A stretch of DNA of 60,705 bases from Gemmataceae bacterium (GTDB lineage: Bacteria; Planctomycetota; Planctomycetia; Gemmatales; Gemmataceae), in the NCBI GenBank assembly GCA_025055795.1, contig JANWVV010000025.1:1-60705 (forward strand), written 5' to 3'. The notes below the pieces were generated by a model. That model saw only the letters and a program-made list of their open reading frames with translations. It was not told the DNA's origin and made no database searches. The position numbers were made by a program, and so were the translations under genes. The stretch's first letter is position 1. Every line of letters starts with the position of its first letter. Positions 1 through 60,705 of this stretch are shown here, piece by piece.

Positions 1-421
1 CCGGCTCCGGCCCGAGGAAACACGCTTCTGCCCAGCAGACGTTACCTCGCCCCACCAGCGCCCCCAGTTGCACAACGGCACTGTCCGCTGGAATCCCTAT
101 CGCCAACGCTGGGTGCTCATCGCCGGTCAGGTAGGCGGCCAATCTTCCTTCCTAGGCGAAATCTGGTATGCCGAGGCCCGTCAACCGCAAGGGCCCTTCC
201 TGCGTGCCGTCAAAATCATCACCCACGACCGCTATTCGTTCTACAACGTCTGCCACCACCCGTTTCTGGATCGCCATAACGGACGAATCATCCATCTGGA
301 AGGCACCTATACCGCCGAATTTTCCGGTAATCCCGTCCGGACTGCACGCTACGATTACAACCAGATCCTGTACCGGCTCGATCTGGATCATCCCGCTTTG
401 CAACCAGCCCGTAGCGAGTAA
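1..421 (+). CDS. 3' end of a conserved hypothetical protein (partial at the left edge)
   Basis: The reading frame is open from base 2 to the TAA at 419-421, with no convincing start inside the window, so this is the C-terminal ~139 residues of a gene that begins to the left. The visible part has repeated blade-like stretches (NPYRQRW, GEIWYAEA, SFYNVCHHPFLD, YDYNQILYRLDLD) of the kind seen in beta-propeller proteins such as DUF4185 or GH43-like secreted proteins. That family assignment is inference from texture only; no catalytic motif can be read. It is followed by aspS on the same strand after about 180 bases. Confidence 0.6.
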   Translation, partial: RLRPEETRFCPADVTSPHQRPQLHNGTVRWNPYRQRWVLIAGQVGGQSSFLGEIWYAEARQPQGPFLRAVKIITHDRYSFYNVCHHPFLDRHNGRIIHLEGTYTAEFSGNPVRTARYDYNQILYRLDLDHPALQPARSE

Positions 422-600
422 TGATGCATCGGGTCTCTTCAAGGTTCGCCCTTCTCGGCTTCAATAAGTGACATCGGGCGTGCGTGGGTGCGCGGGCCAT
501 GGGGCCGTCGCTGCGGCGAAGGTTGCTATAAAAATGGTGTCATGCCCCCGGACCAGACCGGAAAACCGGCAGCCGACCGGGGCAAGTGGCGGAGGAATCC

Positions 601-2427
601 ATGCCGTTACCCTACCATCAGCGGACGCACAACTGCGGCGAACTACGGGCCCAACACATTGGTCAGCAGGTGTTGCTAGCCGGTTGGGTAGCCAACCATC
701 GCGACCACAAGGGAATGGTCTTTGTCGATTTGCGCGACCGTTATGGCATGACACAACTGCGCTTCGGCGATGAGACACCTCGTGTTGTGCTGGAAGAGGC
801 ACGCCGTCTGCGGAGCGAATGGTGCATCTGCGTCCGCGGGACGGTGGCCCACCGCGGTCCCGGCAATGTTTCTCCCCGCTTTTTCACCGGCGAACTGCCC
901 ACTGGCGAAATCGAAGTCGTGGTCCAGGAACTGGAGGTGCTCAGCGAGTCGCCTCCACCCCCCTTTGACATCAGCGACTATACCACCGCCCATGAAGACA
1001 TCCGCCTGGAGCATCGCTACCTGGACTTGCGTCGCCCTGGCCTGCAACGCAACTTCCTGATCCGCCATCGAGTCGCCAAGACGCTGCGGGACTATTTCGA
1101 TGCCCACGGCTTCGTCGAGTTGGAAACCCCCTTTCTGACCAAAAGCACCCCCGAAGGGGCTCGCGACTTTCTGGTGCCCAGCCGTCTTCATCCGGGCAAA
1201 TTTTTCGCGCTGCCCCAAAGCCCCCAACTGTTCAAGCAATTGTTCATGGTCAGCGGTTTCGACCGCTACGTTCAGATCGTGCGTTGTTTCCGCGACGAAG
1301 ACCTGCGGGCCGACCGTCAGCCCGAGTTTACCCAGCTCGACCTGGAAATGAGTTTTGTCCAGGCGGAAAACGTCATGGCCATGGCCGAAGGGGCGATCGC
1401 CGCTGTGTTTGCCGCCGTGCTTAATTACGAAATACCGCGTCCGATCCCCCGCTTGTCCTACCGTGAGGCGCTCGACCGCTACGGGATCGATCGGCCCGAC
1501 ACCCGCTTCGGCCTTGAACTCCACGACGTATCGGCACTGGCAGGACAAACCGAGTTTGCACCGTTCCGTCAGGCCCTGGAGGGCGGTGGCGTCGTCAAGG
1601 CGATCGTTGCCCCGGACCCCGGCGGCAAAGTACTGACCCGCAAAACCATCGACGGCCTGGTCGAAGAGCTCCGCGGAATCGGTGCGCCGGGCCTGCCCTA
1701 TACCAAAGTCGTCACCGATGAGCAGGGGCAACTCAAGGTAGAAACCGGCATCGCCAAGCATCTGGGTTCGGTCGCCCCCTCGCTGCTGGACGCCTTATCG
1801 GCGCGGCCAGGAGACGTTGTGTGGTTCATGCCTGGTCCGTATGCGAGCGTCTGCAAGTACCTGGCCCACTTGCGGCAACGCCTGGGACAACTGCTCCAGC
1901 TCATTCCGCAGGGTCAGTGGAACTTTCTGTGGGTGATCGATTTCCCCCTGCTCGAATGGGACGAGCAGGAACGACGCTGGAGCTCGGTGCATCACCCCTT
2001 CACCGCCCCCCACGACGCCGACCTGGAACTGCTTTTCAGTGACGACAGCAGCCGCTGGGGCCAAATCCGCTCCAAAGCTTACGATCTGGTGCTCAACGGA
2101 ATCGAACTGGGCGGTGGCTCGATCCGGATCCATCGGGCCGAGGTGCAGCGTCGGGTCTTCCACGTCCTGGGGATCAACGATGACGAGGCCCAGCAGAAGT
2201 TCGGTTTTCTGCTCCAGGCCCTGCGCTACGGCCCTCCGCCCCACGGTGGCCTGGCCTTCGGACTCGACCGTATCGTCATGATGCTGACCGGGGCTGCCTC
2301 CTTACGGGACGTTATTGCCTTCCCTAAAACCCAGCGGGGAACCTGCCCCCTCACAGGGGCGCCCAGTTCCGTCACCGAAAAACAACTCGCCGAGCTGTTT
2401 ATCCGTACCATACCCCCTTCCAAGTGA
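601..2427 (+). CDS. aspS: Aspartate--tRNA ligase (bacterial type)
   Basis: Cytosolic class II aminoacyl-tRNA synthetase that charges tRNA(Asp) with aspartate. The 608-residue length fits the bacterial family. An N-terminal OB-fold anticodon-binding domain (about residues 1-105) is followed by the catalytic core with class II motif 2 (FRDEDLRADRQPEFTQLD, near residue 230), a GAD-type insertion around 290-420, and motif 3 (GLAFGLDRIVMM, near residue 550). I chose ATG 601 because GGAGGA lies six bases upstream; a GTG at 586 is in frame but lacks a ribosome binding site. Whether it also charges tRNA(Asn) cannot be read from the sequence. It is monocistronic as far as can be seen, with 360 bases before the next gene. 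Confidence 0.97.
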   Translation: MPLPYHQRTHNCGELRAQHIGQQVLLAGWVANHRDHKGMVFVDLRDRYGMTQLRFGDETPRVVLEEARRLRSEWCICVRGTVAHRGPGNVSPRFFTGELPTGEIEVVVQELEVLSESPPPPFDISDYTTAHEDIRLEHRYLDLRRPGLQRNFLIRHRVAKTLRDYFDAHGFVELETPFLTKSTPEGARDFLVPSRLHPGKFFALPQSPQLFKQLFMVSGFDRYVQIVRCFRDEDLRADRQPEFTQLDLEMSFVQAENVMAMAEGAIAAVFAAVLNYEIPRPIPRLSYREALDRYGIDRPDTRFGLELHDVSALAGQTEFAPFRQALEGGGVVKAIVAPDPGGKVLTRKTIDGLVEELRGIGAPGLPYTKVVTDEQGQLKVETGIAKHLGSVAPSLLDALSARPGDVVWFMPGPYASVCKYLAHLRQRLGQLLQLIPQGQWNFLWVIDFPLLEWDEQERRWSSVHHPFTAPHDADLELLFSDDSSRWGQIRSKAYDLVLNGIELGGGSIRIHRAEVQRRVFHVLGINDDEAQQKFGFLLQALRYGPPPHGGLAFGLDRIVMMLTGAASLRDVIAFPKTQRGTCPLTGAPSSVTEKQLAELFIRTIPPSK

Positions 2428-2787
2428 GGAAGCAATCAACTCCACCACTCTCACGGAATTACCAGGCGACCTTTCGGTACTACTAGCAGGTTTCGACACT
2501 TTAAAACCATTTCTGCTACACCGTAGCTAGCACGAACTATTTGCAACCTGGCCTTGGATGAATCGATCCGTAAGTAAATTAGCAAACTGTCCATGTCACA
2601 TATTGACAAACACTCATCTGCCCAATTAATTAGGCAACTGGTCAGAACAAGTAGTCACTGAGGTTCGACCCTTTTTGGTCATCTCTCAATTCCGTGGTGT
2701 GGGCGCAAGTCGAGAGTCGTCTTTTCACTCCGATTTTGCTTTCAGCGACAGGAATGTGCACTAGACTTATGACGGTTCAATTACCTT
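2428..2787. other. Intergenic stretch after aspS
   Basis: This 360-base stretch is less GC-rich than the flanking genes. I find no convincing open frame, tRNA or strong terminator in it. It must hold the 3' end of the aspS transcript and probably the promoter of the RedB-like/histidine kinase cluster, but no clear -35/-10 pair stands out. Confidence 0.4.
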
Positions 2788-3558
2788 GTGCATCAAGTGC
2801 CAGTCACACGATTGCGGCAGAGGCAACCGAAGGTGTCTAGTAAGCGAGTGATGACAGGAGCTGCGATTGTCGCCTGGCTGGCCGGTATCGGCTTGAGCTT
2901 GGGATGGTGGGAGGCATATGACCGCCAAGTAGATGAATGGCCTGCGTGCTCTCCTCTGAGCACTTCCGGGACGGACCACTGGCAAATCCAGATGTTTGTG
3001 CATCCGCATTGTCCCTGTTCGCGGGCTAGTGTGCGTGAATTGCGTCAGTGGCTTCAGCACCCCGGCTGGAAGGAACTGGGGACAAGACCACAGGTGATAA
3101 TCTGGATAGTACGTCCACCCGAGGCCGATGTGGGGTGGGAACAGGGAGAGTTGTTCACGCAAATCCAGCGATGGGACGAGGTACAGGTACTAGTCGATCC
3201 GGCTGGATGCGAGGCTCAGCGGTGGGGTGTGGCTGTTTCCGGTCATGTGCTGGTTATCGATCCCCAGGGTCAGGTCCGGTTCCGCGGTGGCCTGACCCGT
3301 GGACGCGGCCAGGAAGGCAATCGGATTGTGTCGAGGCACCCCGCCCAGGTGTTGTCGATACGACAACACGTGCCAGCCAACCCGCTCAGTAAGGAGGGAG
3401 AAAAGAGGGGGGATAGTTCGGTGGCGATCGTACCTGTCGTCGCTCCCGTCTACGGCTGCCCGCTTTGGACCCCGCTCCGCCCGTCCCCGGTAACGGAAAC
3501 AACGCCGCCAACTGCCTTGGTAGCCCCGGAGCAAGGGATGGAGGCGATGACAAAGTAA
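2788..3558 (+). CDS. RedB-like membrane-anchored thioredoxin-fold protein
   Basis: The protein has an N-terminal basic stretch, one hydrophobic segment (about residues 23-41) and then an extracytoplasmic domain that starts with FVHPHCPCSRASVREL. The H-x2-CPC-S signature at the start of a thioredoxin-like fold matches the RedB family, whose role is poorly known. A later segment (GHVLVIDPQGQVRFRGGLTRGRG) looks like the substrate-facing strand of the same fold. The C-terminal 60 residues are low complexity. The start is uncertain: GTG 2788 keeps positive charges ahead of the membrane segment, ATG 2851 is the other candidate, and neither has a good ribosome binding site. Its stop lies three bases before the histidine kinase start, so the two are very likely co-transcribed. 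Confidence 0.7.
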   Translation: MHQVPVTRLRQRQPKVSSKRVMTGAAIVAWLAGIGLSLGWWEAYDRQVDEWPACSPLSTSGTDHWQIQMFVHPHCPCSRASVRELRQWLQHPGWKELGTRPQVIIWIVRPPEADVGWEQGELFTQIQRWDEVQVLVDPAGCEAQRWGVAVSGHVLVIDPQGQVRFRGGLTRGRGQEGNRIVSRHPAQVLSIRQHVPANPLSKEGEKRGDSSVAIVPVVAPVYGCPLWTPLRPSPVTETTPPTALVAPEQGMEAMTK

Positions 3559-3561
3559 GTT

Positions 3562-6468
3562 ATGTCCACACTGACCGACTCTGAGCGATGCGGGAGTCAG
3601 CCCGTGGAAGGCCACCAGCCAAAGGAAAACCCACGACCAACGCCAGGTGCTGGGCCAGTAGTGTCCGCGTCGAGGGCGGGGAATCTGGCGGTACCATCGT
3701 TGCTACCTGAGAAGATGGAGCTTTCGACTTGCAGCAATGCAGGAGCCGTCGACGTCGGGCAACGAACAGAGGAGCTGGTAGCGCAAGAGCTGGTCCGGAT
3801 CCGCCAGCGTACCGACCGGCTGTTTGCCGGTCTGCTGGTATGCCAGTGGTTAGCAGCAATAGCTGTTGCGATTTGGATTTCACCGCGAGCATGGGCAGGA
3901 GTGGAAAGCCGGGTACACCCCCACGTCTGGGGAGCAACGCTGCTAGGAGGGCTGATTGTCAGCCTGCCGCTTGTCTTCGTCGTGATGCAACCGGGACGTT
4001 CCGCCACACGGCACGTGATCGCGGCTGGACAAATGCTGCTGTCCGCCCTGCTCATCCACCTGACCGGCGGACGCATCGAAACCCACTTCCATGTCTTCGG
4101 CTCTCTCGCCTTTTTAGCTTTTTACCGCGACTGGCGTGTGCTGATTACCGCCAGTGTGATAGTCGCCCTAGATCATATGTTCCGCGGCTGGGCCTGGCCG
4201 GAGTCTGTCTACGGTAATGCGGAGGGGGCCAACTGGCGTTGGCTCGAACATGCAGGCTGGGTGTTGTTTGAAAATGCTTTTCTCATCTACGCCTGTGTCC
4301 TTGGGGTCAACGACCTGCGGGTGGCTGCTCGCCGACAAGCGGAGCTGGAACAGCTGCATGCCCAGGTCGAAGAGCAAGTCCGGCAGCGTACCCGGCAATT
4401 GCAGGAAGCAATCGCCACGGCCGAAGCTGCACGGGCCGCGGCCGAAGCTGCCAACGCTGCCAAAAGTGCTTTTCTGGCCAACATGAGCCATGAAATCCGT
4501 ACCCCCATGAACGGCGTACTGGGAATGACCGAGGTCCTGTTGGAATCCGACCTGACGCCCGAACAACGGGACGGACTCCAGGTCATTAAAAGCTCCGCCG
4601 AGGCACTCCTGGCCGTTATCAACGACATTCTGGATTTCTCCAAGATCGAAGCCGGCCGTCTGGACCTGGAACCTGTGCCGGTGCTATTGCGCGATCTGGT
4701 TGGGGATACGTTGCGTCCCCTGGCGGCCCAGGCCCACCATAAGGGGCTGGAACTGACCTGTGACATTGCCCCTGACGTAACCGATACCGTCTGCGTTGAT
4801 CCCGTCCGCCTACGCCAGATCCTGATCAATCTGGTCGGTAATGCCATCAAATTCACGCAACAGGGCGAAATTTCCGTGCGCATCGTCGTTGCACAGAACA
4901 CGTCCGAGGGGCAGCTGGTCCGTTTCAGTGTCAGTGATACGGGCATCGGTATTCCGGCAGAGAAATTGCAGGCGATTTTTGAACCATTCACCCAAGCTGA
5001 TGGTTCAACCACCCGGCGTTTCGGCGGCACCGGATTGGGACTAACCATTTGCGACCGCCTGGTGCGAATGATGGAGGGCCGCCTGTGGGTTGAAAGCACT
5101 GTGGGAGTGGGCAGTACTTTCTTTTTCCAAATTCCGCTGCGTCGGGCCCATGGCTCGATCGAACGTCGTCTGATCAGCCCCGTCGACCTGACAGAACTAC
5201 CCGTTTTGATTGTTGATGACAACAGCACCAACCGGCGGGTTCTGGCGGATACCTTGCGTTTGTGGGGAGCCATCCCCATTACAGCAGCCAATGCCGACGA
5301 GGCCTGGCAGGCACTGCTCCAAGCACAGCAGGACAACAGCCGCTATGCCGTCATTCTGCTGGATGCCATGATGCCCCAGGTCGATGGCTTCCAACTGGCT
5401 GAACAGATCCGTCAGCAATCGGCTTTCGCCGACATTCCGATCCTGCTGCTGACCTCCGCCGACCGTCCCGGCGATATTGCCCGTTGCCGGCAACTGGGGA
5501 TCGCCGCCTATCTGCTCAAACCGGTCAAGGCTAGTGATCTGAACCGGGCGCTGGCCCAGGTACTGTCCGCCGGTCGATCACCGGATAGCAGCGGACCACG
5601 TCCGGCTCAGTCGTTGCCGGCCATGGGCAACGCAGGTGGGGCATGTCCACCGGTAGCGATACGCGGACCGTTACGAATCTTGCTAGCCGAGGATAATCCG
5701 GTCAACCAACAGGTGGCCCTGCGTATGCTGCAACGATCAGGACACGAAGTAACGGTGGTATCCACCGGTCGTGAAGCAGTCGAGCGATGGCAGCAGGACC
5801 GCTTCGACGTGATTTTAATGGACGTGCAAATGCCGGAAATGGACGGTTTTGAGGCAACCCGTTGCATTCGCCATGCCGAGAAGAACCGTGCCTGTCGCAT
5901 TCCGATCATTGCCATGACCGCTCACGCCATGAAAGGGGACCGTGAACGCTGTTTGGCTGCCGGGATGGACGACTACGTGGCCAAGCCCGTACGTCGGGAG
6001 GAGCTGGAAGCCGCTCTGCACCGCGTGTTGTCGCCCCGTAGTGTGACGACGGAAACACCTCGTCCTGCCAACACCCCCCAGCCGATCCTCGATCGTCACA
6101 CCGCTGTCGAACGGCTGGGGGGTGACATCGCTTTGTGGACCGAGTTGGCACAGTTGTTCCTGCACGATGCCCAGCGCTTGCAGCAACAGATCCTCACTGC
6201 TTGGACAGAGCAGCAGGCCTCGGCTATGCACCGTGCCGCCCATAGTCTCAAGGGGGCTGCCAACTACATCGGCGCCACTGCGGTCGCTCAGCTCGCCTTT
6301 CAACTGGAACAGTGCGCCGCCGCAGCGCAATTGGCCCAGGCTGCTCCTCTCATACCTCAGTTGGAACAAGCTTTGAACGATCTGTGCCAGCTACTCCGCA
6401 CGGAAACAGCCTCTACGGCAACCTCTAGTCCCCCTGCCTGTACAGCAGGCTCAAGGGATGCGAGTTGA
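3562..6468 (+). CDS. Membrane-bound hybrid histidine kinase (HisKA-HATPase-REC-REC-Hpt)
   Basis: A BarA-like phosphorelay kinase of up to 968 residues. A multi-span membrane region (about residues 87-245, five or six segments, with the conserved-looking [13 protein letters not shown]) acts as sensor. It leads through a coiled coil into the HisKA box ([12 protein letters not shown], phospho-acceptor H310), an HATPase domain with N box near 425 and G boxes (DTGIGIP, GGTGLGL), two receiver domains with phospho-acceptor aspartates D601 and D754, and a C-terminal Hpt domain with H894 in AAHSLKGAA. All phosphorelay residues are intact. ATG 3562 is three bases after the RedB-like gene; ATG 3715 is an alternative that would remove 51 polar, poorly conserved-looking residues. 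The response regulator follows after about 70 bases. The signal is unknown. Confidence 0.93.
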
Positions 6469-6535
6469 CATTTGTCATTGCTATGAGCAGGGGAGTTTAT
6501 TGTTCTCATCATCCTCACAGGAGCTACTGAGCGTT

Positions 6536-7270
6536 ATGTCGGCTTCGACAATGTCCGAGATCTCTAAGCCAACACCGTCGAAGGACTTCGTGGTAGAAGA
6601 CCCGGCTCAACCGGTGTCTGCTATCCAGAAGATGGCTAATTCCAAGGAACCGCGACAGGTTCTTGTCGCCGATGATGATCCAATTTCGGCGCGGGTACTG
6701 GAAGCTACGCTACGGCGTTGGGGGTATGTCGTCACCATCGCCCGCGATGGGCTGGCCGCTTGGGAGATCCTGCAACAGCAGGATTGTCCCCGCCTGGCCA
6801 TTCTGGACTGGATGATGCCCGGGTTGGAAGGACCGGAAATCTGTCGCCGGGTCCGGGCCTTACATCGTCCCGTACCCACATACATCATCCTGCTGACAGC
6901 CAAGGGAAATGCCCAGGACATCGTGGCCGGACTGGAAAGCGGCGCCGACGACTATGTAACCAAGCCATTCGATCAGGCCGAACTCCATTCCCGTTTGCGC
7001 GTCGGCGAGCGCATTGTCGAGCTGCAACAGGGGCTGGCCGACCGCGTCCGGGAACTAGAAGAAGCACTCAGCCAAGTCAAAACCCTTAAAGGATTGTTGC
7101 CCATTTGTGCCTACTGCATGAAGATCCGTGATGATCGCAACTACTGGCAGCGTGTCGAAACCTACATTGCCGCGCACAGCAACGCTCGCTTCAGCCACGG
7201 CATCTGCCCCGAATGCTGGAAAAAGGTTGTCGAGCCTGAATTGAAACGTGAGGATTATCCGATTATTTGA
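6536..7270 (+). CDS. Response regulator with C-terminal Cys4 motif
   Basis: A single-receiver regulator of 244 residues. The receiver domain begins near residue 40 (VLVADDDPIS), carries the phospho-acceptor D91 in ILDWMMPG and ends with the conserved TKPF lysine. A coiled-coil linker joins it to a short C-terminal module starting LLPICAYCMKIRDD, with cysteines C191/C194 and C224/C227 in a CxxC...CxxC arrangement (FSHGICPECW). The same tail is known after receiver or PAS domains in planctomycetes and deltaproteobacteria; metal binding is inferred. There is no DNA-binding or enzymatic output domain. ATG 6536 is preceded by AGGAG at 6519-6523; the frame is open further up to 6458, overlapping the kinase. 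It is the probable partner of the upstream hybrid kinase. Confidence 0.88.
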   Translation: MSASTMSEISKPTPSKDFVVEDPAQPVSAIQKMANSKEPRQVLVADDDPISARVLEATLRRWGYVVTIARDGLAAWEILQQQDCPRLAILDWMMPGLEGPEICRRVRALHRPVPTYIILLTAKGNAQDIVAGLESGADDYVTKPFDQAELHSRLRVGERIVELQQGLADRVRELEEALSQVKTLKGLLPICAYCMKIRDDRNYWQRVETYIAAHSNARFSHGICPECWKKVVEPELKREDYPII

Positions 7271-7299
7271 GAACTTTCGCCTGTTATCATATCCCACGG

Positions 7300-7326
7300 A
7301 ACACCACCGGGCAGCACGGTGGTGTT
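7300..7326 (+). terminator. Perfect hairpin after the response regulator gene
   Basis: A ten-base-pair perfect inverted repeat (AACACCACCG paired with CGGTGGTGTT) encloses a seven-base loop, thirty bases after the stop codon. No run of T follows, so it may be a terminator without a tail or an RNA-stabilising structure. Confidence 0.45.
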
Positions 7327-7481
7327 AGGGATTCGATGGACCGATTGCCTGACAACAGGCGGGCATCCAAGGGGTTTGCAGAACCGGATGGGCTTTGGCA
7401 TGACACCCCCGGTATGCACGGGTCGCATCATGGAGCGATGCCGCTCGGGCGGGTGCCCCTTCCGTCAGCCATCCGCTGGCC

Positions 7482-7883
7482 CTAGGCCTGCTTCTTTTTG
7501 ACGAAACTGGTCACCTTGGCCTCCTTGTCCTCTACTTCCAGTTCCGTGTTGGTCAGCTTTTTAATCGTGACGGTTTCCTCGACCGTCTCCTCACCAATTT
7601 TGACTTTCACCGCGATCTTGTCTTTTTCTACCTTGTAGGTACCCTCGATTTTGATTTCCTGATCGTCCACCTTCAGCACGGCCTTCAGTTTGCCGTCCTT
7701 GGTGAATTCCAGGGTAGCGCCGACAGGCAGATCACCCGCGGACTTGGTAACTTCCCAGACACCGACCAGTTTTTGCGCGGGTTCGTCCTTCCCTTGGGCC
7801 AAGACCTGGGGAGAACGGGCCGGTAGGTTCAGACCTAGCCAGACAACTGCCAAGGACCCCAGGACAACACGAACGGTCTTCAT
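7482..7883 (-). CDS. Secreted Gemmata-type paralogous family protein (TIGR03066-like)
   Basis: A 133-residue protein with a signal peptide (MKTVRVVLGSLAVVWLGL, cleavage probably near residue 30) and a beta-rich mature domain. It opens with LVGVWEVTKSAGDLPVGATL and alternates short charged strands (KLKAVLKVDD, KIAVKVKIGEE, ELEVEDKEAKV). This pattern matches the expanded family first defined in Gemmata obscuriglobus, which resembles lipocalin-like TIGR03067. The function is unknown. ATG 7883 is firm: AGGAGG stands five bases upstream, whereas the frame extending to 7967 has no signal. The gene is the best taxonomic marker in the window. Confidence 0.85.
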   Translation of the reverse strand: MKTVRVVLGSLAVVWLGLNLPARSPQVLAQGKDEPAQKLVGVWEVTKSAGDLPVGATLEFTKDGKLKAVLKVDDQEIKIEGTYKVEKDKIAVKVKIGEETVEETVTIKKLTNTELEVEDKEAKVTSFVKKKQA

Positions 7884-8025
7884 GCACTCCTCCTTCGCAC
7901 AGTACGTTTCACCGCGGCACCGACCGCCGGCTACGCCACGGGAACGTTGTCGTGATGTTAGGAACACACCCGCACGCCGGAAAGCTCACCTGGATACTCG
8001 TCTATCAGGGGGTATCCCGGGCCAG

Positions 8026-8712
8026 CTATGCAGTTGTTTCCGCTTGCCGCTGTATTCCCCCCGTCAGGTCCTGTACGAAGGCCACGATCGCTTCGATCTC
8101 GGCCATGGCCCCCAGGCCGGTATCGCCACAGGCCAAGGTTTTGACCACCGGCGGCACCACCCGCAAACGCGGACACTGGGCATTGATCCTATTGATCAGC
8201 TCCAGGGCGTCGTCCAGCGGCGGACCAGCGTCCAGACCAGCATCCTGGCCGATGGCCTGCAAATGCCGACAGGTCCAGGGGTGCTCCCACATCAGCGTGT
8301 TCATGGCAGGAGCCAAGACTACCGGACGGGACCAGTCCCAGGCCCGCCACACGCACGTCAGGCAATTATCACATAAGCCGACCGCCAGTTTGGCCAGCGT
8401 GTGGGCATCCAGCGGAGCGATCAGCAACAGGTCCGCCCAGCGGCGCAACTCGATGTGCAAAACCGGTTCACCGCGTTGGTACAACCGGCCCGACGTTCGT
8501 CCGGGCCATTCCTGGACATCGGTCAACACCCGCCAGTGCTGGTCCTGCCAGACGAACCCGCCAGGGGGCACGGCTTCCGGTGCAAAAAAATATAAGGCCG
8601 CCTCCGTGGCCAGGACCTGTATCGCATGTCCGGCCTGCACCAGGGCTTCCGCCAGGACCGGTGTCTTGAGCGCGGCTACGCTTCCCGTGACTCCTAGTAG
8701 CACGCGGGCCAT
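8026..8712 (-). CDS. coaC: Phosphopantothenoylcysteine decarboxylase (stand-alone flavoprotein)
   Basis: An HFCD-family flavoprotein expected to decarboxylate 4'-phosphopantothenoylcysteine to phosphopantetheine in coenzyme A synthesis, using FMN. All family signatures can be read: the N-terminal LLGVTGSVAA nucleotide loop, the active-site histidine H86 in HIELRRWAD, the PAMNTLMW motif (residues 135-142) and the ACGDTGLG substrate-recognition clamp with C195. At 228 residues it lacks the C-terminal CoaB ligase domain fused to it in most bacteria, so phosphopantothenoylcysteine synthetase must be encoded elsewhere. A role as a decarboxylase for an oxidative peptide modification is less likely because the CoaC-specific ACGD clamp is present. 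Confidence 0.85.
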   Translation of the reverse strand: MARVLLGVTGSVAALKTPVLAEALVQAGHAIQVLATEAALYFFAPEAVPPGGFVWQDQHWRVLTDVQEWPGRTSGRLYQRGEPVLHIELRRWADLLLIAPLDAHTLAKLAVGLCDNCLTCVWRAWDWSRPVVLAPAMNTLMWEHPWTCRHLQAIGQDAGLDAGPPLDDALELINRINAQCPRLRVVPPVVKTLACGDTGLGAMAEIEAIVAFVQDLTGGIQRQAETTA

Positions 8713-8970
8713 CCGACTTTCTCATTAATCAGACCCATCAGGATCAACCAGACCAAACCAGCATCGCCAATAGTTATCAGGGCCATCGCTTGGGCCAGAT
8801 CGCACTTGGGGTCGGGTATCCTCTGCTGCCCGTGACGTCAGCCATGGCCCGGTACAGTTGCGCCAAAGGGTCAGACAATGGCTGCCTTGGGCTTCCGGAA
8901 AAACACCCGTTGTGCGAGCTGACCGCTTCTGGGCTTTGTCCTGTCCTAAGCGGACCGAGGCGACAACTCT

Positions 8971-9945
8971 TTAGTCGGCCAGCCAGTAGCGGATGATACA
9001 GTAGAGTGCCTGAAACGCATCTTTCAAGCCAATCTTTTTGCCTTCTTCATAGGTACGCCCCGAATAGCTAATGGGCACTTCGTAGACGCGCCAGGGGGGC
9101 TGCCCTTTGCGCCGCCGGGCAATTTTGGCCGTGATCTCGGGCTCGAAACCAAAACGATTCGAGCGCAAACGAATACTCTGGATCACTTCCCGCCGGAATA
9201 CCTTGTAGCAGGTTTCCATGTCCGTCAGGTTTAAATTGGTGAACCAGTTCGACAAGGTGGTCAGGATCTTGTTGGCCACCGAATGCCAGTAGTACAAGAC
9301 GCGATGGCTTTCGCCGATGAAGCGGGAGCCGTAGACAACGTCGGCCCGGCCGTCCACAATCGGTTGGATCAGCCGGGGGTACTCGGCCGGATTGTATTCC
9401 CAGTCGGCGTCCTGCACGATGACCACATCGCCGGTGCAATGGCGGAATCCTTCACGCAGGGCTGCCCCTTTACCCATGTTGCGGGGTTGATGGATCACCC
9501 GGACGTTGTCATACTGCTGCTCGATCTCAGTTAGGATTTGCGGTGTCCGATCGGTCGAGCAGTCGTTGACAATGATCAGCTCCTTGGGAATGTCGACAGC
9601 CTGCACCCGGCGGACCAGCTCGGCCACCCAACGTTCCTCGTTGTACACCGGAATGACAACCGACAATTTGAAGCCCGCGGGCAATTGATAGATTCCCAAC
9701 TGCCGGCAGGCCGCTTCACCTAGTAGTTTGTGCAACAGGGCCACCCGTCGCTGCGGATCAGCCGCTAATTGCTCGAGCCAATTCTCCCAGCCGTCAACCA
9801 TTAGCGGGGCCGGACCAGACGGAGCCACCCCACCCTCCACTGTTCCATCACCTTGACCTACTCGGGACGGAATAACAGCCTGAGTCGACTGTCCTGCACC
9901 ATCGGCGGTTCCCGACGACATCGCGGCCCTCGTATCCACCTGCAT
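8971..9945 (-). CDS. Family 2 glycosyltransferase (DPM1/polyprenyl-phosphate type)
   Basis: A 324-residue GT-A fold enzyme. It has the GT2 opening [14 protein letters not shown], the nucleotide-binding VNDCSTDRT and [12 protein letters not shown] motifs and the metal-binding region [12 protein letters not shown]. The C-terminal section ([36 protein letters not shown]) is typical of enzymes that move a sugar from a nucleotide to a lipid carrier or to a membrane acceptor in planctomycetes. No transmembrane segment is evident. The N-terminal ~70 residues are low complexity. ATG 9945 is preceded by AGGAGG at a five-base spacing, so the further upstream frame to 10029 is not used. The donor and acceptor are unknown. 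Confidence 0.88.
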
Positions 9946-10206
9946 CGTGCCCTCCTTGCAACCACGCAGGCCACTGAACCAATCGGCATTCCCATCCCCG
10001 GACGAGCTGCGGCCACTACCTTGTGACACACAGTCCGCATTCCCGACGGCCCGACCCTTCGGACATCAATCTAGCATAAACCCAAAGGCCCTGGCGAGAG
10101 GAATCAGCCTGCTTTTGTCCTGTTGGTACGTTAATTGCAACCCGGACCCTAAAGCAAACGTCCCTTGGGGACGTGCCTTGCTCACCCTTCTGCGCGGATG
10201 CCACAA

Positions 10207-10230
10207 GTTAAATTACTCGTTAAATTACTC
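10207..10230. repeat. Tandem duplication of a 12-base unit
   Basis: Two perfect adjacent copies of GTTAAATTACTC, at 10207-10218 and 10219-10230, lie in the gap between the glycosyltransferase and the esterase. Confidence 0.85.
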
Positions 10231-10311
10231 GGGTTCGATGAAACCCTACCTAAAAATCGACGCCAATCATTTCACTTGCTACTAGCTTCCCAGGGAACAA
10301 CACCCCCCCTC

Positions 10312-10339
10312 TTGACTTCTTTACGTATTGTATTAATAT
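10312..10339 (+). promoter_or_regulatory. Possible sigma-70 promoter
   Basis: TTGACT (10312-10317) and TAATAT (10334-10339) are separated by 16 bases in an AT-rich patch on the plus strand. It would give a leader of about 370 bases before the esterase gene, which is long, so the assignment to that gene is tentative. Confidence 0.3.
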
Positions 10340-10718
10340 GTTCATATAGTGGTCAAGTGAATAAGTAACGAGAATGTTCAGCAGATGCTAGCTTTGGGCC
10401 GATGGCGAAGACCTTACGAAAGTTCCAGGTCTCGAGCAAGAATGGTTACCGCAAGCAAATGCAGCGGAAGGTGTTGAAAAAAACAGGGTTAACTGCAAGA
10501 ACCCATCTTGGTGCCCGTTGAACATAGATGCTTGCGAGGAAACAGATGGTTGCGAGTTGGGGCGGAAGTTGCTGGCAACGAGGATGAGTTTTTTGTGGAA
10601 GGTGCGGTGCGTGTCCGTTATGGTGTCTGGGGGTAACAGTATGGCTTGGGGATCATAAGGTGGTGGGATCGAGCTGGGGGGCGTGACTGCCGTAGGGGTA
10701 AGGAGTGGAGATCAAACG

Positions 10719-11984
10719 ATGTGGCGTTATGGCTGGTGGTTATGGGGAGTATTGGGTATGGTACCAGTAGCATGGCCTGCAGATCTACCGCCGCCAGAGA
10801 GGCTGCCATCACGACCCGAGATGCCCCATCCCCTGGAAATGCTCAATGGCGAGCGGATAACTACCCGGGAGGCCTGGGAAAAACAACGGCGACCGGAGCT
10901 GAAGGCCCTGTTCCAGCATTACATGTACGGCGAATATCCGCCGCGACCCAAGCAAGTTCAGGGGCGTGTGCTGTTCGAGGATCGGCAGTTCCTGGCGGGC
11001 AAAGCCACGCTGCAGGAAGTGGAATTGACCTTCGGCCCGGAAAGCTGGCCTAAAATCTATCTGCTGGTAGCCTGGCCGAATCAGCGGCAGCCAGTGCCCT
11101 GCTTCATCGGATTAAACTTCGGTGGCAACCATCTCCTGGTGGCCCACGAGCAGGTGCGGATTCCGACAGTATGGGTACCAGGGGGCTTTCCCGGTGTGGT
11201 CCAGAACCGGGCTACCGCGGAGGGACGTGGCAAACACGCCCAAGTCTGGCCACTCGAGCAGATACTGGCCCGTGGTTATGCCGTGGCGACGTTTTACTGT
11301 GGCGACATCCAGCCGGACCGGCCCCACGTGGCCGAGGGCATGCGGGCCACCATGCCCCTGCGACCCACTGAAACAGGCCAGGAGACGGCCACCCTCATGT
11401 GGTGGGCCTGGGGAATCCACAACGCCGTCGACTACCTGCTGACACTGCCCCACATCAACGGCAAACGACTGGCAGTGGTGGGCCATTCGCGCCTGGGCAA
11501 AACAGCCCTGCTGGCCGGCGCTTTCGACGAGCGGATCGCCATCATTATTCCGCACCAATCCGGTTGTGGTGGAGCCGCCCCCAGTCGCCACAATAACCCC
11601 AAGGCAGAAACCGTGTCCCGCATCAATATCACTTTCCCCCATTGGTTTTGCGGACGATTCAAATCCTTTGGTGCTGACGTGAGCCGTTTACCCTTCGATC
11701 AGAATTGTCTGGTGGCTCTGTGCGCTCCACGCCCCGTGCTCCTGACCAATGCTGAGGAGGATGAGTGGGCCAACCCGGCGGGCCAGTTCGCTGTGTTACG
11801 GGCGGCAGCCCCGGCCTACGAATTGTACGACGTCGAAAAACCCGTGGTCGCCGACCAGATGCCCCCTGTCAATTCGCTCAGCGCCCAGCGCCTGGGTTAT
11901 TTCCTGCGGCCCGGCAAACACGCGATGACGCCGGCCGACTGGCAAATCTTCATGGACTATTGCGATCGCTGGGGGCGTCCGTGA
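10719..11984 (+). CDS. Glucuronoyl esterase-like alpha/beta hydrolase (CE15 type), secreted
   Basis: A 421-residue protein with a signal peptide (MWRYGWWLWGVLGMVPVAWP) and an alpha/beta-hydrolase domain. The nucleophile elbow is GHSRLGKTAL with S257, followed by the family signature DERIAIIIPHQSGCGGAA. The probable acidic residue lies around NAEEDEWANP and the catalytic histidine in RPGKHAMTP. These features match carbohydrate esterase family 15, which cleaves esters between lignin alcohols and 4-O-methyl-glucuronic acid of xylan. Planctomycetes carry many such paralogues of unproven substrate, so the exact activity is inferred. ATG 10719 has GGAG eight bases upstream; GTG 10683 is also in frame. 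It stands alone but next to a sugar ABC importer in the opposite direction. Confidence 0.85.
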   Translation: MWRYGWWLWGVLGMVPVAWPADLPPPERLPSRPEMPHPLEMLNGERITTREAWEKQRRPELKALFQHYMYGEYPPRPKQVQGRVLFEDRQFLAGKATLQEVELTFGPESWPKIYLLVAWPNQRQPVPCFIGLNFGGNHLLVAHEQVRIPTVWVPGGFPGVVQNRATAEGRGKHAQVWPLEQILARGYAVATFYCGDIQPDRPHVAEGMRATMPLRPTETGQETATLMWWAWGIHNAVDYLLTLPHINGKRLAVVGHSRLGKTALLAGAFDERIAIIIPHQSGCGGAAPSRHNNPKAETVSRINITFPHWFCGRFKSFGADVSRLPFDQNCLVALCAPRPVLLTNAEEDEWANPAGQFAVLRAAAPAYELYDVEKPVVADQMPPVNSLSAQRLGYFLRPGKHAMTPADWQIFMDYCDRWGRP

Positions 11985-12122
11985 ACGAGCGAACCATAGG
12001 GGAGTGCCCAGCAGGCATGCGGTGTTCCCCTGCTGCAGTAGAGTCCAACAAGTTCGGCGGCCGCGGAAGTGCTGGTACGGGCGTCAACGGTTGTCGGTCC
12101 AGGGTGTAATAGTAGTGGGGTT

Positions 12123-13097
12123 TCAGCCCCGTGGGTGCGTACGTCGGCGAATCCACTCGTCGAGCATGGTGCCCACCAGCAAGGTCAGGCCGATCACGGC
12201 GGGGATGACGTCACTTTTGAGACCTCGGAAGCTAACCAGGTTTTCCAGCACCGGTAGGACCATGGCCCCCAGGACCATGCCGGGAGCAGTTCCTTCGCCG
12301 CCTCGCAAACTGCATCCGCCCAGCACGGCTCCCAGGATCGCGTACAGTTCCAGGCCCAAACCACCGCTATCCGACTGCACCGAAGGCATGTCCAGCAGCA
12401 GCAGAACGCCTGCAGCCGCGGCCAGCAGTGAACATAACACGTAAACGATCACGCGGTGGCGCTCGACAGCCACACCCGCGTAACGGGCGGCTTGATCGTT
12501 GTAACCGATGGCATACCAATAGCGGCCGTAGGCAGTGCGATGCAGGACAAACCCGACAAGCACAGCCGTCACCAGCAGTAGGAAGAACTGAGCGGGGAAC
12601 AGTAATTCTCCAGTGGCATCCTTGCCGATGAGCAGGTAGCGGAGTTGCTGCAGCGATTCGACAAATTCCGGATGCTGCTCCACAGCTCGGGTGCGACTGA
12701 CCGTGCCCGCTAGCAAGCGGGCCACACCCCGATAAATGAACATACCGCACAACGTGACCAGAAACGACTGTAACCGCAATTGAGTGATCAGCAGCCCGTT
12801 GATCAGACCGACGGTCAGGCCGAAGGCCAGGGTCAGGGCCACGGCTGCTGCAGGCGGTACCCCCCGTTCCATCAGAACGCCGAACAGAACGGCGGCACAA
12901 CCGCAAACCGAACCGATGGACAGGTCGATCCCGCCGACGATAATGACTAGGGCCGCCCCTATGGTAATCAATCCATAGCGCCCCTGAATGTTGGCTACGT
13001 CCATCAGGTTGTCTAGTCGACCTGCCGACGGATTAGACAGGATCAAGGCAGCGTACAAGACGGTCAGCAGGCCCAGGACCCCCAAAATGCGCGACAT
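12123..13097 (-). CDS. Ribose-type sugar ABC transporter permease
   Basis: The membrane subunit of a CUT2-class importer, of 324 residues with eight to ten hydrophobic segments. It has the RbsC-like signatures GLITIGAALVIIVGGIDLSIGSV and GGEGTAPGMVLGAM, the latter in the cytoplasmic loop that contacts the ATPase. ATG 13097 (MSRILGVLG) is preceded by a G-rich GAGGGGGG and places the first membrane segment at the N terminus; the frame extends to 13166 with a polar stretch less likely to be translated. It is the last gene of the minus-strand order binding protein, ATPase, permease. Only one permease gene is present, so it would act as a homodimer. The transported sugar cannot be read from this subunit. 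Confidence 0.9.
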   Translation of the reverse strand: MSRILGVLGLLTVLYAALILSNPSAGRLDNLMDVANIQGRYGLITIGAALVIIVGGIDLSIGSVCGCAAVLFGVLMERGVPPAAAVALTLAFGLTVGLINGLLITQLRLQSFLVTLCGMFIYRGVARLLAGTVSRTRAVEQHPEFVESLQQLRYLLIGKDATGELLFPAQFFLLLVTAVLVGFVLHRTAYGRYWYAIGYNDQAARYAGVAVERHRVIVYVLCSLLAAAAGVLLLLDMPSVQSDSGGLGLELYAILGAVLGGCSLRGGEGTAPGMVLGAMVLPVLENLVSFRGLKSDVIPAVIGLTLLVGTMLDEWIRRRTHPRG

Positions 13098-13258
13098 AAC
13101 AAGCGGTTCCCCCCTCTGCAGATATTTGCATTTGGTACAGATCAGTGGATGATACCGGCTATTCATTAGCGAGTCAGACCGACTCTGCCCGACGCTGGAT
13201 GGAGTTCAGGATGCTGACACCAGCAGCCGCTGGCCAGCGTAGGGAACGCCTTGGCGTT

Positions 13259-14845
13259 TCAACCGGCAGCGTCCGCTTGTCCATCTGGTCTCCACCGGGG
13301 TAGAGTGGCCGGGTGACGGTCGCCCGCTGGTGGTGTTCGTCCCCCCGTGGCCAGGTGCATGACTGCTTCTTCCGACAGGTGTTCCCGATCGAGTTCTCCG
13401 ACGATGCGCCCCTCGTGCATAACTACCACCCGATCAGCCATGCCCAGCAGTTCTTCCATGTCGCTGGTGATCATCCAGATGGCAGCTCCCTGGCCGGCCA
13501 GTTCGTCGATCAGGGCGTAGATCTCAGCCTTGGCACCGACGTCGACGCCCCGGGTCGGCTCGTCCAGAATCAGCACGCGTGGCCGGCCAGCCAGCCATTT
13601 GCCATACACCACTTTCTGCTGATTGCCCCCTGACAGCAACGCCACCAATTGCTCAGGCGATGGGGTTCGGATACGCAGCCGCTCGATCCAGTGCTGTTGC
13701 CAGCGGCGTTCCTGACGCCGCGAAATACCATACCATCGGCTCAACAGCCGCAAGTTAGGCAGGCTCAGGTTGAAGCCGACGCTAGCGTCCAGCACCAGGC
13801 CATGCCGCCGGCGATCTTCTGGCACCAGCACCATGCCGGCTGCGATGGCCTGGCGCGGATGACGGATACGCAAGGGCCGATGGTCCAGCCACACCTGGCC
13901 ATCCCGCCAGGGACGCACGCCGAAGACCGCCTCGGCCAGTTCGGTGCGTCCAGCGCCGACCAGTCCGGCCATACCCAGCACCTCGCCGGCACGCACCTCC
14001 AGCGAAGCCGGCTGGTCCGGTCCACCCTGGTAGCGGAACTGTTCCAAACGCAGCACCACCGGACCACCCCGACCTGATCGGTGCTGACGTGGATAATACT
14101 GTTTCAGGTCCCGACCTACCATCAGACGGACCATGTTATCGTGGGTGATTTGCGTGCCGCACAACTCGCCAGCAAGGCGGCCATCCCGTAGAACCACCAC
14201 CCGGTCGGCACACCGCTGGACTTCCGCCAGACGATGAGAAATGTACAAAACAGACACGCCCGCCCGCCGGACCGCCGCGATCACCTCGTAGAGCCGCTCC
14301 GTCTCTTTATGACTGAGGCTGGAAGTAGGTTCGTCCATAATCAGCACCCGCACCTGCAGCGATAGGGCCCGGGCGATCTCCACCAGTTGCTTTTCTCCTG
14401 GGGAAAGGTGCTCGACCCGCCAGAACAACCGGTCCGGCGTCAGCCCCACCTGTTGCAACAGCAGAGCCGCCTGACGCCGCATGGCGGCACCATCCAGCCA
14501 GCGGAGCCAACCGCCGCGGGTCATTTCCCGTCCCAGAAACACGTTATCCCGTACCGACAGGTTCTCGGCCAGATTCAGCTCCTGGTGGATCAGGCTGATA
14601 CCCGCCGCCATGGCCGCCGCCGGTGTGGGCAGACGAACCGATCGACCATCCAGCCGGATCTCGCCGGCGTCGGGCTGGTACAGACCGGCAATGATCTTCA
14701 TCAAGGTCGATTTGCCTGCACCGTTCTCGCCGACTACGGCTAGTACCTCGCCGGGCGCCACCCGCAGACTGACACCATCCAGGGCAAGCACACCTGGAAA
14801 CTGCTTGCGAATGCCAATGACTTCCAAACGCGGAACGCCACTCAT
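13259..14845 (-). CDS. Sugar ABC transporter ATP-binding protein (two ABC domains, RbsA/MglA type)
   Basis: The ATPase of the CUT2 importer, 528 residues with two tandem nucleotide-binding domains. The first has a complete Walker A (GENGAGKSTLM), the signature LSPGEKQLVEIARAL and Walker B VLIMDEPTSSL. The second has the degenerate A loop GLVGAGRTEL usual in this family, with LSGGNQQKVVYGKW and VLILDEPTRGVDVG. ATG 14845 (MSGVPRLEVIGI) starts exactly at the first domain; the open frame runs on to 14911. A proline-rich tail of about 25 residues extends past the normal end. The gap to the permease is 161 bases and to the binding protein 250 bases. Confidence 0.92.
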   Translation of the reverse strand: MSGVPRLEVIGIRKQFPGVLALDGVSLRVAPGEVLAVVGENGAGKSTLMKIIAGLYQPDAGEIRLDGRSVRLPTPAAAMAAGISLIHQELNLAENLSVRDNVFLGREMTRGGWLRWLDGAAMRRQAALLLQQVGLTPDRLFWRVEHLSPGEKQLVEIARALSLQVRVLIMDEPTSSLSHKETERLYEVIAAVRRAGVSVLYISHRLAEVQRCADRVVVLRDGRLAGELCGTQITHDNMVRLMVGRDLKQYYPRQHRSGRGGPVVLRLEQFRYQGGPDQPASLEVRAGEVLGMAGLVGAGRTELAEAVFGVRPWRDGQVWLDHRPLRIRHPRQAIAAGMVLVPEDRRRHGLVLDASVGFNLSLPNLRLLSRWYGISRRQERRWQQHWIERLRIRTPSPEQLVALLSGGNQQKVVYGKWLAGRPRVLILDEPTRGVDVGAKAEIYALIDELAGQGAAIWMITSDMEELLGMADRVVVMHEGRIVGELDREHLSEEAVMHLATGGRTPPAGDRHPATLPRWRPDGQADAAG

Positions 14846-15095
14846 GACTCGCAGATCGTCCGACTGAAGACAAAAATTCGGTTGCAGGCACAAACCACCG
14901 GTCTGTTCCACCCTCTGCAGTTGCCGAGCGGGCTGATAGCGGAAATTCTGACATCAGCCTATCTATATGGACGACTGGGCAAAGAACACGCCCTAGTGCA
15001 ACGGACCTGCCGACGATGAGGCTAAACCAGGAGCGTTGCTTACAAAACAAGCAGGCTCGACCCTGATACTGACGGCGGAAAGGTGGAAACTTAGT

Positions 15096-16190
15096 TTATT
15101 TGCGCACGGAGGCGATATCGGCCCGCAGACGAGCCTCGAAGTCCTTGACCGGCAGGTTTTTAATGGTCAGGGTGCCCCGGGGCGTTTGGACCAGTTCGTC
15201 CGGTCCGCCGTCCTTGGTGACGATGCGGTAGGGGATGGGTTCAGTCACCAGCTTGGAGTGGTCGCCCCGGGCATAGGCGGCCAGAGCTGCCACGGACTGA
15301 TAGCCGTACTGGAACGGATCCTGCACCACGGTGGCGCGGATCTCTCCCTGAGCGATGGCCCGCAAAGTTTCCCAATCCTCATCAAAGCCGATGATGGTCA
15401 GCTCCTTGTGCATGGAACGGGAGCGGGCCGCATCCAGAATGGCGGGGGGATTGTAGGCGTACAGTCCGACGGCACACAGGTTGGGCAACCCTTTGAGGCG
15501 GGCCAGCACCCGCGAGGCCAAAGGCTGGGCGTTGTCCGGATTGTTGTCCTCCTTGGCTTCACCATCGACCAGGTAGAACTGTCCAAAACGTCGCACCCGG
15601 ATCTCGGGTCGCAACGGGTGGGCCATTTCCTCGCCAGCGGCGTCCTTCTCTCCGGCCAGTTCGTCGAGCACCCCCTGGGTACGCGCTTTGCCATTGGCCG
15701 ATTTGGTGCTGCCGATGAACAATGCTAGCGTTCCCCCTTGCGGCAGAGCTTGCTTGAGCAACCGCCCGACAGCTTTGCCTGCTTCGTAGTTATCGATGCC
15801 GATGTAACAGAGCCGACCAGACCCTTCGGCATCGTTGTCCATGGTGATCAATGGGACCTTTTTGGCGATGCGGGCCAGGTCCTCCGTCTGCGCCTTCGGA
15901 TCGATAACGCTCACGGCGATGCCATGAATCCCTTGCTTGACCCAGGCTTCGATGATGGGCATCTGGACCGAGGCATCGAAGGCCTTTTCCGGCTCGCGGA
16001 ACTGCAGGTCGACGTCAAAATCCTGGGCCGCCTTGGTTGCCCCGGCCTCGCAAATCCGCCAGAAGTCCGCCACGCAATTGGTGACCACCCCGATGGTGAT
16101 CCGGCTGGTCCGCCGGCCATCGCAGGCCGGTAGCGCCGCGGCAACCAGAGCGACAAGGACCAGGATCACACCCCGCAATGCAGCATTCAT
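15096..16190 (-). CDS. Sugar-binding lipoprotein of the CUT2 ABC importer (RbsB type)
   Basis: A periplasmic-binding-protein-like domain of 364 residues that would deliver sugar to the permease. The N terminus is a lipoprotein signal (VALVAAALPAC) with the lipid-bearing Cys at residue 23. The mature domain starts ITIGVVTNCVADFW and contains the typical hinge-strand motifs GIHGIAVSVIDP, VPLITMDNDAEGSGRLCYIGIDNYEAG and TIIGFDEDWETL. ATG 16190 is preceded by AAGG; the frame extends to 16265 without a start signal. It is first in the operon. Family members bind ribose, xylose, galactose, autoinducer-2 or inositol; the ligand here cannot be decided. Confidence 0.9.
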   Translation of the reverse strand: MNAALRGVILVLVALVAAALPACDGRRTSRITIGVVTNCVADFWRICEAGATKAAQDFDVDLQFREPEKAFDASVQMPIIEAWVKQGIHGIAVSVIDPKAQTEDLARIAKKVPLITMDNDAEGSGRLCYIGIDNYEAGKAVGRLLKQALPQGGTLALFIGSTKSANGKARTQGVLDELAGEKDAAGEEMAHPLRPEIRVRRFGQFYLVDGEAKEDNNPDNAQPLASRVLARLKGLPNLCAVGLYAYNPPAILDAARSRSMHKELTIIGFDEDWETLRAIAQGEIRATVVQDPFQYGYQSVAALAAYARGDHSKLVTEPIPYRIVTKDGGPDELVQTPRGTLTIKNLPVKDFEARLRADIASVRK

Positions 16191-16507
16191 GGATCTACCT
16201 TGTTCCGAACGGAAGGGGATACAAGCGCCTCCAGTGGAGGCCGAGCCGTCGCCTCTCCTGTGCAAACTACCCGCTGCCCCGCAAATGGCAAGCGCATCTT
16301 CGAATTACCTGTGAGTGTATGCCGTCACGGCCATCCCAGCATGCCAAGCGGGACCGATCAGACGCTAAGGCGTCCTTGTCGTGTGTCGAATCAAAAAAGT
16401 GGCGATAACACGGCTAGGAAACAGGCGTTAGGCGTGTTGACACACGCCCGCATCAGATCAGAGCAGTCGGGGTGGTTTGATGGCCAGTTGATGTCTATCG
16501 GCGTGCC
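16191..16507. other. Gap between the sugar importer and comEC
   Basis: This 317-base stretch lies upstream of the importer operon and downstream of comEC, both on the minus strand. It holds the hairpin at 16431-16448 and probably the importer promoter, but no operator-like palindrome stands out near the gene start. Confidence 0.35.
16431..16448 (-). terminator. Hairpin downstream of comEC
   Basis: GGCGTGT and ACACGCC form a perfect seven-base stem around a four-base loop, 60 bases after the comEC stop codon on the minus strand. It lacks a T run on that strand, so termination is only a possibility. Confidence 0.35.
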
Positions 16508-19093
16508 TTACGAGCCGGAGCGGGGCACTTGTCGGACCGAAGGTAATGCCGGTCGGGCGACCACCATCTTTTCACCCGTGCGAAATGCCTCAGCGGTCAC
16601 TCCGCTGGTGTGGAGGCGTACGGTGATGGCACCTCGACGGGCGGTATCCCAGACGACCGCATGAGGGTAGGCCGCCCGTAAATGATCCGTCGGCTGGGCC
16701 CGCTGGCAGGATACCACCAGCCGGGGCTGGGCCCAACGGGCCAGCGGTGCAGCGGGGGCCCAGTCCCCCTCAATGGGTAACGCTGCATTGGCTGTTTTGC
16801 CCCCGTGGTGCGGTGCCATCAGAACAGCCACCGGACCCACCGACCAACGCTGGACCAACTCCTGGCCTATCCCTTCCAGATCGCCGGTTAAAACCACCTG
16901 CTGCTGGGCATAGCGGACCAGCAGGACCAGACTACGCGTGTTTTCCGAACCCGGGGGTCCCTGCAACGGAGGGTGCAGCACCTGGAATGTGACCGCTCCG
17001 GCCTGGAACCAGTCACCCGCTGCCACAATCCGCACGGGAATGCCCCGCCGCTCCACGGCTTCCAGGACGTAATGCACGCCGGCCGTATGCCGATCAGCAA
17101 ACGTCGGGGTCCAACTAATCTGGCCAACGGCAAACATCGACAACAGATCCGGCAAACCGTTGAAATGATCCATGTCGGCGTGTGACAGGAATATTTCGTC
17201 GATGCGGCGAATGCCCCGGTGCCACAGATACGGGGCCACAATGCGGGCCGTTATGTCCGGGCCGCTCATACTGCCGATGTCATACAGGATGACCCGTCCA
17301 TCGGGAGTTTCCAGCACGGCACAGCCGCCATGGCCGACGGCCAGGAAGGTAACCCGGAGTTCGTCGCTCGTTGGTGGAACCGTGGCACTGGCCAACCCCA
17401 GCATCGTCCAGGCGCAGAGGGCAGCCAGGCAACGGGATAGATATCCCCGAGGTGCCACAACCACGGTCACTAGCAGCAGATAGTAACCGGTCAGCCACAG
17501 CAAGCCAGGAGCCGGAGCATAAGTCACGCCGATCTGCCAGCCGTCGGCCACGTGCACCAGCCCGGAGGTGGCCGCCAGGGCGTATTCCGTTACCACTGCC
17601 GGTCCCCAAGCGGCCCACGCGCCCGCTACTGAAGCCAGCATCGTCACAAAACCACTTAGCAACGCCACCGACGACGTGAGCATCACCGGTGGACCGAGCA
17701 GGATTCCTACCGGTGAAAGGATGTTTTTCCAGTATAAGACCAATGGAGCCAGCGCAACAAACATCATCAGGGATAGCAGATAGGCCCGCACCACAGCAGC
17801 GATCACCCAACCAATCCCGCGGTAGAAAGGGTGACTCGCCTGCAGGCGTAGTTGCTCCAGTGGCGAAACAGGGGACGGAACCAGCCAGCGTCCACCGGCC
17901 CAGATGAGCATGAATACCGAAAGAAAAGACAATTGACAGCCCACGGTGAACAAGTCCGTGGGTTTGTGGATCAAAACGATTAGCCAGGCCAGGGCAAAGG
18001 TGTTGGCCAGGCACAGGGGTCGGCGCACCAATAGGGCCAGGCAAGCGGCACAGACCATGGCAGCGGCCCGCACCGTAGCAGCCCGGGCACCGGTCAGACT
18101 GGCATACCCCACAATCAGGCCAGCGACCATCAGGGCCGCCCCGCGTCGCGACAACCCTATGGCCCGGACCAGCACCCAGATAAACGAAGCCAGTACGGTC
18201 AAGTGAAAGCCGGAAATCGCTAGTACGTGCACGACGCCAGTACGGACATAGGCTTGCCATTCCGTGCGTTCCAGTGCCGCTGTATCGCCCAGCAGTAAAG
18301 CCGCTGCCAGACCAGCGGTACGTCCGGAAAGATGCCGCCGTAAGACTTCTTCACCCCAGCACTGGATCGCACCCATCACCCCAGGCCAACTGCTCCACCG
18401 CCCGCAGGCCCATCGGGTTACCGTCGCCGCGGAGTGACGCACCCGCATAACGGCCGTGATCCGTTCGTCCCGCCAAAGTGCACGTAAATCGAGCTGTCCG
18501 GGATTGTCTGGCAGGGGAGGTCGACTAAGCTGCCCCAAGATTTCGACTGCATCCCCTGCGTGAATGTCCTGCAAAAGGCCTTCCACCGTCACACGCAGTC
18601 GGCCGCTGGCAGCTGTCCAGCCTGCGCTGGTTTCGACACTGGCCACCTCCAGCAGAAGGGTCGTTACGGGCAACGGCGGCATATGGCGTAACGGTGACGG
18701 TGTGGCTTCCTGCACGGCCGGCTCCACAACGACCCAGCCCCGCAGACGACGTGGTTGAAACGACTCGTCGGCAAACACGCTGATATCGTCGGCAGCGTAA
18801 ACTTCGCGATACTGGTAGTGCCAGGCTGCCGCCAGACCGGCGGTGGCCAGCCACAAGCCGGCGGGTGACAGCCGGCGGCCACGCTCCCGTCGGCGTATGA
18901 CCCACCAGCTAATCAGTCCGACGACAACGGCCCCCCAGTACCACGGAGGGGGTACCGCCCCGAAGCGGGCTACGGCCGCACCCACCGTGGCAAACACCGC
19001 CACTGGTAGCAGCGGGGCCCGGCTCCATTCCTGCCAGACTTCCTGACAGTTTGCCTCACGCCGCCCATCCTCAGCTCTTCCAACCCCCGACAT
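16508..19093 (-). CDS. comEC: ComEC/Rec2 DNA uptake channel protein
   Basis: An 861-residue inner-membrane protein expected to carry single-stranded DNA across the membrane during natural transformation. In order it shows two or three N-terminal membrane segments, a soluble OB-like DUF4131 region (about 90-200), the competence domain with many membrane spans (VHVLAISGFHLTVLASF, GARAATVRAAAMV), and a C-terminal metallo-beta-lactamase-like domain with the metal motif SHADMDHFNG near residue 638 and a second site in MAPHHGGKTA. The MBL histidines and aspartates are intact. No other competence gene is nearby. ATG 19093 is the first start in the frame and reads directly into the domain structure. 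Confidence 0.92.
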   Translation of the reverse strand: MSGVGRAEDGRREANCQEVWQEWSRAPLLPVAVFATVGAAVARFGAVPPPWYWGAVVVGLISWWVIRRRERGRRLSPAGLWLATAGLAAAWHYQYREVYAADDISVFADESFQPRRLRGWVVVEPAVQEATPSPLRHMPPLPVTTLLLEVASVETSAGWTAASGRLRVTVEGLLQDIHAGDAVEILGQLSRPPLPDNPGQLDLRALWRDERITAVMRVRHSAATVTRWACGRWSSWPGVMGAIQCWGEEVLRRHLSGRTAGLAAALLLGDTAALERTEWQAYVRTGVVHVLAISGFHLTVLASFIWVLVRAIGLSRRGAALMVAGLIVGYASLTGARAATVRAAAMVCAACLALLVRRPLCLANTFALAWLIVLIHKPTDLFTVGCQLSFLSVFMLIWAGGRWLVPSPVSPLEQLRLQASHPFYRGIGWVIAAVVRAYLLSLMMFVALAPLVLYWKNILSPVGILLGPPVMLTSSVALLSGFVTMLASVAGAWAAWGPAVVTEYALAATSGLVHVADGWQIGVTYAPAPGLLWLTGYYLLLVTVVVAPRGYLSRCLAALCAWTMLGLASATVPPTSDELRVTFLAVGHGGCAVLETPDGRVILYDIGSMSGPDITARIVAPYLWHRGIRRIDEIFLSHADMDHFNGLPDLLSMFAVGQISWTPTFADRHTAGVHYVLEAVERRGIPVRIVAAGDWFQAGAVTFQVLHPPLQGPPGSENTRSLVLLVRYAQQQVVLTGDLEGIGQELVQRWSVGPVAVLMAPHHGGKTANAALPIEGDWAPAAPLARWAQPRLVVSCQRAQPTDHLRAAYPHAVVWDTARRGAITVRLHTSGVTAEAFRTGEKMVVARPALPSVRQVPRSGS

Positions 19094-19213
19094 GCTGGAT
19101 ATGCTAACGGCAGGAATATCCCCCTACAATGAAATTCACCTCCCTGGGGCACAGCACACCTTGGGACGGTAATCCACGACAGGACCACCAGGCGTGTACG
19201 GATCGGACGAACT

Positions 19214-20389
19214 ATGACTTTTCCCGACGGGCCACCGGCAAGCTCGGCTCCCATGTCCCAGTCGCTCGATAGTCAGAAATCAGCAGGGGTTGACGACCGC
19301 ATTACGGTGCGTCTGGGACCGCGTTCCTATGACATTGTGTTGGGAAGGGGCATAGAGGACCATTTTGGCGGCTTTGTGCGTCAGTTGGTACCCCAGGCCG
19401 CCACGGCCCTGATTGTCGCCGACGAACACACGCAGCCAATCGCCCTCCGCTTACTTTCCCACCTGCAGGCCTGCGACTTGCAGACGGGCCTGGCCGTGGT
19501 GCCCCCGGGCGAAGGCTCCAAGTCGCTAGCCCAACTGAGCACCTTGTACGATGCCTTATACGAGCTGGCGGCCGATCGCCGCACGCCGGTTATTGCGGTG
19601 GGCGGGGGAGTCGTTGGCGATCTGGCCGGCTTTGCCGCGGCCACGTACAACCGTGGCCTGCCGCTGATCATGGTGCCTACCACCCTGCTGGCCATGGTCG
19701 ATTCCTCCGTCGGTGGTAAAACGGCCATCAACCATTCGCGTGGCAAAAACCTGATCGGTGCCTTCCATCAGCCCCGCGGCGTCTGGATCGACACCGCTTT
19801 TCTGGACACCTTGCCCACCCGGGAATATCGCAGCGGACTGGCCGAAGTGGTCAAATATGGGGTCATCCAGGATGCTCAACTGTTCGCCTTGCTGGAGACC
19901 GAAGGCAACGCCTTGCAATCACCTCGCGCTCCGCGACTCCCACAGGTTATCGCCCGTTGCTGCCGCATCAAAGCCCGGATCGTTGAACAGGACGAGCTGG
20001 AAGAAACCGGTCTGCGAGCCATCCTCAATTACGGTCATACGTTTGCGCATGCATTCGAGGTGGTTGGGGCCGCGGATCAGTGGCTGCATGGCGAAGCGGT
20101 TGCCGCCGGCATGATGTGCGCCGCCCGCCTGGCCCGACGCATCGGTTTCCTGACTGAACCGGACCTTTTGCCACGCCAGGAACGGCTGCTCCAGGCCTTC
20201 CAGCTGCCGCTAGCCCCCTTAGCCCATTGGAACGTTGACGACTTGCTCGCAGCGATGCGACGCGACAAGAAGGCCTTAGCCGGTCGTCTACGCTTCATCC
20301 TTCCGCGTCAGACCGGGGAAGTACACCTGGTGTCCGACGTGCCCGAGGCCGAGGTGCGGGCCGTCCTGACCGAGGCCACAATCGTCTGA
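19214..20389 (+). CDS. aroB: 3-dehydroquinate synthase
   Basis: A 391-residue, NAD- and metal-dependent enzyme that converts DAHP to 3-dehydroquinate, the second step of the shikimate pathway. The conserved blocks are all present: PPGEGSKSL, the NAD-binding GGGVVGDLAGFAAATYNRG, VPTTLLAMVDSSVGGKTAIN, KNLIGAFHQP, and the metal-binding region around NYGHTFAHAFE and WLHGEAVAAGM. ATG 19214 and ATG 19253 are both in frame ahead of the domain, and neither has a strong ribosome binding site. It is transcribed away from comEC and faces holB. The first enzyme of the pathway, DAHP synthase, lies 27 kb away in this window. Confidence 0.96.
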   Translation: MTFPDGPPASSAPMSQSLDSQKSAGVDDRITVRLGPRSYDIVLGRGIEDHFGGFVRQLVPQAATALIVADEHTQPIALRLLSHLQACDLQTGLAVVPPGEGSKSLAQLSTLYDALYELAADRRTPVIAVGGGVVGDLAGFAAATYNRGLPLIMVPTTLLAMVDSSVGGKTAINHSRGKNLIGAFHQPRGVWIDTAFLDTLPTREYRSGLAEVVKYGVIQDAQLFALLETEGNALQSPRAPRLPQVIARCCRIKARIVEQDELEETGLRAILNYGHTFAHAFEVVGAADQWLHGEAVAAGMMCAARLARRIGFLTEPDLLPRQERLLQAFQLPLAPLAHWNVDDLLAAMRRDKKALAGRLRFILPRQTGEVHLVSDVPEAEVRAVLTEATIV

Positions 20390-20661
20390 CACTACCTTCC
20401 CCCCCGCTCATGAACGGCAACCGATCGAACTAGTCAACTCTCTCCAGCGGCACAATCAGCTACCTCCTAACCAGCAAGAGGGCCTCATGTTTTACTTCGA
20501 CTGGTGTGACTTTTTGCAGAGGATCAATCGAGGGGAGAGGTAAGTCAGTCGGCAACGATCCGGAACGAGCCCATCCGTGGTTACCCGCTGCACTGTGGCC
20601 CGCGACAACTGTGCTTGGCTTGGTTAAGCCCAATCAGCCTTTTGATCTTACTTTTTTGATG

Positions 20662-21696
20662 TTACGTTGGTGCAGACGCAGGTTGAGTGTCCTGCTCAAG
20701 GCTGCGAGCCAAGTAATCGAACAAGGCTTCGAAAAGTAACGGGAGGGGCACGCGCCGTTCCAGGTGGGTATAAGCCAGCAGGGTACGATCAAGCCAGTCC
20801 AGCAGCCGCTCGGGTGTCAGTGTGGCCACGGACGTAAGCGAAACTGACCAATCCGCCACAGCAAGCGAAGCACCAACCTGCTGACGCAACATCTGGCGCA
20901 ACGCTTCAACGAGCAGATCGAGAAGCAGTTCGGCCCGTTCGCGCTGACTAGCGGAATCCTTGCCTGCGGCTTCGGCATACTCGATGCATTGCTGCGTCCA
21001 GCGATCCACCGCGATGGTGCCGCTGGCCAGCCCTTCCCATAAAGTCTGCCGCAACTGCGGCAATCCCCCTTCGACCAGAGCCAGCGCCCGCGCCGCGCTT
21101 CCCCGACACCAGCGCCAGGCTTCCTCCTGCAAGGCAGGATCCGTGATGCCATGCTCGGTCAAAATGGCATGGATGTCCGTCCGGTTAAGCGGGGCCAGGC
21201 GTATCTGCTGACAGCGGGAGCGAATCGTCGGCAGCAATTGCTCCCAGCCAGAGCACAGCAGCAGGATAAGGGCGGCTCCCGGCGGTTCTTCGAGCGTCTT
21301 GAGGAAGGCATTGGCCGATTCGACGTTCAGATCATCGGCGTCTTCCAGGATGCCTACCACTCGTCCGCCCCGCAATGGCTTGCGGGCCAAAGCCTCGCAG
21401 AACTGTCGCATTTCCTCGACAGGCAGCGCATGCTTACCCTCCGGTGTCCGCAACCAGTGCAGATCCGGATGTGTCTCCGCCTCCACCTGCCGACAAGCCG
21501 AGCAATGATCGCAGGCGGTCAATTCCGGTCCCCGCCGCTCACAGAGCATGGCCTTGGCCCATTCTCGGGCAAACAAGCGTTTCCCTACTCCTGCGGGACC
21601 TATCAGGGCATACGCATGCCCCAGCCGGCCACTTTTCCATGCCTGTGCTACCTGGACCCGTGCCGCTTCCTGACCCCGGATTCGCTCCCAACTCAT
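20662..21696 (-). CDS. holB: DNA polymerase III delta' subunit (clamp loader)
   Basis: A 344-residue AAA+ protein of the clamp-loader complex. It has Walker A GPAGVGKRLFA with the catalytic-type Lys retained, the zinc-binding cysteine cluster CDHCSACRQ, the Walker B-like VGILEDADDLN, the LKTLEEPP loop and the SRC motif (IRSRCQQIRL) used for the arginine finger. A C-terminal helical domain ends in a glutamine- and proline-rich tail. DnaX proteins share these features but are usually longer, with a stricter Walker B, so delta' is the better call. It is convergent with aroB across a 272-base gap. Confidence 0.85.
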   Translation of the reverse strand: MSWERIRGQEAARVQVAQAWKSGRLGHAYALIGPAGVGKRLFAREWAKAMLCERRGPELTACDHCSACRQVEAETHPDLHWLRTPEGKHALPVEEMRQFCEALARKPLRGGRVVGILEDADDLNVESANAFLKTLEEPPGAALILLLCSGWEQLLPTIRSRCQQIRLAPLNRTDIHAILTEHGITDPALQEEAWRWCRGSAARALALVEGGLPQLRQTLWEGLASGTIAVDRWTQQCIEYAEAAGKDSASQRERAELLLDLLVEALRQMLRQQVGASLAVADWSVSLTSVATLTPERLLDWLDRTLLAYTHLERRVPLPLLFEALFDYLARSLEQDTQPASAPT

Positions 21697-22332
21697 GCCT
21701 TATGTTCTCGGTTAGTTGTCTCGGACCTTCAAATCGTTCCCTTCCGCTCTGTTTACTGAAGTTTCTCTTATGCTTTCGTTATGCCACTGGACCCGTCTCA
21801 GGTCACTGAATGTGGCGGGACTTCCGATATGCACACCCCCGTTATCCTTAACGGCATCTATCCCGCGGTCGCCGTTCGCCCATTGCCCTGGTTAATTCGA
21901 CAGATCATCTTATGGTGACAACCTCCTGGTTCCCGACTCCGACCAACAAACGATCAACCGGAATAACTACAAACTTTCTGTATGGCCGCTGCTTCAGCTA
22001 AGCTATTCCACCCCCAGTCTTTGCACAACTTAGATTAATGTGATTGCAACACGGCCGGCATGGTCTGGTTCGTAACCGATCAACTACAATATCCGAACGC
22101 TTTACAATAAGTTTTTGATACTTTGGAATTGTTATTTACTGATAAAATTATGAATGTTGTGGTCGGAAAAACGTAATGGCAATGCGGGTCTTTGGATAGG
22201 CTCATCGCTGTTGTTTACCCTCTAAAAGAAGATTTAACAAGTGGGAGATGGTCGACCGAAGCATCCATTTCAGCCGGTAGAATAGCTGCAGCTACAGCGT
22301 GATGCATAGTGGAAGGAGGGTGCAGCGTCGGA
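21697..22332. other. AT-rich divergent intergenic region
   Basis: This 636-base gap separates holB from the pseudouridine synthase gene. Its central part, roughly 21930-22240, is strikingly AT-rich compared with the rest of the window. I see no open frame of protein-like composition, no tRNA and no clear repeat. It probably contains divergent promoters. Confidence 0.45.
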
Positions 22333-23154
22333 ATGAATAAGCCACCGAATCAATCCACTGGGCCGGGTGTGGCCGGATGGCTACTGCACGAGGACCGGCA
22401 CATTATTGTGGTTAACAAGCCAGCGGGGCTAGCCACACAGGCGCCGCCGGGGATTGCCAGTCTGGAGGCGTGGGTCAAGGAGTATTTGAAGCAGCGGTAC
22501 AACAAGCCGGGCCGCGTGTATCTGGGTGTGCCCCAGCGGCTGGACCGGCCCGTGAGCGGCGTCCTGGTACTGGCTCGGCAGAGCAAAGCGGCCCAACGGC
22601 TCCATGCCCAGTTTCAGCAGCGGAGCGTGCTGAAGGAATACTGGGCCGTTGTGGAGGGCCGGGTGGAACCAGCCAGGGGTAACTGGACCGACTGGCTGCG
22701 CAAGGTGACTGGCCAGGCCCGGGTCGAACCAGCGGAACCCCAGGGCCATGGGGCCCGCTATGCGGAAACCACTTACGAAGTTCTACGGTGGGCCGAGGGC
22801 GTTACGTTGCTGGCCTTACGCCCCCGCACCGGCCGGATGCACCAATTGCGGGCCCAGGCGGCCTGGCGGGGCTATCCCATTCTCGGCGATCAGCTCTACG
22901 GCAGCCGGCAGCCATTGCCACGGCCCCTGCCTTCCGCCGACGAACCTGCCGAGGCTATTGCTCTTCATGCCTGTAGTCTGACGTTCCGTCATCCACTGCA
23001 TGGTGATTTCGGACAGCTTTGTACCTTTACGGCCCCGTTGCCGCCCTACTGGCCGCTCCATCCGGAGGCCACGGCTGAGCCCGCGCCGGTCGTAGCCGGT
23101 GGTTCGGTTGATGCCTCTTCCTCAACGGTCTGGCCCAATCTGGAGGGGTCATGA
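22333..23154 (+). CDS. RluA/RluD-family RNA pseudouridine synthase
   Basis: A 273-residue enzyme expected to isomerise uridine to pseudouridine in rRNA or tRNA. The catalytic aspartate is D71 in QRLDRPVSGVLV, preceded by the HIIVVNKPAGLATQ strand and followed by LRPRTGRMHQLRAQ, all family signatures. There is no N-terminal S4 domain, so it resembles RluA/RluC-like short forms rather than RluD. ATG 22333 follows AGGAGG by 12 bases; GTG 22309 is in frame but overlaps that site. The C-terminal 35 residues are low complexity. The target base cannot be predicted. DedA follows after 39 bases on the same strand. Confidence 0.9.
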   Translation: MNKPPNQSTGPGVAGWLLHEDRHIIVVNKPAGLATQAPPGIASLEAWVKEYLKQRYNKPGRVYLGVPQRLDRPVSGVLVLARQSKAAQRLHAQFQQRSVLKEYWAVVEGRVEPARGNWTDWLRKVTGQARVEPAEPQGHGARYAETTYEVLRWAEGVTLLALRPRTGRMHQLRAQAAWRGYPILGDQLYGSRQPLPRPLPSADEPAEAIALHACSLTFRHPLHGDFGQLCTFTAPLPPYWPLHPEATAEPAPVVAGGSVDASSSTVWPNLEGS

Positions 23155-23193
23155 GGGGATGACGGATAAAAATCGACGCTGCGAGGATCAATC

Positions 23194-24153
23194 ATGCTGG
23201 AAAATTTCGACCACTACGGATACATAGGCATATTCGTGGCTTTAATCGCTGCCGGTTTCGGTTTCCCCATCCCGGAGGAGCTACCGGTTATCACCGCCGG
23301 TATTCTGGTCGGCCATGATGATACCAACCTGCGTTGGTACATCATGTTACCGGTGGTGATTCTAGGAGTGGTCACAGCCGATGGCCTGCTCTACGCGGCT
23401 GGACGGCTGTGGGGCCGGCGACTCCTGGAGATCGGCTGGGTCAAGCGGCATCTGCTCCCACCGGAAAAACGCGAACAGATCGAACGCAACTTTGCCGCCC
23501 GTGGCATCTTGGTTTTGCTGGGAGCCCGCTTGCTGCCGGGGATCCGCACTCCGATTTTCCTCATGGCCGGCGTGTTACGCGTGCCGCTGGTTCGCTTCCT
23601 GATCGCCGATGGCATCTACGCTATTCCCCTGGTTAATCTGCTATTCTGGTTGTCCTATGTTCTGACCGATCAGGTTCTGGTCGTCTTCCGGCAGATCCAG
23701 AAGGTTCAGGAGGAATATCGACCGTTGGTGATCGTAGCCGTGTTGTCGGCCTTGGCGGGCGTTTTGATCCACAAGTATTTGCTGAGCCGCAAGGTGGTGG
23801 TGGGCGATCCAGCGGAGGTTCCCCCTCTCATTGCTCGTCCGGCAGAAGTGATTACCCACGCTCTGGAGACGGCGGTGGAGAAGGTCACGCGACGCAGTCA
23901 TCACGAGCCCCACGTCGAACCGTTGCCTAGGCTGGTTTCCGCCACGGAAACAGACAAAGAGATAGCCGTGGCGGAGCAGTCGTCGCAACACTTGGGCAGC
24001 GAGAAGGCCGATTTTCAGACAGATGGCGTCGTAGTGCCGGTCATCCGTCCGGATAGTGACCAGGACCGTTGTCCGGCCTCGGAGTCAACGCTTAGTCCCT
24101 CTGCGGAAACAGGGAACGGAGGAGCCGCTCGGACAGGTCGTACTGGGGAGTAA
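23194..24153 (+). CDS. DedA-family membrane protein with a long polar tail
   Basis: An inner-membrane protein of the DedA/SNARE-associated family, implicated in lipid-carrier flipping and membrane homeostasis. The family blocks are visible: GFGFPIPEELP near residue 21, a membrane segment with ADGLLYAAGRLWG, the conserved ARLLPGIRTPIFLMAG loop, and two further spans near 135-210. Past residue ~215 comes a polar tail of about 100 residues, rich in Glu, Thr and Ser and absent from typical members. The last 62 bases overlap the 3' end of the NadD-NadK gene on the opposite strand. ATG 23194 has GAGG seven bases upstream. It probably forms a unit with the pseudouridine synthase gene. Confidence 0.88.
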   Translation: MLENFDHYGYIGIFVALIAAGFGFPIPEELPVITAGILVGHDDTNLRWYIMLPVVILGVVTADGLLYAAGRLWGRRLLEIGWVKRHLLPPEKREQIERNFAARGILVLLGARLLPGIRTPIFLMAGVLRVPLVRFLIADGIYAIPLVNLLFWLSYVLTDQVLVVFRQIQKVQEEYRPLVIVAVLSALAGVLIHKYLLSRKVVVGDPAEVPPLIARPAEVITHALETAVEKVTRRSHHEPHVEPLPRLVSATETDKEIAVAEQSSQHLGSEKADFQTDGVVVPVIRPDSDQDRCPASESTLSPSAETGNGGAARTGRTGE

Positions 24154-25507
24154 AGGCCAGTTCTGCAGCGGCGATGCTACTGAGCCGCACCTCCATGGTG
24201 CGTATCGGTCCCAGGGGATGACCGTCCAGAAAGCCGCGTACCGGGCGTTTGCCTCGCTCGTCCAAATTACAGATGCGCACCCGTGCAGTTTCGGGCAACG
24301 TGACAGGTTTCCAGAAGTAGGGTTGGAAGACATTAGAGCCGGCCAGGGTCAGAACCGGGGCCGACAACGGCACGGGGGTGGCCCCCATGGCCCGCGCATA
24401 ACCGGACGACCCAGCCGGCGTAGCCACCAGCAGGCCATCCCCCACAATCCGCGGCACCTGCAGGCGACCATCCACTTCCAGACTCAACCAAGCCGCCTGG
24501 CCGCTGTCCCGTTCCACCCAAGCGTCGCTATATGCCAGACCTAGCCGCACCTGGCCGTCGGGTGTGGTACATTCCACTCGCAACATCGGCAGGCGATACA
24601 CAACCAGCTCTAATCCTACCAGTTGGTCAGGCAGCTCCTCGTTGAGCAGAAAGCCGACCGTACCGGCATTCAAGCCGATAAAAGGGAGGCGTTCCCGCCA
24701 GTAACGGCGGATGGCCGCTAACATGGTGCCATCACCCCCCAGTACCATAATCGCAGTGGCTGGTTCGGCCACCCAGCGTTGGAACCGCTCGGCCAACTGA
24801 ACCGCCTGTGGGTTGCTCTCATCCCAGACCACACGCAAGCGGACTGGATCCAACTGAATGCGTGTTTCCCGCGGTGTAGGGATACCCGTAAACAGGCGGT
24901 AACGCCGGATGTAAGCATAGACTGCTTCGGGAACATACCCCCGAATGTCCTTGCCTTCGAACACCCAGCGACGGATTTCGGCCGTGGGAATATGGTCCTC
25001 GACGGTCAGGGTCAGCGCCTGGGGCGGTAGATCGGCTGGCGACAATGGTGCCAGACGGGAGCCGACAATTACAAACCGCCCTTGTTGCCACCAGGCTTCG
25101 CCCTGTTGCCAGTGACTCTGGATCAGCGACGTGCCCTGCTGGCCACCCCGGACGAAGTCGGCCGCCACTACCTGCCACACCTCCCCACGGGCGGCGTAGG
25201 TAGTTGCCAACAGGTGATCAGGCAGATGTTTGCCCTCGTCCAGCTCAGCTAGATCCACCACTACCCCTGTCAGATCCCGGAACGCCAGGTCCGCCATGAC
25301 TGCCCGGTGCAGCGGTTCGGCATGCTCTCCATCCGGCGTGGCCTGACGCGGTACCACTGGCCGGACAATCACTTCGTCGAAACCGGCTTCCCGCACGCGA
25401 CGGACCACTTCGCGATGATAATTGGTCGGCGGATCAAAGCTGCCTGTGAACACGGCCACCCGCCGCCCGACCACTGATCCGTCCAGCGGCGGCAAAAAAC
25501 TGCTCAT
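24092..25507 (-). CDS. Putative bifunctional NadD-NadK fusion (NaMN adenylyltransferase / NAD kinase)
   Basis: A 471-residue protein that appears to join two NAD(P) enzymes. Residues 17-205 are a nucleotidyltransferase with the opening AVFTGSFDPPTNYH (the HxGH site reads TNYH) and the NadD-type closing motif IPTAEIRRWVFEGKDIRGYVP. Residues 220-465 are an NAD kinase with GGDGT (257-261), NAGTVGFLLNE (280-290), GDGLLVATPAGSSGY (356-370) and a late FLDGH. Where NAD kinases usually have Asn-Glu after the beta hairpin, this one has Ser-Asp (327-328). ATG 25507 has AGGTGG at a five-base spacing. The frame is open without interruption, so it is a true fusion, not two genes. It follows NagB-LmbE by 43 bases and overlaps DedA convergently. 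PPAT-like activity of the first domain is the main alternative. Confidence 0.82.
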   Translation of the reverse strand: MSSFLPPLDGSVVGRRVAVFTGSFDPPTNYHREVVRRVREAGFDEVIVRPVVPRQATPDGEHAEPLHRAVMADLAFRDLTGVVVDLAELDEGKHLPDHLLATTYAARGEVWQVVAADFVRGGQQGTSLIQSHWQQGEAWWQQGRFVIVGSRLAPLSPADLPPQALTLTVEDHIPTAEIRRWVFEGKDIRGYVPEAVYAYIRRYRLFTGIPTPRETRIQLDPVRLRVVWDESNPQAVQLAERFQRWVAEPATAIMVLGGDGTMLAAIRRYWRERLPFIGLNAGTVGFLLNEELPDQLVGLELVVYRLPMLRVECTTPDGQVRLGLAYSDAWVERDSGQAAWLSLEVDGRLQVPRIVGDGLLVATPAGSSGYARAMGATPVPLSAPVLTLAGSNVFQPYFWKPVTLPETARVRICNLDERGKRPVRGFLDGHPLGPIRTMEVRLSSIAAAELAFTPQYDLSERLLRSLFPQRD

Positions 25508-25550
25508 GCTTCCACCTCGCGCCGGAAACGATCTCGGCAAGGACCCGACG

Positions 25551-27494
25551 CTACTGGTCCCTCCAGCGGACGAAGGCCTCGATGGCAAAGTATTCGGGCA
25601 GTCCCAGGGCGTCGTAGATACGGGCCGTGTGGCGGTTGCGTTCCTCGGCTCGTTGCCAGAACTCGCGGCGGTCCGAGCCACCGGGGAACATGGCGCGGTC
25701 CTTCTGGGATTGATGGCGGAAGATGGCCTGTTTTTTGCGCTCCAGGATGTCGGGACTGAGGGGAACGGCCATTTCGATTTCGTGCGGTTCCCATTCTTCC
25801 CAAGCCCCTTTGTAAAGCCACACTTCTGGCAAAGGTTGTCCGGTTTGTTCCCGCAGTCGGCGTAAGGCAGCGAAGATGGCCTCGGCACACAGGCGGTGGG
25901 TGCCGTGAGGATCGGATAACTCGCCAGCCATGTAAACCTGACGGGGCTGAAGCCGTTGCAGCAAGGTGAGCAGATCCTCGATGTCCTGCGGGTGGATGGG
26001 ATCTTTGGCAATGCGACCGGTGCGGTAGAAGCGTAAGTTGAGGAAACTGAGCCGTTCCGGGGGAATTCCACAGACCCGCGCAGCCGCCCGGGCTTCGGTC
26101 GCCCGTATCAACGCCTTGATAGTCAGCACGTCCTCGTTATCCGGCTGACCGGGCTTTTTACCATCCAAAAACTGGTAGACGCGTTGCTTGAGGTCGGCGA
26201 AGCGGGCCTGTTCAGCGGCCGAGCCGAACTGCCCGAGAAATTCGTGCACGAAGTCGACAAAGCGGCGGGCATCATGGTCATATACGGCGATGTTGCCGCT
26301 GGTCATGTAAGCGACATGCACGGCGTGTCCCTGCTCGACCAGACGAATAAGGGTGCCGCCCATGGAAATAACGTCGTCGTCCGGATGTGGCGAGAAGACC
26401 AGGATTGTCTGGGCACCATCCTGACCGGCCGGGTAGGGGGTGATGGTTCGCATCCGATCGTGGAATACCTCTTCGCCGATTTTTTCGGCCGGTCCTTTTT
26501 CCCGCAACAACTCGTACAAATGATGCTGACGGAAGTCTTCGTCGTCCAGTTGCAGGAGTCCCTTTTTAACCGTCAGGGCCAGATGCACCACGGCCTTGCG
26601 GACCAGTTCCGGCGTCCAATCGCAGGGCCCGACTTCCCAAGGGCGTTTGATCGCGGTCAGTTCGGCTGCGGCTGCCGGATCCAGGACAACGGTGGCGTCC
26701 GGATGCTCCTGCAAGAAGCTGGCGGAAACGGCCTCGGTCGGCGGTTGCTCCACCGCTTTGTAAACGATGGCCGCCTTGTGTTCGCCAAAGGCCATCAGAA
26801 AGATGCGGCGTGCCTCCAGAATGGTGGCTACCCCCATGGTGATCGCATGGTGAGGCACGTTTTCTTCGCCGAAAAAGCCCGGGGCCGCATCACGACGCGT
26901 GATACTGTCCAAGGTCACCAGCCGGGTCCGGCTATTCCGCGGACTGCCCGGTTCATTGAAACCGATGTGCCCCGTCCGACCGATCCCCAAGATCTGGATA
27001 TCGATCCCCCCTGCGGCCTTGATCTTGCGTTCGTACTCCGCACAAAACGCGTCAATTTCGTCCTTGGCCAGTGTCCCATCCGGAATGTGGATGTTTTCCC
27101 AAGCAATGTTGACATGCTGGAAAAAGGTCTCGTGCATCCATCGGAAATACGAATGGGGGTCCTCCTTGGGCATGGGATAATATTCGTCCAGATTGAAGGT
27201 GATTACACGGGAAAAATCCAGCCCCTCTTCCTGATGAAGGCGGATCAATTCGCGGTACAATCCCACCGGCGTGCTACCGGTGGCCAGACCTAGCACTGTC
27301 GGTTTGCCCGCGGCGTTACGGGCCCGGATTAGTTTGTCAATTTCCCGAGCCACGTAGCGGGCCGCTGCTGCCGCTGTTGGAAACAACACGGTGGGAACCC
27401 GCGTGTGCGGAAGTGCATGGAGGCCAGCCATAACTTCGAGTCCTGCACGCTTGGAGGAGGTCGAATCCCTACGCAGGGTCTGCTTATTAGTCAT
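25551..27494 (-). CDS. nagB: NagB-LmbE fusion: glucosamine-6-phosphate deaminase with PIG-L deacetylase domain
   Basis: A two-domain protein of 647 residues. Residues about 30-300 form a glucosamine-6-phosphate deaminase with LATGSTP, the catalytic NLDEYY (101-106) and GIGRTGHIGFNEPG (170-183, H176). Residues about 360-640 form a PIG-L/LmbE zinc deacetylase domain with HPDDD (370-374) and the later DPHGTH metal site. This fusion is known from Bacteroidetes and planctomycetes and suggests deacetylation and deamination of an amino sugar to fructose-6-phosphate and ammonia. The start is uncertain: ATG 27494 is used; ATG 27431 (MAGLHALPH) would remove a 21-residue polar leader. It is first in a pair with the NadD-NadK gene. 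Confidence 0.9.
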   Translation of the reverse strand: MTNKQTLRRDSTSSKRAGLEVMAGLHALPHTRVPTVLFPTAAAAARYVAREIDKLIRARNAAGKPTVLGLATGSTPVGLYRELIRLHQEEGLDFSRVITFNLDEYYPMPKEDPHSYFRWMHETFFQHVNIAWENIHIPDGTLAKDEIDAFCAEYERKIKAAGGIDIQILGIGRTGHIGFNEPGSPRNSRTRLVTLDSITRRDAAPGFFGEENVPHHAITMGVATILEARRIFLMAFGEHKAAIVYKAVEQPPTEAVSASFLQEHPDATVVLDPAAAAELTAIKRPWEVGPCDWTPELVRKAVVHLALTVKKGLLQLDDEDFRQHHLYELLREKGPAEKIGEEVFHDRMRTITPYPAGQDGAQTILVFSPHPDDDVISMGGTLIRLVEQGHAVHVAYMTSGNIAVYDHDARRFVDFVHEFLGQFGSAAEQARFADLKQRVYQFLDGKKPGQPDNEDVLTIKALIRATEARAAARVCGIPPERLSFLNLRFYRTGRIAKDPIHPQDIEDLLTLLQRLQPRQVYMAGELSDPHGTHRLCAEAIFAALRRLREQTGQPLPEVWLYKGAWEEWEPHEIEMAVPLSPDILERKKQAIFRHQSQKDRAMFPGGSDRREFWQRAEERNRHTARIYDALGLPEYFAIEAFVRWRDQ

Positions 27495-28151
27495 CCCATC
27501 ATCAGCAATGGAATAGGTTTTTTAGTGGAATAGCACTTTGCGGGGGAGAGACATACCTTAGCCACCCCTCCGGACCCGCCGAATCAGCCGACATGGTTCT
27601 CCCTGGTACGGGTAGCGTCTCGCTTTGGCACCAGCGAGCTAAATTCATGATCCACATGCCCCCCTCCGAAGGCCAGGTTCAAGGTTGCTTTGCCGCTCCC
27701 AGACAAACCCATCATGAATCATGCTGATAGTCGCGTCTGTCTGGTAGAAGTAAGGTCCGGCACGACCACAAACCGCTCACGTTCGCTGCAAACCAGCCGA
27801 CGAAGGAATACACACTACCAGCTTATTGTTTCACCACGAAAACAACTGATAACCACACGCCTCGCCGCTTGACACAGGATGCTTGTGAAAAATTTTTCAG
27901 ATGCCTATTGACTTTCCGAGATTTTTGGAATATAAGTACACTAGTATATGTAAGAACAAAATCAAGGCATGGTGTCTGGTCAGAGGGCCAGCAGTTGTCA
28001 GAGCGATTACCCTTTGCAACAGAGTTGGAGGATGGTATGAGAGGGCCTCGGCCTGAAAGTAACACAATCAGAAGCGGACACCCATTCCGTTGGTCGTGGT
28101 TTCCCTAGCGGTAAGGGCGGACAGGGAAGAGCTGTTTGAGGTGCATCAGTC
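27495..28151. other. Divergent intergenic region with a promoter
   Basis: This 657-base gap lies between NagB-LmbE and the secreted hypothetical gene. It becomes AT-rich around 27880-27960, where a good sigma-70-like promoter points right. I see no gene; the short open frames here have no protein-like composition. Confidence 0.45.
27908..27936 (+). promoter_or_regulatory. Sigma-70-type promoter candidate
   Basis: TTGACT (27908-27913) and TATAAG (27931-27936) are spaced by exactly 17 bases in an AT-rich patch, pointing to the gene at 28152. It is the best promoter match I noticed in the window. Confidence 0.5.
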
Positions 28152-29069
28152 ATGGTTGAGGTACGGATACCTTTCAGGCGATACGGATGGCTGGTGTGGC
28201 TGGGAGTGGGAGGCGGTGTGCTAGCCGCAGGGCTCATCCCGCAGGGGGTAGCGGGAGATGCCAGCCAGGTGGTGGCGGGGGCCCGGGGGGGATCGGTTTT
28301 GCCGCCACGCTTCCGCTGGACAGCCGGTCAGAACCTGATGTACAAGCTGCGACAGCGTACGGTCGTGGAGGAAACGTATCTGGACGAACAACGGCGTCAG
28401 CAACAACGGCATACTTTCAACGATTTACAACTCACACGGCAATGGACGGTGCAAGCGGTGGACGCTAACGGAATCGCGACGTTGCAGATGCAGATTGTGC
28501 AGGTGCGTTCCGAGTGGCGGCGGGACAATGACGAGCCGGTGATCCGTGACTCTAACCAGACGGAGCACGCGCGGGAAATGGCCTCGTTTTTGAATCGTCC
28601 CATTGTGAACCTGCGTTTGGACGCCCTGGGACGACTGGTCGAGGTGAAGGAAGCGGTGGGCAGTTCGGCCCAGCGGCTGGAGGCGGAGCTACCCTTCCGC
28701 CTGGTTTTACCCGAGGGAAAATGGGAAGCGGGTCAGAGCTGGCAGCGAGCTGTGAAGGTCAAGGTCGAGCCTCCGTTGGGCGTCGGGGATAGCTATTGGC
28801 TGGAGCAGAAGTATACTCTAGGCCGCCAGGAGGGAACGATCGCGACCATCGAGGTAACCACCCGCTGGCGTGAGGCTCCCCCCTTGGCCGAGCAACCCGC
28901 TGTGTTGCCCTTTCTATGGCAGGGGGAAATTTATTTTGACCTCGAGCTGGGACAATATGCGGGAGCACGGCTGCGGATTGAGCAGGACCTGCGGGACCAC
29001 GCCGGGCCCGGCAGCCGTTACAGTTATCGCAGCACGCTCCAGGAGGAACGGTTGCGGCCGGACCGCTGA
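28152..29069 (+). CDS. Secreted conserved hypothetical protein (DUF6263-like)
   Basis: A 305-residue protein with an N-terminal signal segment (YGWLVWLGVGGGVLAAGLI) and a beta-rich exported domain. The domain begins FRWTAGQNLMYKLRQRTVVEE and runs through alternating strands (TRQWTVQAVDANGIATLQMQI, NLRLDALGRLVEVKE, PFRLVLPEGKWEAGQSW). This architecture, a quantity measured against a 'weight' of strands with a central PEGKWEAGQSW, resembles DUF6263-type secreted proteins of planctomycetes and Bacteroidetes; the match is by eye and tentative. No enzyme motif is visible. ATG 28152 has GAGG ten bases upstream, and a strong promoter candidate lies about 215 bases before it. It is convergent with the FAH-family gene. 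Confidence 0.65.
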   Translation: MVEVRIPFRRYGWLVWLGVGGGVLAAGLIPQGVAGDASQVVAGARGGSVLPPRFRWTAGQNLMYKLRQRTVVEETYLDEQRRQQQRHTFNDLQLTRQWTVQAVDANGIATLQMQIVQVRSEWRRDNDEPVIRDSNQTEHAREMASFLNRPIVNLRLDALGRLVEVKEAVGSSAQRLEAELPFRLVLPEGKWEAGQSWQRAVKVKVEPPLGVGDSYWLEQKYTLGRQEGTIATIEVTTRWREAPPLAEQPAVLPFLWQGEIYFDLELGQYAGARLRIEQDLRDHAGPGSRYSYRSTLQEERLRPDR

Positions 29070-29149
29070 ATGATGCATGGACATCCGAACGTTGCTTGCC
29101 GGCGGTCGTTCTTGTCGCCAGTTGCCGCCGTCGGGAGGAAAAACGCGTT

Positions 29150-30022
29150 TCAGCTTTCGGCAACACACGGGTTACGCAGAATGCCGATTTTCTCGATTTC
29201 GACTTCGACGACGTCACCGGGCTGAAGGAGGATGGGGGGGTTACGGGCGATGCCGACGCCGGGAGGCGTGCCGGTGAAGATCAGGTCCCCCGGCTCCAAA
29301 GTCATGACCTGGGACAGGTAAGCCAGCAGGTGGGGAACGCCGAAGATGAATTCGCGGGTGTTGGAATCTTGCAGGGTAATGCCGTTGCGGCGTAGCCGGA
29401 TCTGCAAGTTGTGGGGATCGGTAATTTCGTCCGCAGTGACCAGCACCGGTCCTACGGGAGCAAAGGTATCGAAAGTTTTGCCAATGATCCACTGTTTTTC
29501 TTCTCCGCGGAATTGCCAGTCGCGGGCGCTGACATCGTGGCCACAGGTATAACCGCCGACATAATCGAAGGCGCGGGCGTCGTTGGGAATGTGTTTGCCC
29601 GTTTTGCCGATGACGATGACCAGTTCCGCCTCGTAGTCGACTTTGCGGGCGACTTTAGGCAGCCGGATGGGATCACCGTGGGCGATAAGGGCATTACGGA
29701 ATTTGCCAAACAGGACTGGCTCCTCGGGAATGGCTTTGCCCCCCTCGCGGGCGTGGTCACGGTAGTTCAAACCGATGCACAGGATTTTGCCCGGTTCGGG
29801 AATGGGAGGCAACAGGCGGACCGTGTGCGGGGGATACGCCACGGCCTGAGGCGAAGCCGCCACTTCCGCGGCCAGGCGTCGCAGAGCAGGTGCAGCGGCT
29901 AGCAAGGTTTTGACACAAGCGGGCAAGCCGGGTTCACTCGCCTGCAAATCGACGAAGTATCCGTCAGGTCGTTCCACAGCGGCCCGTGGACCGTGCGGAG
30001 TCAGAATTGTCGCCAAACGCAT
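29150..30022 (-). CDS. Fumarylacetoacetate hydrolase family protein
   Basis: A 290-residue FAH-superfamily enzyme. The N-terminal ~70 residues form the usual small domain. The catalytic domain begins ILCIGLNYRDHAREGG and contains the metal-binding residues in DYEAELVIVIGK, then YTCGHDVSARDWQ, GKTFDTFAPVGPVLV and the C-terminal FTGTPPGVG. Such enzymes hydrolyse or decarboxylate beta-diketo acids, for example in the breakdown of aromatic compounds or sugars (2-keto-3-deoxy-L-fuconate/arabonate pathways), or act as oxaloacetate decarboxylases. Without pathway neighbours the substrate is open. ATG 30022 is preceded by AAGGAGG at 12 bases. Confidence 0.9.
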   Translation of the reverse strand: MRLATILTPHGPRAAVERPDGYFVDLQASEPGLPACVKTLLAAAPALRRLAAEVAASPQAVAYPPHTVRLLPPIPEPGKILCIGLNYRDHAREGGKAIPEEPVLFGKFRNALIAHGDPIRLPKVARKVDYEAELVIVIGKTGKHIPNDARAFDYVGGYTCGHDVSARDWQFRGEEKQWIIGKTFDTFAPVGPVLVTADEITDPHNLQIRLRRNGITLQDSNTREFIFGVPHLLAYLSQVMTLEPGDLIFTGTPPGVGIARNPPILLQPGDVVEVEIEKIGILRNPCVAES

Positions 30023-30221
30023 GGTTTGCTTGTTCCTCCTTCGGCTGCCAATGCCCCCTTACCGGACCATCGTCACGGCAAGGATGGGAATATTGAATAC
30101 GGAAAAAGCCGGCAGCGGCGAGCTAGTATCTGCGGAGCACTTGGATAGGCACTATGAGGCCGAACAACTGGTGTCTTATTTGATATTGAAGTAATGCCGA
30201 GGTGAATCTGGCCCGTGCGGA

Positions 30222-31946
30222 TCACGGCAGCGGCTGGGAGCGTGCGAGATGCTCACGGAACAGTTGCAAAGCGGCATAGCGGACAGCGTCGTAGCGGGGA
30301 TCATCCAGGGGTGTGGCCGCGGTTTGGGCAGGCAAGCGGAGGGTGAACAGCTCCAGTTGCCGTTTTAATTCGGTCCGGGCAGTAGTCGTCAGAGGGATTT
30401 CCCAGCCGGGATCGGGTCGCAGGCCCCACTCATCGGTCGGCTGACTGTCCGGGAAGCGGTGGCGGGGCCTGCCGTTAGGGCGAAGCATCAGCCCCGTGCT
30501 GACGCGAAGCTGGAACTGGGCCAGTTCCAGTCTGACAGCGGATTGTACCGCGGCACGTCCCGCACTGCGTTGTCCAGCAAGCAGGCCACGCCGATGATCG
30601 CGGAGGGCCGCGGCAATCACCTCGCCGCCGCCGAGTGTTTCCGGACCGATGAGAATAAGCAACGCAGGCAGACGCTGACCGGCTTGGAGCGGTAAGGTGC
30701 GCAATTCCTGGGCCGGCTGTTGACGCGATACCACTCGGGCGACCAAAGTGTCGGCGGGCAAAAACAGACTGACAATTTCCAAAGCACTCTGGACGTAACC
30801 ACCGGGGCACCAACGCAGGTCCAGGATCAGGCCGCGGCACTCCTGCTGGAGCAACTCGGTGAGGGCAGCGCGCATCTGTGCGCTGGCGTGCTGCTCCAGC
30901 GGTCCCAACCGCACATAGCCGATCCGTGCCGGCCGATCCAGCCACCAGTCCCACGAGCCGTCGCGCAACCGCTGTACGCCGAAGATACATTCCTGCGGAT
31001 AGGGCCCCGGTTGCAAGCGTACGTCAAACCGTTTGTTTCCTCGTTTGACCGTCAAGGTGCACTGAGGCTGTCGCGGCTGACCGGTCAGCGGATCCAGTTC
31101 CAAGGCTGGAAAGGCCCATTGCCGGAACAACTGCAGAGCATTTTCCGGTGTGATGGCCGTGCCGGAGAGATGGCTAATCCAATCACCGGGAAGCAGGCCC
31201 GCCTGGTGTGCTGGACTCCCCGGAATCACTCGCCGGATTCGCCACGGAAAATGGGCCGGGCCAGACAGCCGATCGAAACTGACAACGGAACCGATGTAAC
31301 CACCCCAGTTTTCGGTAGGCTGTCCACTCAAGGCCTGAACCCACTGCCAGGCCAGCCAGTGGAGACCTTGGACCCCTTCCAGTTCCAAGCCGACGCCGAA
31401 GTCCATCTCGGTCCCCAGGGGACGGGTCAGTCCCGGCGTCTCCCAGGTGACGCTGCAGTGGCCGTGGGTCGCTTCACTCAACCCACGCAGGCCTAGCAGC
31501 AGCGAATAGGGGCCAGACAAATGGGGATGATCCCCCAATCGCTGACGCGTTTCGATCAGAAAGTGCACGCGCTCGGCTGGCGTATCTGCCAGGCGAACTA
31601 GCCGTTGCCGGACCGCCGGCGGCATCTGCTGGCCTGTGACGGCGTACCACTGTTCCACAACCCCGGCTATCAGTTCCTTCTCGGTTTTCGGTTCGAATAG
31701 CATACCGCTGACCTGGCGAGCCACCCGCTCCAGGATAACGGCCAGTTCACGCACCTGGCGGGCATTCAGGACAGTACCAGTATCAGCAGAGGAGGAGGTG
31801 GAGGAAGCGATGGGCGGGGGTCCAGCAGGAACGGGCCACACTACTACGCTCAGCAGCACGATTACACACCCGGCACTGATGCCGACACGCATCGCACCGG
31901 CGCTGCCCCTGCAACGCTCCGCCGCCCCGCGATCCCGATTGCTCAT
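30222..31946 (-). CDS. S41-family (C-terminal processing protease-like) PDZ protein lacking the catalytic dyad
   Basis: A secreted protein of 574 residues with an N-terminal signal or anchor (about 20-42), a helical region, a PDZ domain (about 230-310, RRVIPGSPAHQAGLLPGDWI) and a peptidase S41 domain (GYVRLGPLEQH, GLILDLRWCPGG). In the active-site stretch the family has SASASE followed 25 residues later by GKG; here it reads TLGGGE and SAGRAAVQ. The nucleophile position is Gly439 and the general-base Lys position is Arg464, with alignment otherwise gap-free. It is therefore probably a non-proteolytic member, perhaps a binding or regulatory protein. ATG 31946 has GGGGGAAGGA just upstream; ATG 31892 is an alternative. 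It is divergent from the STAS gene. Confidence 0.85.
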   Translation of the reverse strand: MSNRDRGAAERCRGSAGAMRVGISAGCVIVLLSVVVWPVPAGPPPIASSTSSSADTGTVLNARQVRELAVILERVARQVSGMLFEPKTEKELIAGVVEQWYAVTGQQMPPAVRQRLVRLADTPAERVHFLIETRQRLGDHPHLSGPYSLLLGLRGLSEATHGHCSVTWETPGLTRPLGTEMDFGVGLELEGVQGLHWLAWQWVQALSGQPTENWGGYIGSVVSFDRLSGPAHFPWRIRRVIPGSPAHQAGLLPGDWISHLSGTAITPENALQLFRQWAFPALELDPLTGQPRQPQCTLTVKRGNKRFDVRLQPGPYPQECIFGVQRLRDGSWDWWLDRPARIGYVRLGPLEQHASAQMRAALTELLQQECRGLILDLRWCPGGYVQSALEIVSLFLPADTLVARVVSRQQPAQELRTLPLQAGQRLPALLILIGPETLGGGEVIAAALRDHRRGLLAGQRSAGRAAVQSAVRLELAQFQLRVSTGLMLRPNGRPRHRFPDSQPTDEWGLRPDPGWEIPLTTTARTELKRQLELFTLRLPAQTAATPLDDPRYDAVRYAALQLFREHLARSQPLP

Positions 31947-32458
31947 TCCTTCCCCCTGTTTCGGACCCGTATCCCTCCTGCCGCAAACCGTGTCTGCTAT
32001 TCACTTTGGCTTGGGTCCCGCATGGGTGCAAGCGAAATGATCAGGAAAGATACAACCACAAACAGAGACGGACATTGCTGCCCTGCGGATCACGTTCCGA
32101 AAGATCGCTCCGCGTAGAAAATGGCCCGTTGGCATGCAGCCGAAAATGGCAATCATCCGTTCTGTTTTATTGCTATTCTGCCTGAAGAAGCGGTGAGTCC
32201 CTGGTTGTTATCCGACTTATGCAGCCTCTGCTGAACGGATCCTGCTAGTGCGGCTGGAGGTTCCAGCAAGCAAAATTGGCTTGGGTCATCTTGACAGGGG
32301 TAGCAGTAGGTACAAAGATGCAATTTGATGTCGGTGAAAATAGGTGGGGTGCAACCAGAAAGGGAGTTGGGTTCTAAGCAGGCCAACGGGGCTAGTCTCC
32401 AGAGAGCCACGGGGCGGAATCAATACACCCATATTTCCTGAGACTTGAGGTGTTGTCC
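31947..32458. other. Divergent gap before the STAS gene
   Basis: About 510 bases lie between the S41-like gene and the STAS gene, which point away from each other. No open frame of convincing composition, RNA gene or repeat is visible. Promoters for both genes should lie here but no consensus pair is obvious. Confidence 0.35.
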
Positions 32459-32824
32459 ATGGCAGGTGAAACAACTCGTCGCCGGCGACTGGAGGTCGAG
32501 GACATTGGCGATATCGCCGTTGTAAACTTTGTGGATAAAAAAATACTGGACGAGCAGAACATTCAGTTGATCGGCGATGACCTGTTCCGTCTGGTCGACG
32601 AATTGGGGCGGCGTAAGCTGCTTTTGAACTTTGGGAACGTGGAGTTCATGTCCAGCGCGGCCCTGGGCAAGTTAATTACCCTGCACCGCAAGCTACAGGC
32701 AGTCCAGGGTAAACTAGTGTTGTGTAACATAGCCAAGGACATTCTGGAGGTATTTAAAATCACCAAGCTGGACCGCATTCTGACCATCGTGCCGGACGAG
32801 CAGGCCGGTCTGCAGGCTTTTTGA
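32459..32824 (+). CDS. STAS-domain anti-sigma factor antagonist
   Basis: A 121-residue protein made of a single STAS domain. It has the opening strand DIAVVNFVDKKILDEQNI, the conserved LLLNFGNVEFMSSAALGKLI segment with Ser65/Ser66 at the position of the regulatory phosphoserine loop, and the closing LVLCNIAKDILEVFKITKLD helix. Proteins of this type bind an RsbW-like kinase in the unphosphorylated state and free the sigma factor or other target. ATG 32459 has GAGG eight bases upstream. The RsbW-like kinase gene follows after 119 bases, making a partner-switching pair. No PP2C phosphatase or sigma-B-like factor is adjacent. Confidence 0.9.
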   Translation: MAGETTRRRRLEVEDIGDIAVVNFVDKKILDEQNIQLIGDDLFRLVDELGRRKLLLNFGNVEFMSSAALGKLITLHRKLQAVQGKLVLCNIAKDILEVFKITKLDRILTIVPDEQAGLQAF

Positions 32825-32943
32825 CTGGCGATCATCACTCTGAAGAAAATATGCTAATTTGAGGGTGGAGAATTCCATGCCCGGCCGACGGCATCAGCCG
32901 CTAAACCGGGTATCGTTCCCTAACGCCCAGCCGACGAAAGCCC

Positions 32944-33366
32944 ATGAGCGTCCAGCATGAACTAAGCATCCCTAGCGACCTGTCCGAAGCGCGTCGGATC
33001 CAGTGCCTGGTGGAAGAAGCCCTGCAACAATGGGGCTACTCCGAGCATGATATTTTCGCCGTCAAACTGGCCTTGGAAGAAGCATTGGTCAACGCCATGA
33101 AACATGGCAACCAGATGGATCCGGACAAAAAAGTGCATATTCGCTTCGCTGTAAACGACCGACAGTTTGAAATCCACATCGCCGATGAAGGCCCTGGGTT
33201 TAACCCGGACGAAGTGCCTGACCCGACCGATCCCGAGAATCTGGAGCGACCGTGCGGGCGTGGCCTGCTCCTGATGCGGGGCTTCATGACCCACGTCGAA
33301 TACACGCCCCCCGGCAACGCCGTACGGATGGTCAAGGTGCGTGATGGCGCCGCACCATCGCCATAG
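32944..33366 (+). CDS. RsbW-like serine kinase / anti-sigma factor
   Basis: A 140-residue GHKL-fold ATP-binding protein of the HATPase_c_2 group. The N box is ALEEALVNAMKHGN, the G1 box is IADEGPGFNPDEVPDP and the glycine-rich lid reads GRGLLLMRGFM. It has no HisKA domain, which marks it as a serine kinase of the RsbW/SpoIIAB kind acting on the STAS protein encoded just upstream. The sigma factor or other partner it controls cannot be named; an ECF sigma gene sits 5 kb away but with its own membrane anti-sigma candidate. ATG 32944 is the natural start of the domain. Confidence 0.9.
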   Translation: MSVQHELSIPSDLSEARRIQCLVEEALQQWGYSEHDIFAVKLALEEALVNAMKHGNQMDPDKKVHIRFAVNDRQFEIHIADEGPGFNPDEVPDPTDPENLERPCGRGLLLMRGFMTHVEYTPPGNAVRMVKVRDGAAPSP

Positions 33367-33462
33367 ATGATCCGCCCGAGGTGCCCCTGCCTCCCGCAGT
33401 CGATCGTTCTCATCCCCGCAAGTTTTATTTTTCTTTTTCGTCCCCCGTTTTTTTCCTACAGC

Positions 33463-34455
33463 ATGATAAACATCACATCTCCTTTGTCCCAGTGTACGAA
33501 ACCCCTAGTGTCCGCGGATGAGGAGCTGCCAGCTACACTACGCCGCGGAGGATATCGTGCGGTACTGTTCGATTTCGATGGTACCCTATCCCTCCTACGC
33601 GCGGGTTGGCCCGCTGTGATGACCGAGGTGCTCTGCGAGGCCTGGTACACTGCCGGCCTGTCCACCACCGACGTTACGCAGCTCCGCCGCCAACTCCTGC
33701 ACCTGGTATTGTCAACCAATGGCATGCCCCCCCTGCGGCAAATGGAACTGTTTGCCGAACTGGTGCGCAGCAACGGCGGTGTACCACCATCACCGCTACA
33801 GTGTGCCACTATTTATCAGCAACGCTTGCAACAGCGGTTGCGTCAACGCTACGAGCAGATTCGTCAAGGGAAAACACCGGCTGAACGCTGGCTGGTGCCC
33901 GGTACCCAGCAAGTACTCGAAGCGTTGCACCGACGCGGGCTATTGCTGTTTCTGCTCAGCGGCACCGACTATGAGCAGGTTCAAACCGAGGCTGAGTTGT
34001 TAGGCCTGGCTCCTTTCTTTGCGCAGCGATTGTTCGCCCCCAAAGGTCAGGAGGCAGTGGCCTTTTCCAAAGGGCAGGTCGTCGACCAGATCCTGCAAAC
34101 GTACCGTCTGCAAGGAGGCGAACTTCTCGGCATCGGCGATGGTGTAGTGGAAACCCGCGAAGTCAAGCGGGTGGGAGGCACGGCGATCGGTCTGGCCAGT
34201 GCCGAGACGGTAGCACCGGATACCAGCTCCCCCGGCGCGATGTCCGTAACGGCGAAAGATCCCTCCTTTCTTTCCGATCCTCTGGTAGCGGACAAGGCCG
34301 AACGATTAGCGGCAGCCGGTGCTGATTGGATCATCCCTGATTATCACCGTGTCATGCCGCAGTTGCTCGCTTTGGTGGACGGAACTGTCCCTACTAACGA
34401 CTCTCCGTCGCAACCCTCGTGTCCCGAGGCACCCGGAACCACACCGAGCGAATAA
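33463..34455 (+). CDS. HAD-superfamily phosphatase
   Basis: A 330-residue hydrolase with the HAD motif I VLFDFDGTLSLLR, a helical cap domain (about residues 60-140), motif II LFLLSGTDYEQ, a motif III lysine in the FSKGQVV region and motif IV GIGDGVVETREVKR. The layout is that of phosphoglycolate phosphatase-like enzymes, acting on a small phosphorylated metabolite. Its C-terminal 60 residues end in a polar tail. The start is unsure: the frame opens at 33367 right after the RsbW gene, but residues before ATG 33463 are hydrophobic and unlike the family; GTG 33508 is also possible. It probably shares a transcript with the STAS and RsbW genes. Confidence 0.8.
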   Translation: MINITSPLSQCTKPLVSADEELPATLRRGGYRAVLFDFDGTLSLLRAGWPAVMTEVLCEAWYTAGLSTTDVTQLRRQLLHLVLSTNGMPPLRQMELFAELVRSNGGVPPSPLQCATIYQQRLQQRLRQRYEQIRQGKTPAERWLVPGTQQVLEALHRRGLLLFLLSGTDYEQVQTEAELLGLAPFFAQRLFAPKGQEAVAFSKGQVVDQILQTYRLQGGELLGIGDGVVETREVKRVGGTAIGLASAETVAPDTSSPGAMSVTAKDPSFLSDPLVADKAERLAAAGADWIIPDYHRVMPQLLALVDGTVPTNDSPSQPSCPEAPGTTPSE

Positions 34456-34549
34456 AACCGGCTTGGCACCTTTAGTGAAGGTAGCAGGATTGTCTGTCGT
34501 TGTCCTTATCATGGCTGATCGCGGAGCGAGCGGCATACCAGCTGGCACT

Positions 34550-36145
34550 TCAGTAGCGGGGATCAGCCAGGATTTCTTCACTGAGCAGTGGGTCGTTGAC
34601 GGTGGTAATGCCTGCCTGGTCGTCCCATTCGAGGTGCGGCAGGAATTCGTGCATGGCTTTGTGGATCAGATCACGGATATCCAGAAAGGCGGCCACGCAG
34701 TCGGGGTCGAATTGTCGGCCGGCCTGTCGCTCCAGTTCCAGGAATGCCCAGGTATACGAGCGGGGGCGATTGCTGGCATGGTAGGGACGTGGTGAGGTGA
34801 TCGCATCGAAAGCGTCGGCCACAGCTACAATACGGGCCAGGTAAGGAATTTCCGTACCGGCCAGCCGATCGGGATAACCCGTTCCGTCCCAACGTTCGTG
34901 ATGATGACGGACAATGGGAATGATAGGGGCCATCTCCGGTATGTTACTGAGGATTTCTGCTCCTTTGACAGTGTGGGTTTTCATCAACTCGTATTCAGCG
35001 GGGGTGAGCTTACCGGGCTTGCGCAAAATGGCGTCATCGATGCCGATTTTGCCAATGTCATGGAGCGGACTGCCTAGCCGGATGATTTCCGTGTGCTGTC
35101 GGTCCAGGCCCAATCGTTCGGCTAGTAACAACGCGTAACGGGTGACGCGTTGGGTGTGGCCACCGGTGTAGTCGTCCCGCAGCTCAACGGCTTGGGCCAG
35201 GGTAGTAATCGTCTTGAGGAACAGATCCCGCTGTTGTTGCAACAGCAAGGCACTTTCAATAGTGGCGGAAACATGGGCGGCCAGGGCGTCGGCCAGATGC
35301 AGGTCATCTTCAGTAAATGATTGGTGATCCAGACCTCTGTCCAAGTGCATTACACCCAAGCGGCGACGAGGCGTACGCAGCAATACACATATGACGCTGC
35401 CCATCGCTCCTTCGGATATACTCTGTCCTAGACGCGTGTCGCTATCCAATGCGGCGAAAGCGCTGTACAAAAGCGATACACCTGTCGAGAAACATCTTTG
35501 CGTTAGCTTTTTGGAGTAGAAGTGACTACTTCTAGCTGAATGGTGACCTGAGGCAGTAGCTACCAGCCGCCATTTAGGATTGGTTTCGCTCCCTTCAGCT
35601 AGTAAAATAGCCCCTCGTTGGGCAGCAAGCACACTAACGGCATCATTAAGGATGGCCCGGTAGAGGTCCTCGGGACAATGCGCATGCACGAAATGGTGCC
35701 CCGCCCGCAGCAGAGCCATCAATTGCTCACCCGGCCGCGGCATCTGATGCCGGTCAAAAGCTAAGCGACGAATCCCTTCTTCATATGTCGACGGTGTTGT
35801 CGCTAATATGTGTTGAGCCTTCGACGAAGGAAGCTCGTTTATTTCGCCACCTCCTTCGACTAGCAGGATTACCTTACCGAACTGTACAATATCGCGAGGA
35901 CGTAGAGGCTGCGGGAGTGTCCCAATCCGGACACCATTGACGTAGGTACCGTTGGTACTAGCCAGATCACGGACAAACCATCCGTCTGGCCCCAGGTTAA
36001 TCTCGGCATGCTGTCGACTGACCGAACTATCTTCCAATACCACCTCTAACGAGGCCAATCGGCCCACTCGCAAGAGGGAATCCGATTCCCACACCTTCCC
36101 CTTAACTGTTTCGCTAATGCCTCGGAGGCGGATCAGCCGTCCCAC
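34550..36145 (-). CDS. FHA-GAF-HD-GYP signalling protein (putative cyclic di-nucleotide phosphodiesterase)
   Basis: A 531-residue soluble protein with three domains. Residues 1-100 are an FHA domain with phosphothreonine-binding residues R29, S43, H46 and N65/N70 (VGRLASLEV, SRQHAEI, STNGTYVNG). Residues about 145-300 form a GAF-like sensor. Residues about 315-500 form an HD-GYP domain with H362/D363 in LHDIGKIG, HHHERWDGTGYPDR (GYP at 423-425) and VADAFDAITS, so the c-di-GMP phosphodiesterase site is intact. The combination would tie c-di-GMP or related nucleotide turnover to Ser/Thr kinase signalling. The start is GTG 36145, with AGGAG nine bases upstream. It faces the HAD gene and is single. 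Confidence 0.92.
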   Translation of the reverse strand: MGRLIRLRGISETVKGKVWESDSLLRVGRLASLEVVLEDSSVSRQHAEINLGPDGWFVRDLASTNGTYVNGVRIGTLPQPLRPRDIVQFGKVILLVEGGGEINELPSSKAQHILATTPSTYEEGIRRLAFDRHQMPRPGEQLMALLRAGHHFVHAHCPEDLYRAILNDAVSVLAAQRGAILLAEGSETNPKWRLVATASGHHSARSSHFYSKKLTQRCFSTGVSLLYSAFAALDSDTRLGQSISEGAMGSVICVLLRTPRRRLGVMHLDRGLDHQSFTEDDLHLADALAAHVSATIESALLLQQQRDLFLKTITTLAQAVELRDDYTGGHTQRVTRYALLLAERLGLDRQHTEIIRLGSPLHDIGKIGIDDAILRKPGKLTPAEYELMKTHTVKGAEILSNIPEMAPIIPIVRHHHERWDGTGYPDRLAGTEIPYLARIVAVADAFDAITSPRPYHASNRPRSYTWAFLELERQAGRQFDPDCVAAFLDIRDLIHKAMHEFLPHLEWDDQAGITTVNDPLLSEEILADPRY

Positions 36146-36521
36146 GGTCGGCTACTCCTATTTTTAACATCAGTTTTGTCCTAGGATCCACCGAAAAGAT
36201 GACTACAGTAGCGCTTTGAACCACTCTACAAACACTATACCCACAGTGTTACTGGTTGTGAACTATGGTTTCATCCGAGAAAATTATTTGCATCCCGCCC
36301 CTTCTGCTACTACACCCGAAAATACCTGTCTCCCCGTCAACCATTCGTAGATCCAACTCGGCTGTTTGATTAACACCCTACGTTCTCTCAAGACTAACAT
36401 CGAACGACAACAACTATAATCAGGCTCTCAAAGGGGATTAGGGAAAAAGTCGGATGGTAATAGAGAACATGGTAAAATCATATCCATGCCTGTCTACACT
36501 AAGATGCTGGCCTGATTGTAA
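36146..36521. other. AT-richer gap between two minus-strand genes
   Basis: This 376-base stretch lies between the end of the anti-sigma-like gene and the start of the FHA gene. It is clearly lower in GC than its surroundings and probably holds the FHA gene promoter. No gene or clear structure is visible. Confidence 0.4.
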
Positions 36522-37451
36522 CTATTCGGTATATTGCCAGCAACTGCTTCGAAGAGAATAATCTAATACGAACGGTGAGCAAAGTATCATTGCTTCGGAC
36601 ATAAAGGGACGGCTGAGGCATAAAACATTGCCCCCGGCGCAGAGAGCGTGCTGGCTGTAGGCGTGCCTTGTGGCCGGATAGTGCCTGATGTTTGGCGAAC
36701 AAAATCCATCGATGAGGATAGGAGACAAGTCCCCTGAGTAGAGAGCGTCCTCGGGAGCGACAAACTTTTGGTAGTACTGGTAGTTCGGTGCAACCGCTAC
36801 CCAGGAATGGGTGGAGGATGGATTCAGCGGCTCTATAGCAACTGCCAGCAGAGGAGTATTGGATATGGCAACAGTGAGGGGCAGCATGGGCCGGCTTTGC
36901 GTCTGGAAGTGCAGCAGCATCAGGTAATGATCCGTAAAAGCCGCTCCGGCACCCGGTGAGGACAGCGGCTCTGTCACAACCTCTGACCGTCCCGAAGAGG
37001 TCATGCCAGGTGGTATCGTGACATGGTGTTGATAGACATACCATTGCCGCAGAACGTTCTGGCAGGTGAGCCACTCCGAGCGGGCACGCAGATTGCCCAC
37101 AGCTGACAGGAATAGTCCACCGACCAGCAGCAGGATAGCCGCGGCCACCAGCCAGTCGAGGCGGAAGCGGCCTCCCAGCACTTGCAGTTCCGGTACCGCT
37201 CGAGGAGCCCGCGGTAGCGATGCCAGGGGGGCAAAACACCACGCCTGGATACGGGCCAACGTCCGCTCGGCTAGACCCGCTGGCGGCATCACTTCCTGCC
37301 GACGCCACTGCTCCAAGGGGCGGAGACGCCGACGCAATCTTTCCAGTCGCTCGGCCAATCGAACATCGCATTGCAGCCGCTTTTCCACCAGGCGGGCTTG
37401 CGGCTCGGGTAGTTGCTGCAACAGATAATCCAGCAGCACCTCGTCACGCAT
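36522..37451 (-). CDS. Membrane protein, probable anti-sigma factor of the upstream ECF sigma
   Basis: A 309-residue protein with one membrane span. The N-terminal 90 residues (MRDEVLLDYLLQQLPEPQ, LERLRRRLRPLE) form a helical cytoplasmic region like the sigma-binding domains of anti-sigma factors, without the HxxxCxxC zinc motif. A single transmembrane helix follows near residues 98-118 (LDWLVAAAILLLVGGLFL). The remaining ~190 residues are extracytoplasmic. Their end (HALCAGGNVLCLSRPF) faintly recalls the H-x-G-x-NVLF-DG motif found at the end of DUF1559 proteins in planctomycetes. It lies 99 bases after the sigma gene, and that position is the main reason for the call. Confidence 0.7.
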   Translation of the reverse strand: MRDEVLLDYLLQQLPEPQARLVEKRLQCDVRLAERLERLRRRLRPLEQWRRQEVMPPAGLAERTLARIQAWCFAPLASLPRAPRAVPELQVLGGRFRLDWLVAAAILLLVGGLFLSAVGNLRARSEWLTCQNVLRQWYVYQHHVTIPPGMTSSGRSEVVTEPLSSPGAGAAFTDHYLMLLHFQTQSRPMLPLTVAISNTPLLAVAIEPLNPSSTHSWVAVAPNYQYYQKFVAPEDALYSGDLSPILIDGFCSPNIRHYPATRHAYSQHALCAGGNVLCLSRPFMSEAMILCSPFVLDYSLRSSCWQYTE

Positions 37452-37550
37452 GGCTATTGGTATCTCGTGCCCAACCTGAGGCTTTTACCACCATCACCGA
37501 TCGCAAGATCGATGGTTGTGTCTTCCGACTTTATGCAAACAGCCGGTTGG

Positions 37551-38255
37551 TCACAGCTGTTCCTGAAGCAGGTGCGGGACTCCGCCGCTGAGGGACAATG
37601 CCCAGGGGGTGGGCAAGCACTCCTGGGCAGGCGTCGATTCCTGCTCCCAGGCCGCACATAGGGGTACCAGTTTCTTGAGGGCGGCGTGCAGGCGGGACTT
37701 GACCGTTCCTAGGGGGATACCGAGCACCTCCGCTGCTTCGTGGTATTTCAAGCCCTGGAAGTAAATCAGCAGGACCACGCTCCGCAGCAGTTCCGGTAAC
37801 TGGGCGACCGCCTGCCGAATCAGAGCACACTGTTCCGCACGTTCCAGTTTGTCGAGCGGACCGGTGGTAGGTTCGGCCGCTAGCCATTCCCAAGCGGCTA
37901 GAGAGGTTTCGTCGTCACCGTGGGAACGCTCTTCCTGCAACGAGGCACGGTCACGCCGTCGTTGTTGCCGACGTAAGGCATCGATCGCCTGGTTGGTAGC
38001 TATGGCATACAGCCAAGGCCGGGCAGCCCGACCGGCCTCGTATTGCTCGATCTTTAAAAATACCTGCAAAAACGTATTCTGAAACACGTCCTCGGCCAGT
38101 TCCTCGTCATTGAGGTAGCGGCACAAATAACCGTACAACTCCCGTTCGTAGCGGCGTACCAGCAGGTCCAGAGCGGCATGCTCCCCCTGCTGCACGCGCA
38201 ACAACAGTTCCTCGTCCGACGCTGTTGTTTGCACGACCTGCCCCACCGCTTTCAC
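37551..38255 (-). CDS. ECF-type RNA polymerase sigma factor
   Basis: A sigma-70 family protein of about 234 residues with only regions 2 and 4. Region 2 covers about residues 15-90 (LVRRYERELYGYLCRYLND, AEDVFQNTFLQVFLK, RPWLYAIATNQAIDALRR). Region 4 covers about 145-200 and ends in a helix-turn-helix (YHEAAEVLGIPLGTVKSRLH). A 30-residue tail extends past it. The start deserves attention: AAGGAG (38262-38267) abuts the ATG at 38261 with no spacing, but is six bases from the in-frame GTG at 38255, so GTG is preferred. The following gene is a membrane protein that probably acts as its anti-sigma factor. Confidence 0.9.
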   Translation of the reverse strand: MKAVGQVVQTTASDEELLLRVQQGEHAALDLLVRRYERELYGYLCRYLNDEELAEDVFQNTFLQVFLKIEQYEAGRAARPWLYAIATNQAIDALRRQQRRRDRASLQEERSHGDDETSLAAWEWLAAEPTTGPLDKLERAEQCALIRQAVAQLPELLRSVVLLIYFQGLKYHEAAEVLGIPLGTVKSRLHAALKKLVPLCAAWEQESTPAQECLPTPWALSLSGGVPHLLQEQL

Positions 38256-38904
38256 CGACATCTCCTTATACGACGCCGAAGGTTTTGCGGTTCATGGCCG
38301 CCTGCACCACCGTTAGTCCCCTTCGCTTCCGTCTCGCCGACTCCTTGATTTTTATCTTAAACTCGATCCTTATCTTAAAAGAGTCCGCCACCGGAGTACA
38401 TCCCGCCGAACAATAGGAATTTCGTTTGCGAATAATGAATCAATGGCGATCCCTGTGGTCCTCCCTGCATTGTCGGACATCACCAGCTAGTGGCTGATCA
38501 GTCAGCTATGGTCTAACACTGGGGTTCGAGCATCTGTTGTGGAAGCCCATAATTTGCAAGGGTAAAACAAACACAGGTCCAAATGAACGAGTTCCAGGAG
38601 CTAATGCGTCGGTAGGAATGGACGCGAAGTTAGCGACGCTCCGGGACCAGGCCGCAGAGTTGTTCTGGGCGGCATGCGCCACCCTGCCAGGGGCGCTTTC
38701 TTCAGGACGGCTGATGGAATGACATTTTCCGCTTTGGCAAGGACGGGTATAACGCATCAGACAGACACAGCATCTGAAGACAGGACGGGATGATGATCCT
38801 GATTTCCAGCGGCCCGTCCGTTCCGGCGGGATCCGGCTGTGCTGCTGGAATCCCTCGCTGCGGGCAGCAGGGCCCGTTATCTCTGGCGGCGTAAGGAGTA
38901 AGGA
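38256..38904. other. Divergent gap between ECF sigma and dnaE
   Basis: About 650 bases separate the divergent sigma and dnaE genes. The left part (38330-38440) is AT-rich; the right part, just before dnaE, is GC-rich with several imperfect inverted repeats that could form a leader structure. No gene is supported here. Confidence 0.4.
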
Positions 38905-41900
38905 ATGGCCGGTCGGTCGTTCGTCCATCTGCATGTCCATACGCATTACAGCCTGCTGGATGGTTTCAATCGCATTCCGCCTCTGGTGGCCCAGGTGAAA
39001 AAACTGGGAATGAATGCCTGCGCCATCACCGACCACGGCAACCTCTATGGTGCCATCGAATTCTACCTGGAGTGCCGCAAGGCAGGGATCAATCCGATCA
39101 TCGGCTACGAGGCTTACCTGGCCCCAACTAGCCGTACCGATCGCAGCGCCCGCAACGAGTTGGGAGCCGCTACCCACCTGACCCTGCTGGCTAAAAACGC
39201 CGTCGGCTTCCGCAACCTGATCAAACTCTCCAGCCTCGCCTTTCTGGAGGGGTTTTACTATCATCCGCGGATCGATCGGGAGCTGCTGACCGAATACCAT
39301 GAAGGCCTGATCTGCCTGAGTGGCTGCCTGGCCGGTGCCTTCAACCAGTACATTCTGCAGGGCAAGATCAAGGAAGCCGAAGAGCTGGCCGCGTGGTTCG
39401 CCCGGCTTTTCGGCAAGGATTACTACATCGAGCTGCAGAACAACGGTCTGGAACCACAAGACCGTTGTACCGAGGTGGCCCTGGACATTTCCCGACGACT
39501 AGGCATTGCCACTGTGGCCACGGCTGACGCTCATTACCTGTGTGCTGAAGACGCTCTGGCCCACGACGTCCTCTATTGCATCAACACCCGGCGGCAACAC
39601 GATCCCCGCCGGCGTCAATACCCGGAAGGGCGGTTCGCCAGTCCCTATTACGTGCGTAGTCCGGCCGAGATGTACCAGTTGTTCCCCGGTCAGGAGGACG
39701 CTGTCGCCCGCACCCAGGAGATCGCCGATCAGGTCGACATTCAGTTGGACTTTAGCCAACGGCACTTCCCGGTTTTCGTTCCCCCCCAGCAGAAAACGCC
39801 TGAACAGTACCTGCGGGAATTGTGCCAGGCCGGTTTGCGTCAGCGTTACGGGGATCCCCCCCCAGCGGAAGCCCAGCAGCGTCTGGAGCACGAGCTGAAC
39901 ATCATCTGTCGCATGGGGTTTGCCGGCTATTTTCTGATAGTGTGGGACTTTGTGCGTTATGCCCGCGAGCAAGGGATTCCCTGCTCGGCCCGGGGCTCGG
40001 CCTGTGGAGCTTTGGTCAGTTACGTTCTGTATCTCAGCCACGTGGACCCACTGGAATACGACTTGCTGTTCGAACGGTTCCTGGATCCCAATCGTAGCGA
40101 GGCCCCGGATATCGATATCGATTTCTGCCAGGACCGCCGCGAGCAGGTCATCGAGTACGTCAAGCGGAAGTATGGGGCCGAATCGGTAGCTCAGATCGGA
40201 ACGTTCGGTACCTTAGCGGCCAAGGCGGCCCTTAAAGACGTCGGACGGGTACTCGGCGTTCCCTTGGAACGGGTTAACCAGCTTTGCCAGCTGGTTCCCA
40301 CCCGGGGGGCCCTCACTGCCACACTGAGTGAGGCTCTGGAAAGCCCGGATTTCCGCCGCGAATACGACGCCGACCCCCAAGTCCGGCAACTGGTCGACAT
40401 CGCTTTGAAACTGGAAGGCATCAATCGTAACGCAGGGACCCATGCGGCCGGCGTGGTCATTGCCAATGGCCCCATCATCAATTACGTCCCTGTCCAGCGG
40501 GTAGTCCGCCGGACCGAAGGCGAAGAAACCGAGGCCGCTACCAACGGCGACCTGGCCGTCACCACCCAGTGGGAAATGACCATTCTCGAGAAAGTCGGCA
40601 TGCTGAAAATGGACTTTCTCGGTCTGCGTACCTTGACGCTGATTGACAATACCCTCCGCCTGATCGAGCGCACGCAGCACCGCCGCATCGACCCGTACAA
40701 AATCCCGCTGGACGATCCCAAAGTCTATCAGATGCTGCAACGCGGCGAAGCCAAGGGGGTGTTCCAGTTCGAATCGGAAGGGATCCGCGAACTGCTTAAA
40801 CGCATGAAGCCGGACAACATCCGGGACATCATCGCCTCCACCGCCTTGTACCGCCCCGGTCCGCTCGAAGGCGGGCTGGTGGACGAATACATCGAATGCA
40901 AGCATGGCCGCAAGCAACCCACCTACCTGCACCCGGTCATGGAGGAAATCCTGGGAGAAACCTACGGCGTAATGGTCTACCAGGAACAGATCATGCGTAT
41001 TCTCAACCGCCTGGGCGGGATCGAACTGTCCAAAGCCTACGCCTGCATCAAGGCGATAAGCAAAAAGAACAAGGAAGTGATCGAGGCCCGGCGGGAAGAG
41101 TTCATCCGGGGGGCGGTCCAGAATGGCCTGGCCGAGGAACAAGCGGCACGGATCTTCTCGCAGATCGAGGAATTCGGCAAATATGGCTTCAACAAGTCCC
41201 ATAGTGCCGCCTATGCCCTGGTGTCGTACCAGACGGCGTATCTGAAATGCTACTATCCGGCGGAGTTCATGGCGGCATTGCTGTCTTCTGAAGTGGACGA
41301 CGGCAACAAGCGTGACATCCTGGTGGATCACATCGCCGAGGCCCGACGGATGGGACTGGAGGTTCTGCCGCCCGACATCAATCGTGGCCTGCCCGATTTC
41401 GACGTGGAAGGAAAGCAGATCATTTTTGGCCTGACGGCCATCAAAGGACTGGGTCGCGGTGCGGCAGAAGAGATCGTTCGCGTGCGTCAACAAGGGGGCA
41501 AGTTTACCAGTCTGTACGACTTTTGCGAACGGGTTGATCGGCGGGTGGTCCCCCGTTCGGCCGTGGAGCGCCTGATCAAGGCAGGTGCCTTCGACGCCTT
41601 TGGCCGGCGGGCCGCCTTGTTTGCTGCCCTGGAACGCGCCTACCAGGCTGCAGAAGAACGCGCAGCGGACCGACGACGCGGTCAGAAATCCCTCATGGAT
41701 TTGCTAGTGGAAGGTCCCTCTACCGACGACAGCCACAATGGCACCGTCCAAGGTGTTGCTACCGCTTTGCTGGCCAGTGATGGCCTGCCCGACGTCCCCG
41801 AATGGAGCGAAACCGACAAACTCAAGTTTGAAAAAGAAGCGCTCGACTTCTACATGTCCAGTCACCCGCTGGCTCAGCACGAGGAACAGATGCGTCGATT

Positions 41901-42468
41901 CCGTACCCACGAGTGTGCTGATTTGCTTAAAGCCAAAGCGGGCACCGAAGCCCGCCTGGCCGGCATGATCGTGGATCTGGCCATCCGCACGGCCAACCGG
42001 GGACGCAATGCCGGACGCAAATATGCTACTTTCCGGATTGAGGATTTCAGTGGCAGCGTCCGCTGTATCCTCTGGTCCGACGAATATGCCCGTTACCGGG
42101 AGCTGGTAGTGCCGGATGCGGTCTACCTGTTTGAGGGGATGCTCAACTGGGCGCCCGAGCGGGCCGAACCGGATTTCCAGGTCAAACGGCTCCTGACCCT
42201 GGAGGAGGCACGCCGGGAGTTCACCAAAAGCTTGATTTTGCGCCTGCCTTACAGCGATTCCCCCGAAACACTACAGAAGCTGGATGGTCTCCGCTTGTTG
42301 CTTCAGCGGTACCGGGGAACTTGCCCGGTTTATCTGGTAGTGCGGGACCCCGGCGGCCGCCAGGCTCATTTACGGTTGGCCGATGAGTTGCGTGTCGATC
42401 CTGCCCAGCTTCCCCTCGACGAGTTGGAACTGATACTGGGCAAAGGGGCGGCCTTGTTCAGCCGCTAG
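38905..42468 (+). CDS. dnaE: DNA polymerase III alpha subunit
   Basis: The replicative polymerase, 1187 residues, full length for the DnaE1 type. The N-terminal PHP domain keeps its metal motif (HLHVHTHYSLLDG, ITDHGN). The C-family palm carries the catalytic aspartates D402 and D404 in PDIDIDFCQDRR, with the third in the VGMLKMDFLGLRTL strand. The fingers region (YRPGPLEGGLVDEYI, EQIMRIL) is intact, followed by a helix-hairpin-helix section (FDVEGKQIIFGLTAIKGLG) and an OB fold near residues 1005-1085 (TFRIEDFSGSVRCILW). ATG 38905 is preceded by TAAGGAGTAAGGA. The gene stands alone, with no clamp or helicase gene beside it. Confidence 0.97.
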   Translation: MAGRSFVHLHVHTHYSLLDGFNRIPPLVAQVKKLGMNACAITDHGNLYGAIEFYLECRKAGINPIIGYEAYLAPTSRTDRSARNELGAATHLTLLAKNAVGFRNLIKLSSLAFLEGFYYHPRIDRELLTEYHEGLICLSGCLAGAFNQYILQGKIKEAEELAAWFARLFGKDYYIELQNNGLEPQDRCTEVALDISRRLGIATVATADAHYLCAEDALAHDVLYCINTRRQHDPRRRQYPEGRFASPYYVRSPAEMYQLFPGQEDAVARTQEIADQVDIQLDFSQRHFPVFVPPQQKTPEQYLRELCQAGLRQRYGDPPPAEAQQRLEHELNIICRMGFAGYFLIVWDFVRYAREQGIPCSARGSACGALVSYVLYLSHVDPLEYDLLFERFLDPNRSEAPDIDIDFCQDRREQVIEYVKRKYGAESVAQIGTFGTLAAKAALKDVGRVLGVPLERVNQLCQLVPTRGALTATLSEALESPDFRREYDADPQVRQLVDIALKLEGINRNAGTHAAGVVIANGPIINYVPVQRVVRRTEGEETEAATNGDLAVTTQWEMTILEKVGMLKMDFLGLRTLTLIDNTLRLIERTQHRRIDPYKIPLDDPKVYQMLQRGEAKGVFQFESEGIRELLKRMKPDNIRDIIASTALYRPGPLEGGLVDEYIECKHGRKQPTYLHPVMEEILGETYGVMVYQEQIMRILNRLGGIELSKAYACIKAISKKNKEVIEARREEFIRGAVQNGLAEEQAARIFSQIEEFGKYGFNKSHSAAYALVSYQTAYLKCYYPAEFMAALLSSEVDDGNKRDILVDHIAEARRMGLEVLPPDINRGLPDFDVEGKQIIFGLTAIKGLGRGAAEEIVRVRQQGGKFTSLYDFCERVDRRVVPRSAVERLIKAGAFDAFGRRAALFAALERAYQAAEERAADRRRGQKSLMDLLVEGPSTDDSHNGTVQGVATALLASDGLPDVPEWSETDKLKFEKEALDFYMSSHPLAQHEEQMRRFRTHECADLLKAKAGTEARLAGMIVDLAIRTANRGRNAGRKYATFRIEDFSGSVRCILWSDEYARYRELVVPDAVYLFEGMLNWAPERAEPDFQVKRLLTLEEARREFTKSLILRLPYSDSPETLQKLDGLRLLLQRYRGTCPVYLVVRDPGGRQAHLRLADELRVDPAQLPLDELELILGKGAALFSR

Positions 42469-42480
42469 GTCTGAGCAAAC

Positions 42481-42499
42481 CCCTTGCTGACCAGCAGGG
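42481..42499 (+). terminator. Imperfect hairpin after dnaE
   Basis: CCCTTGCT and AGCAGGG pair around a GACC loop, with one bulged T, twelve bases after the dnaE stop codon. No clean T run follows, so this is only a possible terminator. Confidence 0.35.
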
Positions 42500-42618
42500 C
42501 CTTGCTTTAACCACTGAGTTAAAAAACACTAGTTCCCGCCCTGTTCTCTTTAAGTTTCTCGCCAGTTAGGGGGCATCATTTTCTACTGCTGCGGTCGGGA
42601 AAACGGCAGGTAGGGACC

Positions 42619-43380
42619 TCATTCAGGATCTTCCGGCAGACGCTTGGGAAGTTTAACCGTAAAGGTAGACCCTTTGCCCACGATGCTTTCAACCCGGATG
42701 CGGCCGTGATGTTGCTCAATGATTTGACGGCAGACGCTTAAACCCAGGCCTGTGCCCCCTCGGCCGTATTCATCCGGTTGCTTGGTCGTGTAGAAAGGCT
42801 CAAAAATCAGTCGGAGTTGATGCGGAGGGATCCCTACGCCAGTATCGGCCACCTGGATTTCCACCATGTCTGTTTGGGGATTGTCGCGCACCTCGATACG
42901 CAGACGCCCGCCTTCCGGCATCGCCTGCCGGGCGTTGATAATCAGGTTGACCAGGATCTGTTCGATCTGCCCCGGCACTGCCCAGATTACCGGATGAGCA
43001 TGGAAACGGGTTTCGACATGAATGCGATGCTTGGACAGGTCCTTACCAGTAAGAATAAGGACTTCCTCGACCAGGCGTACAATGTCACACTGTTCGCGCT
43101 GACTACTGTTTTTGCGGGCATAACCGAGCATACCAGCGGCGATGGCAGCGGCACGTTGGCCCGCTTTGAGGATCCGCTCGAACGCATTCTGCTTTTCCTG
43201 AGGATCGCTGTTGCGTAGTCCCAGCTTGGCCGAATTGATAATGGTTGTCAGAATGTTGTTGAATTCATGGGCAATACTGGAGGCTAGTTCGCCTACGCTG
43301 CTCAGCCGCTGGGCCTGTAGTAGCTGCCGCCGCAATGCTTCCGTCTCATTGGCTGACGTCAGCACCTGTTCACCGGTCAT
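42619..43380 (-). CDS. Soluble sensor histidine kinase (HisKA-HATPase)
   Basis: A 253-residue kinase without a membrane segment or recognisable sensor domain. The phospho-acceptor is H38 in SSIAHEFNNILT, the NtrB-like H-box variant. The ATPase domain shows the N box QILVNLIINARQAMP, the G1 box VADTGVGIPP, the F box IFEPFYTTK and the G2 box GGTGLGLSVC. About 20 residues of coiled coil precede the dimerisation helix. All catalytic features are complete, so it should signal from the cytoplasm or through a partner sensor. No response regulator gene is adjacent, making it an orphan kinase here. ATG 43380 is preceded by a G-rich stretch (AGGGGG) at about ten bases. Confidence 0.92.
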   Translation of the reverse strand: MTGEQVLTSANETEALRRQLLQAQRLSSVGELASSIAHEFNNILTTIINSAKLGLRNSDPQEKQNAFERILKAGQRAAAIAAGMLGYARKNSSQREQCDIVRLVEEVLILTGKDLSKHRIHVETRFHAHPVIWAVPGQIEQILVNLIINARQAMPEGGRLRIEVRDNPQTDMVEIQVADTGVGIPPHQLRLIFEPFYTTKQPDEYGRGGTGLGLSVCRQIIEQHHGRIRVESIVGKGSTFTVKLPKRLPEDPE

Positions 43381-43812
43381 GCCGCCGTTCCCCCTGCGTC
43401 GCCGGGTCCCCCCGTGCCCTCTCGGCTTCGCTGCTTGTTCCTATCGGAACGCCATAGCCCGCTTCTTCATCATAACCGCACAAACCAGTGCAACGAGAAG
43501 TGCAGAGTAGTGCCTCACTCGAACTTCAGTCCTGCTCGAAGCTGGCCTGCAAAGGAGTCACAGCTGGGCAGGGTGTCGCTCTATTTTCCTGGGGGCCAAG
43601 CCGTAGCCCGTTTGTTGCTGCTCCGGGTAGCAAGAGCCAACCTGGAGGAACGTCTAGTAGCTCTGGCCCGAGGGTAAAGTTCTGAAAAAGGGAGGACATA
43701 GTTGATGCGTGGGATTCTTAGCTGGGCCGATTTGCTATTTAAACAGTTGTCAGAGTCATCCCCCCCTTCGGGAGCCAGGTAGGCAAGCAAAAGAGGGCTG
43801 GTGATGGCCTAA
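43381..43812. other. Gap between the histidine kinase and the phosphatase gene
   Basis: This 432-base stretch contains no gene I can support. Short open frames exist on both strands but lack start signals and protein-like composition. Confidence 0.35.
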
Positions 43813-44523
43813 TCAGGCCGAAGTCCGCTGGGCAGCGGTACGCTGGGCGTCGATAAGACGCACCGGCTCCGGAACTTCCAGCAGCCGAAGGGCCTGCCAG
43901 TGGTTGCCCTGACCAATCAACTCGCTGACCGCCAGGTTGTAGGCTTTGCCGATGCGGGTCCAGTCGGCGGCAGAGTAACCGGGTAACAGACTCAGTAGCA
44001 AGACCTTACAAACAACGCCATGGATAACGGCTACAATCCGTTTTCCCGCGTGGCGGTGCACCACCCCTTGCCAGACCGGCAGGACACGTTCACGGATGCT
44101 GGCAAAGCTTTCCATTCCAGGCCAGGCATAGTTGAGGTCACCGTTCTGCCAGGCTTGCATCGTTTGTTGCCAGGCCTGCTCGACCGCTGGTCCGCATTGC
44201 TGGCTGAACGGTCCGACCCGTCGTTCGTGCCATTGCGGCTCGATTTCATGAGGGATCCGGCAACGGCGGGCAATTACCTGAGCGGTTTCCACGGCCCGAC
44301 GCATCCCCGAAGAAACAACTACGTCGGGGGTCTGTGTGGCAAACCACTCGGCTGCGGCCGCTGCTTGTCGCCAGCCATGCTCCCCTAGGGGCACGTCTGA
44401 TTCTGCACCGTGCAACAGGTGGGGCGTCGCCGTTTCTGCGTGCCGCACCAGCCACACCCGCGTTGTCACCTCTCCGTTCCCCGCCTGTCCTTCTGATCCT
44501 GTTGCCAACATCCTACAACCCAC
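43813..44523 (-). CDS. Histidine phosphatase family protein (phosphoglycerate mutase-like)
   Basis: A 236-residue member of the phosphoglycerate mutase/acid phosphatase superfamily. The catalytic motif LVRHAET near residue 26 holds the phosphohistidine; the supporting residues are seen in SSGMRRAVETAQ, the HERRVGPFSQQ segment with its acid/base Glu, and the second catalytic His in AVIHGVVCKVL. Members include cofactor-dependent mutases, alpha-ribazole phosphatase and broad phosphatases. The sequence lacks the longer insertions of true phosphoglycerate mutase, so a small-molecule phosphatase is likelier. The N terminus is not certain; a GTG at 44469 starts nearer the domain. Confidence 0.85.
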   Translation of the reverse strand: MGCRMLATGSEGQAGNGEVTTRVWLVRHAETATPHLLHGAESDVPLGEHGWRQAAAAAEWFATQTPDVVVSSGMRRAVETAQVIARRCRIPHEIEPQWHERRVGPFSQQCGPAVEQAWQQTMQAWQNGDLNYAWPGMESFASIRERVLPVWQGVVHRHAGKRIVAVIHGVVCKVLLLSLLPGYSAADWTRIGKAYNLAVSELIGQGNHWQALRLLEVPEPVRLIDAQRTAAQRTSA

Positions 44524-45074
44524 TGCAAACCGTCGTGCGAACGGCTAGATCCGGTGGCTCACCAAACCGCCATTCCGCCGACCTATCCAACAACCCCGTA
44601 TGGAGCTTACCAACAACCCCGTATGGAGCTTAATCTTTATCCTGTCCTCATACTGCCCAATCTCGATGAACTTCATCCCTAATTTATAGTTCCTCGCGGT
44701 GATACCCATCGTCCTTGGACTATGTTGACGATGCCTACACCACTTCATTACCGCAGTCAATTATCACCAATATCACATTATTGCCCGGATGGATGCCCCC
44801 TTACTCGAGGTGGCAGCGTCTGCGACCTCCCCTCTTCGAGCGGTCTCGTATGCAAGCTTTGCGACGAGCAAAGCAAACCAAGGCTGATGAAAAGAAGCGT
44901 CAACTGAGGTTCTGAGAAGAAAAGGGGTACATGAGCCGACGCTGCAATGGGATAGTGGAGTTTCTATAACCAGATAGAACCTGGTGATCCGAGGTAGCGA
45001 AAATTGGTCGCCGAGGGATAAGCAGGAGCCAGTGGGAGACCTTTACGGCCGCTTGGTACCGAGGGAACAGGCTA
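44524..45074. other. Gap with a tandem duplication
   Basis: About 550 bases between two minus-strand genes. It contains the 23-base tandem duplication at 44587-44632 and otherwise no gene, RNA or clear terminator that I can support. Confidence 0.4.
44587..44632. repeat. Tandem duplication of a 23-base unit
   Basis: Two perfect adjacent copies of a 23-base unit, at 44587-44609 and 44610-44632, each containing CAACCCCGTATGGAGCTTA. They lie just upstream of the histidine phosphatase gene. Confidence 0.9.
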
Positions 45075-46085
45075 TTACTTTTTCGGCGATGCTGGGTGAA
45101 AGGGAAACCAGGTTGTTTCGGAGTCATTAGGGGTTCGTGTAGGCCTGGGCGCTGGCGAGGCACTCGGTGAGGGTGGGTTGGTAACGGTTCCCGTGGGCGG
45201 CTGCGACAGAGCTACCGGTAGAGCGGTCTCCAGTCGCGCTAGTTTTTCCCGGGCCAATTGCAGTTCCTTTTGCAGTTCCTTGAGGGTCTGATCAATTTGC
45301 TTGTATTGTTCGTCGCGGAGCATTTTCCGTTCGTGATCTGCGGCTTTGTTACGCTCGATTTCCTGCTGCAAACGGGCCAGCTCCTCTCGCAGGGTTTTGT
45401 TTTCAGTGGTCAGGTTGGTGAGTCGTTCGCGGAGCAGTTCCACAATGGCTACGTCCTTTTTGAGGCCTTCCACGGCCGTCAGGCGTTCCCGCAACGACTC
45501 GAGAGCGGCCACATCTTTTTTGAGGGCATCCACGGCTGTTTGCAGTTCCTTGCGGGTAGACTCGGCCGCGGCAGCCGCCTCACGTTTGTTCGTTTCCGCT
45601 GTCTGAGTCAGGTCCCGCCGGAGGGCGTCCAGTTCCTTACGCAGCAGATCGACAGCTTGGGCTTGTTCTTTTTTGATCCCTTCCGCGATGGCGGACTGGG
45701 CCGTCAGCCGCTCCTTCAGCCCTTCCACTTCCGCCTTGAGTGCTTCCAGCAGACGCAGCCGCTCGGCTTGTTGAGTAAGCAAGGTGTGGAAATCCTGTTT
45801 GCGGACCAGCTCGGCACGTGCCTCCCGTTCCTGGTTCAAGTCCCGGCGCAATTCCGAAATGTTACCAGAAATGTTGTTGAACATGGTCAACGCCCCTAAG
45901 GCGACCATGCTGAGGATGGTACCGCCGAAAATCCGCCAGAACAGGGAAATTTTTTCCTCCTCTTTGGCCGGTGGCGTGTTTTCCGGACAGGTCGTGCTCG
46001 CTGCTCGCAGCGTTTCGGTTCCCAGAGCCAAGCCGGCACCTTGCTGCTCTTGTTCCTGGTCTTGCGGATAACGACGTGCAAACAC
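45075..46085 (-). CDS. Membrane-anchored long coiled-coil protein
   Basis: A protein of about 336 residues with one transmembrane helix (FWRIFGGTILSMVALGALTMF, about residues 50-70 from this start) followed by some 210 residues of near-continuous coiled coil rich in Glu, Lys, Arg and Leu (for example ELRRDLNQEREARAEL). It contains two internal near-repeats (ALESLRERLTAVEGLKKDVA and IVELLRERLTNLTTENKTL). The end is a proline- and serine-rich tail. GTG 46085 is chosen because AAGGGGG lies about nine bases upstream; ATG 46169 is an in-frame alternative that would add 28 residues. No catalytic domain is visible. A structural or scaffold role is inference. It follows the DUF6585-like gene on the same strand. 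Confidence 0.75.
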   Translation of the reverse strand: MFARRYPQDQEQEQQGAGLALGTETLRAASTTCPENTPPAKEEEKISLFWRIFGGTILSMVALGALTMFNNISGNISELRRDLNQEREARAELVRKQDFHTLLTQQAERLRLLEALKAEVEGLKERLTAQSAIAEGIKKEQAQAVDLLRKELDALRRDLTQTAETNKREAAAAAESTRKELQTAVDALKKDVAALESLRERLTAVEGLKKDVAIVELLRERLTNLTTENKTLREELARLQQEIERNKAADHERKMLRDEQYKQIDQTLKELQKELQLAREKLARLETALPVALSQPPTGTVTNPPSPSASPAPRPTRTPNDSETTWFPFHPASPKK

Positions 46086-46428
46086 GGTTAGTTTCCCCCT
46101 TGGCCCAGCTACCGCCTGGCCATATTCCTTGAATCGGCTTGCTCCCTGTATGTCGGTTATTGAAAGCATGGGTGTATACTTAGTTATTCCGACAACTGCA
46201 ATGCAATTCCGCTTTTGACATCGCTATCCCCACACTAGCTGAATACTCAGCGCCAGATGGAACGGTGGTCCCGCTTCGCGCTTGCGCCATCAGGCCGAAA
46301 ATACGGTAGGACAATCGTTCCCAGCCACTTTGCGCGGGCTGAATGACCGCTCCGTATGGAACCCGCTTGTCAAAAGCGCCAACTCGGCCCCACGGTCCGA
46401 GCATCGACGGCCGGGGACAGGGGTGGAA

Positions 46429-47298
46429 TCAGGAATACCCCAAAGAAGACGGATGGGCGGAGCGGGAATCGGACGGCGCCAAGGCCGCCTGACGGGACAA
46501 TTCCTCGACAAGGGCCCAAAACAGATGCAGGTTGGGGATGTTTTCGATGGGCTGGCTGGTCCAGGCAAGCCAGCGCTGTCTCTGTTGAATGAAGACTTTA
46601 TCGATTTTCAGCCGCAGGTCCAGGAAGTTGGCCCAGGTCAACGTCTCGTCCGCGGTGTGTACACCCTGGCGACTGACCTTCCAGGGGCCGAAAGCCACTG
46701 TGCCTTCTTGTTGAAGTTGCTGCCACAAAAGGGGCCATTGGGCCGCGAAGGTCCAGCGTTGTACCTGCGCAACCAGGTCGTCACAGCGGGCCACAACGGC
46801 CGTAAAATCCGCTTCGACGCCATCCTGACGCACCAGCGTGAGCCTAACGTTCCACACCCGTACCAGCGGTATGATCGGACGGATCACGCACCCGGTTATT
46901 TCACCAGCCTCATTGCGTTCGACTACGGGTTTTCTGGCCGCTTTGATCCCAAGCCGCACCTGCGTTACTTCCGACCATGGAAAGATAACAGCATGATGCC
47001 GCTGGATCCGTACCAGACCCACCGGATAGACCAGGACCGTCAGTCCTCGCTGGCGGTACAGATGATACAGCAAAGAGACACCGGACAAGGGAAGTAACAA
47101 CAAAATGACCATTTGCAGGTGGCCGATGCGTCGAGGCCCCTGCACCCACCAGTAGTAATTCAGGGCAATCCCCCCCACGAGCAGACCCACTCCTAGCAGT
47201 AAGAGGGCGGCAAAACGCCCACGGCTGAAGCGGAAGATCGCTTCGGGTTCGCCCAGCTCTGTTAGGGTCAGTTGTACAGGATCGTTCAGCGGATGCAT
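46429..47298 (-). CDS. Membrane protein with PH-like/DUF6585-like domain
   Basis: A 289-residue protein with two membrane helices close together (about residues 30-50, AALLLLGVGLLVGGIALNYYW, and 62-82, LQMVILLLLPLSGVSLLYHL) and a cytoplasmic C-terminal region. The latter starts with GLTVLVYPVGLVRIQRHHAVIFPWSEVTQV, a strand pattern resembling bacterial PH-like domains and DUF6585 proteins, and later VHTADETLTWANFLDLRL repeats the same theme. The function is unknown. ATG 47298 (MHPLNDPVQL) has GAGGAAGG just upstream; the frame is open to 47391. It is divergent from the DAHP synthase gene. Confidence 0.75.
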   Translation of the reverse strand: MHPLNDPVQLTLTELGEPEAIFRFSRGRFAALLLLGVGLLVGGIALNYYWWVQGPRRIGHLQMVILLLLPLSGVSLLYHLYRQRGLTVLVYPVGLVRIQRHHAVIFPWSEVTQVRLGIKAARKPVVERNEAGEITGCVIRPIIPLVRVWNVRLTLVRQDGVEADFTAVVARCDDLVAQVQRWTFAAQWPLLWQQLQQEGTVAFGPWKVSRQGVHTADETLTWANFLDLRLKIDKVFIQQRQRWLAWTSQPIENIPNLHLFWALVEELSRQAALAPSDSRSAHPSSLGYS

Positions 47299-47441
47299 GC
47301 CTTCCTCAAACCGGTGTCCGTCTGCGCCTCCTCCCCCCTTGCATATACTACCAGCGTTACGATGGTTAGCCTGGATAACGGAAAGCGGCACATTTCCCTC
47401 CGGATTCCGACTTTGTTGATCGCACTACGAAGGTTTTTCGC

Positions 47442-48455
<1,014 letters not shown>

Positions 48456-48779
48456 GGCTTGCTATACAGCATAAACTAACATGCCCTGCAGTCCGGCCCA
48501 GTCCGAATGCCGCGACGCCTCTCACTTGTTTCCCCATCAGCGGCGACGCTGTCCCTAGGGCAACCCAAAGCCTGAGTGACACTCTACAAACTCCGCTTTG
48601 GGAAAAAACTGTTTGCGGCGGTAGGTTGCTGGACACCTGGTTTTGAGCCAATTGCGGTCCAGGGATCAGCCGATGGCTCAAAACAGCCACAAGCAATCAA
48701 AAAGACAGCAAATATCAGAGCTTTCAGGAGCAACAACGGAGATTGCACAACAAAGAGGTGCCCGGTTAAGGTAGGGAGC
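48456..48779. other. Gap between DAHP synthase and priA
   Basis: The priA reading frame stays open back to 48576, but that extension has no start signal and does not resemble PriA. Apart from this I see no gene or structure in the 324 bases. Confidence 0.35.
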
Positions 48780-51197
48780 ATGACCGGTTTGTTTGATACA
48801 CCGCGGCGAAAACGTCGAAGCAGTACCGCTGGAGCCGGGCCAACGGCTGTTCCGCTTTCAGCGGGCGAAAGTGGGGAACAGGCACCATCCAAGCCGTTGT
48901 ATGCGGAGGTAGTTTTCGACCGCCCGCTCGATCAGGCATGGACTTATGCCATACCGCCACCTCTGGTGGGACTGGTACAGCCCGGCAAGCGTGTTGCGGT
49001 TCCTCTGGGCAAGAGGGGCAAGGAAACGGTCGGCTTTTGCGTCCGGGTCAGCGAGATGGGGCCACCGCCCGGCGTAGCCGTCAAACCGATATGGCGGGTG
49101 CTGGACGAGGAAGCGTTAGTCGATGACCACCTTCTGCAACTGACCCGCTGGATGGCGGACTACTATTTGTGCGGCTGGGGACAAGTGCTGCACGCGGTGG
49201 TTCCAGCAGGTGTTCGGGACCAGGCAGGTCTGCGGGAAATTGTCCAGGTCGAAGCCGTCCCCCCAGCGGAGCTACCCGATCCGCTGCCTACCGTCACGCC
49301 TGCGCAAAAAGCGGTCTGGGAGACGGTTCAGCAGCACAAGGGAACGATGGAACTGCGGGAATTGCTCCGGCAGACCCGCTGTTCGGCTAGTGTCGTGCGT
49401 GGGCTGGTCCACAAAGGCCTACTGCGGCTACATCGAGAACGAGTCGAGGGCACGGCCGCTGCTGTGGTGGGTATCGAGTCCTCGCTGGCCCAAGCCGGCG
49501 AGGAAGAAAAGGAAGCAGACAACCGGGGAATTGTACTTAATGCAGACCAGCAACGCGTATGGGGGCAACTGGAAGCAGCCCTGCAAACAGGCGGCTTCCG
49601 ACCGTTTTTGCTCCATGGGGTCACCGGGAGCGGCAAAACAGAAATCTACCTGCGGGCCATGGAGGCGGTGGTCCGACAGGGGCGACAGGTTGTCGTGCTG
49701 GTGCCGGAAATCGCTCTGACACCGCAGACGATAGCCCGCTTCCGTCAACGGGGCAATCGGGTAGCCGTGTTGCATAGTCATCTGACGGACGCCGAACGCG
49801 GAGGCCACTGGCGACGGATCGCAGCGGGGGAAGTGGAAGTGGTCGTGGGGGCCCGCAGTGCGGTCTTCGCACCGGTGCGTAAACTGGGATTGATTGTTAT
49901 CGATGAAGAGCATGAGCACACCTTTAAGCAGGAGGCGACGCCCCGTTATCATGCCCGGGACGTGGCCGTGATGCGGGCCCGCTTAGCGGGGGTACCAGTC
50001 GTCCTCGGCTCCGCCACCCCCAGTCTGGAAAGCTGGTGGAACGCCGCCCGCGGACAGTATACCCTGCTGAGCCTGCCCAAACGGGTAGAATCCCGTCCTT
50101 TGCCGGCTGTACGCCTGATCGACCTGCGCCACGAAGTCTTGAAAAATGGTGCACTCAGCCCCACTCTGGTCGGTGCCATGGATCGGGCCCTGCATAGCGG
50201 CGGCCAGGTCCTTTTGCTGCTCAACCGCCGGGGCTACAGCACCTACGTGCACTGCCATGCTTGCGGCTATGTGGCCCAGTGCAGCCATTGCGATATCGCC
50301 TTGACCTTCCACCGCAGCCGGGCCGCTCTTTTGTGTCATTACTGCGGCTGGCAAACGGCTCCCTACCAGCGGTGCCCTGCTTGCGACCAGCCCACTATCC
50401 GATATCAGGGGTTAGGCACGGAAAAACTCCAGGCGGAGATCGAAGACAAATTCCCGGGTTACGTCTGCCGCCGCATGGACTCTGATACCACGGTCCGGCG
50501 GGGCAGCCACGAGAGCATCCTTAAAGCATTCCGCGATGGCAAAATTCATATCTTGCTTGGAACACAAATGATTGCTAAGGGACTTGATTTTCCAAATGTC
50601 ACACTAGTAGGTGTCATTAATGCGGACGTTGGTCTGCACGTACCGGACTTCCGCAGTGCGGAGCGCACGTTTCAGTTACTGGCTCAAGTGGCTGGCCGGG
50701 CCGGCCGGGGAGCCAAGGGGGGCGTGGTTTACATTCAAACCTACACGCCGGACCACCCCTGTATAGCGTTGGCTGCACGGCATGACTACGTGGGCTTTGC
50801 CAGTCAGGAGCTGGCTCATCGGCGTCAGCATCGCTATCCACCGTTTGAGCGTCTGGCTCGGCTCATTATCCGTAGCCAGGACGAAGGGGCGGCGGCGGCA
50901 TTCGCTGAAACGCTCGGCGGAGCATTGCATCGCGCCGTGGCTGCAGTCGAGTCATCGGCTTGTCGTGCAGCGGCTACCACGGCACAGGCAGTCGAATCGT
51001 CGGTCAGTCCGGTCCGCATCCTCGGTCCGGCGGAGTGCCCTGTGTACCGTCTCCACAATTACTACCGCTTCCACTTTCAGGTCCAGTCGGCGGATAGTGC
51101 CCGGCTGCACGCCGTGTTGCGCCGGGTAGTGGCGACGGTTCGACCTCCGGCTGCGGTCGAATTCCAGGTTGACATCGACCCTTACTCGATGCTGTAG
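48780..51197 (+). CDS. priA: Primosomal helicase PriA
   Basis: A replication-restart DNA helicase of 805 residues. The N-terminal 3'-DNA-binding domain (VVFDRPLDQAWTYAIPP) begins near residue 40. The helicase core has Walker A GVTGSGKTEIY near residue 282, Walker B DEEH near 375 (VIDEEHEHTFKQEATPRYHARD), and the zinc-binding insertion with paired cysteines (CHACGYVAQCSHC, CHYCGW, CPACDQP; about 490-540). Motifs V and VI (GTQMIAKGLDFPNV, QVAGRAGRG) are complete. The C-terminal domain contains a 30-residue Ala/Ser-rich insert near 725. ATG 48780 (MTGLFDTPRR) follows AAGGTAGGGAG. The ferredoxin and hemH genes follow on the same strand. Confidence 0.95.
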   Translation: MTGLFDTPRRKRRSSTAGAGPTAVPLSAGESGEQAPSKPLYAEVVFDRPLDQAWTYAIPPPLVGLVQPGKRVAVPLGKRGKETVGFCVRVSEMGPPPGVAVKPIWRVLDEEALVDDHLLQLTRWMADYYLCGWGQVLHAVVPAGVRDQAGLREIVQVEAVPPAELPDPLPTVTPAQKAVWETVQQHKGTMELRELLRQTRCSASVVRGLVHKGLLRLHRERVEGTAAAVVGIESSLAQAGEEEKEADNRGIVLNADQQRVWGQLEAALQTGGFRPFLLHGVTGSGKTEIYLRAMEAVVRQGRQVVVLVPEIALTPQTIARFRQRGNRVAVLHSHLTDAERGGHWRRIAAGEVEVVVGARSAVFAPVRKLGLIVIDEEHEHTFKQEATPRYHARDVAVMRARLAGVPVVLGSATPSLESWWNAARGQYTLLSLPKRVESRPLPAVRLIDLRHEVLKNGALSPTLVGAMDRALHSGGQVLLLLNRRGYSTYVHCHACGYVAQCSHCDIALTFHRSRAALLCHYCGWQTAPYQRCPACDQPTIRYQGLGTEKLQAEIEDKFPGYVCRRMDSDTTVRRGSHESILKAFRDGKIHILLGTQMIAKGLDFPNVTLVGVINADVGLHVPDFRSAERTFQLLAQVAGRAGRGAKGGVVYIQTYTPDHPCIALAARHDYVGFASQELAHRRQHRYPPFERLARLIIRSQDEGAAAAFAETLGGALHRAVAAVESSACRAAATTAQAVESSVSPVRILGPAECPVYRLHNYYRFHFQVQSADSARLHAVLRRVVATVRPPAAVEFQVDIDPYSML

Positions 51198-51333
51198 TGA
51201 AAGTAAGGGCGAAAAAATAAGACAATAGTGGATGACGCCCGGAGCAATTCCGATAGGTTGACTATAGGCCGCCCGAGGCCAGTGAGAAGGTCCCAGGGCA
51301 CCCAACGATCCGAGACGGAGGTTTCGCCGTACC

Positions 51334-51642
51334 ATGGCACACGTCGTTACCGCCAATTGCTACGATTGCAAGTATACCGACTGCTGCGTGGTCTGCCCGG
51401 TAGAGTGCTTCTACCAGGACGAGATGATGCTTTATATCGATCCGGAGGATTGCATCGACTGCGAGGCCTGCGTCCCGGAGTGCCCCGTCGAAGCGATCTA
51501 TGCGGAGGGTAACGTGCCCGATCAGTGGAAAAACTATATCGAGCTGAATCGGGAAAGGGCGGCGGCCCTGAAAGCGTCGGGCACAGCCCACATCACCGAA
51601 AAACAGGAACCGAAGGAAGGACCTGAGTGCAAGAAGAAGTAA
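51334..51642 (+). CDS. fdxA: Seven-iron ferredoxin (FdxA type)
   Basis: A 102-residue electron carrier with one [3Fe-4S] and one [4Fe-4S] cluster expected. The nine cysteines of the Azotobacter-type seven-iron ferredoxin are all present: C9, C12, C17, C21 and C25 in the first half (NCYDCKYTDC, VVCPVECF) and C40, C43, C46 and C50 in the second (DCIDCEACVPECP). Past residue 60 the family tail (WKNYIELNRERAAAL, HITEKQ) is also visible. GGAGG stands upstream of ATG 51334 (GACGGAGGTTTCGCCGTACC). The last 16 bases overlap the start of hemH, so translation of the two is probably coupled. Confidence 0.95.
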   Translation: MAHVVTANCYDCKYTDCCVVCPVECFYQDEMMLYIDPEDCIDCEACVPECPVEAIYAEGNVPDQWKNYIELNRERAAALKASGTAHITEKQEPKEGPECKKK

Positions 51643-52709
51643 CAGGGACAACGACCTCCGCCCAGCCGACGTTCACCGCTGTCGCAACTTCCTCAAATTC
51701 GCTGGCCCGTAACTCATCTCTGCTGACGCCTTCGCGGGCCAGTGTCGGTGTTATCTTGTTGCAACTCGGCACCCCTCAACAGCCGAGTTATGGTAGCGTT
51801 TTTGCCTATCTGAGGCAGTTCCTTTCCGACCGACGTGTGATCGAGGCGCCCCGTTGGCTGTGGCTTCCCTTGCTCTACTTGCGGATTCTACCGTGGCGTT
51901 CGGGAGCTTCAGCGGCTAAGTACCGGCGGATCTGGGATCCCCAACGCGGCTCCCCGCTGCTGTATTACACCCAACGTCAGGCGGAGCAACTGCAACAGCG
52001 TCTGGCTCCTGTTCCGGTCCGCGTAGGCATGACCTACGGCCAGCCTGGTGTGGCCGCGGCAGTCGAGGGGTTGATCCAAGCCGGTGTGGATCGGCTGCTC
52101 GCCGTTCCCATGTATCCGCAATATTCGGCAACGACCACGGCCGCGGCCACGGATGCCCTGTTTCGCGCTTTGTTACGGCAACGGCGGGTGCCCGCCGTGC
52201 GCATCGTTCCGCCCTACTACGATCATCCGGCCTATCTCGACGCCGTCACCACGGTCATTCGGGAGGATTGGCAGCGTCTGAGTTGGGAGCCGGAACACGT
52301 CGTGTTCAGTTACCACGGCATTCCCCAGAAATATGCCCGCCGGGGTGATCCCTATGCCCGTCAGGTGGTCTACACCACCTGGGCACTGGCCCAACGATTG
52401 CAATTGCCACGCCGCCGCTGGACACTGGCGTATCAGTCCCGCTTCGGACGATCACCCTGGTTGAAACCATACACCGACGACGTTTTGCAGGGGCTGGCCC
52501 GGCGGGGTATCCGCCGTGTGTACGTGGCCCTGCCCGGATTCACCGCCGACTGCCTGGAAACCATCGACGAAATCGGACGAGAAAGCCGAGAGCTATTCGA
52601 ACAAGCGGGTGGCGAACAGCTGTGCAACGGCACCTGTCTGAACGACCATCCCCGTTGGCTTTCCGCGCTCGAACAGATTATCCGCCAAGAAGGGTGCGGT
52701 TGGCTTTAA
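51627..52709 (+). CDS. hemH: Ferrochelatase
   Basis: Inserts iron into protoporphyrin IX in the last step of protohaem synthesis (or into coproporphyrin III in the alternative route). The 360 residues include an N-terminal ~35-residue low-complexity leader, the opening VGVILLQLGTPQQP, MTYGQPGV, the active-site histidine in VVFSYHGIPQKYARRGDPY, YQSRFGRSPWLKPYTDD and VYVALPGFTADCLETIDEI with its conserved Glu. The start is GTG 51627, 16 bases inside the ferredoxin gene, with AAGGA six bases upstream. No membrane helix is evident. The coupling with ferredoxin suggests a link between electron supply, or iron-sulfur state, and iron insertion; that is inference. Confidence 0.95.
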   Translation: MQEEVTGTTTSAQPTFTAVATSSNSLARNSSLLTPSRASVGVILLQLGTPQQPSYGSVFAYLRQFLSDRRVIEAPRWLWLPLLYLRILPWRSGASAAKYRRIWDPQRGSPLLYYTQRQAEQLQQRLAPVPVRVGMTYGQPGVAAAVEGLIQAGVDRLLAVPMYPQYSATTTAAATDALFRALLRQRRVPAVRIVPPYYDHPAYLDAVTTVIREDWQRLSWEPEHVVFSYHGIPQKYARRGDPYARQVVYTTWALAQRLQLPRRRWTLAYQSRFGRSPWLKPYTDDVLQGLARRGIRRVYVALPGFTADCLETIDEIGRESRELFEQAGGEQLCNGTCLNDHPRWLSALEQIIRQEGCGWL

Positions 52710-52720
52710 CTGGACGTCTT

Positions 52721-53545
52721 TCAGCGGCTCGATGGTGCAAGTAGTTGTTCGGCCTGGTCCGGGTGGTTCTGGACGTAAACTGCTATTCCTGAAAAGAATT
52801 CGATCAACTGGGCGGCTGCCTGATCTGCAATGTCGGACACGGAGGGGCCGAGAATTTTGAGAACCAGATGGGCGGCCCGACTATCACTGTGCAGGTAGCA
52901 CTCGATGCGGGGAACGTAGCGGGCAACACCATCCTTTTCGGCCACGATGGGATAGTGCAAGACCACGACCCCTTCCACGGGAATGGGCGCAGTCAGCCGG
53001 GAGGGCTTGACGCTACCCCGTGCGTACCAGATCCGTCCCTGCGGCAGACGTCCGACCGTCCGCCAAATGACTTGGCTTCCCCATTCGTCTGTCCAGCCGA
53101 AACTACCATCAGGGCGGGCATGAATGGGCAAGCAAGGAATGTTGCGACGTTGCCAAGCTAAAGCTACCCGATCCGGATGATCAAGTAGCCATTCGTATAC
53201 CGCCCTGGTACAGATAAAAGGCTCGCCTTGGGCCCGGGCGGTCACTGTCGGTTGACGTAAACACCGAGCGACCCCTTCCCGGTAAGGCGAAATCACGTTA
53301 CCCAGCAAATCGGACAGGGACTTGTCCGCAGATGTCATTCCTAGTGAGCGGGCCCGCCCGGCAGACAGTCCCTCATTAGCTCCTCCCATTCCCGGACACA
53401 ACAGCAAAACAGCCGATACGATCACGGTAACACGGGTCAAAGGCCCGGTTCGCAAACCCGGCGTCGTCGATACCCCAGCTGTCCACTGGGGTAATGCGAC
53501 CGCCCGTGTTAAGCTCCGCTGCTTTCTGCCGACGCCCGGTTGCAT
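52721..53545 (-). CDS. Exported conserved hypothetical protein
   Basis: A 274-residue protein with a hydrophobic export segment near residues 38-55 (VTVIVSAVLLLCPGMGGA). The mature part contains PYREGVARCLRQPTVTARAQGEPF, a basic stretch VALAWQRRNIPCLPI, and strands ending with VVVLHYPIV and YVPRIECYLHSDSRAAHLVLKILG. I do not recognise the family; proteins of this build are common in planctomycetes. The N terminus is unclear because the export signal is preceded by an unusually long polar leader with no ribosome binding site, so the true start may lie within the first 35 residues. It ends 11 bases from the stop of hemH, in convergent orientation. Confidence 0.6.
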   Translation of the reverse strand: MQPGVGRKQRSLTRAVALPQWTAGVSTTPGLRTGPLTRVTVIVSAVLLLCPGMGGANEGLSAGRARSLGMTSADKSLSDLLGNVISPYREGVARCLRQPTVTARAQGEPFICTRAVYEWLLDHPDRVALAWQRRNIPCLPIHARPDGSFGWTDEWGSQVIWRTVGRLPQGRIWYARGSVKPSRLTAPIPVEGVVVLHYPIVAEKDGVARYVPRIECYLHSDSRAAHLVLKILGPSVSDIADQAAAQLIEFFSGIAVYVQNHPDQAEQLLAPSSR

Positions 53546-53777
53546 CGCCGCAGCCCCCTCCTACTCCTCCTTTAGCGGAGGTATCCCGTTCGGCATCGCG
53601 TATGTTTACCTTCGTTCCGGCAATACAGCGGAGATAAGGAAATTGGGTAATCAACCCAGCTAACCGGCCTGGATGCGGCAAACTGTAACGACCAGCGGCT
53701 GCCAGATACCCGCACAGCAGAGCTACCAGCACGCCAAGGGGCACAACACCTCCAATCGAATGCGGTCGGTTTCGCAT
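53376..53777 (-). CDS. Doubtful small ORF with an N-terminal membrane segment
   Basis: An open frame of 133 codons whose start (IGGVVPLGVLVALLCGYLAAAG) looks like a membrane or signal segment, ahead of a stretch without recognisable features. Its second half overlaps the first 170 bases of the exported hypothetical gene in another frame and has the glycine/arginine composition of a shadow. No ribosome binding site precedes ATG 53777. It may be a real short gene, or a sign that the N-terminal part of the neighbouring gene was altered by a frameshift. Confidence 0.25.
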   Translation of the reverse strand: MRNRPHSIGGVVPLGVLVALLCGYLAAAGRYSLPHPGRLAGLITQFPYLRCIAGTKVNIRDAERDTSAKGGVGGGCGDATGRRQKAAELNTGGRITPVDSWGIDDAGFANRAFDPCYRDRIGCFAVVSGNGRS

Positions 53778-54152
53778 ACTTGGGCCAATTCGACGGAGCC
53801 GGCGATTATCTACTACTGTGTGTGTTCACCGATAATTATGAGTGCCTAGGAGAAAAACCAAATACTGAATATTGCTTGATAGATGCCCAATTTTATTCAA
53901 TAATTTATAAGGAACGAAGGTTATTGAGATGTGACTTAGACTGACAATAAAATTCAATTATTACTCTATTGGTAGCAGCAACTAAGCTGGACTATTGATA
54001 AATGAAGGAAACCAGGAGCATTAACGCTACCTGTTACATCATTCAGCCCGGGTCAAAAGTGTGAAACACATGAGAGGATGGGTAGAAACTAGCGGGCAAC
54101 AAACCGTCAGCGGTGTAGGACGATTACCTGGAGTATCCAAGCCGTTGGTCGC
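53778..54152. other. AT-rich intergenic stretch
   Basis: From about 53800 to 54010 the sequence is far more AT-rich than the rest of the window, with many short A/T runs (for example TTTTATTCAATAATTTATAA). No gene, repeat or tRNA is visible. It lies upstream of the exported hypothetical gene and downstream of the lipoprotein gene, both on the minus strand. Confidence 0.45.
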
Positions 54153-54842
54153 TCACCAGCGGGTCTCGGCAATACCGCTGTCGGCCCGGTAATCCAGATG
54201 GTACTGGGCAATCTCGACGGCCAGACGTTCCAGGAAAGCCTTGCGGAAGGTACCTACAGGTATTGAGCTGGCATCGCGGAACCCCGTCTTGGGAAAGGCG
54301 AACGGATGCACGTAGTGCTCGGGAGCTCCACCGGCATTGACGTCGTAGAGGAAGACGTGAACCTCAGCACGCCCCTCATACAACTGGTTTTGACTCCCCG
54401 GCTGGAACAGACTCATCTTCATTAGATGAATATCCAGCACGTAATCGGCTCCCAGGGCCTTACCCCAAGCAATCGGACTCATGCCGTTTTTCCAATTGGG
54501 GTTTTTCCGTTTGAACTCATTCACTTTTGCCGGTGGAACTACTTCGAGGTTTTTCTTGTTCTCCTTGGCCATTTCCGGCATTTTCTTAGCCAGTTCCGAA
54601 GCGACGACGTCCTCGGCCCCGGCAAATTCATAACCGAGGCTGACCCCTGGATTGACGAAAATGGCCACTACGACCTTGTCCTTCTTCGGTCCGTCCTTAG
54701 GAAACAACGGATAGCGTGCAGGTACAGGCACGTCGCGATGTGTCAGAAATGCAATGGTTGCCAAAGGGTTGCAACCCAGCGCCGCGATAATTCCCAAAGC
54801 CGACCATGTGCCAATACGCCACCAGCGATAGGCCCGGTTCAT
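54153..54842 (-). CDS. Lipoprotein of unknown function
   Basis: A 229-residue protein with a lipoprotein signal sequence (WWRIGTWSALGIIAALGC; lipobox ALGC, Cys near residue 23). The mature domain starts PVPARYPLFPKDGPKKDKVV and carries FVNPGVSLGYEFAGAEDVVASELAKKM, then WGKALGADYVLDIHLMKMSLFQP, a layout resembling periplasmic proteins that form an alpha/beta fold akin to the TolB N-terminal domain or GNA1162-like lipoproteins. That comparison is tentative. ATG 54842 is preceded by GGGGGGTTCAAGG. The frame is open upstream to 55049, overlapping the next gene, but that part is not protein-like. It may be co-transcribed with the DUF2752 gene upstream. Confidence 0.75.
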   Translation of the reverse strand: MNRAYRWWRIGTWSALGIIAALGCNPLATIAFLTHRDVPVPARYPLFPKDGPKKDKVVVAIFVNPGVSLGYEFAGAEDVVASELAKKMPEMAKENKKNLEVVPPAKVNEFKRKNPNWKNGMSPIAWGKALGADYVLDIHLMKMSLFQPGSQNQLYEGRAEVHVFLYDVNAGGAPEHYVHPFAFPKTGFRDASSIPVGTFRKAFLERLAVEIAQYHLDYRADSGIAETRW

Positions 54843-55035
54843 CCTTGAACCCCCCGTTGACCAGTCATTTTCCCCCATCTGCCACACTTGACATTCGCGT
54901 GGCCTCAAGTGGATTAACATTATGTTTGTGCTAATGTCGCCCCATAATCTTTGCTTCTCGTTTGATGATTCTGATTCCCCTATTGTTTGTTGCTTATGCG
55001 CTACCTTATGTCCATTGTCTGAGTAACCATAGAGG

Positions 55036-55590
55036 TTAGCCGGGCACATTATTACTGAGTAAGAGTACTCCGATCCAACGTCCGAGCATGAGAATCAGTA
55101 ATAAGGTTAAGCCAATGGTCAGGAAAAGTTCGCCTTTACCGGGCGGCACCAAAAGCAATCGTCCCCGCCAGGCAGAAAGTACGGACCACGGCAGTGCTAC
55201 CGCAGCCACGCAGGCCAGACAAGTGCCGACCCAATTGGCCTGCAGGGAAGCTCGGACGTCGCCATGAACCAGCAGTGCGAAACTGGTAGTCATCCCGCAT
55301 GAAGGACAGGGCTTCCCCGTGAGCACTGCGAAGTTGCACGGAGGCAAGCCCAGTTGCCGATGCGTGGCCATCCGACGAGGGGTACCGTCCGGATTGTACG
55401 GCTGCAGCCACGCAGCTATCCCAAAGACCGATACAAGGCTCGCCGCGATCAGCAGTAACCAAATGCGTACCTTCCAGGTCAAGCGGTCGGGTCGTGATGC
55501 CGGACAACGTCGCCCTGTTGGCAATCGGGCATAGCCCGCCTCGCGGCAGACAGTTACGGATTGGACCGGGGGTACCGACACGCCTGCCAT
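55036..55590 (-). CDS. DUF2752 membrane protein
   Basis: A 184-residue inner-membrane protein. It has one hydrophobic segment near residues 43-62 (IWLLLIAASLVSVFGIAAWL), then the family hallmark CNFAVLTGKPCPSCGMTTSFA with its CPxCG motif, and two further spans near 120-140 and 155-178. The function of DUF2752 proteins is unknown; the CPSCG motif suggests redox or metal chemistry at the membrane. ATG 55590 has AAGGA seven bases upstream, so the upstream open extension to 55776 is not part of the gene. Confidence 0.88.
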   Translation of the reverse strand: MAGVSVPPVQSVTVCREAGYARLPTGRRCPASRPDRLTWKVRIWLLLIAASLVSVFGIAAWLQPYNPDGTPRRMATHRQLGLPPCNFAVLTGKPCPSCGMTTSFALLVHGDVRASLQANWVGTCLACVAAVALPWSVLSAWRGRLLLVPPGKGELFLTIGLTLLLILMLGRWIGVLLLSNNVPG

Positions 55591-56053
55591 TGTTTGTCCT
55601 TGGCACGCTGATGCAGAAACGGACGACTCCACGGCCCCATACCCTCCCGACACCACTCCGGCAAGAGCAACATCCTTCGTGCACCGAGCGTTCTGACCGC
55701 TCGCCGAATTTTTGTATCTGTTTTCGCTGATGCTGCGATTATTGTAAGCGATAAACTCCCGTTCCTCTCCCCTCATAGCGGGTTATAACGATACCATACG
55801 CTCATTCAAACGCGAGTATAATCCAGATACATTAACGTTCCCTGTAGCCATCCCGATGCAGCTATCCTTAACTCGGGAACACTTTTGAGGAATCGGACCC
55901 GGTTACAGATGTATGGACGCGAAAGACCTGGTCTGGCAGCGTCTTCAAGTAAATAGCTTCCGAGGGTTTGCTTAAAAAGACGTCTCAGACAGCAAGCACC
56001 GGGGCCGATGCCAATCGGCCCCAACATTTGATAACGCAACAAACTCATGACGT
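55591..56053. other. Divergent gap between the DUF2752 gene and tilS
   Basis: This 463-base stretch separates two divergently transcribed genes. An open frame upstream of the DUF2752 gene extends 62 codons into it but has no start signal. No promoter consensus or RNA gene is evident. Confidence 0.35.
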
Positions 56054-57037
56054 ATGCCGGAGGCACAGCAGGTAGAGACGGTGGTGAAGCACTTTCTTGA
56101 CCCCTATCCCGGGGAAGGCGTGCTGGGGGTGTCCGGCGGCGCCGATAGCGTAGCGTTGGTGCGAGCGGTGGTGGCTGCCGGGCGAAGTGTAACGGCCGTC
56201 CACGTGCATCACGGTCTTCGCGGGCGTGAAGCCGATGTCGATGCTGCTTTTGTCGAGTCCCTCTGTCGGCAGTTGGGCATAAGGTATGAATGTCAGCGGG
56301 TGGAGCTGTCGGGCAGAGGCAGCGGCCTCGAAGCAGCCGGTCGGCAGGCTCGGTACCGTATATTTGCTACAGTAGCCCAACAGCGGCAGGCCCGTTGGGT
56401 AGCCGTCGCGCATACCGCTGACGACCAGGCGGAAACGATCCTGCACCGGTTGATCCGGGGTACCGGACTAAGTGGTTTGCGAGGCATGGCCCCGGTTCGG
56501 CCCTTGCCCTTGCCGTCGGGCGAAGTGACCATTCCGTTGTTGCGTCCTCTGTTGACCCTCCGTCGCCAGCAACTGCGGGACTATCTTCAGAGCCTACAGC
56601 AGCCCTTCCGGGAAGATGCCAGCAACCAGGACCTGCGTTTTACCCGCAACCGCCTGCGTCATCAGCTGCTTCCATTGCTGGAATCATTCAATTCCCGTTT
56701 TGTGGAAGCCCTACAACGACTCAGCCACCAGGTGACGGAAGCGGAAGAATTGCTGGAAAAGCTCGGGCAAGCCCTGCTACACCAGGCAGAAAAGCCCCGG
56801 GCCGGTCCCAAAGTAATCCTGGATGCCGACGTCCTGCAAACGGCCGAACCACTCGTGCGACGCTATGCCTTGCGCTGTCTATGGCAACGGGAAGGCTGGC
56901 CGCAGGCCGACATGGATTACAACGCCTGGTGTATAGCGGCACAAATGTGCTGCCGCACTAAAGGGGCCTGGAATTTCCCTGGCGGCGTCCGCTTGCATCG
57001 CCGGGGACGGGTGGTGCAACTGTGGCGGCAGGTCTAA
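56054..57037 (+). CDS. tilS: tRNA(Ile)-lysidine synthetase
   Basis: Converts cytidine 34 of the CAU-anticodon tRNA(Ile) to lysidine so that it reads AUA, using ATP. The 327-residue protein starts with the N-type ATP-pyrophosphatase loop SGGADS (residues 27-32), then AVHVHHGLRGREAD, VAHTADDQAETILHRLIRGTG and PLLTLRRQQLRDYL, and the RNRLRHQLLPLL motif of the family. The C terminus (about 250-327) is short and corresponds to one further domain, so this is the compact form. The start at ATG 56054 has only a weak ribosome binding site. PurH follows after 147 bases. Confidence 0.95.
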   Translation: MPEAQQVETVVKHFLDPYPGEGVLGVSGGADSVALVRAVVAAGRSVTAVHVHHGLRGREADVDAAFVESLCRQLGIRYECQRVELSGRGSGLEAAGRQARYRIFATVAQQRQARWVAVAHTADDQAETILHRLIRGTGLSGLRGMAPVRPLPLPSGEVTIPLLRPLLTLRRQQLRDYLQSLQQPFREDASNQDLRFTRNRLRHQLLPLLESFNSRFVEALQRLSHQVTEAEELLEKLGQALLHQAEKPRAGPKVILDADVLQTAEPLVRRYALRCLWQREGWPQADMDYNAWCIAAQMCCRTKGAWNFPGGVRLHRRGRVVQLWRQV

Positions 57038-57184
57038 ACCAAACGATGGAATAGCCATCCCGACCGGTCCTCTTTCCACACACTGTAAAAAATCAAGAGT
57101 GGGAAGGTTCGGTACGCCCACCGGTATGTTCCCCGGCATCAATCCGGGATCGATACTAAATCACAAGATGAGGTGACCACGTCG

Positions 57185-58858
57185 ATGGAGCCAGCGATAC
57201 GCCACGCTTTACTGAGTGTAACGGACAAGACCGGTCTGGTGGAACTGGCCCAGGCCTTACAGCAACGTTACGGGGTGGAACTATGGGCCAGTGGCGGCAC
57301 CCGACGCCATCTGGAACAGGCTGGCGTGAATGTCCGCGACATCACCTCACTAACGCAATTCCCGGAAATTCTCGATGGACGGGTCAAAACCCTGCATCCA
57401 GCCATTTATGGCGGTCTGCTGGCCCGACGGGACAACCCGGAACACCTGGCCCAGCTGCAACAACATGGTCTGTTTCCCATCGACCTGGTGGTCTGCAACC
57501 TGTATCCGTTCGAACAAGTAGTAGCCCGCAGCGGCGTTCCAAGTGCTGAAGTCATCGAGAACATCGACATCGGTGGTCCCTGTCTGATCCGGGCAGCGGC
57601 GAAAAATTACGATAGCGTGGCTGTGCTTATCGATCCCGTTCAGTATGGCGAGTTCCTGCAAGTGCTGGGTGCCCATGGCGGTCGCACGCCGCGGGATTAT
57701 CGCTTGCTTCTGGCCACAGCAGCCTTCCAGCGTGTGCTGCAATACGACGCGGCCATCGCCCGGTGGTTTGTCGAACAGCAGACGGGCCATCACCCCTCAA
57801 GCGGTGCGGTTACCCAGAAAAAAAGCGAGCAGAACTCCCCTGCCCCGCCAACAATTTTCCCTGAATGGTTCGTCTGGCAGGGTCAACTGGTCCAACGGCT
57901 CCGCTACGGAGAAAATCCTCACCAGCAAGCAGCTTTGTATCAGGCAGTGGGTCCGAATAAGGGCCTGGTGCATGCCGAACAATTGCATGGCAAGGAATTA
58001 AGTTACAACAACTGGCTGGATCTGGACGCAGCGTGGCAGGCCGTTGAGGAATTCGACCGGCCCGCATGTGTGATCATCAAACATACCAACCCGTGCGGAG
58101 CTGCGGTGGCTGGGACTTTGGAAGTGGCGTTTCGCCGAGCCTGGGAAGGGGATCCGCTGTCGGCCTTTGGCGGCATTGTCGCGTGCAATTGTCGGGTAGA
58201 CGCCGCCACCGCCGCGGCTATTACCGAGCCAGCTGCCCGCCGCTTCATCGAATGCCTGATCGCCCCCGACTACGAACCTGATGCTTTGGAAATGCTCCGC
58301 CGCTGGAAAGAAAACGTACGGCTGCTGCGTCTGCCCACCCCGTTAGCTGCGGCTGTCACCGCCTCAGTAGCCGGAAATCCCACTCCTTTGACTTTGCGGA
58401 GCATCCGGGGTGGCCTGCTAGTACAAACTACCGATACTACGGCGGACGATCCGCTCACCTGGCGAGTGGTCACTCAACGGACGCCTACAACTTCAGAACG
58501 TGAGGCCTTGCTTTTTGCCTGGCGTGTTTGTAAACACGTTAAATCCAACGCGATCGTTTTGGCTCGACCGATCAGTGACACTGAGGGGTGGGAAGTGGTT
58601 GGTGTCGGTGCTGGCCATACCAGTCGCGTTGATGCCGTTCATCAGGCAGTACGCAAGGCCGGCACACGAGCAACTGGAGCCGTTTTGGCTTCCGATGCCT
58701 TCTTTCCGTTTGCTGACAATGTGGAGGTCGCTGCGGCTGCGGGTATTACCGCCATTGTCCAGCCGGGCGGTTCGGTCCGAGACGCCGACAGCATCGCCGC
58801 TGCAGACCGCTACGGGCTAGCCATGCTCTTTACAGGCGTCCGTCATTTCCGGCATTGA
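57185..58858 (+). CDS. purH: Bifunctional AICAR transformylase / IMP cyclohydrolase
   Basis: Catalyses the last two steps of IMP synthesis. The 557-residue protein has the N-terminal cyclohydrolase domain ([47 protein letters not shown]) and the C-terminal formyltransferase domain with [15 protein letters not shown], the catalytic KHTNPCGAA (Lys near residue 299), [14 protein letters not shown] and the [14 protein letters not shown] site. An Ala/Ser-rich linker of about 20 residues joins them near 205-225. ATG 57185 is chosen because GAGGTGA ends eight bases upstream; GTG 57173 is in frame but lies inside that site. It runs in the same direction as tilS. Confidence 0.97.
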
Positions 58859-58929
58859 ATAGATCTTTGGCAACAAACCGGGGGAAGACAGTCGCCGCTA
58901 TCCATGCAAGGCATCAACCAATGACGATC

Positions 58930-58959
58930 TTTGGAATAAAAGTAACTCAGTTATATTAG
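58930..58959 (+). promoter_or_regulatory. Possible promoter upstream of pyrB
   Basis: TTGGAA (58931-58936) and TATATT (58953-58958) are 16 bases apart in an AT-rich patch between purH and pyrB, pointing to pyrB. It gives a leader of about 115 bases. Confidence 0.3.
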
Positions 58960-59081
58960 ATGTAAATGAGCAAATAAAAGCAAACTTGATTCGGACAGAA
59001 TGGGATGGGACTAAAGGAACGAGCGTCGGCTATAGAAATATGGACCCAGCGCCGCAGACTAGCGGAGAGAGGAACGGGGCA

Positions 59082-60104
59082 ATGACACCGGACATCCCAG
59101 GTTGTGCAAGTCCCGAACGTTCCATGGCGGACGCCTCCGATTCGTTGCATCATCTTCTGGGGCTGGAGGGCCTCAGTGCCGCTGTGCTGACACGGTTACT
59201 CGACCGGGCGGAACAGTATCTGGGCGTAGGTGTCGGCGACGTACCCAAGCGTACCGAGCTGCAGGGCAAGGTGGTGGTCAATCTGTTTTATGAGCCATCC
59301 ACGCGGACGCGTATGAGTTTTGCTCTAGCGGCACGCCGCTTGGGTGCCGACGTCCTGGATTTCTCCCCGGCTGGCTCCAGCACAGCCAAAGGCGAAAGTT
59401 TTATAGATACGGCGAAAAACATCGAAGCGATGGGGGTGGACGTGATGGTGGTCCGGCATTCGTCGCCGGGGGCCCCCCACATTCTGACCCGTCACCTGCG
59501 ACCTCACGTTCACGTTATCAATGCTGGTGACGGCGCCCACGAGCATCCTACCCAGGCCCTGCTCGACCTGTTTACCATTCGGCGTCGCCGGGGCTGCATC
59601 GCTGGCTTGACTGTTGGTTTGATCGGAGACATCGCTCACAGCCGCGTCGCCCGCAGTAACATTCACGCCTTGAAGGCCCTTGGGGCCCATGTGATTGTCT
59701 GCGGCCCCACCACCCTTATTCCACCCCAAGTGGCGGAATGGGGTGTCGAAATCGCCCACAATCTGGACGCCATTCTTCCCCGCTGCGACGTCTTGAACCT
59801 GTTGCGGATCCAGTTTGAACGGCAGCGAGGGGGACTGTTCCCTTCCATCCGCGAGTACCGTTTGCTTTTTGGCATGGATGGCGCCCGCATGCGCAAGGCC
59901 AAGCCCGACGTTCTGCTGCTGGCACCGGGACCAATCAACCGCGGCGTCGAGATTACCCCCGAAGTCGCTGACGGACCCAACTCCGCCATTCTTGACCAGG
60001 TAACGTATGGCCTGGCAGTTCGCATGGCCGTCCTGGTCGAGGTCTGCCGCTCGGCTACGGCTTGCTCCGTTCCCGACTCAGTAAAAACGACACACCAACG
60101 CTGA
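59082..60104 (+). CDS. pyrB: Aspartate carbamoyltransferase catalytic subunit
   Basis: Joins carbamoyl phosphate and aspartate in pyrimidine synthesis. The 340 residues contain the carbamoyl-phosphate motif [12 protein letters not shown] (about 69-80), the [11 protein letters not shown] loop, [32 protein letters not shown] and the aspartate-binding [11 protein letters not shown]. These signatures separate it from ornithine carbamoyltransferase. ATG 59082 is preceded by AGAGGA at about eight bases; the frame is open to 58986. No regulatory subunit gene (pyrI) or pyrC is adjacent. It faces the partial methyltransferase gene with 14 bases between the stop codons. Confidence 0.96.
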
Positions 60105-60118
60105 GTAATCGTTGTTTT

Positions 60119-60705
60119 TCACCTATGTTGCTGATTTCCTGCTCCAGGTTTTACAACTGTCAGGGGATTCAGGCGGCCAAGCAACGACTTGATCTGGCTT
60201 TTCCACTGTTGGACGTTCTGCTGCAGACGCAACCGCAGCGCTTGGCGGATCATCCACAAGCCCCGTCGCACGGACGGTTGGCTCAATTGCTGCACAATCT
60301 GTTCACGCTCGCGGCAAATGGCTTCGAGACGTTGAATTAGTTCCAAACGTTCCTGACAAGCCGCTTGGAGGAAAACGTTTTGACCCAGCAAAGTCTGCGG
60401 ATCCTCGCAGACGTACCGTTCCAATCGTCGCGGCGGTACCAACCGCTGGTGCATTTCCACGGGCACGAACAAACCATCGGCGTAGGCGAGTAAGCCCTCA
60501 GGAGTGGAATGAGTGTTGTACCAACCGGCCAAGCGATAACCCTGCTGTTGCAAAAACTGCCATATTTCGCCACAATCATCCTGTTGCTCGTACATCGGGA
60601 TAAACGTTATTTCGACTAAAATAACAGGACGATCTTGCTTTAAAATATGACAGGCTCCTTGCAGAATACGTAAATCGTGACCTTGTGCATCAATTTTAAT
60701 CAATT
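60119..60705 (-). CDS. C-terminal part of an FkbM-family methyltransferase (runs off the right edge)
   Basis: The frame enters from beyond the right end of the window and stops at 60119, so only the last ~195 residues are visible. The first part, LIKIDAQGHDLRILQGA, followed by VILVEITFIPMYEQQ, matches the end of the FkbM-type SAM-dependent methyltransferase fold, often linked to glycan or polyketide modification. Past residue ~100 comes a helical, Gln/Leu/Arg-rich extension (LELIQRLEAICREREQIVQQL) not typical for the family. The TTG at 60703 is an internal codon rather than a start. The substrate cannot be inferred. Confidence 0.8.
   Translation of the reverse strand, partial: LIKIDAQGHDLRILQGACHILKQDRPVILVEITFIPMYEQQDDCGEIWQFLQQQGYRLAGWYNTHSTPEGLLAYADGLFVPVEMHQRLVPPRRLERYVCEDPQTLLGQNVFLQAACQERLELIQRLEAICREREQIVQQLSQPSVRRGLWMIRQALRLRLQQNVQQWKSQIKSLLGRLNPLTVVKPGAGNQQHR

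Follow-up and report, generated by a model that had tools for sequence, protein, structure and literature searches.

An NAD kinase fused to a NadD-like domain in planctomycetes, possibly a second pyridine-nucleotide adenylyltransferase

The window, that is, the whole stretch of 60,705 nucleotides that was analysed, encodes a protein in which a NadD-like domain and an NAD kinase domain share a single chain. We read it as a likely working NAD kinase joined to a NadD-fold domain that likely remains active as a second pyridine-nucleotide adenylyltransferase, in addition to the separate NadD of the cell, a reading to which we assign a rough probability of 0.48. In such a protein, the FDPP..H31 and R179 sites of the NadD-like domain would bind ATP, with a pyridine mononucleotide bound close to W133, and the domain would form the dinucleotide, while the tethered kinase would phosphorylate NAD at GGDG. 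Both the adenylyl transfer and the hand-over between the two sites are predicted. Few built-in partners are known for NAD kinase, the enzyme that makes NADP; if this reading is true, two of the last steps to NADP would be carried by one molecule.

The gene is encoded on the minus strand, left unnamed in the original prediction, and forms the single stop-free frame which that prediction described, preceded by the ribosome binding site it had pointed out (Table 1). The positions it gave for GGDGT, for GDGLLVATPAGSSGY (residues 356-370) and for IPTAEIRR (from residue 173) are those found in the translation. A longer start, which would produce a frame of 659 amino acids, was rejected, since it would overlap the upstream NagB/PIG-L gene and most relatives align from residue ~11-16. 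This upstream neighbour, 43 bases off (window 25551-27494, minus strand), joins a glucosamine-6-phosphate isomerase domain and a PIG-L deacetylase domain. At the other end, the fusion gene and the gene of a VTT-domain membrane protein on the plus strand (23194-24153) overlap by 62 bases at their 3' ends (window 24092-24153). A conserved neighborhood or operon is unsupported among the 39 loci compared, where no displayed neighboring frame matched more than 5 other genomes, the exception being the CobT-like parts of the fusion itself (11).

Table 1. Features of the fusion gene and its product, in window coordinates.
Feature	Position	Strand	Residues	Remarks
Whole gene	24092-25507	minus		471 codons + stop; ATG at 25507 (direct sequence reading)
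Shine-Dalgarno-like GAGGTGG	25512-25518	minus		last base 4 bases 5' of ATG; read directly
NadD-like domain	24887-25465	minus	~15-207	
FDPPTNYH	25415-25438	minus	24-31	counterpart of the T/HxGH nucleotide-binding motif
IPTAEIR	24971-24991	minus	173-179	R179 invariant
Linker	24845-24886	minus	~208-221	R213 invariant in 72 relatives (alignment)
NAD kinase domain	24101-24844	minus	~222-469	
GGDGT	24725-24739	minus	257-261	
NE/D position	24524-24529	minus	S327-D328	Ser for Asn, acidic residue kept

The kinase half matches the NAD_kinase profile PF01513 above its cut-off (E 6.3e-9, 36.7 bits versus a gathering score of 25.5). Among the NCBIfam kinase equivalogs displayed, all scores stay under the respective cut-offs, the best being PRK04761 (145.5 versus 211); PRK14076 (NAD kinase/NADP phosphatase) reaches 31.8 bits versus 493, with a match at residues 252-375, within the kinase half. 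The first half falls below the cut-off with PF01467 (E 0.0029, 18.2 bits versus 21) and with the NadD model TIGR00482 (E 5.5e-10, residues 19-205, 39.6 bits versus 112.45), and it is due to the latter that we name it NadD-like and not NadD. The CobT profile PF02277 (DBI_PRT) is absent among the Pfam matches of the protein. In structure predictions, the kinase half would adopt the NAD kinase fold and the first half that of the NadD/NMNAT class, which ranks above phosphopantetheine adenylyltransferase among the structural matches of this predicted half.

The two-domain assignment originally made is thus borne out by the HMM check, which places NadD-type and NAD kinase halves as claimed. The identity of the first half stands in part: the domain is of NadD type, but it is a divergent relative and not the NadD of the cell, as a separate canonical NadD (173 bits, above cut-off) is found on another contig of the window's genome (4.41 Mb in 267 contigs, 94% complete). 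In this same genome, the fusion is the only match to PF01513. A role for CobT in the window's own system was rejected, since PF02277 has no match anywhere in the genome.

Among the 102 genomes that the survey of the order returned, 33 encode the fusion, 32 of them in full and one truncated at a contig end. They belong to 8 of 44 genera, and most genera of the order lack the fusion. All but one of these 33 genomes lack any other PF01513 match, with G094 holding a second, canonical kinase, and a canonical NadD above the cut-off is encoded in 31 (none was found in G035 and G089). In a sample of 392 genomes drawn from the phylum, with up to 4 candidates scored per genome and counts outside the order being lower bounds, the complete fusion was found in the genome of the window and in at least two more, G182 (family f63) and G272 (family f52), and matches to the kinase part only appear in at least 33 further genomes. 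Holders named in protein searches are Gemmata, Fimbriiglobus ruber, Limnoglobus roseus, Zavarzinella formosa, and a Pirellulales metagenome bin. When 11 distant fusions were used as queries, 1582 proteins were found at E <=1e-3, the best 120 of which were listed; many of the remaining matches may be single-domain only. A contig scan with a single protein as query yielded 2 loci only.

It is scarcely credible that the join arose from an assembly or sequencing error, or that it is a functionless accident of one lineage. A frameshift or sequencing error is excluded by the presence of the fusion in those 33 genomes and by the 231 out of 253 proteins that span both domains in a conserved frame, a recurrence that also rules out a chance join, in line with the true fusion proposed from the window alone. 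The two halves are, moreover, of similar conservation, with a mean pairwise identity of 50% (NadD half) and 59% (kinase half) over 820 pairs from 41 proteins; nine rows had been dropped, namely fragments, kinases without the fusion, the canonical NadD, and a second copy of the window protein. Beyond the absence from most genera of the order, no support was found for an artefact or accident. The architecture is seen by annotation pipelines, as the product names assigned automatically in one protein source already give both activities for the fusion. No literature on an adenylyltransferase-NAD kinase fusion was found in the open literature, outside of which lie most subscription journals and all preprints.

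Many relatives hold additional modules. In a set of 121 proteins, formed by the window protein and the 120 relatives listed in a search with protein sequences, the NadD-like domain is preceded by over 150 residues in 51, which are CobT-like in 48 cases and NadD in the other three (P0115, P0117, and P0118). Two alignments were used for this set, A1 with 72 and A2 with 51 of the 121 available sequences, both selections being ours, the first row of A2 being the window's NadD half. A single chain with CobT-like, NadD-like, and NAD kinase domains is found, among others, in P0012, P0057, P0084, and P0094, and at loci L079 and L082. Of the 33 order genomes with the fusion, 11 encode the CobT-like domain in one open frame with it; none of these 11 has a full-length match to a standalone CobT, and in G017 there is a second, partial match, located on another contig. 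In comparison with the standalone CobT of four kindred genomes, two elements are missing from all 48 CobT-like modules: the GNT/GNS of the GEMGIGNTT loop and, after it, a GxGxG-type segment. Judging from these residues, the modules are probably not active CobT and look like pseudoenzymes.

The origin of the fusion was addressed with a tree of 85 kinase domains, which holds all but one (L108) of 31 intended outgroup loci. Here the fused proteins group with the unfused kinases of genus g21, at modest support (UFBoot 75); the nearest unfused neighbor of this group is a kinase from G159, and a UFBoot of 100 separates the wider group from the canonical kinases of the order. Three g21 kinases are nested within the fusion group (100, 93, 79, 94, 89, and 99 for the nodes from the smallest outwards). 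The simplest reading is a single fusion event, followed by the loss of the NadD-like domain in g21, where the nested position of the unfused kinases indicates that this domain is dispensable. Two g21 genomes have complete unfused frames, of 257 and 260 amino acids, and the remaining two have one overlong frame and one cut by a contig end. Solitary NadD-like domains are rare: a profile of 26 halves, with 7996 candidates scored, retrieved 12 proteins, six of which proved on inspection to be fragments, copies with a broken frame, or a NadD protein on its own, the other six being short, partial, or weak matches according to the table of results. In P0123, from a contig of 360,571 bases, the resemblance to the NadD-like domain ends part-way.

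The NadD-like half resembles NadD (TIGR00482) and eukaryotic NMNAT in its predicted fold and in the mapped residues D25, H31, and D117, plus W133 and R179, the last of them in IPTAEIR, which we take to be the counterpart of the C-terminal ISSTxIR-type motif. It differs from NadD in its score, in being fused to a kinase and coexisting with a canonical NadD, and in the T-N-Y-H that takes the place of T/HxGH, where the initial Thr and the final His are kept and the third position is Tyr instead of Gly. In alignments to solved NadD, H31 and D25 correspond to His-19 and Asp-13 of the Escherichia coli enzyme, and position 117 corresponds to Asp-109 by way of the Bacillus subtilis alignment, the direct E. 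coli alignment being shifted at that place; the loop with E. coli Arg-46 has no confident alignment to the NadD-like half. In E. coli NadD, the activity remaining is 0.62% for His-19 to Ala and 0.038% for Asp-109 to Ala, and Arg-46 is an important residue, according to PMC1249556.

Residues were counted in the 231 proteins that span both domains (the window protein included), leaving out the 22 that do not. The 111 near relatives, again with the window protein, all keep S/T23, D25, H31, W133, and R179, and have D (56), E (54), or a gap (1) at position 117. The 120 far relatives keep W133 and R179 throughout, so that W133 is invariant in 231 of 231, while H31 is kept in 112 of them (lost in 8), D25 in 77 (replaced by N in 41 and by S in 2), and D/E117 in 85 (lost in 35). 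As every mappable residue is kept in the window protein, we expect from its sequence that its NadD-like half is able to catalyse; that of some distant members is probably inactive.

These data also leave room for a NadD-like domain that is non-catalytic and serves as a ligand-binding sensor or scaffold, gating or stabilising the NAD kinase to which it is joined, a role that the CobT-like modules of relatives may also play. This alternative is a serious one, which we hold as possible though short of probable: the canonical NadD is retained in 31 of the 33 fused genomes, the score of the NadD half is far below the NadD cut-off, catalytic positions are eroded in part of the far relatives, g21 lacks the domain, and the 48 CobT-like modules without their loop and segment, which look inactive, would be by analogy a precedent for non-catalytic passengers. 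The scores under the TIGR00482 and PF01467 cut-offs, the retained canonical NadD, the Tyr in T/HxGH, the loss in g21, the erosion in far relatives, the inactive look of the CobT-like modules, and the retention of CinA in the fused genomes are all counted against a second adenylyltransferase. Against a mere sensor stands the retention of S/T23, D25, H31, and R179 in 111 of 111 proteins of the window's clade, more than binding alone seems to require. The existence of intact, eroded, and lost variants, plus relatives with CobT-like or full NadD modules, in a system where several planctomycete genera tie NAD kinase to a precursor-level domain, makes it directly testable whether tethering brings flux, sensing, or nothing.

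The domain could also be an adenylyltransferase or nucleotidyltransferase for another small molecule, with the fusion acting in a side pathway. The loop around position 117 does hold an insertion relative to canonical NadD (those compared being the NadD of the same genome and P0001), and D117 is replaced by E in about half of the near relatives. We nevertheless consider this improbable, given the invariance of W133, the structural matches that place NadD/NMNAT above phosphopantetheine adenylyltransferase, and the fact that NadD and CobT, the further modules found on the same core, handle NaMN as well, this being a substrate of CobT.

As for the kinase half, all 231 proteins keep GGDG. The NE/D motif is common to NAD kinases according to PMC8553519 and PMC11233901; its Asn is found in 118 of the 120 far relatives, whereas in the 111 near relatives the position of this Asn holds Gly (43), Ala (32), Ser (25), Val (7), Asn (2), Cys (1), or Leu (1). 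Such proteins are the only kinases detected in their genomes, and for this reason the Asn is probably dispensable in the near relatives of the window protein, which offer natural candidate NAD kinases without it. The firmest part of the mechanism is that the fused kinase likely works as an NAD kinase, given the need of the cell for NADP and the conserved motifs.

If the NadD-like half is indeed a second adenylyltransferase, its predicted substrate is in our view likelier NMN than NaMN, since only NMN yields directly NAD, the substrate of the tethered kinase. NaMN gives NaAD, which needs amidation by NadE before NADP can be made. The channelling of nicotinate mononucleotide towards NADP put forward in the original prediction is therefore impossible on the fusion alone, as the NadE step has to come first (NAD_synthase matches, the best of 52.2 bits, are present in the window's genome), and a direct route to NADP on the fusion needs NMN as substrate. 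The NAADP production and the co-regulation of NAD and NADP synthesis that it also put forward are conjectural roles. CinA (PF02464), the family of NMN deamidase, has a domain in the window's genome and is found in 95 of the 102 genomes of the order and in 32 of the 33 fused ones. The proposal that NMN salvage by the fusion replaces NMN deamidase was rejected due to this lack of a trade-off, and the retention of CinA suggests that NMN probably has another exit in the fused genomes.

Among known systems, the protein resembles the NAD kinases (PpnK/NadK; PF01513) in its predicted fold and in GGDG, and differs from them in the added N-terminal NadD-like domain, the Ser in NE/D, and the scores under the NCBIfam kinase equivalog cut-offs. 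NadR is similar in holding an adenylyltransferase, or a domain like it, and a kinase of pyridine nucleotides on one polypeptide; however, its kinase acts on the nucleoside and has a different fold, whereas that of the window protein is an NAD kinase. The single chain of NadR comprises NMN adenylyltransferase and ribosylnicotinamide kinase, as stated in PMC1249556. A known bifunctional NAD kinase fusion is the MJ0917-type NAD kinase/NADP phosphatase of methanogens (PRK14076), as described in PMC8553519. In MJ0917 the partner of the kinase is an inositol-monophosphatase-like phosphatase, in contrast with the NadD-like, adenylyltransferase-type domain found here.

A broader scenario, which we regard as rather doubtful, is that of a one-protein synthase leading from NMN to NAD and on to NADP. 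Its adenylyltransferase and NAD kinase would have been joined once in planctomycetes and have ended up as the only NAD kinase in entire genera; the later addition of CobT modules, or of MazG-like plus NadD ones, would have given rise to three- and four-domain pyridine-nucleotide proteins. The N-terminal NadD of P0117 scores 165.3 bits, above the cut-off, and the MazG-like segment that precedes it there and in P0115 scores below its own; in P0118, this segment is unreported by the profile and the resemblance is by eye only. P0130 has a similar-looking N-terminal segment and a NadD, without the kinase. In the genus g37, the fusions L086 (G087), L087 (G089), and L088 (G088) start with a short N-terminal segment that looks by eye like the tail of the MazG-like one and may be what is left of a larger fusion; in three further genomes of g37, the fusion is replaced by an ordinary NAD kinase. 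Lastly, at L078 (G009) and L084 (G027), the CobT-like part and the NadD-like-NadK part are in adjacent, different frames, either by a frameshift or by a real split.
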